Below are positions 1 to 55,307 of a stretch of 55,307 nt of DNA, in pieces. This DNA is from Floccifex porci (GTDB lineage Bacteria; Bacillota_I; Bacilli_A; Erysipelotrichales; Erysipelotrichaceae). Position 1 is the first letter of the stretch. Each line of letters opens with the position of its first letter. Location of the stretch: NCBI RefSeq assembly GCF_009696175.1, contig NZ_VUMM01000011.1:1-55307 (forward strand), read 5' to 3'. Under the pieces are notes generated by a model. That model did no database searches. It was not told the origin of the DNA and saw nothing but the letters and a program-made list of their open reading frames with translations. The translations under genes and the position numbers were made by a program.

Positions 1-38
1 TATTACTATAACAACAAAAGAATTCAATCCAAAACAAA

Positions 39-74
39 ATGGATGCCTCCTGTTGTATACAGAGAAACATCCAT
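39..74. repeat. 7-bp inverted repeat upstream of first gene
   Basis: The arms ATGGATG (39-45) and CATCCAT (68-74) are perfectly complementary and enclose 22 nt. No T-run follows on either strand, so it is not an obvious terminator. It could be a leader element or operator belonging to a gene cut off at the window edge. No function is assigned; bases 75-156 hold nothing else recognisable apart from the ribosome binding site AGGAGG before the first gene. Confidence 0.3.
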
Positions 75-156
75 GTGTTAAACTCAATTCAAATTAACGT
101 ATGTCCAGAATATTGGGTACATATCAATAATATTCTATACAGGAGGTTTTTTTATT

Positions 157-546
157 ATGGCTGGAATAGAAAATAATGCGACTTTTTGGCAAAAACTAGA
201 TACGATTTTATTATCAAGCAATATTACCATTGATCGACCAAAAGGAACTTGTCATTTTAAATATAAAAATCTAATTTATCCAGTGGATTATGGTTTTTTG
301 ACAGACACACTCGGATCGGATCAGGCACCGATTGATATTTTTGTAGGAAGCAAAGAATCAAATTCAGTGGCAGCTTTAGCAATCAGTGCGGATGTATTAA
401 AGAAAGACTGTGAAGTAAAATTATTATTAGGGTGTACAGAGGAAGAAACACTTTCCATTCTGGAATTTTTAAATCAGACTGAATTTCAGAAAGCGATACT
501 GATTTATCGTGGAAATGAAATTCCATCATGGGCTAATGAGGATTAA
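157..546 (+). CDS. Family I inorganic pyrophosphatase-like small protein
   Basis: This 129-residue protein resembles the core of soluble family I pyrophosphatases: RPKGT, then YPVDYGFL and the metal-site segment SDQAPIDIFVG. Family I enzymes use a D-x-D-x-x-D set; here the middle Asp is Ala (D-Q-A-P-I-D), and the later Asp-x-Lys pair reads EVK. It is also shorter than the ~175-residue enzymes. Small proteins of this type occur in Firmicutes and are often annotated as pyrophosphatase, but catalytic activity is doubtful here. A good AGGAGG lies about 11 nt before the ATG. The true pyrophosphatase of the cell is probably the CBS-domain enzyme at 15.5 kb. Family assignment is reasonable; function is inference. 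Confidence 0.65.
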   Translation: MAGIENNATFWQKLDTILLSSNITIDRPKGTCHFKYKNLIYPVDYGFLTDTLGSDQAPIDIFVGSKESNSVAALAISADVLKKDCEVKLLLGCTEEETLSILEFLNQTEFQKAILIYRGNEIPSWANED

Positions 547-566
547 CGGTGTTTTGACACCGTTTT
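546..566 (+). terminator. Intrinsic terminator / attenuator hairpin
   Basis: Stem ACGGTGT / ACACCGT (7 bp, perfect) with loop TTTG, followed by TTTATT. The stem begins inside the stop codon of the preceding gene and ends 6 nt before the next ATG at 570, so it may both end transcription and restrict expression of the following gene. Confidence 0.6.
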
Positions 567-569
567 ATT

Positions 570-830
570 ATGGATATTTTTGATATTGATCAGGCACTTC
601 CTTATTTAAAACAGAATTATGTTTTATATTGTCTGGATTCAAAAGTAATTTTATATTTACAGGATTCTATGATTGTTTTATATAATGAACAATGGCATAG
701 TCGAATAAAACTGGAAGATTTTCTTACTTCTTTTTCAAGCTGTCATTTTCAGCTGATTGAGCAATCCGATTCATCCATTTCAAAAGAAAAAGATGATGAA
801 TATTACCAGTGGCGATATCATCATCAGTAA
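570..830 (+). CDS. Hypothetical 86-residue protein
   Basis: I do not recognise this small protein. It is acidic at the C-terminus, rich in Tyr, Leu and Ile, and has no signal peptide or transmembrane helix. It starts directly after the hairpin at 546-566 and has no Shine-Dalgarno sequence and no -10 box at leaderless distance, so it probably depends on read-through and reinitiation from the upstream gene. It converges with the acetyltransferase gene, whose stop lies 2 nt away. Codon use is like that of its neighbours, which favours a real gene, but start and expression are uncertain. Confidence 0.5.
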   Translation: MDIFDIDQALPYLKQNYVLYCLDSKVILYLQDSMIVLYNEQWHSRIKLEDFLTSFSSCHFQLIEQSDSSISKEKDDEYYQWRYHHQ

Positions 831-831
831 A

Positions 832-1743
832 TCATTCAATAACATGCATCCATACCGGGTTTTCTAAACTCTGATAGTATTGGGATGCATTTTTTATTTC
901 TTTTCCGCTCCATTGAGAAAACAATCGGGCGTGATTTAAACGAACCAGAAGTTCTCCTTCCAAACGGGGATAGTCTAATAAGAACAGTTTTTCCATTCTT
1001 TCATATTCACTGACAATAAAAGTAATGGAAGTGGTTCTAAGGCTTAAATAACGAAACGCATCATAGATGGAAGAAGAGTTTAAATAAACCATATAATCCA
1101 CTTTTATATGCGTTTTTAAATCTTTATAGACAAGGAATCCATCGATATCATTGTCTTTTTTCATTACCAGTATTTTTTTCTGACTATTTAACTGATAGGC
1201 AAGCTGATTTTCAAATTCCTGTTTTGTGTATTGGATGCTCCCATCAAAACAGGACATAAACTGTTTATAGATGGGATAAAGATCCATTGTTTCATTATAG
1301 AAAGATACATTTTTTTCATTTCCTTTATCACATCGATAGGAAGAAATCGAATATTTTAATGTTTTTGAAACAGGTAGAAAGGAGCGTGTTTCAAATAATT
1401 TGGGAAACGTTGTATAAACAACAGAAACTAAATCATTGGCATTGCTTCTGGATAAAGCGGCTTCCAGTAAAGCAGAAAAATAACGTCTTTGACGATAATC
1501 CGGTAAAGTAGCTGCCATTGTAAAAACAGTGGCCATACATTTTGATTCTCCATTATAAAACGTTCTTCTTTTTGTCTGAAGACAGGATACAACTTTATTA
1601 TCAATAATCATACAAAACATACTGGAAGGATCAAATTCATATTTCATCCAGGCACGAATCTGATTTTTATCCATATGAAGGATGGATTTTTCCAGTAAAG
1701 ATAAAATATCGGATTGAAGTCCAATCGCATTATGAACGATCAT
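832..1743 (-). CDS. GNAT acetyltransferase, Eis-like architecture
   Basis: A 303-residue cytoplasmic protein with an N-terminal GNAT fold: a beta strand VSCLQTKRR, then the acetyl-CoA loop region TLPDYRQRRYFSALL (the R/Q-x-x-G/R-x-A pyrophosphate-binding loop in a degenerate form) and later FPKLFETRSF, which corresponds to the F-Y-E-K-x-G-F element. The second half resembles the additional GNAT-like domain of Eis-type enzymes. Eis relatives acetylate amines on diverse substrates; the substrate here is unknown. The start codon overlaps the stop of the small membrane protein gene by 4 nt (ATGA), so the two are translationally coupled in an operon that begins with yigZ. Confidence 0.7.
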   Translation of the reverse strand: MIVHNAIGLQSDILSLLEKSILHMDKNQIRAWMKYEFDPSSMFCMIIDNKVVSCLQTKRRTFYNGESKCMATVFTMAATLPDYRQRRYFSALLEAALSRSNANDLVSVVYTTFPKLFETRSFLPVSKTLKYSISSYRCDKGNEKNVSFYNETMDLYPIYKQFMSCFDGSIQYTKQEFENQLAYQLNSQKKILVMKKDNDIDGFLVYKDLKTHIKVDYMVYLNSSSIYDAFRYLSLRTTSITFIVSEYERMEKLFLLDYPRLEGELLVRLNHARLFSQWSGKEIKNASQYYQSLENPVWMHVIE

Positions 1744-1946
1744 TGTCCATCGTCCTCATATTCATGATATTCTGCATCTATAATATTACTGTCTGTAGAA
1801 TTTGATGACTCATGTTTGCTTCGATATAGTTTGATCAGATAATTGATGATCCATAAAATAATCAGAAAAGGAAGAACATAAGCTAATATTGGAAGAAAAA
1901 TACTGATGATCAAAACAACAATAAAAATAAGTAATATAAGTTCCAT
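1740..1946 (-). CDS. Small membrane protein with acidic tail
   Basis: This 68-residue protein has one or two closely spaced hydrophobic helices (residues 1-40, almost entirely Leu/Ile/Val/Phe with a Pro in each) followed by a basic stretch and an acidic C-terminal tail rich in Asp, Glu and Ser. A good ribosome binding site (AAAGGAGAT) precedes the ATG. It lies between yigZ and the acetyltransferase, 12 nt downstream of the first and overlapping the second. I do not recognise a family; function unknown. The fixed operon position and coupling argue that it is a real gene. Confidence 0.6.
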   Translation of the reverse strand: MELILLIFIVVLIISIFLPILAYVLPFLIILWIINYLIKLYRSKHESSNSTDSNIIDAEYHEYEDDGQ

Positions 1947-1958
1947 TTCTATCTCCTT

Positions 1959-2558
1959 TTAAATATTTTTTTCTTTTGTGATATCCTGAATCCATTCGGG
2001 CTGAATGCTTCCATTGGAAAGCTCCAGCAGATCTTTTGAAATATCCTGTTCTACAATATAATGATAATGAACTTGTTCATCATATTCAACTGAGGCAATT
2101 TCAATTTCATATTTTCTGAAATAAGCATCTACTTTTCCTATTAAATCATAACTGAAACTGATTTTATATTCATGAAATAAAGTGCTTTGTGTCAATACTG
2201 CATTTTCTAAAGCTTTTTGAACGCTAGAACTATAAGCGCGAACCAGACCACCTGTTCCCAGTTTAATGCCTCCAAAATAACGAACCACAACCGCAAATAC
2301 ATCTTCTAACTGTTCATGTAAGAGTACATTCAACATAGGATGTCCAGCACTTTGAGCGGGTTCTCCATCGTCATTGGAACGAACGATGTTTTTTATGATC
2401 ATTGCGGTACAATGATGCGTGGCATCGGGATGTCTTTTTTTAATGATTTTTAGAAATTCTTTGGCATCTTCTTCACTTTCACAACGATGTAAATAGGTAA
2501 TAAATTTACTTTTTTTAATTTCAATAGTATTGGTTACATCTTCTTTGAGTTTTGGCAT
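1959..2558 (-). CDS. yigZ: YigZ / IMPACT family protein
   Basis: A 199-residue protein with the UPF0029/IMPACT N-terminal domain: IKKSKF near the start, then H-P-D-A-T-H-H-C, the signature S-N-D-D-G-E-P-A-Q-S-A-G, and V-R-Y-F-G-G-I-K-L-G-T-G-G-L-V-R-A-Y. The C-terminal third matches the small DUF1949 domain. YigZ proteins are conserved but of unclear role; eukaryotic IMPACT regulates a translation kinase. I chose the ATG at 2558 rather than a TTG 27 nt upstream because a perfect TATAAT lies exactly 6 nt before it, which predicts transcription starting at the ATG itself. First gene of a three-gene minus-strand operon. Confidence 0.85.
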   Translation of the reverse strand: MPKLKEDVTNTIEIKKSKFITYLHRCESEEDAKEFLKIIKKRHPDATHHCTAMIIKNIVRSNDDGEPAQSAGHPMLNVLLHEQLEDVFAVVVRYFGGIKLGTGGLVRAYSSSVQKALENAVLTQSTLFHEYKISFSYDLIGKVDAYFRKYEIEIASVEYDEQVHYHYIVEQDISKDLLELSNGSIQPEWIQDITKEKNI

Positions 2559-2564
2559 ATTTGT

Positions 2565-2593
2565 ATTATATATGAAACTTTTCAAATTGAAAA
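2565..2593 (-). promoter_or_regulatory. Leaderless promoter of yigZ
   Basis: On the minus strand TTTTCA (2593-2588), 17 bp, TATAAT (2570-2565), then 6 nt and ATG. The predicted +1 is the A of the start codon. The -35 region overlaps that of the divergent promoter of the PTS IIA gene. Confidence 0.6.
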
Positions 2594-2615
2594 CATGACA
2601 TATTTCAAATACAAT
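2587..2615 (+). promoter_or_regulatory. Sigma-A type promoter of PTS IIA gene
   Basis: TTGAAA (2587-2592), 17 bp, TACAAT (2610-2615). A Shine-Dalgarno AGTGAGGA follows at about 2622 and the ATG is at 2638, giving a conventional short leader. This promoter may also serve the ATP synthase operon by read-through. Confidence 0.65.
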
Positions 2616-2637
2616 AGAAGAAAGTGAGGATTACGGT

Positions 2638-2952
2638 ATGGAAAAAGATTTAACTCAGATTTCTTTTGAAATCATTGCATATGCAGGGGATGCCAGATCG
2701 TATGCGTTTAAGGCTTTACAGGAAGCAAAAAATAAGAATTTTGAACTTGCACAACAATATTTACAAAAATCAAAAGATGCAGGTGTTAAGGCGCATCAGG
2801 CACAAACGGATTTATTATTTGATGAAATGAATGGAAATACCAGTGAAATGAGTTTACTGCTGGTTCATTCACAGGATCATTTGATGACATCTATGCTGGC
2901 ACAGGAATTAATTGAAGAAATGATAGAACTTTATAAAAAAGTGGAATTGTAA
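2638..2952 (+). CDS. PTS lactose/cellobiose-type IIA component
   Basis: This 104-residue all-helical protein matches the PTS IIA lactose/N,N'-diacetylchitobiose family: GDARSYAFKAL, then AHQAQTDLL, where the His is the phosphorylated residue, and the C-terminal LLVHSQDHLMTSM. IIA proteins of this family are cytoplasmic trimers that pass phosphate from HPr to IIB. No IIB or IIC gene is nearby, so it either serves a permease encoded elsewhere or has a regulatory role. It stands alone between yigZ and the ATP synthase operon and is closed by a strong terminator. Family assignment is firm; sugar specificity cannot be read. Confidence 0.85.
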   Translation: MEKDLTQISFEIIAYAGDARSYAFKALQEAKNKNFELAQQYLQKSKDAGVKAHQAQTDLLFDEMNGNTSEMSLLLVHSQDHLMTSMLAQELIEEMIELYKKVEL

Positions 2953-2976
2953 AATTATTTATTCATCAATAATGAT

Positions 2977-3010
2977 AAACCCTTTATCACTGTTGATAAA
3001 GGGTTTTTCT
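2977..3010 (+). terminator. Strong intrinsic terminator before atp operon
   Basis: A 13-bp perfect stem (2977-2989 with 2994-3006), loop CTGT, and a T-rich tail from 3004. It ends 17 nt before the atpB start codon, leaving no space for a conventional promoter between terminator and atp operon. Confidence 0.85.
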
Positions 3011-3026
3011 TTTAGAAAGGAGAGCT

Positions 3027-3842
3027 ATGACAAAGAAACAAAGAAAAAGAAGTGTCCTGATCATACTTTTACTGGCTATATTCTTTTTGGTTCTTTCCAT
3101 AATATGTAAGGGACCTGAAAATGCGGAAAGCATACAGGAAGTCATGAAAGATGGTGTTTTACATGAAGCCAATAAAATTTCTTTGTTTGGAATCATGGAA
3201 GTGAACCCATCGGTAGTTTCGGGAATCATTGTGACCGGTATTTTATTAGGACTTGCCTTATGCATTCGTTTATTTCTGATTCCAAAATTTAAAATGGTTC
3301 CAACCAAACCTCAAATAGTGATCGAGACGGCTGTAGGATATTTTTATAATTTAGCAAAGACAAACAGTCCCCATCGAAATCGATTTCTAGGGGCCTACTT
3401 ATTTGCTGCAGGTGTTTATATCTTTTTTGGAACGCTGTCGGAATTGTTTGGAATCCAGATTTTTACCACAAGTGGAACCAGTATGGCCAGTGTTGCCCCA
3501 CTGTCGGATATTAATGGAGCTTTATCGTTAGGCTGTTTATCCTATCTGGTTATTTTATCGGGAGGAATTGCTGGAAATGGTTTAAAAGGAGTGGGAAAGA
3601 CATTAAAAGATTTTTCACTTCCCATTTCAATGAGCTTTCGATTGTTTGGAGCTTTATTAAGTGGATTGTTAGTAACGGAACTTGTGTACTATTATATTAC
3701 TTTAAGTTTTGTATTGCCGATTATTGTCGGAATCTTATTTACCCTTCTTCATGCATTGATTCAGGCCTATGTATTAACGATGCTGACGGCCCTATTCTAT
3801 GGAGAAGTCAGTGAACCAAGTCATAAAAAGGCAGAAGCCTAG
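3027..3842 (+). CDS. atpB: ATP synthase F0 subunit a
   Basis: A 271-residue integral membrane protein with five to six hydrophobic segments. The family-typical ISMSFRLFGALLSG contains the essential Arg that faces the c-ring, and the last helix contains the LLHALIQAYVLTML pattern with a conserved Gln. Subunit a forms the two half-channels that move ions through F0. AAAGGAGAG precedes the ATG. First gene of the operon a-c-b-alpha-gamma-beta-epsilon; no atpI gene is present upstream. In a fermentative anaerobe the complex probably works mainly as an ATP-driven pump (inference). Confidence 0.92.
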   Translation: MTKKQRKRSVLIILLLAIFFLVLSIICKGPENAESIQEVMKDGVLHEANKISLFGIMEVNPSVVSGIIVTGILLGLALCIRLFLIPKFKMVPTKPQIVIETAVGYFYNLAKTNSPHRNRFLGAYLFAAGVYIFFGTLSELFGIQIFTTSGTSMASVAPLSDINGALSLGCLSYLVILSGGIAGNGLKGVGKTLKDFSLPISMSFRLFGALLSGLLVTELVYYYITLSFVLPIIVGILFTLLHALIQAYVLTMLTALFYGEVSEPSHKKAEA

Positions 3843-3855
3843 AGAGGAATTATAT

Positions 3856-4173
3856 ATGAAATCATTAATGAAAAGTGCATTTTCCAGTGTATGTGGATGC
3901 AGTATTCTATTTTTAAATACTCTTTCCTGTTTTGCATCAGAATCTTCAATTGTAGCGGATAAAGCAATGCCAGCGGCTATTGTGATTGGAATTGCAGCAG
4001 CAGCCGGTGCCATTTCTATGGGATGGGCCATTAGTAAGGCAAGTGAAGGAGTATCCAGACAGCCAGAAGCCTCTGGTAAAATTCAGACCATTTTAATGTT
4101 AGGACTTGTTTTTATTGAAACAGCGATTATTTACGCATTGATTGTTGCGATTTTAATTATCTTTGTATTATAG
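3856..4173 (+). CDS. atpE: ATP synthase F0 subunit c with signal-peptide-like N-terminus
   Basis: A 105-residue proteolipid, longer than the usual 70-90. Residues 1-29 look like a signal peptide (basic start, hydrophobic core, CFA-SES cleavage-like site). Two membrane helices follow, joined by the polar loop SRQPEASGKI. The ion-binding carboxylate is Glu88 in FIETAIIY. Relative to the sodium-binding c subunit of Ilyobacter, Glu65/Ser66/Tyr70 correspond to Glu88/Thr89/Tyr93, but Gln32 corresponds to Met55 and Val63 to Phe86, so the full sodium site is not present and protons are the more likely ion. Start chosen at the ATG following AGAGAGGAA. Confidence 0.9.
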   Translation: MKSLMKSAFSSVCGCSILFLNTLSCFASESSIVADKAMPAAIVIGIAAAAGAISMGWAISKASEGVSRQPEASGKIQTILMLGLVFIETAIIYALIVAILIIFVL

Positions 4174-4182
4174 GAGGGTGTT

Positions 4183-4662
4183 ATGCCTTTAAATATTAAT
4201 TTTCAACAAATCTTTCTTCATCTATTTAATTTTGTGATTTTAGGTGGAGGGCTTTATTTGCTTCTATATAAGCCAGTTGTTGATTTTATGAATAAAAGAG
4301 AACAATATTTTTCGAATTTAGAAAAAGAAACACAGCAGGCTTTAGAGCAGGCAAAAGAAAAAGAGGCACAATACAATGAAAAGCTGAATCAGTTTAATGA
4401 TGAAATGGCGATTAAAAAAGTAGAGGCCATTAAAGAATGTGAAAAACTGGTGGATGCACGTATTCAAAGTGCAAAAGAGGAAGCCAGTCATATCTTAGAA
4501 GATGCACATATTAAGGCAAAGATGCATCATGACAAGATGGTAGAACAGGCAAAAGAAGAAATTACGGATCTGGCACTGGATACCGCAAAGAAAATGATGA
4601 CCGATCAGGATATCTATTCTCAGTTTGTTCAGGCCTGCAATCAGGGTGATTTAGATGAATAG
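4183..4662 (+). CDS. atpF: ATP synthase F0 subunit b
   Basis: A 159-residue protein with one N-terminal membrane helix (about residues 10-28) followed by a long charged coiled coil rich in Glu, Lys, Ala and Gln. Subunit b is the peripheral stalk that holds F1; its C-terminus normally binds the delta subunit C-terminal domain. Length is normal, so no delta domain is fused here. GGAGGGTG precedes the ATG, and the gene overlaps the alpha gene by 8 nt (ATGAATAG). The partner domain that b would bind is found at the start of the next gene product. Confidence 0.92.
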   Translation: MPLNINFQQIFLHLFNFVILGGGLYLLLYKPVVDFMNKREQYFSNLEKETQQALEQAKEKEAQYNEKLNQFNDEMAIKKVEAIKECEKLVDARIQSAKEEASHILEDAHIKAKMHHDKMVEQAKEEITDLALDTAKKMMTDQDIYSQFVQACNQGDLDE

Positions 4663-6389
4663 TTCAAAAGTAGCTTATTTATACAGTGCAAAAAAGCCAG
4701 ATGATAGCCAGAAAGATCAGATTATTGAATTTCTGGATCGAAAATACGATTGTGAAGTTTTATTAAAATATGTATACGATGCATCTCTAGTTAATGGATT
4801 TCGAATCGCAATTGGAGATGATTTCTATGACTGGTCTCTGGAAAGTCGAATGCAGCAGCTGCAGGATCGATGGATGAATTCCATCAAGAAAGCCAATGAA
4901 GACATCATTCCTCTGCTGCAGGATTCTTTACAGACCTGGATACCTAAGGCTATGGCCTCTCAGGTGGGACACGTGCTTCGAGTTTGTGATGGAATTGTGT
5001 TTGTCAGTGGATTAAAGAAAGCAGAATATGGCGAAATCCTGATTTTTACAGGTGGAATTCGAGGAATGATCCAGGATCTAAGAAAGGATGAAATTGGCTG
5101 TATCCTGTTTGGAGATGAAAGTGAAATTGTAGAAGGAAGCATTGTCAAACGTACAGGTAAACAGGCTGGAATCCCGGTTGGTGAAGCTTTTATTGGAAGA
5201 GTGGTGGATGCCTTAGGAAATCCAATCGATGATCTTCCGGAAATTGAAGCGGAAGACTACTATCCAATCGAAAGAGCAGCCCCAGGAATCATTTATCGTC
5301 AGCCGGTAAATACACCATTGGAAACAGGGCTTTTAGCCATTGATTCTATGTTTCCGATTGGAAGAGGGCAAAGAGAACTGATTATTGGTGATCGTCAGAC
5401 GGGAAAAACGTCGGTGGCTATCGATACCATTGTGAATCAGAAAGATAAAAATGTGATCTGTGTCTATGTGGCCATTGGCCAGAAAGCCAGTTCTGTGGCG
5501 CAGCTTTGTGAAAATCTGAAATCAAAAGGAGCTATGAATTATACCATTGTCGTATGTGCGACAGCCAGTGACAGTGCTCCTTTACAGTATATTGCTCCCT
5601 ATGCGGGAACTTCTTTAGCAGAATATTTCATGCATCAGGGAAAAGATGTTCTCATTGTTTACGATGATCTGTCGAAACATGCGATTGCCTATCGTGCTTT
5701 AAGTCTATTGCTGGAACGATCACCGGGAAGAGAAGCATATCCTGGAGATGTATTCTATCTTCATTCGCGTTTGCTGGAAAGATCGGCTCATTTAAGTGAA
5801 GACCTGAATGGTGGAAGTTTAACGGCTCTACCAATTGTGGAAACACAGGCAGGAGATGTGTCCGCTTATATTCCTACCAATATCATATCCATTACCGATG
5901 GACAGATTTTTTTAGAAAGCAATCTGTTCTTCTCTGGACAAAGACCTGCAGTAAATGTTGGATTGTCGGTTTCTCGTGTGGGAGGAGATGCCCAGACAAA
6001 AGCTATGAAACAGGCAACAGGTTCTTTACGTCTGGATTTAGCACAATATCGCGAGATGGAAGTGTTTACGCAATTTTCATCGGACCTGGATGAAGGAACA
6101 AGGAATCAATTGATTTATGGACAAGGACTGATGCGTTTATTAAGACAGCCACAATATTCTCCATTGTCTTTACAGGAACAGATCTATTTATTAGTAGCGG
6201 GATTGAATCGTTTATTTATGGATGTACCGGTTAAAGAACTGGATCATATTAAATTGAGTCTTGTGAAATATATAAAAGCCAGTGCACCGGATTTAGATGT
6301 TGAAATTAAACAGACAAAAGTTTTATCACAGGAAAATAAAGATCGCATTGTTTCTTTATCAAATGAATTTTTAGATAAGGTAAAAGAAT

Positions 6390-9073
<2,684 letters not shown>

Positions 9074-9083
9074 TCATTACACA

Positions 9084-9110
9084 AAGGAGGTCAAATAGAC
9101 CTTCTTTTTT
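9084..9110 (+). terminator. Terminator of atp operon
   Basis: Stem AAGGAGGTC (9084-9092) with GACCTTCTT (9098-9106), one G-U pair, loop AAATA, then a run of T to 9110. It closes the ATP synthase operon. Confidence 0.85.
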
Positions 9111-9120
9111 CATATACAGA

Positions 9121-9149
9121 TTGACATAAATTAGAAATAAATAGATAAT
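9121..9149 (+). promoter_or_regulatory. Promoter of LRR surface protein gene
   Basis: Consensus TTGACA (9121-9126), 17 bp, GATAAT (9144-9149, five of six bases). AGGAGGA lies before the ATG at 9187, so this gene has a normal leader. Confidence 0.75.
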
Positions 9150-9186
9150 ATAAATGATTGCTTATAAATGATTAGGAGGATAAAAT

Positions 9187-11283
9187 ATGAAGAAGATCCT
9201 GAGTATATTTTTATCGATATGTACCTTATGTCTTCTAATGCCAACCGTAGTATTTGCCCAAGTACCAAGTGGTCTTCACTACAGTGAATCTGGTGATACA
9301 GTTAAAATTACAGAATATGTAGGTGATGCAACTGAAGTTGAAATTCCAGACACAATCGATGGGAAAACCGTAACAGAGATTGGAGAATATGCTTTTCTGA
9401 GCACTAATGTTGAAAGTGTAAAGATACCAGATGGTGTTACTTCAATTGGAATGTATGCCTTTAGAAATTGTGGTGCTCTTAAAAATATAAACATTCCGGA
9501 AAGCGTTACATCGATTGGACAAGGGGCTTTTTTTTCTTGCTGGAATCTTGAAAATATAAAGCTTCCTTCAGGGATAACATCAATTAGTCCTGAGACTTTT
9601 GTTTCATGTTCTAAACTTACAAACATAACAATTCCGGAAAATGTCGTATCCATTGGAAATGCTGCATTTTATCAATGTATGTCTTTATCAAGTATAGAAA
9701 TCCCAAAAAATGTTACATCCATTGGGATAAGTGCATTAGCAGAATGTGATAAACTTGCAGATATTACAGTGGATGAAGGAAATCTTTATTATTGTTGCGA
9801 AGATGGAATCCTGTTTAATATAGATAAAACAGAGCTGATACAATATCCTATTAATAAATCTTGTGAATCCTATAACATTCCAGAAAGTGTTACATCAATT
9901 CGAGTAGCTGCATTTTCTTTATGCAAAAATCTTACAAGTATAAGTATTCCAGCCAGTGTTGCATCGATTGGAGATAATGCGTTTTTTTCGTGTAGTAATC
10001 TTAAAAATGTATCCTTTGGCATGAATTCTCAGCTTGAATCCATTAATAGAAGAACTTTTGAGAGTTGTGGTTCTTTAGAAAGCATAGTAATTCCAGAAAG
10101 CGTAAATTCAATTCAGGATATGGCTTTTTATGGTTGTTCAAATCTGAAAAGTATATTCCTTCCTGACAAGGAACTGTCAATTGGTACAGAACATGCCATT
10201 TTGGATACGACATCAAAAATAAGATACAAGATTGAAAATGGTAAAGTAATCATTACCAGCATTGATTTAGGAAGTGGAAAAACAGATGTTGAAATTCCTG
10301 CAAAGATTGGTGGATATCCGGTAACTGGAGTTGCCGATGGATTGTTGGATAAAATCAGTTCTCATACGCATTATTATAACTGGACTGAGATAAATGGAAA
10401 ATATAAGGGTGAATGTGGTATTTGTAAAGAAAAAACACAAGAACAAACTGTTCCAACTATTGTAATCAATGCACCGGATCAGGTATGTAGAACACATGAT
10501 ACGGTAGTATCTGTATCTTTACCGGAAGGTCTTAAAAATGCTACACTGTATCATGAATTCAGTCATAGTGGCGGTGAAATTGATCTAGAGGCTTCGGATG
10601 GATTAAATGGAAAAGTATCTCATGAAAGTTATCCAGGAGAAGAAAATAGTTTAAAATTTGTTGTATATGCGAAAACTTCAGATGGATTTGAATTTACAGT
10701 CACAAAAACAGTAGAAATTTTAGATAATCATATTCTTGAGCATATTTCAGCTAAGGATGCAACGGCATCAAAAGAAGGAAATATTGAATACTGGACATGT
10801 AAAGGTTGTGAAAAATATTTTTCAGATAAAGATGGAGAAAATGAAATCGAATTAAAAGATACTGTTGTATCCAGAAAAGCACCTGAAATTATTGAAGGAA
10901 AAGGACAAAGCGTAAATCAGGGAGAAAAGAAATCATTATCTTTTACTTCCAGTGCTCCTTTTAATGAATTTAAATATGTAAAATTGGATGGAAAGGTATT
11001 AGATTCTAAAAATTATACAGTCAAAGAAGGAAGTACAATTGTCACATTGAATAAAGATTTTGTATCCACATTAAAGGCTGGAAAACATATCCTTACCATT
11101 GTTTCTGAAACAGGAGAAGCTTCGGTTGAATTTACCGTGAATAAAACATCTACGGTTAAACCTTCTAAGAATACAACCAATACCGGATTGGGTTCTAATA
11201 TTGGTTTATGGATCTCTTTAATGTTCACGAGTCTGGAAGCCATGGGAATTGGATTGATCTGTAGAAAAAGAAAAATGAAATAG
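9187..11283 (+). CDS. BspA-like leucine-rich repeat surface protein
   Basis: A 698-residue exported protein. Residues 1-25 are a signal peptide ending VFAQ. About ten LRR_5 (BspA-type) repeats of roughly 23 residues follow to about residue 340, with the recurring pattern NIPESVTSIGQGAFFSC. Then comes a region with paired Cys and His (HTHYYNW, ECGIC), a segment of the EYWTCKGCEKYFSD type common in Firmicute wall proteins, and a C-terminal membrane helix with basic tail. The motif before that helix is NTGLGSN, not a canonical LPxTG, so sortase anchoring is possible but unproved. BspA-type proteins mediate adhesion or host contact in other bacteria; the ligand here is unknown. Strong own promoter. 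Confidence 0.85.
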   Translation: MKKILSIFLSICTLCLLMPTVVFAQVPSGLHYSESGDTVKITEYVGDATEVEIPDTIDGKTVTEIGEYAFLSTNVESVKIPDGVTSIGMYAFRNCGALKNINIPESVTSIGQGAFFSCWNLENIKLPSGITSISPETFVSCSKLTNITIPENVVSIGNAAFYQCMSLSSIEIPKNVTSIGISALAECDKLADITVDEGNLYYCCEDGILFNIDKTELIQYPINKSCESYNIPESVTSIRVAAFSLCKNLTSISIPASVASIGDNAFFSCSNLKNVSFGMNSQLESINRRTFESCGSLESIVIPESVNSIQDMAFYGCSNLKSIFLPDKELSIGTEHAILDTTSKIRYKIENGKVIITSIDLGSGKTDVEIPAKIGGYPVTGVADGLLDKISSHTHYYNWTEINGKYKGECGICKEKTQEQTVPTIVINAPDQVCRTHDTVVSVSLPEGLKNATLYHEFSHSGGEIDLEASDGLNGKVSHESYPGEENSLKFVVYAKTSDGFEFTVTKTVEILDNHILEHISAKDATASKEGNIEYWTCKGCEKYFSDKDGENEIELKDTVVSRKAPEIIEGKGQSVNQGEKKSLSFTSSAPFNEFKYVKLDGKVLDSKNYTVKEGSTIVTLNKDFVSTLKAGKHILTIVSETGEASVEFTVNKTSTVKPSKNTTNTGLGSNIGLWISLMFTSLEAMGIGLICRKRKMK

Positions 11284-11287
11284 TAAA

Positions 11288-11317
11288 AAAAGCTGTTATG
11301 GAAACGTAACAGCTTTT
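11288..11317. terminator. Bidirectional terminator between LRR gene and rlmI
   Basis: Stem AAAAGCTGTTA (11288-11298) with TAACAGCTTTT (11307-11317), loop of 8 nt, A-run on one side and T-run on the other, so it can stop transcription from both convergent genes. The rlmI stop codon lies in its right arm. Confidence 0.85.
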
Positions 11318-12536
11318 AACATACCTGAAAAATATAAAATTTTAAATAATCGCTTTCTTCTTCGTTCCAGGATATTGGATGGTCACAGGCTTGTTGTCTG
11401 GCTTCAATCTGTCGTAAAGTGACATTGGCATCTTTAGCCGCCTCTTTTAACATTTTTCGAAAGTTTTCATCGCTCATAAAGTGAGAACAGGAACAAGTCG
11501 CAAGATAACCTCCTCTTGGTAAGATCTTCATGGCTTTATAATTGATTTCTTTATAGCCAGAAGTGGCATTTTTAATGGTGTTGCGACTTTTTGTGAAAGC
11601 AGGTGGATCTAAGATAATAAAATCATAGGGATGTTTTTTCTGATTGTATAAATCAGTCAACAATTGGAATACATCACATACTTCAAAAGAAATATTTTCA
11701 ATATGATTTCGTTTCGCGTTTTCTTTTGCCATTTCTATGGCAGTACTGGAAATATCAACACTGGTTACGTGTCTGGCTTTTCCTTTTGCGGCATTTAAAC
11801 CAAAAGAACCTGTATGGGTAAAACAATCCAGAACTTCTTTATCTTTAGATATACGAGAAATAGCTTTTCGATTGTATTTCTGGTCTAAAAAGAATCCGGT
11901 TTTCTGTCCATTTTCTACATCTACAAGATAAGAAATTCCATTTTCTACAATTTCAACTTTGGTCTGGTTGGGATGTTCAATTTTTTCATACCAGCCTTTT
12001 TCTTCTTTTAAGCCTTCCAGTTTACGAACCGATAAATCGTTTCTTAAATAAATTCCCTGGATGTCTTCTCCCATTTCTTTTAATATTGTATAAAATGCGT
12101 TTAAAATTATGTCTTTGATCTGATCCATTCCCAGACAGGCAATCTGTACGGATAAAATCGTATTAAAACGATCTATGGTCAAACCTGGGAAATCATCGGC
12201 TTGGCCATGTACCAGTCGACAACATTTAAAATCTTCTTCTGGCATAACGGTTTTACGATAGTCAATGGCATATTTTGCCCGACGCATCCAGAAAGCTTCA
12301 TCAAAGGTATCATTGGCATTTCTGGAAACTAAACGAACACGAATTTTTGAATGTGAATTGTAGAAACCCGTTCCTAAATAAGTCTTTTGACAAAGAACAT
12401 CCACTAAGGCTCCATCTTCAATTGCTTCACTTAATTCTAGAACTTCTCCTTCATAAACCCAGCTGTGTCCACTTTGAAGATATTTTTTTCCTTTTTGCGT
12501 AATTTGTACAATTGGATAGTCTCTTTTCATTTTCAT
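11316..12536 (-). CDS. rlmI: 23S rRNA (cytosine-C5) methyltransferase RlmI family
   Basis: A 406-residue protein with an N-terminal PUA domain (KGKKYLQSGHSWVYEGEV) and a Rossmann methyltransferase domain: LDCFTHTGSFGLNAA binds S-adenosylmethionine, VDIS is motif II, and DPPAF is the motif IV loop, followed by CSCS near the C-terminus. RlmI methylates C1962 of 23S rRNA in E. coli. Last of three genes on the minus strand, with its start overlapping the flavin reductase stop by 4 nt. The family is clear; the exact target base is by analogy. Confidence 0.85.
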   Translation of the reverse strand: MKMKRDYPIVQITQKGKKYLQSGHSWVYEGEVLELSEAIEDGALVDVLCQKTYLGTGFYNSHSKIRVRLVSRNANDTFDEAFWMRRAKYAIDYRKTVMPEEDFKCCRLVHGQADDFPGLTIDRFNTILSVQIACLGMDQIKDIILNAFYTILKEMGEDIQGIYLRNDLSVRKLEGLKEEKGWYEKIEHPNQTKVEIVENGISYLVDVENGQKTGFFLDQKYNRKAISRISKDKEVLDCFTHTGSFGLNAAKGKARHVTSVDISSTAIEMAKENAKRNHIENISFEVCDVFQLLTDLYNQKKHPYDFIILDPPAFTKSRNTIKNATSGYKEINYKAMKILPRGGYLATCSCSHFMSDENFRKMLKEAAKDANVTLRQIEARQQACDHPISWNEEESDYLKFYIFQVC

Positions 12537-13105
12537 TTTCTTTTCCTCTTTTTCTTTTTTACAGAATAACCAAAAGTTCCCAGAAGCTGATTCAGATCAT
12601 AATATTCTCCGTGAGAATACACAATGGGTTCACTTTTTTCCAATGCCAGCCTTCCATTTTCTTCCAAGCACGAGTCATCGACCTGAACATTCAGAACATC
12701 GGCAATAAACATATGATGCGATCCTAATTTTAATATGTCTTTTACTTTACATTCAATATTCACTGGACTGTCCTTTAAAACAGGACAATCTATTTTGATG
12801 GCTGGAGTGGTTTCCAGATTCATTTCTTTAAATTTATCGACATTTCTTCCTGAACGAACACCGCAGTAATCGGTAGCCTTTACCAGTTTTTTAGTGGTCA
12901 GATTGATGGTAAAGACTTTACTTTTTTCAATTAATTCATAAGAATATCTCTCGGGTCTGACTGATATATAAACCATTGGTGGATTGGTACAGATCGTACC
13001 TGTCCAGGCAACGGTAAATACATTTATGTTATCCTGATATTTACAGGTAACCAGTACAGCGGGTAAGGGATAGAGCATATTCCCTGGTTTCCATGATTGT
13101 TTCAT
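12533..13105 (-). CDS. Flavin reductase-like / flavoredoxin family protein
   Basis: A 190-residue FMN-binding split-barrel protein: PLPAVLVTC near the start, TVAWTGTICTNPPMVYISV in the flavin-binding region, and DYCGVRSGRNVDKF typical of flavoredoxins. Such proteins bind FMN and carry electrons or reduce flavin with NAD(P)H. The C-terminus is a lysine/arginine-rich tail. It overlaps the MocR-like gene by 4 nt upstream and rlmI by 4 nt downstream, so the three are translationally coupled. The electron partner is unknown. Confidence 0.8.
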   Translation of the reverse strand: MKQSWKPGNMLYPLPAVLVTCKYQDNINVFTVAWTGTICTNPPMVYISVRPERYSYELIEKSKVFTINLTTKKLVKATDYCGVRSGRNVDKFKEMNLETTPAIKIDCPVLKDSPVNIECKVKDILKLGSHHMFIADVLNVQVDDSCLEENGRLALEKSEPIVYSHGEYYDLNQLLGTFGYSVKKKKRKRK

Positions 13106-14187
13106 TTTTTCATTTCCTTTCTGAGTTTTCTTCGAACACGATTGATATGGCGTTCAAAATCTCCATTGTTTAAGATTTCTGCCAGTACATACTGATCAAT
13201 CGTTGGAACAGTACAAGAATAAAAGCTTATCTTATCACAAAATGTTTTTGTGTACTGTTTTGGTAATACCATATAGGCAATACGAATGGAAGGAGCAATC
13301 GTCTTTGAAAATGAATTCATATAGATGACACAGGTATCGGGTTCTAAAGAATAAATGGTATCGACAATTTTTGTGGACAAACAGAATTCAGAATCAAAGT
13401 CATCTTCAATCACAAAGCCTTTTCTTTCTTTGGCAAAACGTACATATTCATTTCGCTTGGATATGCTGGCACTGATTCCGGAAGGAAAACTGTTGTAGGG
13501 AGTGACATGCAGTACTTTTGCCTTTGTGTTTTTTAAAGCTTCGCTTTGAATGCCATCGCTTCCCATTTTCAGAAGATCGATTTCAATATGATTGGACTGA
13601 TACACTTTTTTGATTTTGTCATAACATGGATTTTCAAGTGCATAGATCACATCGTTTCCAATCATTTGACCAATTAGTCCATATAAATATTCCGCACCTG
13701 AACCAATAATGATCTGATTGTTTTCTACCTGGATGCCTCGATTTCTTTTTAAATAATTTCCTATCGCGCTTTTTAATTCAACACAGCCGAAATTTGGCGA
13801 TTTTACCATGATCTGTTCCTGGTATTCCTGTAATACTTTTCGCATGGCTTTTCCATATAAATGATAGGAAAAGGTTTCCTGGCTGTAATGATTTAAGGGA
13901 TGATGGATCATTGGACGATTCTCATTGGATGCACTAAACCACCGACTGTTTTGATAAATCACAAAATATCCACTGCGTTCTCTGGATTCAATATATCCTT
14001 CATCTATAAGAATCGAATAGGCATGTTCTATAGTAATGACACTGGTCTGGGTGTCCAGAGCCAATTGTCTTTTGGAGGGAAGTTTATCCTGGTAATGGAT
14101 AATATTTTTTATGATATCGTTTTTTATCTGGGTATAGATCTGCATATAGGCAGATACTTTACTTTCTTTATCAATTGTATATTTCAT
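13102..14187 (-). CDS. MocR/GntR-type PLP-dependent regulator, short C-terminus
   Basis: A 361-residue protein with an N-terminal GntR winged helix (LPSKRQLALDTQTSVITIEHA) and an aminotransferase-fold domain with EDDFDSEF and the PLP lysine motif MNSFSKTIAPSIR. MocR proteins are usually 450-500 residues; this one stops shortly after the Arg-rich RRKLRKEMKK helix, so about 100 residues of the small C-terminal domain are missing. The stop overlaps the next start codon by 4 nt, so there is no remnant downstream. MocR regulators often control the adjacent or divergent gene; candidates are the coupled flavin reductase and the divergent VanY-like gene. A weak Shine-Dalgarno lies about 13 nt before the ATG. 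Confidence 0.8.
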   Translation of the reverse strand: MKYTIDKESKVSAYMQIYTQIKNDIIKNIIHYQDKLPSKRQLALDTQTSVITIEHAYSILIDEGYIESRERSGYFVIYQNSRWFSASNENRPMIHHPLNHYSQETFSYHLYGKAMRKVLQEYQEQIMVKSPNFGCVELKSAIGNYLKRNRGIQVENNQIIIGSGAEYLYGLIGQMIGNDVIYALENPCYDKIKKVYQSNHIEIDLLKMGSDGIQSEALKNTKAKVLHVTPYNSFPSGISASISKRNEYVRFAKERKGFVIEDDFDSEFCLSTKIVDTIYSLEPDTCVIYMNSFSKTIAPSIRIAYMVLPKQYTKTFCDKISFYSCTVPTIDQYVLAEILNNGDFERHINRVRRKLRKEMKK

Positions 14188-14292
14188 CTGGTCTTATTAT
14201 TCCTTTAATATATAATAAAATTATAGTATCAAACTCTAATAAATTTTCAAGAGAATGTGTATCTTTTATGATACAATAATTCTGAGGTATGT

Positions 14293-15507
14293 ATGGCAAA
14301 GAAAAGAAAGAAGAAAAAAGTAAAAAGAAATTATACCCGGTTAAAACGAATGTTGTTCGGGTTAATTGTGATTGCGGTTTTTATAAATATTTTTATATTT
14401 AAGAAAACAAGCATTGATCTGTATAGAAAAGGATATTCTTCAGAAGAAAGAAAAATATTATTGGATTGTACAGAAGAAGAAATTTTAGAATATTTATCTC
14501 TGGATGAAAAAATTGATTTAGAGAAATGGAATGAATATTCCAATTCACATCATTATTATGATTATGAATTGTATCAAAGAGCCAATACAGAATTAACAGA
14601 AATGACAGTAATTAAAAATGTGGATCGACTTTATGAAATTTATGAAGAACTGGTTAATTTAGGTTATTCCAGAGACTATTGTCGAAAACATTATTCGGAT
14701 TACCGCATTGAAGATTTTGAAGTATTTGCGAAAAATCAGATTGATTATGATACCGCAAAACAATATTTAAAAGTAAATGGAGCCGTTATTGATGATCTGC
14801 CTCAATATGTGAACAGTGGATCCAGTGCAATCAAAGCGGTTATGAAATATTCCTATGGATTTATCGATTCATCTGTGGATTGTTCGGATATTTATCAGAT
14901 TGATCCAGAAGATAGTTTGACGGCAATTGTGAAAGATCGTTTTGTACTGTCAAAAAATTATAAACCAGAAAATCTTGTGAAAGTGGATGTATCCAGAACA
15001 GAAGACTGTACAAATTATAAACTGGTGGAAGAAGCAGCCATTGCCTTAGAAGATATGGTCAGTGATGCCAAAGAGAAAGATCTGGAAATTGTGTTGACCA
15101 GTGGATATGAATCGTATTCTTACCAGAAAAAACAATATGATGAATATGCCAATATTTATGGAACGTGGGCTGCATCTGTATATCTGATTGAACCAGGAAT
15201 CAATGAACACCAGTTGGGAACTTGTGTGGATCTGGAAAGCCAGAAAGTACTGGATGGGGAAGAATTGGTTTTTGAAGATACAAATGAGTATGCATGGCTG
15301 GTAAAACATGCATATGAGTATGGATTTATTCTTCGTTATCCTGAAAATCAGGAAGATGTGACAGGAACTGCTTATAAACCTTGTCATTTTCGATATGTAG
15401 GGAAAGAAGCTGCCAAAGAAATCAAAGAAAATGGATGGACTTTAGAAGAATATGTACTGGCACATGGTTTGGATTATTCAATGAAAAAGTTAGAAGATGC
15501 AGGCTAG
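14293..15507 (+). CDS. VanY-like D-alanyl-D-alanine carboxypeptidase fold, altered active site
   Basis: A 404-residue protein with a basic N-terminus and one membrane helix (about residues 21-36), so anchored with the bulk outside. The C-terminal half is a peptidase M15B/VanY domain: SGYESYSYQ, EHQLGTCVD with zinc ligands His306 and Asp313, and KPCHFRYVG with ligand His365. In this family the residue three before the last His is the catalytic Glu (E-P-W-H); here it is Lys362 (codon at 15376) and the Trp is Cys364. The zinc site looks intact but the general base is absent, so it may bind rather than cut muropeptides. A TACAAT -10 and GAGG ribosome site precede it. Confidence 0.8.
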   Translation: MAKKRKKKKVKRNYTRLKRMLFGLIVIAVFINIFIFKKTSIDLYRKGYSSEERKILLDCTEEEILEYLSLDEKIDLEKWNEYSNSHHYYDYELYQRANTELTEMTVIKNVDRLYEIYEELVNLGYSRDYCRKHYSDYRIEDFEVFAKNQIDYDTAKQYLKVNGAVIDDLPQYVNSGSSAIKAVMKYSYGFIDSSVDCSDIYQIDPEDSLTAIVKDRFVLSKNYKPENLVKVDVSRTEDCTNYKLVEEAAIALEDMVSDAKEKDLEIVLTSGYESYSYQKKQYDEYANIYGTWAASVYLIEPGINEHQLGTCVDLESQKVLDGEELVFEDTNEYAWLVKHAYEYGFILRYPENQEDVTGTAYKPCHFRYVGKEAAKEIKENGWTLEEYVLAHGLDYSMKKLEDAG

Positions 15508-15533
15508 ACTGTATCTTTTTTTGGAGGATTTTA

Positions 15534-17162
15534 ATGGAAAAAATATATGTTTGTGGACATCGGCATCCGGATACCGATTCCATTGTTTCATCCATTGCGT
15601 ATAGTTATCTAAAACAGCAGACGGATGAATATGCGATTGCCTGTCGATTGGGACCTTGTAATGAAGAAACGAAATATTTATTAAATCGGTTTGATTTTGA
15701 TGAACCGATTTTACTGGAAGATGCCAGAGTTCGGTTATCGGAAATTTCTTTAGAACCAGCAATTTCAGTACACAAAGATGAAACAATTTTTGAAACATTG
15801 GCTAAAATGAAACAGCACAATCAGCCTTTTATCAGTGTTGTGAATCACCAGAATAAAGTTACTGGAATGATTACACGAAACGATTTAGCGGATATTGGTT
15901 TAGGGGATACCGCTTTTGGCATTGATTTATTAAAAAATGTTTCACTGGATAATATATGTAAAACTTTACAGGGAAAAATTATTGTTCGAGACGATCAGAT
16001 GAAATTAAATGGAAAAGTCAGTATTGTGGCTTTATCTAAGCGATTGAGTGCGGATTATGAAGTTAAAAATCGTATTGTGATTATTGGAGATGATCCCATT
16101 TCTCAGAAACATCTGATTCAAAAAGGTGCAGGTTTATTAATTATAGTATGGGCCAATTCCGTAGAAGAAGATGTAATAGAACTGGCAAAGGAATATCATT
16201 GTCCAATATTAATTTCTGGATATGGAAGTATGAATACTTCACGTTATTTATTCTTTTCTCCAGAAATTCAGACTGTTATGAAAGAAAATGTGATGTGCTT
16301 TTATGAAGATGAATTTCTGGAAGATGTCGCAAAGAAGATGAGCAAAAAAAGATATCGTGCTTATCCAGTCATTGACAGTGAAAATTATTTAACGGGATAT
16401 ATATTAAAAGATCATGCGATGAGTTATAAGAATAAATCCATTATTCTTGTGGATCATAATGAGTTTTCTCAATCGGTTCCTTATATTGAAAGAGCAACGG
16501 TATTAGAAGTGATCGATCATCATCGAATTTATGATTTTTATAGTAAAGAACCCATTTTATTTCGAAATGAAATTGTAGGAAGCAGTTCAACAATTATTGC
16601 CTCACTATTTAAAGAAAAAAATGTAAACATACCGAAAAAATTGGCAGGTTTAATGTTGGGAGCCATTATATCGGATACTTTGAATTTTCAGTCTCCTACA
16701 ACTACTCAAAAAGATTTGGATATGGCTGAAATGTTAGAAGAGATTTCACAATTAAATATGGATGAATTTGCGTATGATATATTGTTTATCAATTCGGAAT
16801 CGGAAACAAAAAGTGTATCAGATTTTTTAAAAGAAGATGTAAAATCATTTGATATTGAAGGCTATAAAGTGATTATTGCTCAGGCAGTGATTCCTTCTTT
16901 TGAAAGATTAAATATTATTAAAGAATCCATTCATGATGAACTGATTCGATATGTCAGAAAAAAGAATTGTGATCTGGTTTGTCTGGTGTTTACCAGTATA
17001 GCGGAAAATGGATCGTATTTCTATAATGAAGGAAAAATTGCGGAATGGATTGAAAATGAATTTCCACTTGTGAATGGGCAGCCTCCTTATATGGAAAAAA
17101 TCATTTCCAGAAAAAAACAGATCGTACCGATCATTACGCAAATCATTCAAAAAAATGTATAG
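15534..17162 (+). CDS. ppaC: CBS-domain manganese-dependent inorganic pyrophosphatase
   Basis: A 542-residue family II pyrophosphatase with a regulatory insert. The DHH domain begins at once (GHRHPDTDSIVS), then two CBS repeats flank a DRTGG-like segment (about residues 70-300), and the catalytic part continues with DHNEFSQS and the hallmark IDHHRIYDF, ending in the DHHA2 domain with RKKQIVP. CBS-pyrophosphatases of Firmicutes are regulated by adenine nucleotides and remove pyrophosphate made in biosynthesis. I chose the ATG at 15534, preceded by GGAGG, which gives the family-typical start KIYVCGHRHPDTDS. It is probably the cell's working pyrophosphatase. Confidence 0.9.
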   Translation: MEKIYVCGHRHPDTDSIVSSIAYSYLKQQTDEYAIACRLGPCNEETKYLLNRFDFDEPILLEDARVRLSEISLEPAISVHKDETIFETLAKMKQHNQPFISVVNHQNKVTGMITRNDLADIGLGDTAFGIDLLKNVSLDNICKTLQGKIIVRDDQMKLNGKVSIVALSKRLSADYEVKNRIVIIGDDPISQKHLIQKGAGLLIIVWANSVEEDVIELAKEYHCPILISGYGSMNTSRYLFFSPEIQTVMKENVMCFYEDEFLEDVAKKMSKKRYRAYPVIDSENYLTGYILKDHAMSYKNKSIILVDHNEFSQSVPYIERATVLEVIDHHRIYDFYSKEPILFRNEIVGSSSTIIASLFKEKNVNIPKKLAGLMLGAIISDTLNFQSPTTTQKDLDMAEMLEEISQLNMDEFAYDILFINSESETKSVSDFLKEDVKSFDIEGYKVIIAQAVIPSFERLNIIKESIHDELIRYVRKKNCDLVCLVFTSIAENGSYFYNEGKIAEWIENEFPLVNGQPPYMEKIISRKKQIVPIITQIIQKNV

Positions 17163-17175
17163 AAAGGATTGAATT

Positions 17176-18207
17176 ATGTTTTTCTTTATATTAAAAACTT
17201 TATTCTTTATTTTACTGATTTCCATTCTGGTCAGTGCCATTCGTATTGTTCCTCAAGGAAGCTGTTATATTGTAGAGTTTCTGGGAAAATACAAAGAAAC
17301 GTGGCAGGCTGGAATTCATGTACTGATTCCATTTTTATCCAGAGTGGCTCGTAAAGTATCTTTAAAAGAACAGGTGGCGGATTTTCCACCGCAATCGGTT
17401 ATCACCAAAGACAATGTTACGATGGAAATTGATACGGTTGTCTATTATAAAGTCTTTGATGCGGCTTTATTTACATATGGAGTAGAACAGCCTGTTCTGG
17501 CATTAGAAAATTTAACGGCTACAACGTTAAGAAATATCATAGGGGATCTGGAGCTGGATCAGACATTGACATCTCGAGATAAAGTGAATACCGAAATGAA
17601 AATCATCATTGATGAAGCAACCGATGCCTGGGGAATTCGAGTCAATCGAGTGGAATTAAAGAATATCATTCCTCCTAGAGAAATACGAGATGCGATGGAA
17701 AAACAGATGAAAGCCGAACGTGAAAAAAGACAGACAATTTTAGAAGCCCAGGCCCATAAAGAAAGTTCCATCACCAGAGCGCAGGGAGATAAAGAAGCTT
17801 TGATCATACGAGCTCAGGCAGACAAAGAAGCTCGTATTGCCAAAGCCAGTGGAGAGGCAGAGGCAATCCGTCTGGTTTATGAAGCCCAGGCAAAGGGGCT
17901 GGAATTGTTGAAAGAGGCCCATGTGGATGCCAATGTATTGACATTAAAAAAATTAGAGGCTTTAAAAGAATTGGGCGATGGAAGAGCCACAAAAATTATT
18001 GTTCCGACCGATCTGGCACAATCAGCCAGTGATTTAAGTTATATTTCGGAAATGTTAGGAATGCCTTCCAGCAAGGAAGTGGATATTGAAGAAAAGATAA
18101 AGAAAGTAGAAGTGAAAGAAGATGCATGCTGTGATAGTGATGAAAGAAGTCCCATCACAAAGGAGGTAAAAGGGAATTTACCTCCTTTACCGGGGGAAAA
18201 CGAATGA
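17176..18207 (+). CDS. SPFH / band 7 (stomatin-like) membrane protein
   Basis: A 343-residue protein with one N-terminal membrane helix (about residues 2-20), an SPFH domain (VPQGSCYIVEFLGKYKETW, DAALFTYGVEQP, LRNIIGDLELDQTLTSRD) and a long Ala/Glu/Arg coiled coil (AQGDKEALIIRAQADKEARI). It resembles the QmcA/paraslipin group, which forms oligomeric cages on the membrane inner or outer face. No NfeD partner gene is next to it. The 4-nt ATGA overlap with the asparaginase gene shows an operon; a functional link between the two is not evident. Confidence 0.85.
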   Translation: MFFFILKTLFFILLISILVSAIRIVPQGSCYIVEFLGKYKETWQAGIHVLIPFLSRVARKVSLKEQVADFPPQSVITKDNVTMEIDTVVYYKVFDAALFTYGVEQPVLALENLTATTLRNIIGDLELDQTLTSRDKVNTEMKIIIDEATDAWGIRVNRVELKNIIPPREIRDAMEKQMKAEREKRQTILEAQAHKESSITRAQGDKEALIIRAQADKEARIAKASGEAEAIRLVYEAQAKGLELLKEAHVDANVLTLKKLEALKELGDGRATKIIVPTDLAQSASDLSYISEMLGMPSSKEVDIEEKIKKVEVKEDACCDSDERSPITKEVKGNLPPLPGENE

Positions 18208-19181
18208 AAAATATAGTCATTATCGCAACTGGAGGAACCATTGCAGGAAAAGGACAGAATGGAAAAACAGTGGTTTACCGGGCAGGAGAAATCGATATGC
18301 AGGAAATACTGGAATCGCTTCCTGAAATCAATAAGCTTGCTCATTTAAAAGCCATTCAGTTGTATAATATTGATTCCAATGAAATGGATGAACAGAAGTG
18401 GATGACTTTATCCAACCTGATCAATACTTTAGTTTTAGAAGAAGATGTGGATGGCATTGTGGTAACCCATGGAACGGATTGCATTGAAGAAACGTCTTAT
18501 TATCTAACATTAACGATCAATACCAATAAGCCGGTAGTTCTAACTGGTGCTATGAGACCAGCAACAGCTACCAGTGCCGATGGACCTTTTAATTTATACC
18601 AGGCAGTTTCTTTAGCCTGTCATAATGAAGCTTATGGAAAAGGTGTTATGGTTTTGTTTTCTAATACCATTTATTCGGGTAGAGATGTACAGAAAGTCAA
18701 TAATTTTAAGGTTGATGCCTTTGGCCAGAAAACATTTGGATGTTTAGGCTATATGCAGGATGAAAAAGCATATTTTTTCTCTGATACGTTTAAAAAACAT
18801 ACCGTACAGTCTTTATTTGCTGGAAACTATAGTTCTCTTCCTAAAGTATCCATTGCCTTATTCTATGCAGGAGCTACAGAAGACATCCTGTATCATCTGG
18901 CAGAAGAAAATGAAGGAATTGTACTGGTTGGTTCAGGATCTGGAAACTATAATGAAAGATGGAAAAGGGCAATTGAGGATTTATCTAAGGAAGGTATTAT
19001 ATTTGTACGTTCTTCCAGAGTACAGGAAGGAATCGTTTTTGACGATGATATCTTTGATCCCAATCATTACTGTATTCCATCCAACACATTAAGTGGGCAA
19101 AAGGCACGAGTGTTATTGATGCTGGCTTTGAAAAAAACGAAAAATCGAGAACAGATACGACAAATTTTTAATTTATATTAA
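18204..19181 (+). CDS. ansA: L-asparaginase
   Basis: A 325-residue enzyme with both active-site motifs: IATGGTIAG near the start (catalytic Thr) and VTHGTDCIEET (catalytic Thr-Asp), plus AMRPATATSADGP and a conserved Lys in SGRDVQKVN. It hydrolyses asparagine to aspartate and ammonia. There is no signal peptide, so it acts in the cytoplasm. The usual HGTDT reads HGTDC, a change just after the catalytic pair. Translationally coupled to the SPFH gene. The next gene group has its own promoter and T-box. Confidence 0.88.
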   Translation: MKNIVIIATGGTIAGKGQNGKTVVYRAGEIDMQEILESLPEINKLAHLKAIQLYNIDSNEMDEQKWMTLSNLINTLVLEEDVDGIVVTHGTDCIEETSYYLTLTINTNKPVVLTGAMRPATATSADGPFNLYQAVSLACHNEAYGKGVMVLFSNTIYSGRDVQKVNNFKVDAFGQKTFGCLGYMQDEKAYFFSDTFKKHTVQSLFAGNYSSLPKVSIALFYAGATEDILYHLAEENEGIVLVGSGSGNYNERWKRAIEDLSKEGIIFVRSSRVQEGIVFDDDIFDPNHYCIPSNTLSGQKARVLLMLALKKTKNREQIRQIFNLY

Positions 19182-19189
19182 AATTTCAT

Positions 19190-19218
19190 TTGATTTTTAT
19201 TAAAAAAAGCGTTAGTAT
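19190..19218 (+). promoter_or_regulatory. Promoter of T-box leader
   Basis: TTGATT (19190-19195), 17 bp, TAGTAT (19213-19218). Predicted transcription start near 19225, just before the T-box stem I. Confidence 0.6.
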
Positions 19219-19224
19219 TCTATC

Positions 19225-19470
19225 AAACACGAAGAACAGGACTGTGAATTTCAACCGATTTTTAAGAAGCGAGCTATGTTTGGTGAAAGGTAGCAGAAAT
19301 TCGAGATTCAGTATCACCTGTGAGTGGCTTGGATGAAAGAAGAGTAATTCAAGACGGCATTCCCGTTAAAAGATAAGATATTGTTGGATATCTGAGTGTG
19401 AGGAATCTCGAAGAAGAGTGGTACCGCGGATTATATTCGTCTCTTTGTTTATACAAAGAGACTTTTTTTT
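19225..19470 (+). ncRNA. T-box riboswitch with terminator
   Basis: The leader carries the highly conserved T-box core GTGGTACCGCGG (19418-19429), whose TGGT bulge would pair with an uncharged tRNA NCCA end with discriminator A. Upstream is a stem I with the apical GGTGAAAGG segment and a 3' side ending ATCACCTGTGAGTGG; by analogy with other T-boxes the codon just before ACC is the specifier, giving ATC (Ile). This assignment is tentative. The terminator is a 10-bp stem GTCTCTTTGT / ACAAAGAGAC (19439-19462) and eight T. Uncharged tRNA should favour the antiterminator and allow transcription of the oxidoreductase operon. Confidence 0.93.
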
Positions 19471-19491
19471 ATTTATTACAGGAGGAGAAAT

Positions 19492-20067
19492 ATGAACCAG
19501 ACACTTGAAATTAGATGGCATGGTCGTGGTGGACAAGGTGCGAAAACTGCGGCTCTATTGTTGGCGGATGTGGCTTTTAAAACTGGAAAATATGTACAGG
19601 GATTTCCTGAATATGGTCCAGAAAGAATGGGAGCTCCCATTACTGCATACAATCGAATCAGTAATAATGTGATTCGCGTTCATTCTAATATATATACACC
19701 CGATTTAGTGGTTGTTGTAGATGAAACGTTACTGGATGCGGTAAATGTAACCGCTGGATTAAAAGAAAATGGCTCTATTATTGTGAATACAGATAAAGAC
19801 AAAGAAGAAATCCTTCCAAAATTAAAAGGATACAAAGGAAATGTATATACAGTCGATGCTCGTAAAATTTCAGTGGATGCATTAGGTAAATATTTTCCCA
19901 ATTCACCAATGTTAGCGGCAGCCGTAGCGGTAAGTAAAGTAATGGATAAAGATACTTTTATCAATGAAATGAGAGCATCTTATCAGCATAAATTTGCGAA
20001 AAAACCAGAGGTCATTGATGGAAATATGAAAGCTTTGACAATGACATTTGAAGCATTGGGATTATAA
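19492..20067 (+). CDS. porG: 2-oxoacid:ferredoxin oxidoreductase subunit gamma
   Basis: A 191-residue subunit of the four-subunit pyruvate/2-oxoisovalerate:ferredoxin oxidoreductase family. The start EIRWHGRGGQGAKTAALLLA and GFPEYGPERMGAP are typical of the gamma chain, which takes part in CoA and cofactor binding at the subunit interface. First gene of a gamma-delta-alpha-beta operon, the order found in Thermotoga- and archaea-type enzymes. AGGAGGAG precedes the ATG. The tentative Ile T-box would fit a branched-chain 2-oxoacid substrate, but pyruvate cannot be excluded from sequence. Confidence 0.88.
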   Translation: MNQTLEIRWHGRGGQGAKTAALLLADVAFKTGKYVQGFPEYGPERMGAPITAYNRISNNVIRVHSNIYTPDLVVVVDETLLDAVNVTAGLKENGSIIVNTDKDKEEILPKLKGYKGNVYTVDARKISVDALGKYFPNSPMLAAAVAVSKVMDKDTFINEMRASYQHKFAKKPEVIDGNMKALTMTFEALGL

Positions 20068-20078
20068 GGAGGAACGCT

Positions 20079-20381
20079 ATGAGATCAGATGTAAATAAAA
20101 TCAATGAACAGACACCTTATCAGGATTTAACAGAAGGACTTCAAATGTTTGCCAGTGCGACTTCTGTTGAATTCAATACAGGAGAATGGAGAACGGATAC
20201 ACCAGTTTATTTAAAAGATAAATGTAAACAGTGTTTATTATGTGTACCAACTTGTCCAGATTCAAGTATTCCGGTTGTGAATAAAAAACGTTTGGATTTT
20301 GATTATGACCACTGTAAAGGATGTGGAATTTGTGCAAAAAACTGTCCTTTTGGAGCTATTGTTATGAGGGAGGGAAGATAA
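20079..20381 (+). CDS. porD: 2-oxoacid:ferredoxin oxidoreductase delta (2[4Fe-4S]) subunit
   Basis: A 100-residue ferredoxin-like subunit with two [4Fe-4S] motifs, CKQCLLCVPTCPD and CKGCGICAKNCPF, which carry electrons from the thiamine-diphosphate site to external ferredoxin. The N-terminal 40 residues are the usual extension that packs on the other chains. AAGGAGG precedes the ATG; the gap to alpha is 1 nt. Normal length for the family. Confidence 0.9.
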   Translation: MRSDVNKINEQTPYQDLTEGLQMFASATSVEFNTGEWRTDTPVYLKDKCKQCLLCVPTCPDSSIPVVNKKRLDFDYDHCKGCGICAKNCPFGAIVMREGR

Positions 20382-20382
20382 T

Positions 20383-21564
20383 ATGGCAAGAAAAGATCGA
20401 ATGTCTGGAAATGAAGCAACGGCTTATGCGATTCGTCAGGTGAATCCAGATGTTATGCCGGCTTTTCCAATCACTCCTTCTACGGAAATTCCACAAATGG
20501 TTTCCAACTATATTGCCAATGGACAGATGGACACCGAATTTATTCCTGTTGAAAGTGAACATTCCAGTATGTCAGCTACCATTGGAGCCCAGGCAGCCGG
20601 AGCTCGCAGTTTAACCGCAACATCTTCCGCGGGTCTGGCTTTGATGTGGGAAGAATTGTTGCTGGCAGCCAGCAACCGTATGCCTTGTGTACTGACACTG
20701 GTAAACCGTACCTTATCAGGTCCAATCAATATCAACTGCGATCATACCGATGGTATGGGAGCTCGTGATACAGGATGGATTCAGATTTATGCGGAAAACA
20801 ATCAGGAAGCATATGACAATTTCATTATGGCTTATCCAATTGCGGAAAATAAAGAAGTACGATTACCGGTTATGGTATGTCAGGATGGATTTATTACCAG
20901 TCATGCGGTAGAAAATATTGAATTGCTGGAAGATGAGCAGGTTAAAAATTTTGTAGGAGAATATGAACCAGAAGAATATTTATTAAATCCGGGTAAACCA
21001 ATTGCGGTAGGACCTTATGCGATTTCAAATTATGTAATGGAAGCTCGTAAAGCACAGGAAATGGCTCTGGAAAAATCCAAAGAAGTGATTTTACAGGTAG
21101 CTGCAGATTTTGAAAAAATGGCAGGACGTCATTATGGTTTATTTGAAGAATATCGCTGTGAAGATGCCGACTATATTATGATGATCATGGGATCGGCTGC
21201 AGGAACGGCAAAAGAAGCTGTGGATGCCTTAAGAGAACAGGGAAAAAAAGTAGGAATCTTAAAACTTCGTGTATTCCGTCCTTTCCCGGCAAAAGAAATC
21301 GCAATGGCATTGAAGAATTGTAAAGCGGCTGCCATTATGGATCGTTGTGAAAGCTACAATACAAATGGAGGTCCTTTGGCAAGTGAAGTCAATGCGGCTT
21401 TATTCAGAAATAAAGTGATGATTGAAACGGTAAATTATGTCTATGGATTAGGAGGACGTGATTTTACAGTAAATCATGTATTTGATGTATTTAATGAATT
21501 GGAACAGCTGATTGAAAATGGAATTGAACCAGAACAGTATCAGTACATTGGACTGCGTAAATAG
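20383..21564 (+). CDS. porA: 2-oxoacid:ferredoxin oxidoreductase subunit alpha
   Basis: A 393-residue chain with the pyrimidine-binding domain of the thiamine diphosphate site (SGNEATAYAIRQVNPDVMPA, FPITPSTEIP) and GARDTGWIQIYAENNQEAYD, followed by the transketolase C-like domain (GSAAGTAKEAVDALREQGKKVGILKL). Sequence is close to PorA/VorB. AGGGAGG precedes the ATG. It works with the beta chain below to decarboxylate a 2-oxoacid to acyl-CoA with reduction of ferredoxin. Confidence 0.9.
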   Translation: MARKDRMSGNEATAYAIRQVNPDVMPAFPITPSTEIPQMVSNYIANGQMDTEFIPVESEHSSMSATIGAQAAGARSLTATSSAGLALMWEELLLAASNRMPCVLTLVNRTLSGPININCDHTDGMGARDTGWIQIYAENNQEAYDNFIMAYPIAENKEVRLPVMVCQDGFITSHAVENIELLEDEQVKNFVGEYEPEEYLLNPGKPIAVGPYAISNYVMEARKAQEMALEKSKEVILQVAADFEKMAGRHYGLFEEYRCEDADYIMMIMGSAAGTAKEAVDALREQGKKVGILKLRVFRPFPAKEIAMALKNCKAAAIMDRCESYNTNGGPLASEVNAALFRNKVMIETVNYVYGLGGRDFTVNHVFDVFNELEQLIENGIEPEQYQYIGLRK

Positions 21565-21575
21565 GAGGAAGAATC

Positions 21576-22517
21576 ATGGCAAAATACAATTTTAAAGAAA
21601 CCGTATCAAAACCCGATCGTTTGGCTCCTGGTCATCGTATGTGTGCTGGTTGTGGGGCAACCATTGGAGTCAGAGCGGTATTAAGAGGACTGCATGAAGG
21701 AGATCATGCGGTCATTGGAAATGCGACAGGATGTCTGGAAGTTTCTTCCTTTACGTATCCTTATACCGCATGGACAGACAGTTATATCCACAATGCGTTT
21801 GAAAATGCAGGAGCTACTTTAAGTGGAGTGGAAACGGCTTATAAGGCATTGAAGAAACGTGGAAAAATAGCAGAAGATGTAAACTATAAATTCATTACTT
21901 TTGGTGGAGATGGAGGAACGTATGATATTGGTTTCCAGTCTTTGTCAGGAGCCATGGAAAGAGGACACGATCTGACCTATGTATGTTACGACAATGGAGC
22001 GTATATGAATACAGGGATTCAGCGTTCCAGTGCCACTCCTAAATATGCCGATACTACAACTACACCGGTTGGATCCCAGTCCAATGGTAAGATGCAAAGC
22101 CGTAAAGATCTGGCTTCTATTATTGCCGATCACAATGTAGCTTATGTGGCACAAACGACATTAACACGTGATTTTAAAGACATTCATACAAAATCAGAAA
22201 AAGCTATTTATACACCAGGCGCTTCTTTTCTGAATGTATTGACACCATGTCCAAGAGGATGGCGTTATGATGCCAGCGATGTAATGGAAATTTGCCGTTT
22301 AGCAGTTGAAACGTGTTACTGGCCACTGTTTGAAGTGGATCATGGGCAATGGCATTTAAACTATATGCCAAAAGAAAAACTTCCAATTGAAGAATTTTTA
22401 AAAACACAAGGACGTTTTAAACATTTGTTCAAACCAGGAAATGAACACCTGATTCAGGAAATCCAGGAAGAAGTGGATCGCAGATGGGAAGATCTGCTTT
22501 ATAAATGCAATCGATAG
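21576..22517 (+). CDS. porB: 2-oxoacid:ferredoxin oxidoreductase subunit beta
   Basis: A 313-residue chain that binds thiamine diphosphate and the proximal [4Fe-4S] cluster: HRMCAGCGA at the start, NATGCLEVSS, and GDGGTYDIG...YDNGAYMNTG, the diphosphate/metal-binding GDG-x(n)-N motif. AGGAGGA precedes the ATG. The stop codon overlaps the terminator at 22517. Substrate range (pyruvate or branched-chain acids) is open. Confidence 0.9.
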   Translation: MAKYNFKETVSKPDRLAPGHRMCAGCGATIGVRAVLRGLHEGDHAVIGNATGCLEVSSFTYPYTAWTDSYIHNAFENAGATLSGVETAYKALKKRGKIAEDVNYKFITFGGDGGTYDIGFQSLSGAMERGHDLTYVCYDNGAYMNTGIQRSSATPKYADTTTTPVGSQSNGKMQSRKDLASIIADHNVAYVAQTTLTRDFKDIHTKSEKAIYTPGASFLNVLTPCPRGWRYDASDVMEICRLAVETCYWPLFEVDHGQWHLNYMPKEKLPIEEFLKTQGRFKHLFKPGNEHLIQEIQEEVDRRWEDLLYKCNR

Positions 22518-22540
22518 TTCTCATCTTTGAGAACTTTTTT
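22517..22540 (+). terminator. Terminator of por operon
   Basis: Stem GTTCTCA (22517-22523) with TGAGAAC (22528-22534), loop TCTT, six T. The right arm also contributes the -35 box of the next gene's promoter. Confidence 0.85.
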
Positions 22541-22554
22541 CTTTATGATATACT
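22527..22554 (+). promoter_or_regulatory. Leaderless promoter of TrmN6-like gene
   Basis: TTGAGA (22527-22532), 16 bp, TATACT (22549-22554) with an extended TGA before it, then 6 nt and ATG at 22561. The predicted +1 is the A of the start codon. The -35 lies in the terminator stem of the por operon. Confidence 0.7.
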
Positions 22555-22560
22555 CTGAAT

Positions 22561-23229
22561 ATGAGAAAAGATTATTTAAAATATACCGATATAGAACTTT
22601 ATCAGGACGAAGACATGTTTAAATACAATTCCGATACTACGGCTTTAGGAATGAGTCTGGAGCCTATGAAAAATCGCAGTGTTCTGGATATGGGATGCAA
22701 CAATGGTTCTTTATTATTGTATGCCTATTTAAAAGGAGCTACACAGTTTATCGGATGTGATATTTTTCAGAAAGCACTGGACTTAGCAAAGCTGAATTTA
22801 GAAAAATACACGGATAATATTGAACTGCATTGCTGCAGAGTACAGGATCTTGAAATTGATCCAGTGGATGTGGTAATCTGCAATCCACCTTATTTTAAAA
22901 TGACAAGAGATATAAAAGAAAATGAATATTATAAAAGAGCAATGTTTGAAGAATCGATGCCATTGGAAGATATGTTTAAATGTTTTCGTAAATTCTGTAA
23001 AGACAATGGAGTGGTCTATACATTATATCCAGCCAATCGATTTATGGAATTTTATCAGATGGCCATACAATATAAAATGAAATTTATGTCTTTACGTTTT
23101 GTCTATGATAAAAAGAAAAAATTTGCGCTTCGTTTTATTGTGAAAATGAAAATAGGACCGATGAAAGATATTAATATATTAAAACCAGTTTATATAGATG
23201 CAGGGGATGTGATTTTTGATGAAGATTAA
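22561..23229 (+). CDS. TrmN6-like N6-adenine methyltransferase
   Basis: A 222-residue class I methyltransferase: VLDMGCNNGSLLL binds S-adenosylmethionine, GCDIFQKALDLA is motif II, and ICNPPYFK is the NPPY catalytic motif of N6-adenine enzymes. It resembles TrmN6, which modifies A37 of tRNA-Val in E. coli. There is no ribosome binding site; a promoter ends 6 nt before the ATG, so a leaderless mRNA is predicted. Overlaps the ComB-like gene by 11 nt. Target RNA is by analogy. Confidence 0.8.
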   Translation: MRKDYLKYTDIELYQDEDMFKYNSDTTALGMSLEPMKNRSVLDMGCNNGSLLLYAYLKGATQFIGCDIFQKALDLAKLNLEKYTDNIELHCCRVQDLEIDPVDVVICNPPYFKMTRDIKENEYYKRAMFEESMPLEDMFKCFRKFCKDNGVVYTLYPANRFMEFYQMAIQYKMKFMSLRFVYDKKKKFALRFIVKMKIGPMKDINILKPVYIDAGDVIFDED

Positions 23230-23899
23230 TATTTTACAATTATTACAGGGAGCCAAAAAGGCAACAGGAATCGTAGTAATCATTGATGTATTTCGTGCTT
23301 TTAGCTTAGAAGCTTATTTGATCCATCAAAACGCAAAAGAAATCATTCCAGTTGGAAAAAAAGAAATTGCGTATGAATATAAAGAAAAAGATCCTTCTAT
23401 TGTACTGATTGGAGAACGACATGGTATAAAATTACCGGGTTTTGATTTTGGAAATTCTCCCAGTGAAATACAGGGGATTTCTTTTAAAAATAAAACCATT
23501 GTACATACCACCAGTGCTGGAACACAGGGTTTGACCAATGCGATTCATGCGGATGAGATTTTAACAGGAAGTTTTGTGAATGCCAAAGCGATTGCACAAT
23601 ATATTAAGACAAAAAATCCAGAAGAAGTATCTTTGGTCTGTATGGGATGGGAAGGAAAAGAATCAACCGAAGAAGATACAATGTGTGCGGAATATATCAA
23701 AAGTCTACTGGAAGAAAAACCCTATACAATTGATACAGATTTATTAAAAAGAACAAGTGGAGCTAAATTTTTTGATGTGAAACAGAATGAAATCTTTCCA
23801 CAACAGGATTTTTATTTATGTGTAGATACAGACAGATTTCCATTTGTATTAAAATATGAAAAAGGAAAAATTCAAAAAATAGAGGTAGTTACGAAATAA
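23219..23899 (+). CDS. ComB-like 2-phosphosulfolactate phosphatase family protein
   Basis: A 226-residue protein with ComB-family landmarks: VVIIDVFRAFSLEAYL near the start, FDFGNSPSE, and HTTSAGTQGL where the family usually has TTSNGT. ComB removes phosphate from 2-phosphosulfolactate in coenzyme M synthesis in methanogens; in Firmicutes its real substrate is unknown. I use the ATG at 23219. Its start lies 11 nt inside the methyltransferase gene, so the two are coupled, and the stop sits in the 15-bp bidirectional terminator. Confidence 0.8.
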   Translation: MKINILQLLQGAKKATGIVVIIDVFRAFSLEAYLIHQNAKEIIPVGKKEIAYEYKEKDPSIVLIGERHGIKLPGFDFGNSPSEIQGISFKNKTIVHTTSAGTQGLTNAIHADEILTGSFVNAKAIAQYIKTKNPEEVSLVCMGWEGKESTEEDTMCAEYIKSLLEEKPYTIDTDLLKRTSGAKFFDVKQNEIFPQQDFYLCVDTDRFPFVLKYEKGKIQKIEVVTK

Positions 23900-23923
23900 C
23901 CATCGTAACTACCTCTATTTTCT
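23879..23923. terminator. Bidirectional terminator, 15-bp stem
   Basis: Perfect 15-bp stem (23879-23893 with 23904-23918) with a 10-nt loop, A-run on the left and TTTTC on the right. It serves the convergent ComB-like and HD-domain genes and overlaps both coding ends. Confidence 0.88.
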
Positions 23924-24358
23924 TAATATTGTTTCTTTTGAAGCACAAATTTTATCAGCTATACATAAGACCCAGCTTTCTTTATATTTGGGTGGAATGG
24001 GAATTAATGGAAACATATGTTTTACAATCATATCTTCTAAAACAGGATCCAGTTCATATTCTTTTCGGGCATTTTCTAAAGCAAAATAAGGATGTCTAAA
24101 TCCATGCAGACGATGGCTTTTATCTTTTACATGCCAGTCATATAGAAAATAATCATGTAATAAAGCACCACGAATCAATCGTCTTTCATTTAATTTTAAA
24201 TGCAGAAATTCATTAATCGTTAAACACATCAAAGCAACTGCTAATGAATGTTCAAAAACAGTTCTTTTTCCATGTTGAAGACATTGTTTTTGAATCTGTA
24301 TGGATTTAGAATCTAAAATATCTTTACCATAGTATCTGATTTTTTCTTTTTTTGTCAT
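23915..24358 (-). CDS. HD-domain phosphohydrolase
   Basis: A 147-residue HD-fold protein: an early His in EHSLAVA, then RGALLHDYFLYDWH with the His-Asp pair, a HGFRHPYFALENA segment and a final IVKHMFPL...CIADK with another metal-ligand His and Asp. HD proteins of this small type hydrolyse nucleotides or phosphoesters; the substrate is unknown. Its start overlaps the stop of the upstream alcohol dehydrogenase by 1 nt, so it is expressed from that gene's promoter. Confidence 0.78.
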   Translation of the reverse strand: MTKKEKIRYYGKDILDSKSIQIQKQCLQHGKRTVFEHSLAVALMCLTINEFLHLKLNERRLIRGALLHDYFLYDWHVKDKSHRLHGFRHPYFALENARKEYELDPVLEDMIVKHMFPLIPIPPKYKESWVLCIADKICASKETILRK

Positions 24359-25518
24359 TAAAACGCCCTGTTAAATATTTCTACAATATCTTTTTGCGTT
24401 AATGGAACAAAACTTCCAGCACATTTTGAAGCAGCTTTTTTAGCCATAATTTCAAAATTGTCTTTTTCACAAATTCCTACTTCCCGTAAAGTTTTAGGAA
24501 GTTTCATTGTATCAAAGAAGAATTGTTTTAATGCCTGAATACCTTTCTGAGCAGCTTTTAGATCATCCAATTCCTGAATCATAAATACATTGCGGGCCAT
24601 CTGGGCAAAACGAGAAGCGGTTTTTTCATTTAAAACATATTCCATCCAGACAGGAGTCAAAATGGCAAGACCCTGTCCATGCGTGATATCATAAAAAGCC
24701 GATAATTCATGTTCCATAGGATGGATGCACCATTTGACTTCACAGCCACATTTGATGGTTCCATTGATTGCAAAGCTGGAACACCACATTAAACTGGCAC
24801 GAGCATCGTAATTGTCAGGTTCTTTTAATGCGATTGGACCATATTTGATGCAGCATCGTAAAATGGATTCACTGAATCCAGCCTGCATTTCACTTCCGGA
24901 AACATTGTTGAAATAGTTTTCAAGTGTATGAGACATCATATCAGCCACTCCAGCAGAAGTCTGTTTAGCGGGAACGCTGAAAGTATAAGTTGGATCTAAA
25001 ATGGACATGGTTGGATTTAAACAGGGAGCACGAGTTCCCAGTTTTTCATTTAAGGTAAGATCACTGATTACCGCAAAAGGATCCATTTCTGAACCTGTGG
25101 CAGATAATGTCAGTACGACATAAACTGGTAATGCACCTTTAATTTTTTCTGGATGAATGACAAGATCCCAGGCATCCTGTTCATACAGACTGGCTGCAGC
25201 AATGACTTTAGAACAGTCAATAGTACTACCTCCACCAATTGCTAAAACCATATCAATCTGATTGTCTTTGCAGATTTGAACTCCTTTACGAACCGTTTCA
25301 ATTCGTGGATTGGGTTCGACTCCTGACAATTCAAAGACTTTGATTTGATTGTCTTTTAATATTTCAAGAGCCTGATCATAAATTCCGGCTCTTTTAATGC
25401 TTCCAGAACCATATACAAGCAATACTTTATTTCCGTTTTCTTTTAATTCATTTAAATGTTTAATTTGACCTTTTCCAAAATGTATTTTGGTAGGAATGGA
25501 ATATGTAAAGTTATTCAT
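24358..25518 (-). CDS. Iron-containing alcohol dehydrogenase (butanol dehydrogenase/YqhD type)
   Basis: A 386-residue group III dehydrogenase: FGKGQI at the start, nucleotide-binding AIGGGSTIDCSK, and metal ligands Asp and His in GVADMMSHTLENYF with two more His in CIHPMEHELSAFYDITHG. Closest in pattern to NAD(P)H-dependent butanol or aldehyde reductases (YqhD/BdhA). It probably disposes of reducing power as alcohol. Start chosen at 25518 because GAGGAGG lies 5 nt upstream; the codon 15 nt earlier is less well placed. TATAAT is present about 25 nt upstream. No Rex box was seen here. Confidence 0.88.
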   Translation of the reverse strand: MNNFTYSIPTKIHFGKGQIKHLNELKENGNKVLLVYGSGSIKRAGIYDQALEILKDNQIKVFELSGVEPNPRIETVRKGVQICKDNQIDMVLAIGGGSTIDCSKVIAAASLYEQDAWDLVIHPEKIKGALPVYVVLTLSATGSEMDPFAVISDLTLNEKLGTRAPCLNPTMSILDPTYTFSVPAKQTSAGVADMMSHTLENYFNNVSGSEMQAGFSESILRCCIKYGPIALKEPDNYDARASLMWCSSFAINGTIKCGCEVKWCIHPMEHELSAFYDITHGQGLAILTPVWMEYVLNEKTASRFAQMARNVFMIQELDDLKAAQKGIQALKQFFFDTMKLPKTLREVGICEKDNFEIMAKKAASKCAGSFVPLTQKDIVEIFNRAF

Positions 25519-25565
25519 AATTAACCTCCTCAATTATTATAATACTTTTTGTTCAGAAAAATCAT

Positions 25566-25594
25566 TTGATTTTCATTTTAAATTTACCTATAAT
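25566..25594 (+). promoter_or_regulatory. Leaderless promoter of EamA transporter
   Basis: TTGATT (25566-25571), 17 bp, perfect TATAAT (25589-25594), then 7 nt and ATG at 25602. There is no ribosome binding site between, so the mRNA is predicted to begin at or next to the start codon. Confidence 0.75.
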
Positions 25595-25601
25595 CGTGAT
25601 T

Positions 25602-26525
25602 ATGAGCAAACAAATTCGTAATTCATTTTTATTAACATTTGCCGCTTTGCTTTGGGGAATCAGTTTTGTGTTTCAAAGTGAAGGAGGAGATGCGATAGGT
25701 CCCTATTCTTTTAACAGCATTCGTTGTTTTATTGGAACTGCAGTATTGATTCCTGTGATTTTTTTACTGGATCGAATGGGTTTATCCAGAAAACCAGAAA
25801 CAAAACAAGATTATAAGACATTGATAACTGGAGGAATCTGTTCAGGATCTTTGATCTTTGTCGCAACCAACCTTCAGCAGTTAGGTTTATATTTTGGAAC
25901 CCCTTCTTCAAAAGCTGGCTTTCTAACAGCCTGTTACATTGTACTGGTACCTGTATTTGGTCTGTTTCTGAAGAAAAAATGTGGAATCAATATCTGGATC
26001 AGTGTATTGCTGGCAGTACTGGGTCTATATTTTTTATGCATTCATGGAGAATTTAAAATTGAATTCTATGACATTCTGACAATTATCTGTGCTCCAGTAT
26101 TTGCACTTCAGATACTGGTTATTGATTATTTTTCTCCAAAAGTGGATGGTGTCCGGTTGTCCTGCATACAGTTTTTTGTCTGTGGACTATTAACAGCCAT
26201 TCCTATGATTTTTAAAGAAATCGATTCACAATGGATTTACCAGTTTAATCTTTCTGCCTGGGGTTCTCTTTTATATGCGGGAGTCTGTTCCTGTGGGATT
26301 GCCTATACACTACAGATCATTGGACAAAGAGATCTGAATCCAACAATTGCCTCATTGATCATGTCTCTGGAATCGGTATTTTGCGTTCTGGCTTCCTGGA
26401 TATTACTGGGACAGAAATTAACACAAAGAGAAAGCTTAGGCTGTGTTTTGATTTTTATTGCGATCCTTTTAGCACAGCTTCCAAAAGATTTTCTGATCAA
26501 ACAAAAAATGAAAGTTAAGGCGTGA
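25602..26525 (+). CDS. EamA/DMT family transporter
   Basis: A 307-residue membrane protein with about ten hydrophobic helices in two EamA repeats; the first repeat begins LLTFAALLWGISFVFQ and includes TPSSKAGFLTACYIVLVPVFG, the second contains LLYAGVCSCGIAYTLQ and a QRDLNPTIASLIMSLES motif. Members export or import metabolites such as amino acids; the substrate is unknown. I placed the start at 25602 because a consensus promoter ends 7 nt upstream, within what would otherwise be coding sequence of a longer version. Confidence 0.85.
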   Translation: MSKQIRNSFLLTFAALLWGISFVFQSEGGDAIGPYSFNSIRCFIGTAVLIPVIFLLDRMGLSRKPETKQDYKTLITGGICSGSLIFVATNLQQLGLYFGTPSSKAGFLTACYIVLVPVFGLFLKKKCGINIWISVLLAVLGLYFLCIHGEFKIEFYDILTIICAPVFALQILVIDYFSPKVDGVRLSCIQFFVCGLLTAIPMIFKEIDSQWIYQFNLSAWGSLLYAGVCSCGIAYTLQIIGQRDLNPTIASLIMSLESVFCVLASWILLGQKLTQRESLGCVLIFIAILLAQLPKDFLIKQKMKVKA

Positions 26526-26540
26526 ATTCACGTCTTTTTA
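26518..26540 (+). terminator. Terminator after EamA gene
   Basis: Stem AGGCGTGA (26518-26525) with TCACGTCT (26528-26535), one G-U pair, then TTTT. The stem overlaps the stop codon; the central pairs must open to form a loop. Confidence 0.6.
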
Positions 26541-26693
26541 TTTAGATTTGAATAAATGTAAATTCTGTATTATATACATATTTCTTAAAAAAACAGTTCG
26601 ATTTTTAATTAAATAATAACGATCAGGAATGGATTGTGAACATTCCATTGTATGCTCTATGTAATTTATGATGTACTCTTATTATTTTTGATG

Positions 26694-26699
26694 TATAAT
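26694..26699 (+). promoter_or_regulatory. -10 box of thi operon
   Basis: TATAAT at 26694-26699, placing the transcript start near 26706, about 16 nt before the TPP aptamer. No good -35 box is visible. Bases 26541-26690 are AT-rich and hold nothing else I recognise. Confidence 0.5.
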
Positions 26700-26721
26700 A
26701 TCTCTACAAGTGAATATTTGT

Positions 26722-26838
26722 CATGACAGGGGTGCCTTTGGCTGAGATGGTTTACCAATCCCTTATGACCTGATCTAGTTAATACTAGCGTAGGGAGTCA
26801 TATCAATACATATATGGCGTCTACCGACGTCTTTTTTT
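26722..26838 (+). ncRNA. TPP riboswitch (THI element) with terminator
   Basis: The aptamer runs from P1 ATGAC (26723-26727) to GTCAT (26796-26800) and contains the conserved GGGGTGCC, GGCTGAGATGG, CCCTTATGACCTGATC and GCGTAGGGA segments of thiamine pyrophosphate riboswitches. A terminator follows: GGCGTC (26816-26821) with GACGTC (26826-26831), one G-U pair, loop TACC and seven T. High TPP should stabilise the aptamer and stop transcription before thiX. Confidence 0.95.
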
Positions 26839-26855
26839 ATGAAAGGAGGTACAAT

Positions 26856-27617
26856 TTGAAAACCAAACAAAAAGTTATGATGCCCATTCTTGTATTTATT
26901 CTTGTCATTTCAATCTGGGAAATGAGTGTAAGAGCCTTTCATATCAGTTTATATGTTTTACCGGCTCCTTCTAAAATTGTAATGGCAATACTAGATAACT
27001 TTGACATTTTATGGATGCATTCAATGGTCACATTAAAAGAAGCCTTGATTGGTTTGGTAATCAGTACACTTCTTGCGATCTGGATTGCCATTGGAATGGA
27101 TCTTTCAAAAGTGTTTAAAACCAGTATATACCCTTATCTGATTGTGACACAGACCGTTCCCATTATGGTATTAGGACCTCTTTTTTCCATCTGGTTGGGA
27201 TTTGGTCTGGCCCCAAAAGTATTGATCGTTATTTTCATGTGTTTCTTTCCCGTTGCGATTTCTTTTTGCGATGCGTTAGGACAAGTAGATGAAAAACAGG
27301 TGAATCTATTAAAAAGTTTTGGGGCCAGTACATTTCAAATATATAAAATGATCAAAATTCCATCTGGAGCTCTGGGTTTATTTTCAGGATTAAAGGTGGC
27401 AGCTACCTACTGTATAGGAGGAGCCATTGTTGGAGAATGGTTATCGAGCAGTGCTGGATTGGGATATTATATGCTGCGAGTAAAGAATGGCTATATGCTG
27501 GATAAAGTATTTGCTTGTGTGGTAATGATTATTATCTGGAGTATTTTATTGAATCTTGCGGTAACCTTTATCGAATATATGGTTTTTCCGCATTTAAAGA
27601 AAGGAAAAAGAAAATGA
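26856..27617 (+). CDS. thiX: ABC transporter permease for thiamine pyrimidine precursor
   Basis: A 253-residue membrane protein with six hydrophobic helices and the permease EAA-type loop ([23 protein letters not shown]). It belongs to the SsuC/ThiX family. The start is a TTG at 26856, preceded by AAAGGAGG; an ATG further upstream would run through the riboswitch terminator and is unlikely. First gene behind the TPP riboswitch. With ThiY and ThiZ it imports a pyrimidine precursor of thiamine, by analogy N-formyl-4-amino-5-aminomethyl-2-methylpyrimidine. Confidence 0.88.
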
Positions 27618-28618
27618 AAAAAATTATATCTGCCCTTTTATCAGGGGCAATGGCTTTAACAATGGTTGCCTGTTCCAATAAACAGGATAATTCATCTAAC
27701 GATTTAACAAAAGTAACTTTAATGCTGGATTATACACCCAATACAAATCATACCGGATTCTATGTAGCTTTAGAAAAAGGATATTATGAAGAAGCTGGTT
27801 TAGATGTTGAAATCATTGAACCAGGAGACAATGCGACAACAAGTATGGTTGCCACTGGAAAAGCGGATTTTGGAGTGTCTTATCAGGAAGATGTGACATA
27901 TGCTTTAACAGCACAAGAAGCTTTACCAATTAAAGCCATCGCAACCATCATTCAACATAACACATCTGGTTTTGTTTCTTTAAAAGATGCCAATATTACT
28001 TGTGCTAAAGATTTTGAAGGAAAAACATATGCTGGATGGGGAGCACCAAGTGAAGAAGCAGTCATTCAGGCGGTTATGAAAAAAGAAGGAGCCGACTATT
28101 CAAAATTAAGAATTGTTGGTGCTGATGGTTCTGGAATTGGTGGATTGTCAGCTGAAACAGGAGAAGATAAAGTCAATCTTCACTGGGAATTCTATGGATG
28201 GGCTGTATTAAGAGCAATCATGGATGGATATGATGTCAATTATTTACCATTAAATGAATTGGATTCACGTCTGGATTACTATACACCTGTTATTATCACA
28301 AATGATGATATGATCGAAAACAACAGTGAAATCTGTGAAAAATTCATGGAAGCAACTAAAAAAGGATATGAATATGCGATCGAAAATCCAGATGAATCGG
28401 CTGAAATTCTGCATGATAAAGCATTAAGTGATCTAGACTTAGAATTCTTAAAGAAATCACAGGAATATTTAAGTCAGCAATATGCATTGGATGCCGATAG
28501 TTGGGGTGTAATGAAAGATGAAGTCTGGGATAACTATACGGATTTTATGTTCGAATATGGATTGATCGATCATAAAATTGAAGCTAGCCAGCAATATACA
28601 AACGAATTTTTAGGATAG
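27614..28618 (+). CDS. thiY: Pyrimidine-precursor binding lipoprotein
   Basis: A 334-residue solute-binding lipoprotein: signal peptide with lipobox TMVACS (Cys about 20), then a THI5/NMT1-like domain ([45 protein letters not shown]). ThiY proteins deliver formylated or free pyrimidine to ThiX. It overlaps thiX by 4 nt (ATGA). Controlled by the TPP riboswitch, which strengthens the thiamine assignment. Confidence 0.88.
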
Positions 28619-28625
28619 GAAACAT

Positions 28626-29360
28626 ATGAAGCTTTGTGTAGAGAATTTATCAATTTCTTTTGATAAACAGTTAATATTAAATCATATCGATTTTCAGATT
28701 CGACAGGGAGAATTTGTGGCTTTGTTAGGGCCAAGCGGATGTGGAAAATCGACTATATTAAATATATTAGCGGGTTTACTTTCAAAAGAAACAGGAATTA
28801 TTAAAGTAGACAATCAGGAAATTAAAGGATTAAGCGATCATTTTGCTTATATGCCACAAAGTGATTTATTATTGCCATGGAAAACGATACTGGATAATGT
28901 GACTTTATATGGACAGATCAATCACGATTCAAAGGCGAAAGAAAACGCATTAAAAGAATTCAAAACATTTGGATTGGATGGATACCAGAATTCTTATCCG
29001 GATCAGTTATCGGGTGGTATGAGACAAAGAGCTGCTTTTTTAAGAACCGCTTTATGCAAAGCAGATATTTTATTACTGGATGAACCTTTTGGAGCCCTGG
29101 ATGTGATTACTCGAAATGATATGCAGGACTGGCTGCTGGATCTAAGAAAACAATACAATCGAACCACTTTACTGGTTACACATGATATAGATGAGGCTTT
29201 ATTTTTAGCGGATCGGATTTTGATTTTAAGTCATCGTCCGGCTTCGATTCTAAAAGAAATAGATTTATCCAATGTATCAAAAAGTAGAGACTGGCTGTTT
29301 GAACAGGGGACTCTAAAAAAAGAAATATTTGAATTATTAAAAGGGGAAAACAATGCATGA
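28626..29360 (+). CDS. thiZ: ABC transporter ATPase for pyrimidine precursor
   Basis: A 244-residue ATPase with Walker A GPSGCGKST, Q-loop QSDLLLPW, signature LSGGMRQR, Walker B ILLLDEPF followed by GALD, and the switch His in VTHD. AGGAAA precedes the ATG. It drives the ThiXY importer. It overlaps the TatD-like gene by 8 nt, which is therefore part of the riboswitch-controlled unit. Confidence 0.9.
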   Translation: MKLCVENLSISFDKQLILNHIDFQIRQGEFVALLGPSGCGKSTILNILAGLLSKETGIIKVDNQEIKGLSDHFAYMPQSDLLLPWKTILDNVTLYGQINHDSKAKENALKEFKTFGLDGYQNSYPDQLSGGMRQRAAFLRTALCKADILLLDEPFGALDVITRNDMQDWLLDLRKQYNRTTLLVTHDIDEALFLADRILILSHRPASILKEIDLSNVSKSRDWLFEQGTLKKEIFELLKGENNA

Positions 29361-30036
29361 TGCACATTTTCATATATCCGATGAATTGTTTAAAGACTTT
29401 CAATTGTATTCTTTAAAAGGAATCTGTAATATCAGCAGTATTGAAGAATATCATAAAGTACAGAATTATCTGAAACAGTATTCTTTTTGTACAAGCATTG
29501 GAATTCATCCATGGAAAGCCGATTCGATTGATTTTAAAGAAATGGAACCTTATTTAAGAAAAGCACAGTTTATTGGAGAAATTGGTCTGGATAATACATG
29601 GTGTGATGTAGATACTAAGATTCAGATGGATGTATTTGAAAAACAGCTGAAGCTGGCGAATCAATTAAAAAAACCAGTAATACTTCATATTAAAGGTATG
29701 GAAAAAGAAGCTTTACCTTTATTAAAGAAATATGAGAATTGTTATGTATCTCACTGGTATTCCTGTATGGATCATCTGGAAGAGTATGATGAAGTTATTG
29801 ATTATTTTACCATTGGTCCTTCTGTTGGGAAAGATGAAGCAGTCACTCGGGTCGCAAAGAAAATAGATGCCAGTAAATTATTGATTGAAAGCGATGGAAT
29901 CAGTGCCATTGAATGGGCGACTGGTTCAAAAGAATACATCCCAACATTGTTTCATTCGATTCAAATGATTCAAGCAATCAAAGGAAAAGAAATTGATTTT
30001 GATTTAAATTTTGAACAGTTATTGAAAAGAGCGTAA
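29353..30036 (+). CDS. TatD-like metal-dependent hydrolase
   Basis: A 227-residue TIM-barrel hydrolase of the TatD family: metal-site HDAHFH at the start, GEIGLD, LHIKG, SHWYS and IESDG carry the expected His, Glu and Asp ligands. TatD proteins are usually called deoxyribonucleases, but the family is broad. This one is shorter than classical TatD (about 260) and lies at the end of the TPP-controlled operon with its start inside thiZ. Bacillus thiXYZ operons often carry an amidohydrolase for pyrimidine salvage; this gene might fill that role (inference). The stop codon lies in the loop of the terminator hairpin. Confidence 0.75.
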   Translation: MHDAHFHISDELFKDFQLYSLKGICNISSIEEYHKVQNYLKQYSFCTSIGIHPWKADSIDFKEMEPYLRKAQFIGEIGLDNTWCDVDTKIQMDVFEKQLKLANQLKKPVILHIKGMEKEALPLLKKYENCYVSHWYSCMDHLEEYDEVIDYFTIGPSVGKDEAVTRVAKKIDASKLLIESDGISAIEWATGSKEYIPTLFHSIQMIQAIKGKEIDFDLNFEQLLKRA

Positions 30037-30050
30037 GCTCTTTTTATATT
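30022..30050 (+). promoter_or_regulatory. Leaderless promoter of DUF1848 gene, nested with terminator
   Basis: TTGAAA (30022-30027), 17 bp, TATATT (30045-30050), then 6 nt and ATG at 30057. The spacer contains most of the terminator hairpin of the preceding operon. Confidence 0.75.
30026..30045 (+). terminator. Terminator of thi operon
   Basis: Stem AAAGAGC (30026-30032) with GCTCTTT (30037-30043), loop GTAA that contains the stop codon of the TatD-like gene, then TT. It overlaps the next promoter. Confidence 0.75.
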
Positions 30051-30056
30051 ATATAT

Positions 30057-30935
30057 ATGATTTTAAATGTAAGTGGAAGATGTGATATAGTAGCCTTTTA
30101 TATGGAATGGTTTATGAATCGATACAAAGAAGGGTATGTAGATGTAAGAAATCCATTTTATAAAAAACAGATTTCTCGAATTGACTTTAAAAATGTAGAT
30201 TTAATCGTGTTCTGTACCAAAAATCCCATTCCTTTGATTCCTTATCTGAATCAGATTAACATTCCCATCTATTTGCAGGTAACAGTTACAGGATATCATA
30301 AAGATATTGAAAAAAATGTATTGGATAAGACAGAAATTATTAAAGCAATACAAACCTGCAGTAAACAATTAGGAAAAGATAAGGTGGTTTTACGATACGA
30401 TCCCATCTTTTTGAATGAAAAGTATACGTTGGATTATCATATAAAAGCATTTGATCGTTTATGTACGTTACTGGATGGATATATAGATGAAATTGTGATT
30501 TCTTTTTTAGATGAATATAAAAATGTAAAGAAACATAAACAGGAACTGCACTATATAAAATGTACTGAAGAAGATTATAAAAAAATAGGACTGAATTTTT
30601 CACAGATTGCCCATAGTCATCAAATGAAAGTCTATACATGTTTTGAAGAAAACAATTTAGTGGAATTTGGATTGGACAGAGATGTATGTTTGTCCAGTAA
30701 AAAAGCATTTGAATTAACCAACAAAGTCTTTAAAAAATGGAAAGCAAGAGATTGTGGATGTGTAGAAATGGTGGATATTGGATATTATAACAGCTGTCCT
30801 CATTTCTGCAGATACTGTTATGCGAATTATGATGAAGAAAAAGTAAAATATAATTATTCAAAACACGATCCAGATTCTTCTTTATGCGTTGGACAAATAC
30901 AGAAAGAAGATGAAATCAAAGAAAGATTGAAATAA
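30057..30935 (+). CDS. DUF1848 family protein with C-terminal Cys motif
   Basis: A 292-residue protein matching DUF1848: an N-terminal S-G-R-C-D-I-V-A-F-Y (usually SRRTDIPAFY), VRNPFYKKQISRID, IVFCTKNPIPLIPYL and a C-terminal cluster DCGCVEMVDIG then CPHFCRYCYANYD, a C-x3-C-x2-C pattern like that of radical SAM proteins. The family is thought to be related to spore photoproduct lyase-type TIM barrels, but the function is not known. It has no ribosome binding site and a promoter whose -10 ends 6 nt before the ATG. Confidence 0.8.
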   Translation: MILNVSGRCDIVAFYMEWFMNRYKEGYVDVRNPFYKKQISRIDFKNVDLIVFCTKNPIPLIPYLNQINIPIYLQVTVTGYHKDIEKNVLDKTEIIKAIQTCSKQLGKDKVVLRYDPIFLNEKYTLDYHIKAFDRLCTLLDGYIDEIVISFLDEYKNVKKHKQELHYIKCTEEDYKKIGLNFSQIAHSHQMKVYTCFEENNLVEFGLDRDVCLSSKKAFELTNKVFKKWKARDCGCVEMVDIGYYNSCPHFCRYCYANYDEEKVKYNYSKHDPDSSLCVGQIQKEDEIKERLK

Positions 30936-30954
30936 TAAAAACTTTAATTATAAT
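30927..30954 (+). promoter_or_regulatory. Leaderless promoter of TauE-like gene
   Basis: TTGAAA (30927-30932), 16 bp, TATAAT (30949-30954), then 7 nt and ATG at 30962. The -35 lies in the last codons of the DUF1848 gene. Confidence 0.7.
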
Positions 30955-30961
30955 AAATTTC

Positions 30962-31705
30962 ATGAAGTATATAATGATATTTATTTTAGTATTTTTAGCA
31001 GGTTTAGTGGATGCCATTGCAGGTGGTGGAGGTCTGATTTCTTTGCCTGCTTATTTAATGGGAGGAATACCTGTACATCAGGCAATTGCGACCAATAAAT
31101 TATCCAGTTCAATGGGAACAACAATTACAACGATACGATATGGAAAAGCTGGATATATACGATGGGATATTGCTTTGGTCTGTGTTATCTTTGCGATGGC
31201 TGGTTCTTCTTTAGGAGCCAATTTAGCTTTATCGATCAGTGATTATTTCTTTAAAAGGATCATGTTGATACTTTTACCCTTGATTGCGATATATGTTATG
31301 TATCCTAAATCTTTTAAAGAAAAAGAAGAATTGAGCTATATAAAAACCGTATGGATCAGTTGTACGGTTGCCTTTTTTATTGGAGTTTATGATGGATTTT
31401 ATGGACCTGGAACAGGAACGTTTCTTTTAATTTGTTTAACAGGTTTTGCCCATTTAAATTTAAAACAGGCTAATGGAATCACAAAAGTGATTAATTTAAC
31501 GACTAATTATGCAGCATTAATTGTATATATATTAAATGGAAAAGTATTGTTCATATTAGGACTGATAGCTGGAATCTTTAATATGTTGGGAAACTATATA
31601 GGTTCTTCTTATTTTAAGAAAAAATCATTATCGGTAAAACCAATAATGATTCTTGTACTTATTCTATTTTTTATAAAAACAATAATAGAAATTATCGGTA
31701 CTTAA
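30962..31705 (+). CDS. TauE/SafE family anion exporter
   Basis: A 247-residue membrane protein with about eight hydrophobic helices and the family start GLVDAIAGGGGLISLPAYL, GIPVHQAIATNKLSS, plus the second-half repeat FIGVYDGFYGPGTGTFLL and LKQANGITKVINLTTN. Members move sulfite, sulfoacetate or related organosulfur anions; the substrate here is unknown. Predicted leaderless. The 3' end overlaps the convergent hypothetical gene by 4 nt. Confidence 0.85.
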   Translation: MKYIMIFILVFLAGLVDAIAGGGGLISLPAYLMGGIPVHQAIATNKLSSSMGTTITTIRYGKAGYIRWDIALVCVIFAMAGSSLGANLALSISDYFFKRIMLILLPLIAIYVMYPKSFKEKEELSYIKTVWISCTVAFFIGVYDGFYGPGTGTFLLICLTGFAHLNLKQANGITKVINLTTNYAALIVYILNGKVLFILGLIAGIFNMLGNYIGSSYFKKKSLSVKPIMILVLILFFIKTIIEIIGT

Positions 31706-32019
31706 CCGATGATTGAATAAAATTGATCATACGATTCATCCAGTAATTCAAAAATATCATCTTTGAATTTAAAACAGATATAATCATATAATCTGGAATC
31801 AATCTGTTCTTGAATAACAAACCTTTCGATCATTTTTTTATCTTTTAAAAATTGAGATTTAGGAACTTCTCCATCTTTAAATTTTAAAGGTTCATTATCC
31901 TGTTCAATTAATTGTTGAAATAATTTCTTATCCTTTTTAGACATAGAAGTCATATAGTGCCATAAATTTGCGATTTTTTCCTGTTTAACGGCTTCTGGAT
32001 TTTTCTTTATAAAAAACAT
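31702..32019 (-). CDS. Hypothetical 105-residue protein
   Basis: A small, charged, probably all-helical cytoplasmic protein, rich in Lys, Asp, Glu, Phe and Gln. No family is recognised. A TACAAT box and an AGGTGAT ribosome site precede the ATG, so expression from its own promoter is plausible. It converges with the TauE-like gene, overlapping by 4 nt. Confidence 0.55.
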   Translation of the reverse strand: MFFIKKNPEAVKQEKIANLWHYMTSMSKKDKKLFQQLIEQDNEPLKFKDGEVPKSQFLKDKKMIERFVIQEQIDSRLYDYICFKFKDDIFELLDESYDQFYSIIG

Positions 32020-32065
32020 AATATCACCTATATTATTGTATCATAGAATTTTATAAAATGTTAAC

Positions 32066-32089
32066 TCCTGATAAAATCAGGATTTTTTT
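32066..32089 (+). terminator. Orphan plus-strand terminator upstream of pilus operon
   Basis: Stem TCCTGA (32066-32071) with TCAGGA (32077-32082), loop TAAAA, then seven T. The nearest gene on the left is on the minus strand, so it would stop read-through from the TauE-like gene, or belong to a short transcript before the pilus operon. Confidence 0.65.
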
Positions 32090-32278
32090 GTTTTATAAGC
32101 AATAAATTACTATAAAAACGATATAAAGAACATATAAAAGTATATAAATAATACAAATAAATGTACAAATAAACTAGATATATGTAATAAAATACATTTT
32201 TGACTGTAAAATTATCGTTTATTCATTTATAATACGTATGTAAGGCTCATTATGGGTCTGAAAGAAAGGAGGAGAAGT
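32090..32278 (+). promoter_or_regulatory. AT-rich pilus promoter region
   Basis: A very AT-rich stretch without ORF. A perfect TATAAT lies at 32228-32233; TTGACT is present upstream but 22 bp away, so the -35 is poor. AAAGGAGGAG precedes the adhesin ATG at 32279. Poor -35 and long AT-rich upstream DNA are compatible with activator- or nucleoid-protein control, but no binding motif was recognised. Confidence 0.5.
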
Positions 32279-34504
32279 ATGAAAAGATTATTAAAAACAT
32301 TAATTCCATGCCTGGTAGCTTGTTTTATGGTTATCGGTTTATGTCATACCTCTTCATTTACTTCTGCTGAAGAAAGTAGCAACACACCCGTTCCGGCTCA
32401 TGAAAAATCCATAAGTGGGGATGAAGAAAATGGTTATACTTTAACACTTAATGTTAAGGGACAGAAAGAAACCATTCCTGGACAGAAACCAAAGGTAGAC
32501 GTTGTTCTGGTTGTTGACCAATCTGGAAGTATGGATAACAATGATTCTTATGATATGACAGATCCAGATACAGGTGCAAAAGTTACAAGAATGGCTGCAT
32601 TAAAGAAAATTGTTACAGGCAAAAATGGATTAAGTCAAACAATTTTAGGAAATGAGAATTTAGATGCCCAAATAGCCGTTGTAGCTTATAGTGGATCTGA
32701 AGATGCTTATGGTGATTTACAGCCACCTTCATCTAACGAAGATACAGCTTACAACGATGCAGTAACAATTTCTAATTGGGTTGGAAATTATTCAGGAAGT
32801 TCTTTTACAGGAGAAAGTGCAGTTTCATCCATTAATGCAAGCGTAAATGGAATTGATGGAGATGGAGGAACAAACTGTGAAGCCGGTTTGATTAAAGCCT
32901 CTGAAGTATTTAGTACATCAAGAAGCGATGCACAAAAATATTTAATTTTCTTATCCGATGGAACACCAACTTATTATTATGCAAATGGTGAGGATTATTA
33001 TCCAACCACTAATTGGTCTTTGTCTTTTACTGAACAGGAAATTCCTGAAGGTACATTAAATCCTAATGAAGAAGGAATTACTGTAGAACAGTATGGAACG
33101 GATGTTATTTATGGGAAACATATTGTTTGGGAAGGCTTGAGACCAGTCACAAAAACCGAATGGTATTCTATTAGACAACGGGATACTGGCTGGCATTATT
33201 TTGAAGAAGAAGGTGTTGGTGTCTGGAAATATGGTAAGTATTCACAAGGATGGGTAACTACAGAAGAAAAATATGATGAAGGTATAACACTTGGAAATGG
33301 AAATAGTGATACAACTGCTTCAGAAATACCGGTTCCAGAAGGAGAAGATTACAATGGTATTTGTTCTAAACGTGCAAATGAAGCTGTAGGAACTTATCTT
33401 AATGGTTATGGATTGGATGGATTCTATACAGTAGGTGTTGCAGGAAATGCAAATGAAACTTTCTTAAAGGGATTGTTAACGTATTCAAATGCAGGTATTA
33501 AAGCCTATTATAAAGGAACGAATACAGCCAGTCTAAAAAATGCATTTACGGAAATATCCAATTCAATAATGGATCGTTCATTAACAGTATCAAACGTTAC
33601 GATTACCGATTCTTTAAGTGATTATGTCAATTTAAGCAGCAGTGTTGTAGATGGAACTGTAACAGGTGCGACAATATTGATTACAGATGCAAATGGAATC
33701 GATGTAACTTCAACAGAAAATGCACAAGCAGGTATGAGTGTTTCCTTTAGTGGAAATAATGTGATTTGTGATTTTAATGATGGATATTCATTGAAAGAAA
33801 ATTACACGTATTCTGTTTCATTTGGAGTGACTCCAAGTCAAAAAGCTTATACTGAATTTTCAAAAAACAATGGATCTTATGGTGTAGATGAGTCTGAAAA
33901 TGCCTTAACTGGATTTGAATCCAATGGATTGGCTACATTGACTTATACATATGGAGATAGTGAAAGTTCAGAAACGAAAACAGTACCATATGAACAAAAA
34001 CCAGAAATTCAAGTATCGGCTAATAAATTGTCTGTGACAAAAGAAGTTAAAGGCGCTTATGCAAATGTAAACGATGAATTTAAATTCACTTTAACTTTAA
34101 AGGATGAAGAAGGAAATCCAGTGAACGATACTTTAGGTGGCATAAAGTTTGTAGATGGAAAATACGAATTTACTTTAAAAGATAATGAAAAAGTTGAATT
34201 CAATAATTTACCAAGAAACTACAGCTATAAAGTTGAAGAAGATTCTTATGATGGATATGAAACAACCTATTTGACAGGTACAGAATCGGATTCAAATAAA
34301 CCATCTAGTACAGTACCTAGTGATACTTTTACTTATGGAAATAAAGATGGAGTTTCTGTAACAGTTACTAACACTGCAGAAGCCGTACCACTAACAGGTA
34401 TCACAGATAACACTCCAAAAGGACTTGGATTGATTGGTTCAATCGTAGTTGAAATTGCAGCTATCGCATTCGTTCTAAAGAAAAAAAGACAATTAAAAAT
34501 GTAG
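32279..34504 (+). CDS. Pilus tip adhesin with vWA and Cna-B/isopeptide domains
   Basis: A 741-residue wall protein. Signal peptide (basic start, hydrophobic core to about residue 30), a von Willebrand factor A domain with the MIDAS motif DQSGSM and a long insert containing Trp- and Tyr-rich repeats, then beta-sandwich segments typical of isopeptide-bonded pilin domains (SVTKEVKG..., KVEED), and the sorting signal VPLTG followed by a hydrophobic helix and KKKRQ tail. By position and architecture it is the tip or ancillary pilin. First gene of the pilus operon; start fixed by AAAGGAGGAG. The ligand is unknown. Confidence 0.87.
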   Translation: MKRLLKTLIPCLVACFMVIGLCHTSSFTSAEESSNTPVPAHEKSISGDEENGYTLTLNVKGQKETIPGQKPKVDVVLVVDQSGSMDNNDSYDMTDPDTGAKVTRMAALKKIVTGKNGLSQTILGNENLDAQIAVVAYSGSEDAYGDLQPPSSNEDTAYNDAVTISNWVGNYSGSSFTGESAVSSINASVNGIDGDGGTNCEAGLIKASEVFSTSRSDAQKYLIFLSDGTPTYYYANGEDYYPTTNWSLSFTEQEIPEGTLNPNEEGITVEQYGTDVIYGKHIVWEGLRPVTKTEWYSIRQRDTGWHYFEEEGVGVWKYGKYSQGWVTTEEKYDEGITLGNGNSDTTASEIPVPEGEDYNGICSKRANEAVGTYLNGYGLDGFYTVGVAGNANETFLKGLLTYSNAGIKAYYKGTNTASLKNAFTEISNSIMDRSLTVSNVTITDSLSDYVNLSSSVVDGTVTGATILITDANGIDVTSTENAQAGMSVSFSGNNVICDFNDGYSLKENYTYSVSFGVTPSQKAYTEFSKNNGSYGVDESENALTGFESNGLATLTYTYGDSESSETKTVPYEQKPEIQVSANKLSVTKEVKGAYANVNDEFKFTLTLKDEEGNPVNDTLGGIKFVDGKYEFTLKDNEKVEFNNLPRNYSYKVEEDSYDGYETTYLTGTESDSNKPSSTVPSDTFTYGNKDGVSVTVTNTAEAVPLTGITDNTPKGLGLIGSIVVEIAAIAFVLKKKRQLKM

Positions 34505-34631
34505 AGTAAGTAGATAACCTGAGAAATTATATGACTTACTCTACATTGAGTACGAAATATTTAAGACAAGAATACCTTGTATATAAATATTTCAATTCAA
34601 TTCTATCAGTATTGTTTATGTGAATAAACAA
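34499..34631 (+). repeat. Three consecutive stem-loops between adhesin and SipA-like gene
   Basis: Hairpin 1: 13-bp perfect stem (34499-34511 with 34534-34546), loop 22 nt, no T-run. Hairpin 2: AAATATTTA (34555-34563) with TAAATATTT (34584-34592), and an inner ACAAG/CTTGT stem. Hairpin 3: TTGTTTAT with ATAAACAA (34612-34631), loop GTGA. None is followed by a T-tract, so they look like processing or stability elements or a structured leader rather than terminators. Confidence 0.7.
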
Positions 34632-34654
34632 GAAAAATATAAAGGAAAAGATTC

Positions 34655-35161
34655 ATGAATCAAAGGTTAGCTTTGAAACAGGAAATAAAGGAACTGGGTA
34701 TAAAGATTGGACTTCTTATCATTGTATTTTCTGTATTGTTTGGATTCTGCTTTGGATTTATAGCAAATCCAGATGACTCGATGTCCCCTGCCTTCTGTGA
34801 AGGGGACCTGGTCCTGTATTACAGGCTGGACAGGACCTATGTATCCAATGATACGGTTGTGATGAAATACAAAGATCGAACGATCGTAAGAAGAGTCGTT
34901 GCTGTTGAAGGTGATACAGTGGATATCAATGAGGATGGACAGCTAATGGTAAACGGCTTCGTTCAACAGGAAAGTCATGTATTTACCAAAACGTATCCTT
35001 ATAAGGAGGGAATCGAATTTCCGGTAACGCTGAAGAAAGATGAAGTGTTTCTGATGGCGGACAATCGGGACAATGCCCAGGATGGAAGAATATTTGGACC
35101 TGTAAAAAGGTCAGATATCAAAGGTTCCGTAATGCTGATATGCAGAAGAAGGAACCTTTAA
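34655..35161 (+). CDS. Pilus-associated signal peptidase-like protein (SipA/LepA type)
   Basis: A 168-residue signal peptidase I fold with one N-terminal membrane helix (about residues 15-36). The nucleophile motif DSMSP contains Ser42. In active enzymes the box IKRVxGxPGD supplies the general base Lys; here the sequence is IVRRVVAVEGD, so Lys is Arg79. LMADNRDNAQDGRIFGPV is the C-terminal box. In streptococcal FCT islands the equivalent protein lies between adhesin and backbone pilin and is needed for pilus assembly as a chaperone, sometimes without activity. Ribosome site AAAGGAAA before the ATG. Confidence 0.85.
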   Translation: MNQRLALKQEIKELGIKIGLLIIVFSVLFGFCFGFIANPDDSMSPAFCEGDLVLYYRLDRTYVSNDTVVMKYKDRTIVRRVVAVEGDTVDINEDGQLMVNGFVQQESHVFTKTYPYKEGIEFPVTLKKDEVFLMADNRDNAQDGRIFGPVKRSDIKGSVMLICRRRNL

Positions 35162-35182
35162 AAAGAAAGGAAAGAATTAATT

Positions 35183-36274
35183 ATGTTTAAGAAAAATATT
35201 AAACCGATATTAATGGCTGGTGCTTTAGCTTTAGCTACAGCAGTCAGTCCGGTATTGGCCGAAGATTATAATGAAGATGCAAATGGAAAAACATATATTG
35301 ATGGAAACACAGTAACTTTAACTAAAACTTTTACAATTGAATCAGCAGTTGATAACTTTAGATCTGAAACTTTTGGATATACAATCACTGCAAATCAAGA
35401 TAATGCACCATTGGCAACAATTGCTTCAAGTGGGTCACTAACATTTACTGGGTCAGGTACCCAAACTTTAGCAGTTACATTTGATGCAACTCAACCATCT
35501 ACTGAAGGTAAAACCGTTGTTCCTGGAACTTATACTTATGTATTGTCAGAAACAAATAAAGGAACTAATAATGTTACAACTGAAGGAGCTACTTCATATA
35601 CTATTACTGTACGTGTAGTTAACAGTGACTCTGCTGTACCAGGTGCTTTGGAAGTTGACCAGATTACAGTGGTGGCTACAGGAGACAATACAAATACAAA
35701 AACCACTCCTAATTTTTTGAACCACTACAATGAATACGCTGATTTAACAGTTGGAAAAGAAGTAACTGGAAAAGGTGCAAATGTTGCAGATGCTTTTGAT
35801 TTCACAATTGAAATTACTTTACCAGCAACTTATTATGGAACAAATGAAAATGTAACAAAAGAATTTACAGTAACTGGATCAGGAGAACAAGCTGTAACTA
35901 ATGATGCAGATATTGTAAATGGAAAAATATCATTTGCTAGTAGTAATACTGTAACTTTATCTGGAAAAATGAAAGATAATGCACGTGTTGTAATTGCTGA
36001 TTTACCTGCGGGTACTACATATACAGTTTCTGAAGCGGATACTGACTATACAGAAACATACACTTTAAATGGAAGTAATTCTGCAACAACAGGAACTTCA
36101 ACAGGAAGTCAAACATTAAGAAATGCAGATGCCAGTGTTATCTTCACAAACAACAAAGATTCATCTCCATTAACAGGTGTCATCGTAAACAATATGCCAT
36201 ATATCGCATTGTTAGGAGCATCTGGAGCTGGATTGGTCGTATTGGCAGCCAGTAAAAAACGTTCTAAGAAATAA
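35183..36274 (+). CDS. Spy0128-like backbone pilin
   Basis: A 363-residue wall protein: signal peptide ending VLAED, two beta-sandwich domains of the streptococcal pilin isopeptide-linkage type, and sorting signal SPLTG with membrane helix and KKRSKK tail. In each domain a Lys (TLTKTF; VGKEVT), a Glu (YVLSETN; YTVSEAD) and an Asn (FLNHYN; FTNNKD) stand where intramolecular isopeptide bonds form in Spy0128. Many Thr and Asn, no Cys. This is the polymerised shaft. Starts 21 nt after the SipA-like gene and shares its stop base with the sortase start. Confidence 0.88.
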   Translation: MFKKNIKPILMAGALALATAVSPVLAEDYNEDANGKTYIDGNTVTLTKTFTIESAVDNFRSETFGYTITANQDNAPLATIASSGSLTFTGSGTQTLAVTFDATQPSTEGKTVVPGTYTYVLSETNKGTNNVTTEGATSYTITVRVVNSDSAVPGALEVDQITVVATGDNTNTKTTPNFLNHYNEYADLTVGKEVTGKGANVADAFDFTIEITLPATYYGTNENVTKEFTVTGSGEQAVTNDADIVNGKISFASSNTVTLSGKMKDNARVVIADLPAGTTYTVSEADTDYTETYTLNGSNSATTGTSTGSQTLRNADASVIFTNNKDSSPLTGVIVNNMPYIALLGASGAGLVVLAASKKRSKK

Positions 36275-37149
36275 TGAAGAGAAAAGATAGAAAGATATCT
36301 TTACCAAGAAAGATTGTTTCTATGATAGATAGTACCGTGAATATCGCGGTACTACTCTTTTTTATATTGTGTGTTCTGTTCAGTGGGTATTCGATATGGG
36401 ACAACAATCATATCTATACAAAGGCCAGTCCAAGTGTATATGAAACGTATAAGCCTGAAAAGGAAGATACGAAATCATTTGAAGAATTAATAAGGATCAA
36501 TCCAGATGTATATGGATGGATCAGTATTTATGGAACTCAAATTGATTATCCTTTAGTACAGGGAGAAGACAATGACAAATATGTCAATACAGACTATGAA
36601 GGAAACTTTTCTTTATCTGGGGCATTGTTTTTGGACTGTAATAATGCAAGGAATATGAGTGATACGGTCAATATAATCTATGGACATCATATGGAAAAGG
36701 ATAAGATGTTTGGAGGACTGGATCATTATGAGAAAGAGGACTATTTTAATAAACATCGATATGGAAATCTGTATGTAGATGGAAAGAATTATGGACTTGA
36801 ATTCTTTATGCTGATAAAAGCGGATGCGTATGATTCCAAAGTCTATAACACAAATGAAAGAGATATAAATCAATATATTGAGTATATATCTTCTTATAAT
36901 CTACAGAAATTGGATATACCAGAATGTGAAAGATTGATTTGTTTAAGTACTTGTTCTTCCGATTCAACCAATGGACGAGTGATATTAGTTGGTTCAATTA
37001 CATCTGAAACATTTGAAGATCCTTATCTTGAAAAAGAAGAAATAGAAGAAGAGTCTTCAATTGACTGGTATCATATGTTTCTATATGGAATTATGATTTT
37101 ATTGATACTATGTATTCTGATTGTACTGGTATGGTCTAAAAAGAAATAA
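36274..37149 (+). CDS. Class B sortase (pilin polymerase)
   Basis: A 291-residue membrane enzyme with an N-terminal anchor (residues 21-40), a class B sortase core (NPDVYGWISIYGTQIDYPLVQ), catalytic His138 in YGHHM, Cys227 in LSTC and Arg235, and a second membrane helix at the C-terminus (about 268-288). Class B sortases polymerise pilins in FCT-3-type streptococcal islands, which have the same order adhesin, SipA, pilin, sortase. It should recognise the VPLTG/SPLTG signals of the two pilins. No FctB-like anchor pilin follows. Confidence 0.88.
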   Translation: MKRKDRKISLPRKIVSMIDSTVNIAVLLFFILCVLFSGYSIWDNNHIYTKASPSVYETYKPEKEDTKSFEELIRINPDVYGWISIYGTQIDYPLVQGEDNDKYVNTDYEGNFSLSGALFLDCNNARNMSDTVNIIYGHHMEKDKMFGGLDHYEKEDYFNKHRYGNLYVDGKNYGLEFFMLIKADAYDSKVYNTNERDINQYIEYISSYNLQKLDIPECERLICLSTCSSDSTNGRVILVGSITSETFEDPYLEKEEIEEESSIDWYHMFLYGIMILLILCILIVLVWSKKK

Positions 37150-37181
37150 CTGTAATGATTGAATTTCGTTACAGTTTTTTT
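37150..37181 (+). terminator. Terminator of pilus operon
   Basis: Stem CTGTAATGA (37150-37158) with TCGTTACAG (37166-37174), one G-U pair, loop of 7 nt, then seven T. Confidence 0.85.
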
Positions 37182-37229
37182 ATGTGCCAGTCATGGTCTA
37201 TGAAACAATTATAACTTTAAAGGTGGTTT

Positions 37230-37310
37230 ATGTCACAGCATTATCTGCCAAAAAAATATACAATCGGTAATGTATCTAAAAATGATATAATACGACAACT
37301 TTTATCATAA
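37230..37310 (+). CDS. Possible 26-residue small ORF
   Basis: An ATG preceded by AAAGGTGG at good distance opens a 26-codon frame ending TAA at 37308. The predicted peptide is basic (MSQHYLPKKY at the start) and matches nothing I know. It could be a small protein, a leader peptide or a relic of a lost gene. It lies alone between the pilus terminator and the next promoter. Confidence 0.3.
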   Translation: MSQHYLPKKYTIGNVSKNDIIRQLLS

Positions 37311-37347
37311 AATAAAAAATATAGATTCTAAACAGAATGATCAAAAC

Positions 37348-37421
37348 CATTACATTGCATTCTGACTTGTACTTTTACAGTGTTTATACATTGCAGGATT
37401 CCCTTCTGCCAGTATGTAATG
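37348..37421. repeat. Structured intergenic element
   Basis: Outer arms CATTACAT (37348-37355) and ATGTAATG (37414-37421) are perfectly complementary. Inside lies a second hairpin GCAGG / TCTGC around 37393-37409. The element ends before the promoter of the TtcA gene and so is not its leader. It may be a small RNA, a gene relic or a mobile-element trace. Confidence 0.35.
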
Positions 37422-37447
37422 AATAGAATGGCTTTCATTTTTTACTA

Positions 37448-37477
37448 TTGTATTTTCTTCTTATTTTTTGATACACT
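37448..37477 (+). promoter_or_regulatory. Leaderless promoter of rhodanese-TtcA gene
   Basis: TTGTAT (37448-37453), 18 bp, TACACT (37472-37477) preceded by TGA, then 6 nt and ATG at 37484. There is no ribosome binding site. Confidence 0.6.
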
Positions 37478-37483
37478 TTACAT

Positions 37484-38572
37484 ATGAAAATAGAAGATGT
37501 ATTAAAAATACAGGATAAAATTATAGTGGATATAAGAGATTCTGTAGCTTATCAAAGAGATCATATTGAGGGTTCTCTTCATTTAAAAGAAAATGAATTA
37601 TTTTCTTTACCTAAAGATAAACCGGTATTTATTCTGGATTACACAGGGTATAAAAGTGAACGTCTTTCAAAAGAATTAAATCAGAATGGATATGAATCGT
37701 ATGCCATAGATAATGGATATTATGGTTACATAGATTCTATTCAATCTTTTGATTGTAAAGAAGTGGAAAGAAGTATCATTAAAAAATTCAGAAAAGAAAT
37801 ATGGCGAAAATTTACCAAAGCCATTACGGAATATCAACTGGTGAATGAAGGAGATAAAATTGCAGTCTGTATTTCTGGAGGAAAAGATTCCATTCTTTTA
37901 GCAAAGCTGTTTCAGGAATTAAAAAAACATGGACAGATACAATTTGATCTGGTCTTTCTTGTGATGAATCCAGGATACAATGAAATGAATTCACAATTGA
38001 TTGAAATCAATGCGAAACGTTTAAATATACCCATTCATATGTTTCATACCGATATATTTGAATATGTTTCTACACAAAATGGAGCCCCTTGTTACTTGTG
38101 TGCCAGAATGAGAAGAGGCCATTTATATAATGCTGCAAAAGAATTAGGATGTAATAAAATCGCTTTAGGTCATCATTATGATGATGTGATTGAAACGATT
38201 TTAATGAGCATGTTATATGGAGCACAGATTCAAACTATGATGCCTAAATTATATAGTGCAAATTTTAAAGGAATGGAGTTGATTCGTCCTTTATATTTAG
38301 TAAGAGAAGAATCCATTATTCATTGGATTGCATACAATCATGTACAATGTTTACGTTGTGCCTGTAAATTAACGGAAATGAGTGAAGAAATTGAAGGGGT
38401 TTCTAAGCGTAAAGAAATCAAACAATTGATTCAGAAACTGCATGAAGTCAATCCTTATGTAGAAGCCAATATTTTTAAATCGGTAGAAAATGTAAACTTA
38501 GATACAGTGATTGCGTACAAAAAAGAGGGAAAGAAAATTCACTTTTTAGATACATATCAGGAGGAATTATGA
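37484..38572 (+). CDS. ttcA: Rhodanese-like domain fused to TtcA-type tRNA thiolase
   Basis: A 362-residue fusion. Residues 1-85 fold like a rhodanese (VDIRDSVAYQRDHIEGSLHL, then ILDYTGYKSE and IDNGYYGY), but the position of the catalytic Cys of C-x-x-G-x-R is Asp52. From about residue 95 it is a PP-loop protein of the TtcA group: SGGKDS at 131-136, CYLCARMRRG, GHHYDD, and CLRCACK, giving Cys pairs for a [4Fe-4S] cluster. TtcA makes 2-thiocytidine at position 32 of tRNA. Stand-alone TtcA lacks the front domain. Overlaps the fRMsr gene by 4 nt. Confidence 0.85.
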   Translation: MKIEDVLKIQDKIIVDIRDSVAYQRDHIEGSLHLKENELFSLPKDKPVFILDYTGYKSERLSKELNQNGYESYAIDNGYYGYIDSIQSFDCKEVERSIIKKFRKEIWRKFTKAITEYQLVNEGDKIAVCISGGKDSILLAKLFQELKKHGQIQFDLVFLVMNPGYNEMNSQLIEINAKRLNIPIHMFHTDIFEYVSTQNGAPCYLCARMRRGHLYNAAKELGCNKIALGHHYDDVIETILMSMLYGAQIQTMMPKLYSANFKGMELIRPLYLVREESIIHWIAYNHVQCLRCACKLTEMSEEIEGVSKRKEIKQLIQKLHEVNPYVEANIFKSVENVNLDTVIAYKKEGKKIHFLDTYQEEL

Positions 38573-39015
38573 ATTTATTATCGAAACAATTGGAATGTTT
38601 AATTGAAGATGACAAATATGAAGTAACTATTTTATCCAATATGTCCAGTTTTATTTATCATTCATTAGAAGATGTTTCCTGGGCAGGGTTTTATTTATTT
38701 AAAGACAAACAATTGATTTTAGGACCTTTTCAGGGAAAGGTTGCCTGTACAGTTATTCCATTAGGAAAAGGAGTCTGTGGAACATCGGCTTTAAATCAGG
38801 AAACATTGGTAGTTGAAAATGTTCATGAATTTAAAGGACATATTGCCTGTGATAGTGCCAGCAATAGTGAAATTGTAGTTCCAATTACCATTCAGGATAC
38901 ATTATATGGTGTTTTAGATTTGGACAGTACTTCATTTGATCGATTTGAAAAAGATAAAGAATGTATTGTGGAAATGGTAAAAGTATTAGAAAAAAAATTA
39001 ACGGATTTATTATAA
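38569..39015 (+). CDS. msrC: Free methionine-(R)-sulfoxide reductase
   Basis: A 148-residue GAF-domain enzyme with the three family Cys: GKVACT, GKGVCGTSA and HIACDS, and the start WAGFYLFKDKQLILGPFQG. fRMsr (YebR) reduces free methionine-R-sulfoxide and so repairs oxidised methionine. GGAGGA precedes the ATG. It shares an operon with the TtcA fusion; both are thiol-linked functions. Stop codon lies next to a terminator. Confidence 0.88.
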   Translation: MNLLSKQLECLIEDDKYEVTILSNMSSFIYHSLEDVSWAGFYLFKDKQLILGPFQGKVACTVIPLGKGVCGTSALNQETLVVENVHEFKGHIACDSASNSEIVVPITIQDTLYGVLDLDSTSFDRFEKDKECIVEMVKVLEKKLTDLL

Positions 39016-39028
39016 ATCTGTTTTTTTT
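39002..39028 (+). terminator. Terminator after msrC
   Basis: Stem CGGATTT (39002-39008) with AAATCTG (39014-39020), one G-U pair, then eight T. Overlaps the msrC stop codon. Confidence 0.7.
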
Positions 39029-39047
39029 AAAATAAAGATAGAATAAA

Positions 39048-39078
39048 TTGACATTTCCCTTAGGGAATGGTTTATAAA
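39048..39078 (+). promoter_or_regulatory. MerR-type promoter with operator in spacer
   Basis: Consensus TTGACA (39048-39053) and TATAAA (39073-39078) are 19 bp apart instead of 17, and the spacer carries the dyad TTCCC-TTA-GGGAA (39055-39067). This is the layout of promoters remodelled by MerR-family activators. The regulated gene is the merR-like gene itself. Confidence 0.75.
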
Positions 39079-39096
39079 AGGAACAAAGGAGGTCTT

Positions 39097-39735
39097 ATGT
39101 TAATCAATGATGTAGAAAGTATTGTAGGTTTATCTAAAAAAAGCATTCGATATTATGAGGAAATGGGATTGATTGCTCCTGAAAGAAATTCAAATAATGG
39201 ATATCGTTTCTATAATGAAATGAATTTAAGACAATTAAAAATTATTAAATTTTTAAGAGAATTGGGAGTTCCTGTACAGGAATTAAAAAAAGTGATGAAA
39301 AATGAAATCAGTTTAAGAGAGTGTATAGAATCTCGTTTAATCAAAATTGCACAGGAAAGAAGAAATTATGAAAGAGTCACCTTACTTTGTCAAAAAATAC
39401 TGGATGCCAATGAATCTTTAGATACGATTGAAATAGATCAATACTTTCAAAGCATGAATGTTTTAAATAAAGAGGGGTTTACAATGAGAAAGAACGAACA
39501 GGAACATAAGAAACAGATAAATGGAGCCATTTTTTCAAGCATTGGATTTTGTGCCTTTTTTGGATTGTTGGCGAGTTTATTGATATTTGCTCAAACTCAG
39601 GAACCAATGCCCTGGATACTTTTTGTGTTTTTAGAATCCTTTTTTGTAGTTCCTATTTTAATCGTACCAAAAATATTAATCAATCGAATTAAAGAAATTA
39701 AGAAAGGAGAAATCGATGAAGCTAGTAAATATTGA
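39097..39735 (+). CDS. MerR-family regulator with C-terminal membrane helices
   Basis: A 212-residue protein. Residues 1-70 form a MerR winged helix (VGLSKKSIRYYEEMGLIAPERN, NGYRFYNE), followed by a dimerisation helix and then two hydrophobic helices (about residues 143-160 and 173-192), which is unusual for this family. AAAGGAGG precedes the ATG at 39097. Its promoter has a MerR-like long spacer and dyad, so it likely controls itself and the downstream YbjQ gene, which it overlaps by 20 nt. The signal is unknown; membrane placement suggests an envelope signal (inference). Confidence 0.83.
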   Translation: MLINDVESIVGLSKKSIRYYEEMGLIAPERNSNNGYRFYNEMNLRQLKIIKFLRELGVPVQELKKVMKNEISLRECIESRLIKIAQERRNYERVTLLCQKILDANESLDTIEIDQYFQSMNVLNKEGFTMRKNEQEHKKQINGAIFSSIGFCAFFGLLASLLIFAQTQEPMPWILFVFLESFFVVPILIVPKILINRIKEIKKGEIDEASKY

Positions 39736-40030
39736 TTATTTGCCTGGATATGAAATTGTTGAGGCACTTGGAATTGTAAAGGGACAAACGGTTCAATCGA
39801 AAAATATTGGAAAAGATATTGGAGCTGGATTTAAGACCATTGTAGGTGGAGAATTGGCTGGTTATACGGATATGTTAAAAGAAGCTCGCCAGATAGCGAC
39901 AAAACGAATGGTGGATGAAGCAGAATCTTTAGGAGCAGATGCAATCATTAATATTCGATATGGTTCTTCTTCTGTGATGTCTGGAGCAGCGGAAATTATA
40001 GCGTATGGAACCGCTGTAAAAATTAAATAG
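39716..40030 (+). CDS. YbjQ / UPF0145 family protein
   Basis: A 104-residue protein of the YbjQ family: LPGYEIVEALGIVKGQTVQSKN, then ADAIINIRYGSS and a terminal AYGTAVKI. The family forms a beta-rich pentamer and is sometimes called a heavy-metal-binding domain, but function is not established. Its ATG lies 20 nt inside the MerR gene, preceded by AAAGGAGA, so the two are coexpressed. Confidence 0.83.
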   Translation: MKLVNIDYLPGYEIVEALGIVKGQTVQSKNIGKDIGAGFKTIVGGELAGYTDMLKEARQIATKRMVDEAESLGADAIINIRYGSSSVMSGAAEIIAYGTAVKIK

Positions 40031-40037
40031 TCTTTAT

Positions 40038-40066
40038 TTGTTAATAAATTAACAAAGTGTTATACT
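40038..40066 (+). promoter_or_regulatory. Rex operator overlapping promoter of alcohol dehydrogenase
   Basis: TTGTTAA-TAAA-TTAACAA (40038-40055) is an exact match to the Rex consensus TTGTTAA-N4-TTAACAA. The promoter is TTGTTA (40038-40043), 17 bp, TATACT (40061-40066), so Rex would cover the -35 and spacer and block transcription at high NAD+/NADH, releasing it when NADH builds up. Confidence 0.88.
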
Positions 40067-40108
40067 GTTTATAGATAAATCATTACATTAAAAGGAGGAA
40101 ATAGTATA

Positions 40109-41326
40109 ATGCAGAGATTTACATTACCACGTGATTTATATCATGGTCCAGGAGCTTTGGAAGCTTTAAAAACATTAAAAGGAAACAAAGCTATTGTATG
40201 TGTTGGTGGTGGATCCATGAAACGAGGAGGGTTCTTACAAAAAGTTCAGGCTTATCTGGAAGAAGCAGGAATGGAAGTTAAATTGTTTGAAGGAATTGAA
40301 CCCGATCCATCTGTAACAACAGTTATGAAAGGAGCTCAGGTGATGCAGGAATTCCAGCCTGACTGGATTGTAGCCATCGGTGGAGGATCTCCTATTGATG
40401 CTGCAAAAGCAATGTGGATCAAATATGAATATCCTGAAACAACATTTGAACAGATGATCGTTCCATTTGGTTTACCTGAATTACGTCAGAAAGCAAAATT
40501 TGTTGCCATTCCTTCAACTTCAGGAACAGCTACAGAAGTTACAGCTTTCTCTGTTATTACCGATTATGACAAAGGAATCAAATATCCACTGGCTGATTTT
40601 AATATTACACCAGATATTGCCATCGTAGATCCATCTTTGGCTGAAACAATGCCAGTAAAATTAGTAGCTCATACAGGTATGGATGCGATGACACATGCTA
40701 TTGAAGCTTACGTTTCAACTTGTCATTGTGATTATACAGATGCTCTTGCGATTCATGCCATTGAAATGATTCAGGAAAATCTTGTGAAGTCTTATAATGG
40801 AGATATGGAAGCTCGTGCTTCTATGCATAATGCACAATGTCTGGCAGGTCAGGCGTTCTCAAATGCATTATTAGGAATTGTTCACTCTATGGCTCATAAA
40901 ACAGGAGCTGTATTTGCCGATCAGGGTGCGCATATCATTCATGGGGCTGCCAATGCGATGTATCTTCCTAAAGTAATTCAATACAATGCGAAAAATGAAG
41001 AAGCGAAAAAACGTTATGCTGTTATTGCCGACTATATGCATTTAGAAGGTAATACAGAAGATGAAAAAGTAAATAGTCTTGTAGCTTATTTAAGAAAGAT
41101 GAATGACGATCTGAATATTCCTCAATCCATTAATCATTATGGAGCCAATGGATTACCTGCAGAAAATGGATTTGTATCTGAAGAAGTATTCTTAGAAAGA
41201 TTGGATTCCATTGCGGCAAATGCCATTTTAGATGCTTGTACAGGATCCAATCCACGTCAGCCAAATCAGGAAGAAATGGTTAAATTATTAAAAGCTGTTT
41301 ACTATGATTTAGATGTAGATTTCTAA
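40109..41326 (+). CDS. Iron-containing alcohol dehydrogenase under Rex control
   Basis: A 405-residue group III dehydrogenase: YHGPGAL at the start, cofactor motif AIGGGSPIDAAKAM, PSTSGTATEVTAFSVI, and metal ligands in GMDAMTHAIEAY and GIVHSMAHKTGAVFADQGAHIIHG. It resembles AdhE-like C-terminal alcohol dehydrogenase domains and NAD-dependent ethanol/butanol dehydrogenases. The perfect Rex box on its promoter marks it as an NADH-disposal enzyme in fermentation. AAAGGAGGAA precedes the ATG. Confidence 0.9.
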   Translation: MQRFTLPRDLYHGPGALEALKTLKGNKAIVCVGGGSMKRGGFLQKVQAYLEEAGMEVKLFEGIEPDPSVTTVMKGAQVMQEFQPDWIVAIGGGSPIDAAKAMWIKYEYPETTFEQMIVPFGLPELRQKAKFVAIPSTSGTATEVTAFSVITDYDKGIKYPLADFNITPDIAIVDPSLAETMPVKLVAHTGMDAMTHAIEAYVSTCHCDYTDALAIHAIEMIQENLVKSYNGDMEARASMHNAQCLAGQAFSNALLGIVHSMAHKTGAVFADQGAHIIHGAANAMYLPKVIQYNAKNEEAKKRYAVIADYMHLEGNTEDEKVNSLVAYLRKMNDDLNIPQSINHYGANGLPAENGFVSEEVFLERLDSIAANAILDACTGSNPRQPNQEEMVKLLKAVYYDLDVDF

Positions 41327-41331
41327 AAGAT

Positions 41332-41366
41332 AAAAAAATCGTTGATTTTAATCAACGATTTTTTTT
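41332..41366 (+). terminator. Terminator after Rex-controlled alcohol dehydrogenase
   Basis: Stem ATCGTTGAT (41338-41346) with ATCAACGAT (41351-41359), loop TTTA, flanked by A-run and T-run, so it may act in both directions. Confidence 0.85.
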
Positions 41367-41412
41367 GTTCAAATTTCTTTCCTTTTTTAAAAATATGCGA
41401 TAAAAATTAAAT

Positions 41413-43638
41413 ATGAAAACCAATATTAAAACAGGATTGATTCATATTGAAAATCATAAAAAGAATCAGACTGAATATAAAGTATCAAAAAGTTATAAAG
41501 AAATCTTATTTCAGCATTTATTTACTTTATTTAATGGAATCAATTTATTTTTAGCCATTATTGTATTCTTTACCGGATCACAAAGAAATATGTTGTTCAT
41601 GGGGACGGTCACTTTAAATACGATCATTGGGTTAGTACAGGAGATTCGTTCAAAACATAAACTGGATCAGTTATCTATATTAAATCAGACTAAAATACAA
41701 GTATTAAGAAATTCAAAAATTCAATGGATCGGTTTAGAAGATATTGTGGTTGATGACATTCTAATTTTAAAAACAGGGATTCAAATTCCTTGTGATGGAA
41801 TTGTTGTAGAAGGAAATATTGAATGCGATGAATCCATTTTAACAGGAGAAAGTATTTCAATTTTAAAAAATGTAAAGGATTCTGTTTATGCAGGAAGCAT
41901 TGTGACTTCTGGAATGGCCAAGATGCAGGTTTTAAAAGTTGCAGAGGATATGTATGTTTTTTCAATTATTAAAGATGCCAAACGTTATAAACGATATCCA
42001 TCGCAATTAAGAGATTCCTTAAATTTTATCATAAAGTGGTGTACTTACATTTTATGTCCATTAGGAACGATATTATTTGTGGTTCAATATAATTTATTTG
42101 GATATACACAGGCGGTTTTATCTACAGTTGCTGCAGTTGTAGGAATGATTCCAGAAGGACTGGTATTTTTGACCAGTGTAGCTTTATCCATAGGGGCACA
42201 GAAAATGGCGAGAGCGAATGTACTGGTACAGGAATTGTATTGTTTAGAAACGTTGGCTCGTGTAGATACTTTATGTTTAGATAAAACAGGAACGCTCACA
42301 AAAGGAAATTTAAAAGTAATTAAAATCGATTCACAGATGGATGTGATTCCTATTTTACAGGATATGATGTATGCTCTTCCGGATGACAATGCCACAGCTA
42401 AAGCAATTCGAGAATATGTGGGAGATAATCATTTTAAAGAAGCTATTCAAGTTCTTCCTTTTTCAAGTGAAAGAAAATACAGTCAGGTTATTTTTTCAGA
42501 TGGGGATTATAAATTAGGGGCTTATGAGTTCATTGTGAATGAAATCGATGAAACGGTAAAAGACAAAATTTTTTCTTATACATCAAAAGGATATCGAGTT
42601 CTAGTTCTCTATTCTAATGAAGTTTTAGCTTATATCTGTATACAGGATGAATTAAAAGAAGATGTAAAAGAAATTCTATCCTATTTTAAAGAACAGGGAG
42701 TAATGATTAAAGTTATTTCTGGGGATGACACAAATACAGTACGATCCATTTGTGAACAAGCCAATTTAAATGGACTCTCTTTTGATATGAGACAATCAAA
42801 GAATATTCCAAATGAAATCAGTCAATATTCATTTTTTGGAAGAGTTGCTCCCAAACAGAAAAAAGAAATGATTGCTTCCTTAAAACAACAAGGTCACATA
42901 GTGGCAATGATTGGAGATGGAGTTAATGACATTATGGCTTTAAAAGAAGCCGATTGTTCGATTTCTATGGGATCTGGAAGTGAAGCCTGTAAAAATATAG
43001 CTTCTTTAATTTTATTAAATAATCAGTTTTCTTCTTTACCGGAATTATTAAAACAGGGAAGATGTGTTATCAATAACATTCAAAAAAGTGCTTCTTTATT
43101 TTTAGTTAAAAATATATTTTCTATGGGACTGGCCATACTTGCTTTATTGATTATTAAGGAGTATCCATTTAAACCTATACAATTGACATTGATTTCTGCT
43201 TTATCTACAGGAATTCCAAGCTTTGTATTAACTTTAGAACCCAATGAAAATCGTATAGAAGGAAACCTTTTAAAGAATGTTGTATCAAAAGCGATACCAG
43301 GTGCATTTTGTGTAATTTTAAGTGTTTTAGGATGTTTTTTCTATCGTCAATTTATAGAGATGACAAATGAACAATATTCAACAATCTGTACCATATTAGC
43401 TGGATGTAATGCTTTATTTGTTTTAAAAGGAGTCTGTAAACCATTCACGAAAATAAGACAGTTGTTGATAGGTTCTATGAGCGTATGTTTTCTATTTTCA
43501 ATCCTTTTTTTCCCTTCATTTTTTTATCTAGTTCCTTTACAATGGAATCATATACTTTATATACTTATAAGTGTATGTTTAATGCCGGCGGTATTAAAAA
43601 TTTTATCAAATATATGTAGTCGAATCGCTGGTTTTTAA
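41413..43638 (+). CDS. Cation-transporting P-type ATPase (CtpE-like)
   Basis: A 741-residue P-type ATPase: actuator motif ILTGES, phosphorylation site DKTGTLTKG, hinge GDGVNDIMALKEAD, and a membrane segment with GMIPEGLVFLTS, the PEGL signature of the P2/CtpE-like group that moves Ca2+ or Mg2+ in relatives. About ten membrane helices; no N-terminal metal-binding domain. The start lacks a clear ribosome site and no well-placed promoter box was found, so the start context is uncertain. The next gene follows after 16 nt. Confidence 0.87.
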   Translation: MKTNIKTGLIHIENHKKNQTEYKVSKSYKEILFQHLFTLFNGINLFLAIIVFFTGSQRNMLFMGTVTLNTIIGLVQEIRSKHKLDQLSILNQTKIQVLRNSKIQWIGLEDIVVDDILILKTGIQIPCDGIVVEGNIECDESILTGESISILKNVKDSVYAGSIVTSGMAKMQVLKVAEDMYVFSIIKDAKRYKRYPSQLRDSLNFIIKWCTYILCPLGTILFVVQYNLFGYTQAVLSTVAAVVGMIPEGLVFLTSVALSIGAQKMARANVLVQELYCLETLARVDTLCLDKTGTLTKGNLKVIKIDSQMDVIPILQDMMYALPDDNATAKAIREYVGDNHFKEAIQVLPFSSERKYSQVIFSDGDYKLGAYEFIVNEIDETVKDKIFSYTSKGYRVLVLYSNEVLAYICIQDELKEDVKEILSYFKEQGVMIKVISGDDTNTVRSICEQANLNGLSFDMRQSKNIPNEISQYSFFGRVAPKQKKEMIASLKQQGHIVAMIGDGVNDIMALKEADCSISMGSGSEACKNIASLILLNNQFSSLPELLKQGRCVINNIQKSASLFLVKNIFSMGLAILALLIIKEYPFKPIQLTLISALSTGIPSFVLTLEPNENRIEGNLLKNVVSKAIPGAFCVILSVLGCFFYRQFIEMTNEQYSTICTILAGCNALFVLKGVCKPFTKIRQLLIGSMSVCFLFSILFFPSFFYLVPLQWNHILYILISVCLMPAVLKILSNICSRIAGF

Positions 43639-43654
43639 TAGAAAGGATCATAGA

Positions 43655-44200
43655 ATGAATCAGAATGATATTATTTATGAATTTGAAGAAGGAATAGTTG
43701 TTAAAGATGAATGTGAATGTAAAAAAGGATGCATAAGATATTCAGATTGTACTTTTTTACCGGTTGAAAAAATAAGACATCCTGAAAAACTGATTTCTTA
43801 TCAGAGGTGCTGGGAAGTTATCAATGAACTCAGATATGGAACGTTATGTATAAATACCGACACATATCCACATGCAGTTGGAATGAATCATATTGTATTG
43901 GATGGACATATTTATTTTCACTGTGCGCAGAAAGGATATAAATTGAAAGGATTAGATCATAAAGTAAACTATAATCTGATTCAGGATCTGGGAATCAATA
44001 CAGAAATTGGAACACATAATCATAGAAGTGTTTCGGTGTATGGAATTTTAAAGGAAGTAAAGGATCTATCTATAAAGAAAGATGTATTGTTGAAACTGAT
44101 AGAAGGGACAAAACATCCTTATCATGATCGTATGTTACAGACAACGAAAATACTGGAAATTGAAATCGATTTTATTCAAGGAAAAGAACACATTTATTAG
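43655..44200 (+). CDS. Pyridoxamine 5'-phosphate oxidase-like FMN protein
   Basis: A 181-residue split-barrel flavoprotein of the NimA/PNPOx-like group: RCWEVINELRYGTLCINTDTYP, then HIVLDGHIYFHCAQKGYKL and a HNHRSVSVYG segment. Members bind FMN or heme-like cofactors and some reduce nitroimidazoles. There is an N-terminal extension of about 45 residues with three Cys (DECECKKGC) that could hold a metal. Ribosome site AAAGGA before the ATG. Probably cotranscribed with the P-type ATPase. Confidence 0.78.
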   Translation: MNQNDIIYEFEEGIVVKDECECKKGCIRYSDCTFLPVEKIRHPEKLISYQRCWEVINELRYGTLCINTDTYPHAVGMNHIVLDGHIYFHCAQKGYKLKGLDHKVNYNLIQDLGINTEIGTHNHRSVSVYGILKEVKDLSIKKDVLLKLIEGTKHPYHDRMLQTTKILEIEIDFIQGKEHIY

Positions 44201-44261
44201 TAAATTTATTTTTGTTGGAGTAAAATAAAATTAACAAGTCATAAAGGAGGAATTATAAAAT

Positions 44262-45410
44262 ATGGCAAATCGTTTTATCTTGAATGAAACATCCTATCAT
44301 GGAAAAGGTGCAATTAAAGAAATCCCAAATGAAATAAAGGCAAGAGGATTTAAAAAAGCCTTTGTTGCATCCGATCCAGATCTGATTAAGTTTGGAGTGA
44401 CTAAAAAAGTAACGGATTTATTAGATGAAGCTGGAATTGAATATGTAATTTACAGCAACATTCAGCCAAATCCAACAATTGAAAACGTTCAGACAGGGGT
44501 AAAAGCTTATGCAGAAGCTGGAGCAGATGTAATTGTTGCCATTGGTGGTGGATCTAGTATGGATACTTCAAAAGCAATTGGTATCATTAATACAAACCCA
44601 GAATTTGCAGATGTTCGTTCATTGGAAGGAGCTTCTGAAACTACTAAACCTTGTACACCTATTTTAGCTGTACCTACAACAGCTGGAACAGCTGCTGAAG
44701 TTACAATTAACTACGTTATTACAGATCCAGAAAACAAACGTAAATTCGTTTGCTGTGATCCTCATGATATCCCAGTGGTTGCATTCGTTGACCCAGATAT
44801 GATGTCAAGTATGCCAGCAGGATTAACTGCAGCAACAGGTATGGATGCTTTAACACATGCCATTGAAGGTTATATTACAGCAGGTGCATGGGAATTAAGT
44901 GATATGTTCCATATTAAAGCCATTCAGCTGATCGCAAAAAATTTACGTGCTGCTGTTAAAAACGATCCAGTGGGTCGTGAACAGATGGCTCTGGCTCAAT
45001 ACATTGCGGGTATGGGATTCTCAAATGTAGGTTTAGGTGTTGACCATGCAATGGCTCATACATTATCAGCTTATTATGGAATGCCTCATGGTAAAGCTTG
45101 TGCGACTTTACTTCCAACTGTAATGGCATACAATGCAGATGCAACTGGAGAAAAATATCGTGATATCGCAGCTGCTTTTGATGTAGAAGGTGCTTATACA
45201 AAACCATTGGAAGAAGTACGTGAATTAGCGGTTGCAGCAGTTAAACAATTAGGAGAAGATGTAGGAATCCAGATGTCTTTAAAAGGAGTCGTTCCTATGG
45301 AAGATATCGATGCTTTAAGTGCAGATGCAGCTAAAGATGCATGTGCTCCTGGAAATCCTAAACCAGCTTCAATTGAAGACATCAAAGCAATGTTCTTATC
45401 ATTAATGTAA
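44262..45410 (+). CDS. fucO: Lactaldehyde reductase / 1,2-propanediol oxidoreductase (FucO)
   Basis: A 382-residue Fe-dependent dehydrogenase with exactly the length of E. coli FucO and long stretches of similar sequence: ANRFILNETSYHGKGA at the start, NPEFADVRSLEGAS, TTAGTAAEVTINYVIT, GMDALTHAIEGYIT. Ligands Asp, His, His and His are all present (DALTH; HAMAH; MPHGKA). FucO reduces lactaldehyde to 1,2-propanediol. No fucose or rhamnose genes are nearby, so the aldehyde could also come from methylglyoxal. A half Rex site only (TTAACAA) lies upstream. AAAGGAGGAA precedes the ATG. Confidence 0.88.
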   Translation: MANRFILNETSYHGKGAIKEIPNEIKARGFKKAFVASDPDLIKFGVTKKVTDLLDEAGIEYVIYSNIQPNPTIENVQTGVKAYAEAGADVIVAIGGGSSMDTSKAIGIINTNPEFADVRSLEGASETTKPCTPILAVPTTAGTAAEVTINYVITDPENKRKFVCCDPHDIPVVAFVDPDMMSSMPAGLTAATGMDALTHAIEGYITAGAWELSDMFHIKAIQLIAKNLRAAVKNDPVGREQMALAQYIAGMGFSNVGLGVDHAMAHTLSAYYGMPHGKACATLLPTVMAYNADATGEKYRDIAAAFDVEGAYTKPLEEVRELAVAAVKQLGEDVGIQMSLKGVVPMEDIDALSADAAKDACAPGNPKPASIEDIKAMFLSLM

Positions 45411-45434
45411 AAAAAAGCCTTCGGGCTTTTTTTT
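45409..45434. terminator. UUCG-loop bidirectional terminator
   Basis: AAAAAAGCC, loop TTCG, GGCTTTTTTTT: a stable C(UUCG)G hairpin with A-run and T-run. It closes fucO and the convergent FNT gene. Confidence 0.9.
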
Positions 45435-45449
45435 GAATCATCATTTGCT

Positions 45450-46049
45450 TTAGCTGTTTATTTTTTTAGATAATGGAATGAATATAGCTCCTATGCCATT
45501 TCCTAAGGTAATGATGAGTATATCTATAAAAGAAGTGAGTGACCATGCATTGGCCATTGAAAAATAAAACATATCCGCAATACAGTGTTCAAATCCACAT
45601 AAAATAAAGACGGCGACACAAATAAATAATAAGATTGGATTTTGACATTTCTTATAGCCGTCTACGGCAATAAACATCAGTAAACCACAGAAAATTGCCA
45701 GGATAAATAAACTGATGAAAGTATCATTCATTTTGATTTCACAAATTGTTTTTGCGGTATCTGAAATGGATAAGCGAGTAAACGAAATCAGAAAAGCACA
45801 TAACCATGTTCCAGCCAGATTTCCAGCCCAGATCAAAAATAAATCCAGACAATAAGATAGTTTCTGTTCGATCACATAGCCAATTTTTCCAGTAAACAGG
45901 TTTAATCCATGCACACAGATCGCATATAAACCAACCGCAAAAAATAAAGCACCGATGACTTTATTATCTAAAGATAAATAAATGGTTCCACCAATTCCAA
46001 TGGCAATACCGGCTAAAACGGCTAAATAAAATGTTTTAAAATGTTTCAT
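45450..46049 (-). CDS. Formate/nitrite transporter (FNT) family channel
   Basis: A 199-residue membrane protein with about six hydrophobic helices. GKIGYVIEQK follows the second helix, LIWAGNLAGTW matches the FNT core, and CGFEHCIADMFYF corresponds to the family motif GFEHSIANMY with the central His. It is shorter than FocA (about 285), as in many small Firmicute members. It should pass formate or a related small anion. The mRNA leader is a ZTP riboswitch (46159-46067), which ties the channel to one-carbon (formyl-folate) status and favours formate as the substrate. AAAGGTTG precedes the ATG. Confidence 0.87.
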   Translation of the reverse strand: MKHFKTFYLAVLAGIAIGIGGTIYLSLDNKVIGALFFAVGLYAICVHGLNLFTGKIGYVIEQKLSYCLDLFLIWAGNLAGTWLCAFLISFTRLSISDTAKTICEIKMNDTFISLFILAIFCGLLMFIAVDGYKKCQNPILLFICVAVFILCGFEHCIADMFYFSMANAWSLTSFIDILIITLGNGIGAIFIPLSKKINS

Positions 46050-46066
46050 AACAACCTTTCTAGTCC

Positions 46067-46159
46067 ATAAAAAAAGCTGGACAAATACATTGCCCAGACG
46101 GTCGGCTCATTTAAAATCATACTTCATGTAGTTAATTCTACTTCCGTCAGTCGTATGAT
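46067..46159 (-). ncRNA. ZTP (pfl motif) riboswitch with terminator
   Basis: Read on the minus strand, P1 is ATCATAC (46159-46153) with GTATGAT (46122-46116), the conserved GACTGACGGAA lies between P1 and a GTAG/CTAC hairpin, and the 3' domain reads GCCGACCGTCTGGGC (about 46106-46092), the hallmark of ZTP aptamers. The terminator stem CTGGGCAA / TTGTCCAG (46097-46077) shares bases with the 3' domain, followed by CTTTTTTT. ZTP binding should hold the aptamer and allow transcription of the FNT gene. The predicted start point coincides with the first base of P1. Confidence 0.92.
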
Positions 46160-46165
46160 GGTTCA

Positions 46166-46194
46166 ATTATATTATTTTATTTTTGCTTTTTCAA
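46166..46194 (-). promoter_or_regulatory. Promoter of ZTP-FNT transcript
   Basis: On the minus strand TTGAAA (46194-46189), 17 bp, TATAAT (46171-46166). The +1 would be about 46159, the first base of the riboswitch P1 stem. Confidence 0.85.
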
Positions 46195-46238
46195 TAAATG
46201 ATGTAAAATAAGTATATAAGATATATGGAGGTATTAAG

Positions 46239-48077
46239 ATGGCAGAAACAAAAGTGAAGGAGACACAAGTCGCTGCAGAAGAAGTTGTAGAAAAGAAAAC
46301 AACAAAGAAGCGTACTAAAAAAGCTGCAGATGAAACAAAAGCAGTGAAGAAGACAACAAAAAAAGCGACTAAGAAACCATCCGAAAAAGAAGAAAAACCA
46401 AAGAAAACAACAAAGAAAGCGGAAAAGAAAGAAAAAGATGAAGTAAAAGCAGTAAAGAAAACTCGTAAAAAAGCTGTGAAAAAAGATAATGTTGAAAAAA
46501 CCGCTAAAGAAGAAAAACCAGTTGAAGAAGTAAAAGTGGAAGAAACAAAACCAGTTGTAGAAGTAACACCTGAAGTTGTTGAAGAAGCCAAAGAGATGGC
46601 AGAACAGGTAGTTGAAACTTATGGTCCAAGAAAGAGTGTGGCTTTTATTGGTTCTGAATGTTTCCCATTTGTGAAAACAGGTGGTTTAGGGGATGTAATG
46701 TATGCACTTCCAAAAGCACTGGTAGACTTGAATTGTGATGTCCGTGTACTGATTCCAAACTATAAATGCATTCCTTATAAATATAAAGAAAAAATGGTTT
46801 ATAGAGGATCTTTCTATATGGATCTGTGTTCCGATGGTAGAAAATTCTATGTAGGAATTATGGAATATATTAACGATGGTGTAATTTATGATTTTATTGA
46901 CAATGAAGAATTCTTCTCTTCAGGAAATCCTTATACAAGCATTGTAGGAGATATTCCTAAATTCTGTTATTTCGCAAAAGCTGCTTTAGCTGCTTTAAAT
47001 TACATGAACTGGTCACCAGATGTCATTCATTGCCATGACTGGCAGGCTGCATTGATCCCAGTATATGTGAAAACTGTATTTGCTCCAACTCCAGTAGGTC
47101 GTGCGAAAACTATTTTAACAGTGCATAATTTACGTTTCCAGGGAATTTATAATGTTCCAACGATTCAATACTGGACAAATCTTCCTTATCATGTATTTAA
47201 TGTAGATGGTTTAGGACAGGGAAATAACGATGCCAATATGTTAAAAGGTGGATTGGCTTATGCGGATATGATTACCACTGTAAGTCATACATATGCTAAT
47301 GAAATTCAGACATGGGAATATGGAGAAAAACTGGATGCTCATTTACGTTATCACAATCCAAAATTACATGGAATTGTAAATGGAATCGATATTGATATCT
47401 GGAATCCAGCTACAGATGAATATTTAGCTTCTAATTATGATGTTACCAATGTTGTATCTAATAAAGTTGGAAATAAAATGGCATTACAGACAAAATTAGG
47501 ACTGGATCAGGATCATTCTAAATTTGTGATTGGTCTGATTTCTCGTTTAACCGATCAGAAAGGATTGGATCTGATTAATGCGGTATTACCAGAAATTGTG
47601 GATGACTTTACTCAGGTTGTGATTTTAGGAACAGGAGATAAAGTATACGAAGATGCATTCAGAAAATTTGAAAATGATTATAGAGGAAATGTATCAAGCA
47701 GTATCATGTATGATGAAGCTCGTTCTCATGAAATTTATGCAGGGGTTGATGCATTATTAGTTCCTAGTCGTTTTGAACCATGTGGTTTAACACAATTGAT
47801 TGCGATGCGCTATGGAACTGTACCAATCGTTCGTGAAACAGGTGGATTAAAAGATACAGTTGCACCATATAACAAAAATACAAATGATGGAAATGGATTC
47901 ACATTTGATCGTTATGATGCTGGATTATTACTGGATGCCATCAATCGTGCAAAAACTTTATATTTCAACAATCGCTGGTGCTGGGATGAAATGGTACAAA
48001 GAGATATGGCCAAAGATGTATCCTGGGAAAATTCCGCAAAACAATATAAAGATTTATATGTAGATGTTACAAAATAG
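46239..48077 (+). CDS. glgA: Glycogen synthase with histone H1-like N-terminal tail
   Basis: A 612-residue protein. Residues about 132-612 are a bacterial GT5 glycogen synthase: KTGGLGD at 146-152 (ADP-glucose binding), HDWQAALIP, HNLRFQGIY, and SRFEPCGLTQL in the C-terminal domain; this makes alpha-1,4-glucan. Residues 1-130 are a low-complexity tail: Lys/Thr/Ala repeats such as KKTTKKATKKP up to about residue 85, then acidic Glu/Val-rich sequence. Ordinary GlgA is about 480 residues and starts near residue 131. GGAGG precedes the ATG at 46239. No other glg genes are near. The tail resembles histone H1-like or polymer-binding tails; role unknown. Confidence 0.9.
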   Translation: MAETKVKETQVAAEEVVEKKTTKKRTKKAADETKAVKKTTKKATKKPSEKEEKPKKTTKKAEKKEKDEVKAVKKTRKKAVKKDNVEKTAKEEKPVEEVKVEETKPVVEVTPEVVEEAKEMAEQVVETYGPRKSVAFIGSECFPFVKTGGLGDVMYALPKALVDLNCDVRVLIPNYKCIPYKYKEKMVYRGSFYMDLCSDGRKFYVGIMEYINDGVIYDFIDNEEFFSSGNPYTSIVGDIPKFCYFAKAALAALNYMNWSPDVIHCHDWQAALIPVYVKTVFAPTPVGRAKTILTVHNLRFQGIYNVPTIQYWTNLPYHVFNVDGLGQGNNDANMLKGGLAYADMITTVSHTYANEIQTWEYGEKLDAHLRYHNPKLHGIVNGIDIDIWNPATDEYLASNYDVTNVVSNKVGNKMALQTKLGLDQDHSKFVIGLISRLTDQKGLDLINAVLPEIVDDFTQVVILGTGDKVYEDAFRKFENDYRGNVSSSIMYDEARSHEIYAGVDALLVPSRFEPCGLTQLIAMRYGTVPIVRETGGLKDTVAPYNKNTNDGNGFTFDRYDAGLLLDAINRAKTLYFNNRWCWDEMVQRDMAKDVSWENSAKQYKDLYVDVTK

Positions 48078-48101
48078 AGATTCATTTTGAATCTCTTTTT
48101 T
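48076..48101 (+). terminator. Terminator after glgA
   Basis: Stem AGAGATTCA (48076-48084) with TGAATCTCT (48088-48096), loop TTT, then six T. Confidence 0.85.
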
Positions 48102-48112
48102 AAGGAGATACA

Positions 48113-48937
48113 ATGAACAAACCAAAATATTATTGTTTCAGTGATAAAAAATACAATGAAGATGCGTATTCCTTTTCTTCTTCTCATATTATGGTATTGG
48201 ATGGAGCAACAGGTTTATCGAAAAAAAACTATATGTCAGAAGATGATGCGATGTGGTTTGTACAAATGTTAAAAAAAGAAATTGAAATGCATATAAAGGA
48301 TCCTTTCTCTTTATCAAAAATTATTGACAATGCGATTACAGAAATTCAGAATCTATATTCGGATATTGATTCAATGGATTCGATTGATTTACCAAATGCC
48401 TGTATTTCTTTATTTCGTTTTAAAGAAGATAAACTGGAATATTTTGGATTGGGAGACAGTGTTGGCATTATACAGATGAAAGATGGAAGCATTGAGTCTT
48501 TTGAAGATAAAAAAATAGATGAATTGGATCAAAGTGTCATTCAACATATGATTTCTTTATCAAAAGAAAAACAGATTCCTTTTTTACAGACAAGAGAAGA
48601 AATAGAAATTAAAGAACATTTAATTCGAAATCGAAAATTATCCAATCAATATTATTATATTTTAGACCCTTCAAAAAAAGGAATTTCTCATGCCCTCATA
48701 AAAGAATGGAATCTAAAAGATATAGACAGGATCTGTTGTATGAGTGATGGATTTAGTCAGATCTTAATGTATCCAGGTTATTCAGACATTAAACAGATAT
48801 TGGATGCCATTGAAACAAATGAACCCATTGAAAAGCAGTTGTATCAATACCAGGAAATGGATGCGGATTGTATTTTATATCCCAGATTGAAAAAAAGAGA
48901 CGATACAACCTATATTTATTTAAATTTTGGATTATAA
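48113..48937 (+). CDS. PP2C-like phosphatase domain protein
   Basis: A 274-residue protein with PP2C landmarks: NEDAYSFSS, VLDGATGLS (D-G motif), FGLGDS, CMSDGFSQI and a final RDDTTYIYL with the metal-binding Asp pair. PP2C phosphatases of the PPM family dephosphorylate serine or threonine, often in partner-switching with RsbW-like kinases. AAGGAGAT precedes the ATG. The next gene encodes an RsbW-like ATPase, so the two probably form a signalling pair; the target protein is not in the window. Confidence 0.8.
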   Translation: MNKPKYYCFSDKKYNEDAYSFSSSHIMVLDGATGLSKKNYMSEDDAMWFVQMLKKEIEMHIKDPFSLSKIIDNAITEIQNLYSDIDSMDSIDLPNACISLFRFKEDKLEYFGLGDSVGIIQMKDGSIESFEDKKIDELDQSVIQHMISLSKEKQIPFLQTREEIEIKEHLIRNRKLSNQYYYILDPSKKGISHALIKEWNLKDIDRICCMSDGFSQILMYPGYSDIKQILDAIETNEPIEKQLYQYQEMDADCILYPRLKKRDDTTYIYLNFGL

Positions 48938-48938
48938 T
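48933..48938 (+). promoter_or_regulatory. Leaderless -10 of RsbW-like gene
   Basis: TATAAT at 48933-48938 overlaps the stop codon of the PP2C gene; 7 nt later is the ATG at 48946. No good -35 and no ribosome site. Confidence 0.5.
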
Positions 48939-48945
48939 AGATTCT

Positions 48946-49326
48946 ATGAAAAAAAGATTTAAAAGAGAATTGGGACAATTAAATGATATTTATCGATGGA
49001 TTGATGTGAAAACAGAAAATATAGATTCAAATAGTTTAGATGATATCAAATTATGTATAGAAGAAGTGTTTGTGAATCTTGTGAAATATTCAAATTGCAG
49101 CTACATTGATTTATTCATTAATCGAATAGACTCTTTAATTGAATTGACTTTTATGGATGATGGAGTACAATTTGATCCTTTGGCAAAAGAAAATGAAATT
49201 TTATCGGATTCTTTAAATCGCAGTAAATCCGGTATAGGATTGTATATTTTAGAGAATCGAATGGATTCTTTAGATTATCAATATTTAAATGGGAAAAATG
49301 TGTTTACAATGAGAAAACATATATAG
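48946..49326 (+). CDS. RsbW/HATPase_c-type kinase
   Basis: A 126-residue GHKL ATP-binding protein: N-box KLCIEEVFVNLVKYSN, G1 box FMDDGVQFDPL and G2 GIGLYILENRMD. These match anti-sigma/serine-kinase proteins of the RsbW type. I chose the ATG at 48946, since a longer version would read through the PP2C gene end. It lies 8 nt behind that gene. No STAS-domain antagonist or sigma factor is adjacent. Together with the PP2C protein it suggests a partner-switch regulatory module. Confidence 0.8.
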   Translation: MKKRFKRELGQLNDIYRWIDVKTENIDSNSLDDIKLCIEEVFVNLVKYSNCSYIDLFINRIDSLIELTFMDDGVQFDPLAKENEILSDSLNRSKSGIGLYILENRMDSLDYQYLNGKNVFTMRKHI

Positions 49327-49347
49327 GCGACAAAATCGCCTTTTTTT
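49325..49347 (+). terminator. Terminator after RsbW-like gene
   Basis: Stem AGGCGA (49325-49330) with TCGCCT (49336-49341), loop CAAAA, then a T-run. It lies within the next promoter. Confidence 0.75.
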
Positions 49348-49355
49348 ACTATAAT
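49327..49355 (+). promoter_or_regulatory. Leaderless promoter nested in terminator
   Basis: GCGACA (49327-49332), 17 bp, TATAAT (49350-49355), then 6 nt and ATG at 49362. The -35 lies in the left arm of the terminator and the spacer contains its right arm and T-run. Confidence 0.65.
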
Positions 49356-49361
49356 GAATAT

Positions 49362-49988
49362 ATGAAAAAGAATAAATCATTTGAATATCCTGTAAATCCA
49401 TACGATCCATTTTATGATGCCTATTTCAGTCCATTGATCAAAGATACACCGGTGAATCGATGGGCTATATATTATGCTTTAAGAAATTCACATCCGGAAT
49501 TGGAAGAGAAAAAAACGATTTATAGAAAATCAAAAGAAAAATTTGATACAGAAGAAGCCATTGATAAATTAACGAAAAATCTTCAAAAGAGCTTATTTAC
49601 TCATGCCCGTGAAAAACCATATTCCAAAATGGCTTTGATAAAAAAAGCATCTTTAACTCGTTTTCAATATAAATCGACTGAAAAATTGATTGATCCTTTA
49701 AATATAGACTGGAATTTACAGGCAAAAAGAAGAGCTTTGGAATGTTTAAAAGAAAATATGAATTTTGAACAGATTAAAGTACAGTTACAAAAAGATTTAT
49801 TTGAGGATTCTCAAATTGCTTGTGCGATTTCTTTTTTAGAGAATAAAAATAATTTAAAGGCTTTACGAAAGGCTCAGAAGTGTTTAGAGGAGGGTTATGA
49901 TCTGGAAGAAATGGTAGAGGAACTGGTATGGGATGATTATAGTGAAGATGAAATCTTATATGCATTAAGTGGAATAAAAGAGGAATAA
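49362..49988 (+). CDS. Hypothetical protein with two helical repeats
   Basis: A 208-residue soluble protein of unknown function. The C-terminal half has two similar ~40-residue segments: AKRRALECLKENMNFEQIKV... and ALRKAQKCLEEGYDLEEMVE..., each ending with an Asp/Glu-rich turn and ISFL or LYAL helix. The three-helix look recalls RecX repeats, but the match is weak and I do not assign it. The N-terminal half has NPYDPFYDAYFSPL. Predicted leaderless. Followed 11 nt later by the HAD phosphatase gene, probably in the same transcript. Confidence 0.6.
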   Translation: MKKNKSFEYPVNPYDPFYDAYFSPLIKDTPVNRWAIYYALRNSHPELEEKKTIYRKSKEKFDTEEAIDKLTKNLQKSLFTHAREKPYSKMALIKKASLTRFQYKSTEKLIDPLNIDWNLQAKRRALECLKENMNFEQIKVQLQKDLFEDSQIACAISFLENKNNLKALRKAQKCLEEGYDLEEMVEELVWDDYSEDEILYALSGIKEE

Positions 49989-49999
49989 AAGAGGGTTTT

Positions 50000-50797
50000 A
50001 TGAAAGATATAAAATTAATCGTCAGTGATATAGATGGAACATTAATTGATAAAAAACATGAATGTCCGAATCGAAATATTGAAGGAATTGAATATGCGAA
50101 AAGAAAAGGAATCCCTTTTGCGATAGGAACGGGAAGACCTTATGCGATGGTAAAAAAGAATTTAAAGAGATGGAATTTAGAAAATCATTGTGATTATCTG
50201 GTTTGTAACAATGGTGCGACAATTATTGATTGTAAAACTGGACAACAGAAAAGTCAGAATTATTTACCAAAAGATGTGATTCATCAGATTATTGATACGT
50301 ATCAGGATCTTAATGTATCTTTATGTGTATTTGAAAACGATACGCTGGTCACAAATAAAATAACAGAGGCTTATCTGTATCGTTGTAAAGAAGCCAATAT
50401 AAATAAAAGACAGACAGATTTAAAAGAATATGTCGTTTGTGATCATCCTAAAATGTTACTGGTATCCGATCATGAAGTTCAAGTGGAAATATTAAAACGA
50501 TTTGAATCTTTAAACCCCTGTTCTTATCGTATGTTTGCCAGTTCACCGATATTAACAGAAGTTGTCCATCCAGATTTAAGCAAAGTGGCAGGAATAGATG
50601 TATTGTGTCAAATGCTTAATATTCAAAGAGAAAATGTATTGTGTTTTGGGGATGAAATGAATGATTTTGAAATGTTGTCTTCTTTTAATGGAGTCGCAAT
50701 GGAAAATGCAGTGGATCAAATAAAAGAAATTTGTGAATATCAGACTTTATCTTGTGATGAAGGTGGAGTGGGAGACTTTTTATTGAAATATTTTTAA
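50000..50797 (+). CDS. HAD superfamily Cof-type phosphatase
   Basis: A 265-residue HAD IIB enzyme: DIDGTLIDKK with nucleophile Asp, AIGTGRPY, C2-type cap, DLSKVAGIDVL and GDEMNDFEML with the metal-binding Asp. Cof-type proteins dephosphorylate sugar phosphates, FMN or pyridoxal phosphate. A GAGG ribosome site lies before the ATG. It ends on a terminator. Confidence 0.85.
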   Translation: MKDIKLIVSDIDGTLIDKKHECPNRNIEGIEYAKRKGIPFAIGTGRPYAMVKKNLKRWNLENHCDYLVCNNGATIIDCKTGQQKSQNYLPKDVIHQIIDTYQDLNVSLCVFENDTLVTNKITEAYLYRCKEANINKRQTDLKEYVVCDHPKMLLVSDHEVQVEILKRFESLNPCSYRMFASSPILTEVVHPDLSKVAGIDVLCQMLNIQRENVLCFGDEMNDFEMLSSFNGVAMENAVDQIKEICEYQTLSCDEGGVGDFLLKYF

Positions 50798-50820
50798 GAT
50801 TCCATAAGGAATCTTTTTTG
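50796..50820 (+). terminator. Terminator after HAD gene
   Basis: Stem AAGATTCC (50796-50803) with GGAATCTT (50808-50815), loop ATAA, then five T. Confidence 0.85.
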
Positions 50821-50955
50821 AAATGACTTAAATATTTTCGTTAAACAAAAAATATTTATTGTTTTTGAAGGAATTCATAAAAATAATTTTGTTTATAAAG
50901 GAAATTCGTTTATAGTAAATGAGCGTAAAGATTATAAGAATGATTCCTGCAAATA

Positions 50956-50984
50956 GTGCAAAATTTGCACAATCTTGTTATAAT
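50956..50984 (+). promoter_or_regulatory. Palindromic operator at transketolase promoter
   Basis: GTGCAAA-A-TTTGCAC (50956-50970) is a perfect 15-bp palindrome with arms of 7. A TATAAT box follows at 50979-50984, so the palindrome lies over the -35/spacer region. It looks like a repressor site; the cognate regulator is not known. Bases 50821-50955 are AT-rich, with no gene seen. Confidence 0.6.
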
Positions 50985-51013
50985 GGAAAGGCAAAAAGGA
51001 GACGGACAGAATT

Positions 51014-51826
51014 ATGGAAAATAAAGAATTGTCTTTGCATGCAAAGAATATTCGTAGAAACATAGTAAAGGAAGTATACAGTGCTCAAAGTGGTCATCCA
51101 GGAGGATCTTTGGGAGCAGCGGATATCATTACATTTTTGTATTTTGAAGAAATGAATATCAATTCTGAAAATTTAAACAGTATTGATCGAGATCGATTTG
51201 TATTGAGTAAAGGACATGCAAGTCCTGCATTATATGCCGTACTGGCTGAAAAAGGATTTATGGAAGAAGAAGAATTATTGACTTTCCGTGCCATTAATTC
51301 ACGTTTACAGGGACATCCAAATATGAATTATGTTCCAGGTGTAGATATGTCAACGGGATCATTGGGACAAGGAATTTCTTGTGCAGTAGGTATGGCTTTG
51401 GCAAATCGTCTGGATAAAAGTTCAAATCGTATCTATGCCCTGTTAGGAGATGGAGAATGTCAGGAAGGGCAAGTCTGGGAAGCGGCTATGGCTGCAGCTC
51501 ATTATCAGCTGGATAATTTATGCATTATTGTTGATGAAAACAATCTTCAGATTGATGGTCGTGTCAGTGAGGTAATGAATGTATTCTCTTTAGAAGAAAA
51601 ATTTAAAGCATTTAATTTTCATACAATTTCTGTAGACGGTCATGATTTTGATCAGCTTCGTAAAGCATTTGAGGAAGCCAGAAATACAAAAGGAAAACCA
51701 ACAGCTATTATCGCAAAGACAATTAAGGGAAAAGGCGTTTCCTTTATGGAAGATCAGCAAGGATGGCATGGAGTGGCTCCAAATGAAGAACAGTACCATG
51801 CAGCTATGAAAGAATTGGAGGCATAG
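51014..51826 (+). CDS. Transketolase, N-terminal subunit
   Basis: A 270-residue thiamine diphosphate-binding half of a split transketolase: GHPGGSLGAADI, SKGHASPALYAVLA, GSLGQGISCAVGMA, LLGDGECQEGQVWEA (diphosphate motif GDG) and IVDENNLQIDG. It works with the next gene product as a heterodimer in the pentose phosphate pathway. AAAGGAGAC precedes the ATG. Split transketolases are common in Firmicutes and archaea. Its promoter carries a perfect palindrome. Confidence 0.92.
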   Translation: MENKELSLHAKNIRRNIVKEVYSAQSGHPGGSLGAADIITFLYFEEMNINSENLNSIDRDRFVLSKGHASPALYAVLAEKGFMEEEELLTFRAINSRLQGHPNMNYVPGVDMSTGSLGQGISCAVGMALANRLDKSSNRIYALLGDGECQEGQVWEAAMAAAHYQLDNLCIIVDENNLQIDGRVSEVMNVFSLEEKFKAFNFHTISVDGHDFDQLRKAFEEARNTKGKPTAIIAKTIKGKGVSFMEDQQGWHGVAPNEEQYHAAMKELEA

Positions 51827-51828
51827 AT

Positions 51829-52743
51829 ATGGCAAAGATTGCGACTCGTATTGCATATGGTGATGCATTAAAAGAATTATTGAAAGAGGATAAAAATATT
51901 GTTGTATTGGATGCGGATTTAGCAGGAAGTACAAAAAGTGGAGAAGCAAAAAAAGTAGATCCTTCTCGTCATTTTGACATGGGAATTGCGGAAGGAAATA
52001 TGATGAGTGTTGCAGCTGGACTGGCTGCCAGTGGTAAAATTGCTTTTGCGTCTTCTTTTGCGATGTTTGCCACAGGTCGTGCATTTGAACAGATTCGTAA
52101 CAGCATTGGATATACGCATTTAAATGTTAAAGTCTGTGCATCTCATGCTGGAATCAGTGTAGGAGAAGATGGAGCTTCTCATCAATGTATTGAAGACATT
52201 AGTCTAATGCGTGGAATTCCAGGTATGAAAGTAATTGTTCCATGTGATTATAATGAAGCAAAACAAGCTATTAAAACGGTAGCTTATACAGAAGGTCCAT
52301 GTTATGTCCGTTTAGGAAGAAGTGGAGTGGAAACGGTCACTCCAGAAGATTATAAATTTGAATTGGGTAAAGGAGTCATCTTAAAAGAAGGAAAGAAAGT
52401 TGCACTGGTTGCTACTGGATTAATGGTTCAGGAAGCATTAAAAGCCAGTGAAATGATGAAAGAGACTCCAACCGTTGTGAATATTCATACGATCAAACCA
52501 ATTGATGTACAATTGATTCAACAATTGGCACAAACTCATGATACAATTGTAACATGTGAAGAACATTCCATCATTGGAGGTTTGGGTAGTGCCGTTGCCG
52601 AAGTTTTAGCAGAAACTGGGTCTTCCTGTAAACTTGTTCGAGTGGGGGTACAGGATGTATTTGGGGAAAGTGGAAAACCAGCTGAATTATTCGCAAAATA
52701 TAAAATTGATGCTCAGGCAATTGCCAAAATCGCCAGTAAGTAG
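51829..52743 (+). CDS. Transketolase, C-terminal subunit
   Basis: A 304-residue chain with the pyrimidine-binding domain (VVLDADLAGSTKSG, DMGIAEGNMMSVAAGLA with the catalytic Glu) and the C-terminal domain (TCEEHSIIGGLGSAVAEVLAE). It starts 2 nt after the N-terminal subunit gene. The Shine-Dalgarno TTGGAGG lies in that gene's end. Followed by a terminator that overlaps the stop. Confidence 0.92.
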   Translation: MAKIATRIAYGDALKELLKEDKNIVVLDADLAGSTKSGEAKKVDPSRHFDMGIAEGNMMSVAAGLAASGKIAFASSFAMFATGRAFEQIRNSIGYTHLNVKVCASHAGISVGEDGASHQCIEDISLMRGIPGMKVIVPCDYNEAKQAIKTVAYTEGPCYVRLGRSGVETVTPEDYKFELGKGVILKEGKKVALVATGLMVQEALKASEMMKETPTVVNIHTIKPIDVQLIQQLAQTHDTIVTCEEHSIIGGLGSAVAEVLAETGSSCKLVRVGVQDVFGESGKPAELFAKYKIDAQAIAKIASK

Positions 52744-52768
52744 GGTGGAAGGATTCCACTCTTTTTTA
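52742..52768 (+). terminator. Terminator after transketolase
   Basis: Stem AGGGTGGAA (52742-52750) with TTCCACTCT (52754-52762), one G-U pair, loop GGA, then six T. Partial read-through to the esterase gene is possible since no promoter is seen between. Confidence 0.75.
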
Positions 52769-52777
52769 GGAGGATTT

Positions 52778-53584
52778 ATGGCATATTTAACTTGTAATTT
52801 CTTTTCAAAATCTTTGATGAGAACAGTCAATATAAATGTTGTATTACCAACGGATAAAGAAAATGAAATAAAAGAATATAAAACTTTATATTTATTACAT
52901 GGAATTTATGGAAGTCAGAATGACTGGGTTCATGGAACTCGTATTGAAGCATGGGCGCAAGACCATAATTTAGCAGTTGTAATGCCTTCTGGTGAAAATA
53001 AATTTTATGTGGATCATCCTCAATCCAATGCGTATTTTTCAAAATTTATTGGAGAGGAGCTGGTTTCCTTTACAAGACGTTCTTTTCCATTATCCACTAA
53101 AAGAGAAGATACATTTATTGGAGGATTATCTATGGGAGGCTATGGAGCCATGGTCAATGGATTAAAATATCATGAGACATTTGGTTCCATCATAGCTTTA
53201 TCTTCTGCTTTTATTCTGGATCTGATTGTAAGATCAAACGATAACAGTTCAAATCCTCTTCATAGAAGATCTTATTATGAATTTATATTTGGAAATTTAG
53301 ATGAAATTAAAGGAAGCGATAAAGATTATATAGCTCTAGTGAATCGTTTAGAAAATTCACAGATTCCAGATATCTATATGGCATGTGGAACAGAAGATTC
53401 ATTATTGTATCGATTTAATGTGAAATTTCATCAATATTTAGATCAGAAACAAATTCCTCATACTTTTGAAACAGGTCCAGGAGGACATGATTGGACTTTC
53501 TGGGATACGTATATAAAAAGAGCTTTAGACTGGCTGGAGTTAGAAGAAGAAAAAGGAATCAGTAGTGGAAATGTAAATTTATAA
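52778..53584 (+). CDS. Esterase of the tributyrin esterase / EstA family
   Basis: A 268-residue alpha/beta hydrolase: LLHGIYGSQNDW (oxyanion region), GGLSMGGYGAMV with nucleophile Ser, CGTEDSLLY with Asp and GPGGHDWTFWD with His. Relatives include lactic EstA and S-formylglutathione hydrolase-like esterases. I use the ATG at 52778, preceded by AGGAGG; longer versions run back into the transketolase gene. No signal peptide, so it acts in the cytoplasm. Confidence 0.87.
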   Translation: MAYLTCNFFSKSLMRTVNINVVLPTDKENEIKEYKTLYLLHGIYGSQNDWVHGTRIEAWAQDHNLAVVMPSGENKFYVDHPQSNAYFSKFIGEELVSFTRRSFPLSTKREDTFIGGLSMGGYGAMVNGLKYHETFGSIIALSSAFILDLIVRSNDNSSNPLHRRSYYEFIFGNLDEIKGSDKDYIALVNRLENSQIPDIYMACGTEDSLLYRFNVKFHQYLDQKQIPHTFETGPGGHDWTFWDTYIKRALDWLELEEEKGISSGNVNL

Positions 53585-53590
53585 AGAAAA

Positions 53591-53620
53591 ATGGAGACAA
53601 AATGAGTCTCCATCTTTTTT
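53591..53620 (+). terminator. Terminator after esterase
   Basis: Stem ATGGAGAC (53591-53598) with GTCTCCAT (53606-53613), loop AAAATGA, then CTTTTTT. Confidence 0.85.
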
Positions 53621-53894
53621 ATCCATCACGTAGAATGAAATGATTATGAGTAAAATTGATGTTTGTCATGTTGATTTATAAAGAATTTTAGAAAAGAGGA
53701 GTATCAAATAAAGACTTAGACAAAAGGAAAATAGATTATCAACTACAAAGGAAGATGGTTGGTGGTTTATATAAAAGATAGGTTAATTTTGCATCATTTA
53801 AGAAAAAATTAGGCTGGAATTGATGATTCGCTATTTGTGGGGTGTTCAATTAACGTTAAAAGTTTTAACATTTTCTTTGAAAGGAGATTGAACT
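53621..53894 (+). promoter_or_regulatory. Intergenic region with palindrome before XRE regulator
   Basis: About 270 nt without a gene. A 29-codon stretch without start or stop context (around 53695-53785) might be a coding relic. Near the right end GTTAAAA-G-TTTTAAC (53855-53869) is a perfect palindrome, 26 nt before the ATG, next to an AAAGGAG ribosome site; it is a good candidate autoregulatory operator. Confidence 0.5.
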
Positions 53895-55082
53895 ATGGAT
53901 AGTAAAAAGATAGGATCTTTTATTGCGAAAAATCGTAAGAAAAAAGGATTAACACAGGAGCAGCTTGGGGAACGATTAGGTGTAACCAATAAAACTATAT
54001 CCCGATGGGAAAATGGAAATTATATGCCAGATTTATCTTTACTTGAACCACTTAGTAAAGAACTGGGAATTACGATAAATGAATTATTGGTAGGAGAATT
54101 CATTGAAGAAGAAAAGACGGTTGAATATTTAGAACAAAACTTGCTTAGTACCATTGTGTACACAGATAATAAGATTAAGAATGAACAAAAGAAAATATCT
54201 TCTTTTATTATAGGAACAGGCATCCTGATATGTATTTGTTCTTTTACCATTTTTCCTTCAGAAAGCAGCTGGTCAGAAATATATTCCATTGCAGGACTTC
54301 TAGTGATGGTTATTGGTATTTATAGAGAACTGCCTTTTTCATCCAGGTGGAAAAGAGGATTGATTTCATCGGGTATATTTATTCTGATTGCAGGTATTTT
54401 CTTTGTCATAGACTATATTGGTGTAACACAATTTGAACGTCCGCCGATTTATAGATATAAGACAACAACTGTTTTTGATGATATGGGTAACAAATTAATA
54501 GAATACCAGAATCTATTTTACAATGTGTACCGAATCAATGCAGATACTGTAAACGAATATTATCTCATTGATAGTAAGAAGCAATACGGTATTGATACCG
54601 TTCCTGTAAGTCCTTTTAATCTGAATATCAGTGCAATTGAACATATTTTACAGTACGAAAACAAATATATAGGGGATAACAGCAACATAGGTCAGCTAAT
54701 TCAGGCATTGCCTCTTTCAGAATATGGATATGTATATGAAATCGATTCTAAGGATTATGGACTGATAATAGATTATCATTTTACAGACTGGTATGATAAC
54801 GTGGATTTGTATACGGAAAGAGCCTTGATATATAATTCTGTTTCAGCTTTTGTTTTGATTGAAAATCTTGAATATATTACTTTTAATTTTAGTGGGAGCA
54901 GTTATATAGTTACCCGTGATTCGATTGAGAAAAATTATCCAAATTATACAGAAATTTTCACAGATGGTTCGATTTCTACAAAGAATTTCAGGAAGTATGT
55001 AGAAGAAAAAATAAAGGATCCGACATTTGTATCAAATGTCATGAAGATATTTGAGAAAAGGGAAAGTCAGGATCTTGAATAA
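53895..55082 (+). CDS. XRE-type regulator with membrane helices and DUF4825-like domain
   Basis: A 395-residue protein. Residues 1-65 are an XRE helix-turn-helix (LTQEQLGERLGVTNKTISRWE). Three hydrophobic helices follow (about residues 99-116, 129-145 and 155-173), and the outer C-terminal part contains KYIGDNSNIGQLIQALPLSEYG, here cited as YIGDNSNIGQLIQALP, a DUF4825 hallmark. Such one-component membrane regulators may sense envelope or peptide signals. GAAAGGAG precedes the ATG. It lies near an insertion-sequence end and may be accessory DNA. Confidence 0.82.
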   Translation: MDSKKIGSFIAKNRKKKGLTQEQLGERLGVTNKTISRWENGNYMPDLSLLEPLSKELGITINELLVGEFIEEEKTVEYLEQNLLSTIVYTDNKIKNEQKKISSFIIGTGILICICSFTIFPSESSWSEIYSIAGLLVMVIGIYRELPFSSRWKRGLISSGIFILIAGIFFVIDYIGVTQFERPPIYRYKTTTVFDDMGNKLIEYQNLFYNVYRINADTVNEYYLIDSKKQYGIDTVPVSPFNLNISAIEHILQYENKYIGDNSNIGQLIQALPLSEYGYVYEIDSKDYGLIIDYHFTDWYDNVDLYTERALIYNSVSAFVLIENLEYITFNFSGSSYIVTRDSIEKNYPNYTEIFTDGSISTKNFRKYVEEKIKDPTFVSNVMKIFEKRESQDLE

Positions 55083-55180
55083 TAGAGACCACCAACATAT
55101 GAAAAGCTGAAAAAATCAATAATTCACTTTAAAATTTAATCTAGTATTTTACACATATCTTAATAAAAAGGGAGACACTG

Positions 55181-55307
55181 TGAAGTGAACCCAAAAGTTT
55201 GGACTCATTAATATTTATTCTAATTTACTCATTTATACTTAATTGTATAGATGAGTTTTTTATTATTCATTACGTCGGTCGCTATATAAATCGTTGCACA
55301 TCATGTA
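55181..55307. mobile_element. Probable insertion-sequence end (IS3-like), partial
   Basis: TGAAGTGAACCCAAAAGTTT (about 55182-55201), continuing GGACTCA, resembles the terminal inverted repeats of IS3-family elements. Inside it is a strong hairpin ACTCATTTATAC / GTATAGATGAGT (55227-55256), one G-U pair, with T-run. On the minus strand a short open frame of 14 codons ends TAA at 55263 and could be the transposase C-terminus, which is too short to identify. The element continues past the window. Confidence 0.45.

Follow-up and report, generated by a model that had tools for sequence, protein, structure and literature searches.

Here, we identify a ZTP/ZMP riboswitch directly upstream of a gene for a short formate/nitrite transporter (FNT) in Floccifex porci, and we find a ZTP aptamer directly 5′ of an FNT gene in 20 genomes, this one included. 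We consider it likely that a ZTP/ZMP ON-switch controls a one-gene transcript for the short FNT, that the channel lets formate enter from outside and that formate–tetrahydrofolate (THF) ligase (Fhs) uses this formate to restore 10-formyl-THF. On balance, we also favor a broader model in which formate supply is an interchangeable module under the ZTP riboswitch, which would act on pyruvate formate-lyase (PFL) where the genome encodes this enzyme, i.e., make, or, where it does not, on an FNT channel, mostly of the short type without the PflB-docking helix, i.e., take. For this known class of riboswitches, FNT is a new target, and its complementarity with PFL is the new point.

The riboswitch lies in a 55,307-nt stretch of contig NZ_VUMM01000011.1, referred to here as the window (Table 1). 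The initial annotation had placed between positions 46067 and 46194 a complete ZTP aptamer on the minus strand, a consensus promoter, a P1 helix beginning at the predicted +1 and a terminator overlapping the 3′ domain of the aptamer. All of these elements were borne out, and the limits are correct, running from the promoter through the end of the terminator. The aptamer matches RF01750 over its full length and well above the gathering score of 39 bits (E = 4e-6 for the window); a covariance model built from its own lineage (R1), which has the window itself in its training set, gives 86.6 bits. In an alignment of 17 aptamers, i.e., 16 FNT-linked aptamers and the fhs-linked aptamer of the window genome, P1 and P2 covary, with 9 of 15 pairs altered on both sides and a covariation score of 0.466 vs. 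0.206 in shuffles and at most 0.125 in slid versions, while the core residues are invariant. The two pseudoknot strands are complementary in the window; because their alignment columns are nearly all invariant, covariation is uninformative for this element. Among 17 promoter-like sites in 4 kb, this promoter scores best, and an equally good promoter arose on that strand in 27 of 5,000 Markov shuffles of the upstream stretch. Because the −10 box ends at 46166, the predicted +1 coincides with the first base of P1.

Table 1. Features of the ZTP riboswitch and the FNT gene in the window
Feature	Position	Strand	Evidence or remark
−35 box TTGAAA	46189..46194	−	11/12 consensus together with −10 box, 17-nt spacer
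−10 box TATAAT	46166..46171	−	predicted +1 near 46159
ZTP/ZMP riboswitch aptamer (RF01750)	46085..46164	−	covariance model, 54.3 bits, model 1-86/86
P1, ATCATAC 46159-46153 / GTATGAT 46122-46116, around P2	46116..46159	−	conserved pairs, two-sided changes in homologs
P2, GTAG 46141-46138 / CTAC 46131-46128, inside P1		−	conserved pairs, two-sided changes in homologs
Pseudoknot, J1/2 GACGG 46148-46144 with L3 CCGTC 46101-46097	46097..46148	−	sequence complementarity
P3 stem-loop GCC...GGC	46092..46106	−	covariance model, alignment
Intrinsic terminator, 5′ arm CTGGGCAA 46097-46090, 3′ arm TTGTCCAG 46084-46077, T7 46075-46069	46069..46097	−	
Shine-Dalgarno AAAGG (probable), 5 nt 5′ of ATG	46055..46059	−	sequence
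Short formate/nitrite transporter (FNT), 199 aa	45450..46049	−	PF01226, 97.8 bits

The terminator is formed by CTGGGCAA and TTGTCCAG followed by seven T residues, and no other terminator-like site occurs within 4 kb. Its 5′ arm combines the 3′ strand of P3 with the final base of the pseudoknot strand and, thus, P3 and the expression platform are mutually exclusive. The fold with P1, P2 and the terminator has an energy of −17.1 kcal/mol vs. −10.8 kcal/mol for P1, P2 and P3 calculated without the pseudoknot; therefore, read-through needs the aptamer to be held, as expected of an ON-switch. In the pfl riboswitch of C. beijerinckii, likewise, only bound Z keeps a terminator invader from displacing P3 (PMC10085676). 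The window element shares aptamer sequence and fold as well as a P3-invading terminator with known ZTP switches (RF01750; C. beijerinckii pfl, T. carboxydivorans), and they have the predicted ON logic and an fhs/purH/pfl regulon in common. By membership in this class, the element is predicted to bind ZTP or ZMP and to act as a transcriptional ON-switch. It differs in the gene controlled: the known switches act on PFL or on enzymes of folate or purine metabolism, this one on an FNT channel. An FNT gene is not named as a ZTP target in the available parts of PMC2864571, PMC7266159, PMC9481103 and PMC7337938. In two related loci, L003 (2912-2992) and L032 (2911-2991), the aptamer stops 8 to 9 nt before the FNT start and there is no terminator. 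As judged from this layout, with no room for a terminator and an aptamer reaching the start-codon region, these loci suggest control at the level of translation; the ZTP-FNT pairing would then have stayed the same while its control shifted away from transcription.

The first gene behind the riboswitch had been read as an FNT channel, and this assignment held: the 199-residue protein matches PF01226 far above the cut-off of 34.6 bits, has the FNT fold and has the pore residues of FocA. The latter are T53 (FocA T91) and H155 (FocA H209), which are invariant across the 20 ZTP-linked FNTs and whose FocA counterparts are needed for formate uptake (PMC11841067). The window protein also shares the LFT and GFEH motifs with FocA, and K106 aligns with FocA K156. 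An AlphaFold2 model built with 13 homologs (pLDDT 89.7) has the helix order of an FNT protomer; its best Foldseek match is a formate-bound structure of the formate channel (3klz, TMq 0.85), and the fold resembles FocA with TMq of 0.85 to 0.87. The protein scores 60 bits against the FocA equivalog TIGR04060, which has a cut-off of 290 bits, and being below the NCBIfam FocA cut-offs it is an FNT but not FocA. In E. coli, the N-terminal helix of FocA docks PflB. The window FNT, with 199 residues vs. 285 in FocA, begins near FocA residue 29, its residue 4 being aligned with FocA residue 32, and, therefore, is without this helix. From the regulon and the missing PFL described below, we infer that the window protein transports formate. 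The short FNT branch, so far annotated at the family level alone, would thereby gain a likely substrate and role.

The ZTP-FNT pairing recurs in different contexts. Among 80 related loci from GTDB genomes, 15 carry an aptamer directly 5′ of the FNT gene and none has a ZTP aptamer elsewhere in the stretch. Surveys of two orders with 196 genomes each (392 genomes) add short ZTP-linked FNTs in G300, G402 and G416 (order of Coprococcus catus) and a long FNT in G289. Coprococcus catus, which has been cultured, carries a ZTP-FNT pair itself and gave no PFL hit. The gene neighborhoods of the pairs vary between loci, and on the FNT tree the ZTP trait needs at least five changes, gains or losses, on well-supported branches. 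A pattern search of all loci for weak or overlooked aptamers at short FNT genes without one found none, and the R1 model found no aptamer in close relatives without a ZTP-FNT pair even at weak thresholds; the absence of the aptamer from these loci, therefore, looks real. The long FNT (G289:C78:1701-2591, locus L103) belongs to a different subfamily and is 28% identical to the window protein; in its genome there is no PFL match, and fhs and purH are likewise under ZTP aptamers. This FNT retains an N-terminal extension and, thus, we rejected a missing N-terminal helix as a general rule for ZTP-linked FNTs. We also rejected operon-level control of the FNT locus: neighbors vary among loci and the window FNT gene faces an oppositely oriented gene, which points to FNT as the target. 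The best explanation is that the transcript under the window switch contains one gene. In Eubacterium plexicaudatum, apparently the same FNT locus occurs on two contigs (L026 and L076), with one copy frameshifted, and this looks like an assembly duplicate or a decaying copy.

The other targets of the riboswitch class in these genomes lie close to formate in metabolism. The window genome has one further ZTP aptamer, which is located 5′ of fhs. Among the 20 genomes, Fhs is encoded behind a ZTP aptamer by coordinates in the window genome (G000), G196, G198, G204, G205 and G208, and by reading in G300, G402 and G289. Seven of the 20 ZTP-FNT genomes have purH/AICAR transformylase behind a ZTP aptamer (G196, G209 and G210, and by reading G300, G402, G416 and G289). 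Because FNT, fhs and purH each lie behind ZTP aptamers, the formate channel, Fhs and PurH are three consecutive needs under one sensor class. FolD, which is encoded in the window genome and in nearly all others, provides a further route to formyl-THF, from serine; formate is thus not necessarily essential and may help these cells without being required.

PFL is a known ZTP target and gave the motif its name (PMC2864571). Canonical PFL (TIGR01255 above cut-off) was not found in the window genome, which is 98.8% complete. Counting this genome, 17 of the 20 with a ZTP-FNT pair are without canonical PFL; the three that have it are G204, G208 and G210. Across the two orders, PFL is present in 0 of 9 ZTP-FNT genomes vs. 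128 of the 170 remaining genomes with an FNT (p = 7e-6 by Fisher's test, uncorrected for kinship and overstating independence, given the relatedness of the genomes and the many incomplete MAGs among them). In the same 392 genomes, a ZTP aptamer lies 5′ of PFL in 52 and 5′ of FNT in nine, and none has both. In seven of the 52 (G346, G338, G362, G378, G409, G320 and G192), about 0.8 kb (~800 nt) separates the aptamer from the canonical PFL gene, room for one gene. Weighing against the model, a ZTP aptamer is absent from many FNT genes of genomes that lack PFL. We rejected the rule that a short FNT predicts the absence of PFL: it holds in the window's order, with PFL missing from 11 of 12 genomes that have a short FNT, but fails in Lachnospirales, several of whose genomes have PFL together with a short FNT and no ZTP aptamer. 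Thus, the ZTP link predicts PFL absence better than the short FNT. The window genome encodes three glycyl-radical enzymes of the PFL2-3 type, all well below all equivalog cut-offs; for one of them, the score was obtained with an incomplete sequence. Genes for a pyruvate:ferredoxin-oxidoreductase-like complex, i.e., a formate-free route from pyruvate, lie within the window. The best reading of this distribution is that ZTP often acts on PFL where formate can be made and on the channel where it cannot. We found no report of ZTP-FNT as a counterpart of PFL in the literature searched, which excluded the discovery paper (Kim et al. 2015) and supplements.

We suggest the following sequence of events. 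A shortage of 10-formyl-THF would stall AICAR transformylase, and ZMP/ZTP would accumulate. Bound ZMP/ZTP would hold P3 and the pseudoknot so that the terminator could not invade, the FNT mRNA would be completed and the channel made. The channel would admit outside formate, which Fhs, with its own ZTP aptamer in the window genome, would join to THF to give 10-formyl-THF. Once 10-formyl-THF is restored, purine synthesis would resume and ZTP would fall. The steps up to the RNA are predicted from class membership, and the substrate and direction from the regulon and the missing PFL. Formate uptake is favored over keeping formate inside because 17 of the 20 genomes are without canonical PFL and probably have no bulk formate to keep, and because fhs and/or purH are under the same riboswitch class in many ZTP-FNT genomes.

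The substrate could be another small monoanion (nitrite, hydrosulfide, acetate, lactate or bicarbonate), with the ZTP link reflecting a general growth-arrest or pH response. Several anions are carried by FNT members, hydrosulfide channels and LciA match the structural model almost as well as the formate channel does, and the protein scores far under the FocA equivalog cut-off. We nevertheless regard this as unlikely, because the other ZTP targets in the same genomes, fhs and purH, are one and two steps downstream of formate, because in G289 the aptamer is also found on a separate long FNT alongside fhs and purH, and because elsewhere the same aptamer precedes PFL, the enzyme that makes formate.

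Another alternative is that ZTP switches on the export of internally made formate. In its favor, FocA is bidirectional (PMC11841067), PFL occurs in three of the genomes with a ZTP-FNT pair and the window genome encodes PFL2-3-type glycyl-radical enzymes. ZTP, however, signals a lack of formyl-THF, when loss of formate would harm the cell; moreover, most ZTP-FNT genomes are without canonical PFL and the short FNT is without the N-terminal stretch that docks PflB in FocA, and we consider export highly improbable. Still less credible is that the aptamer arrived next to FNT by chance or inherited hitchhiking without physiological meaning, or that its ligand response was lost. ZTP aptamers are common in the surveyed orders, at about 0.5 per genome, a point in favor of this reading. 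Against this, the pairing is retained across different gene neighborhoods and found on a long FNT too, the aptamer core is invariant while the helices covary, and well-supported branches of the FNT tree force the minimum of five gains or losses.

A parallel for formate uptake is found in Lactobacillus bulgaricus, which is without PFL and is fed formate by Streptococcus thermophilus (PMC6951406). This system shares with our proposal a PFL-less cell that uses outside formate as a purine precursor (PMC6951406); unlike there, our reading implies a ZTP-controlled channel dedicated to this uptake, and there is no known partner organism. If our model is correct, ZTP-linked FNT genes mark bacteria that use the formate of their neighbors for purine synthesis, making cross-feeding a predictable trait. 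The ZTP regulon would then extend from making formyl-folate to importing its precursor, and the mutual exclusion with PFL would serve as a genomic marker of formate dependence in gut and rumen bacteria.

The window contains further regulatory elements on the plus strand. A T-box leader (96.5 bits) precedes genes for 2-oxoacid/pyruvate:ferredoxin oxidoreductase subunits (19223-22517), which seem an unusual T-box target. At 26718-29360, a TPP riboswitch precedes an ABC transporter whose binding protein is NMT1/THI5-like; this is ordinary thiamine-precursor uptake. Also on this strand, the glycogen synthase GlgA (46239-48077) has an N-terminal extension of ~130 residues that lies outside the family model, is enriched in Lys, Ala, Thr and Glu and resembles a tail in the L003 relative.
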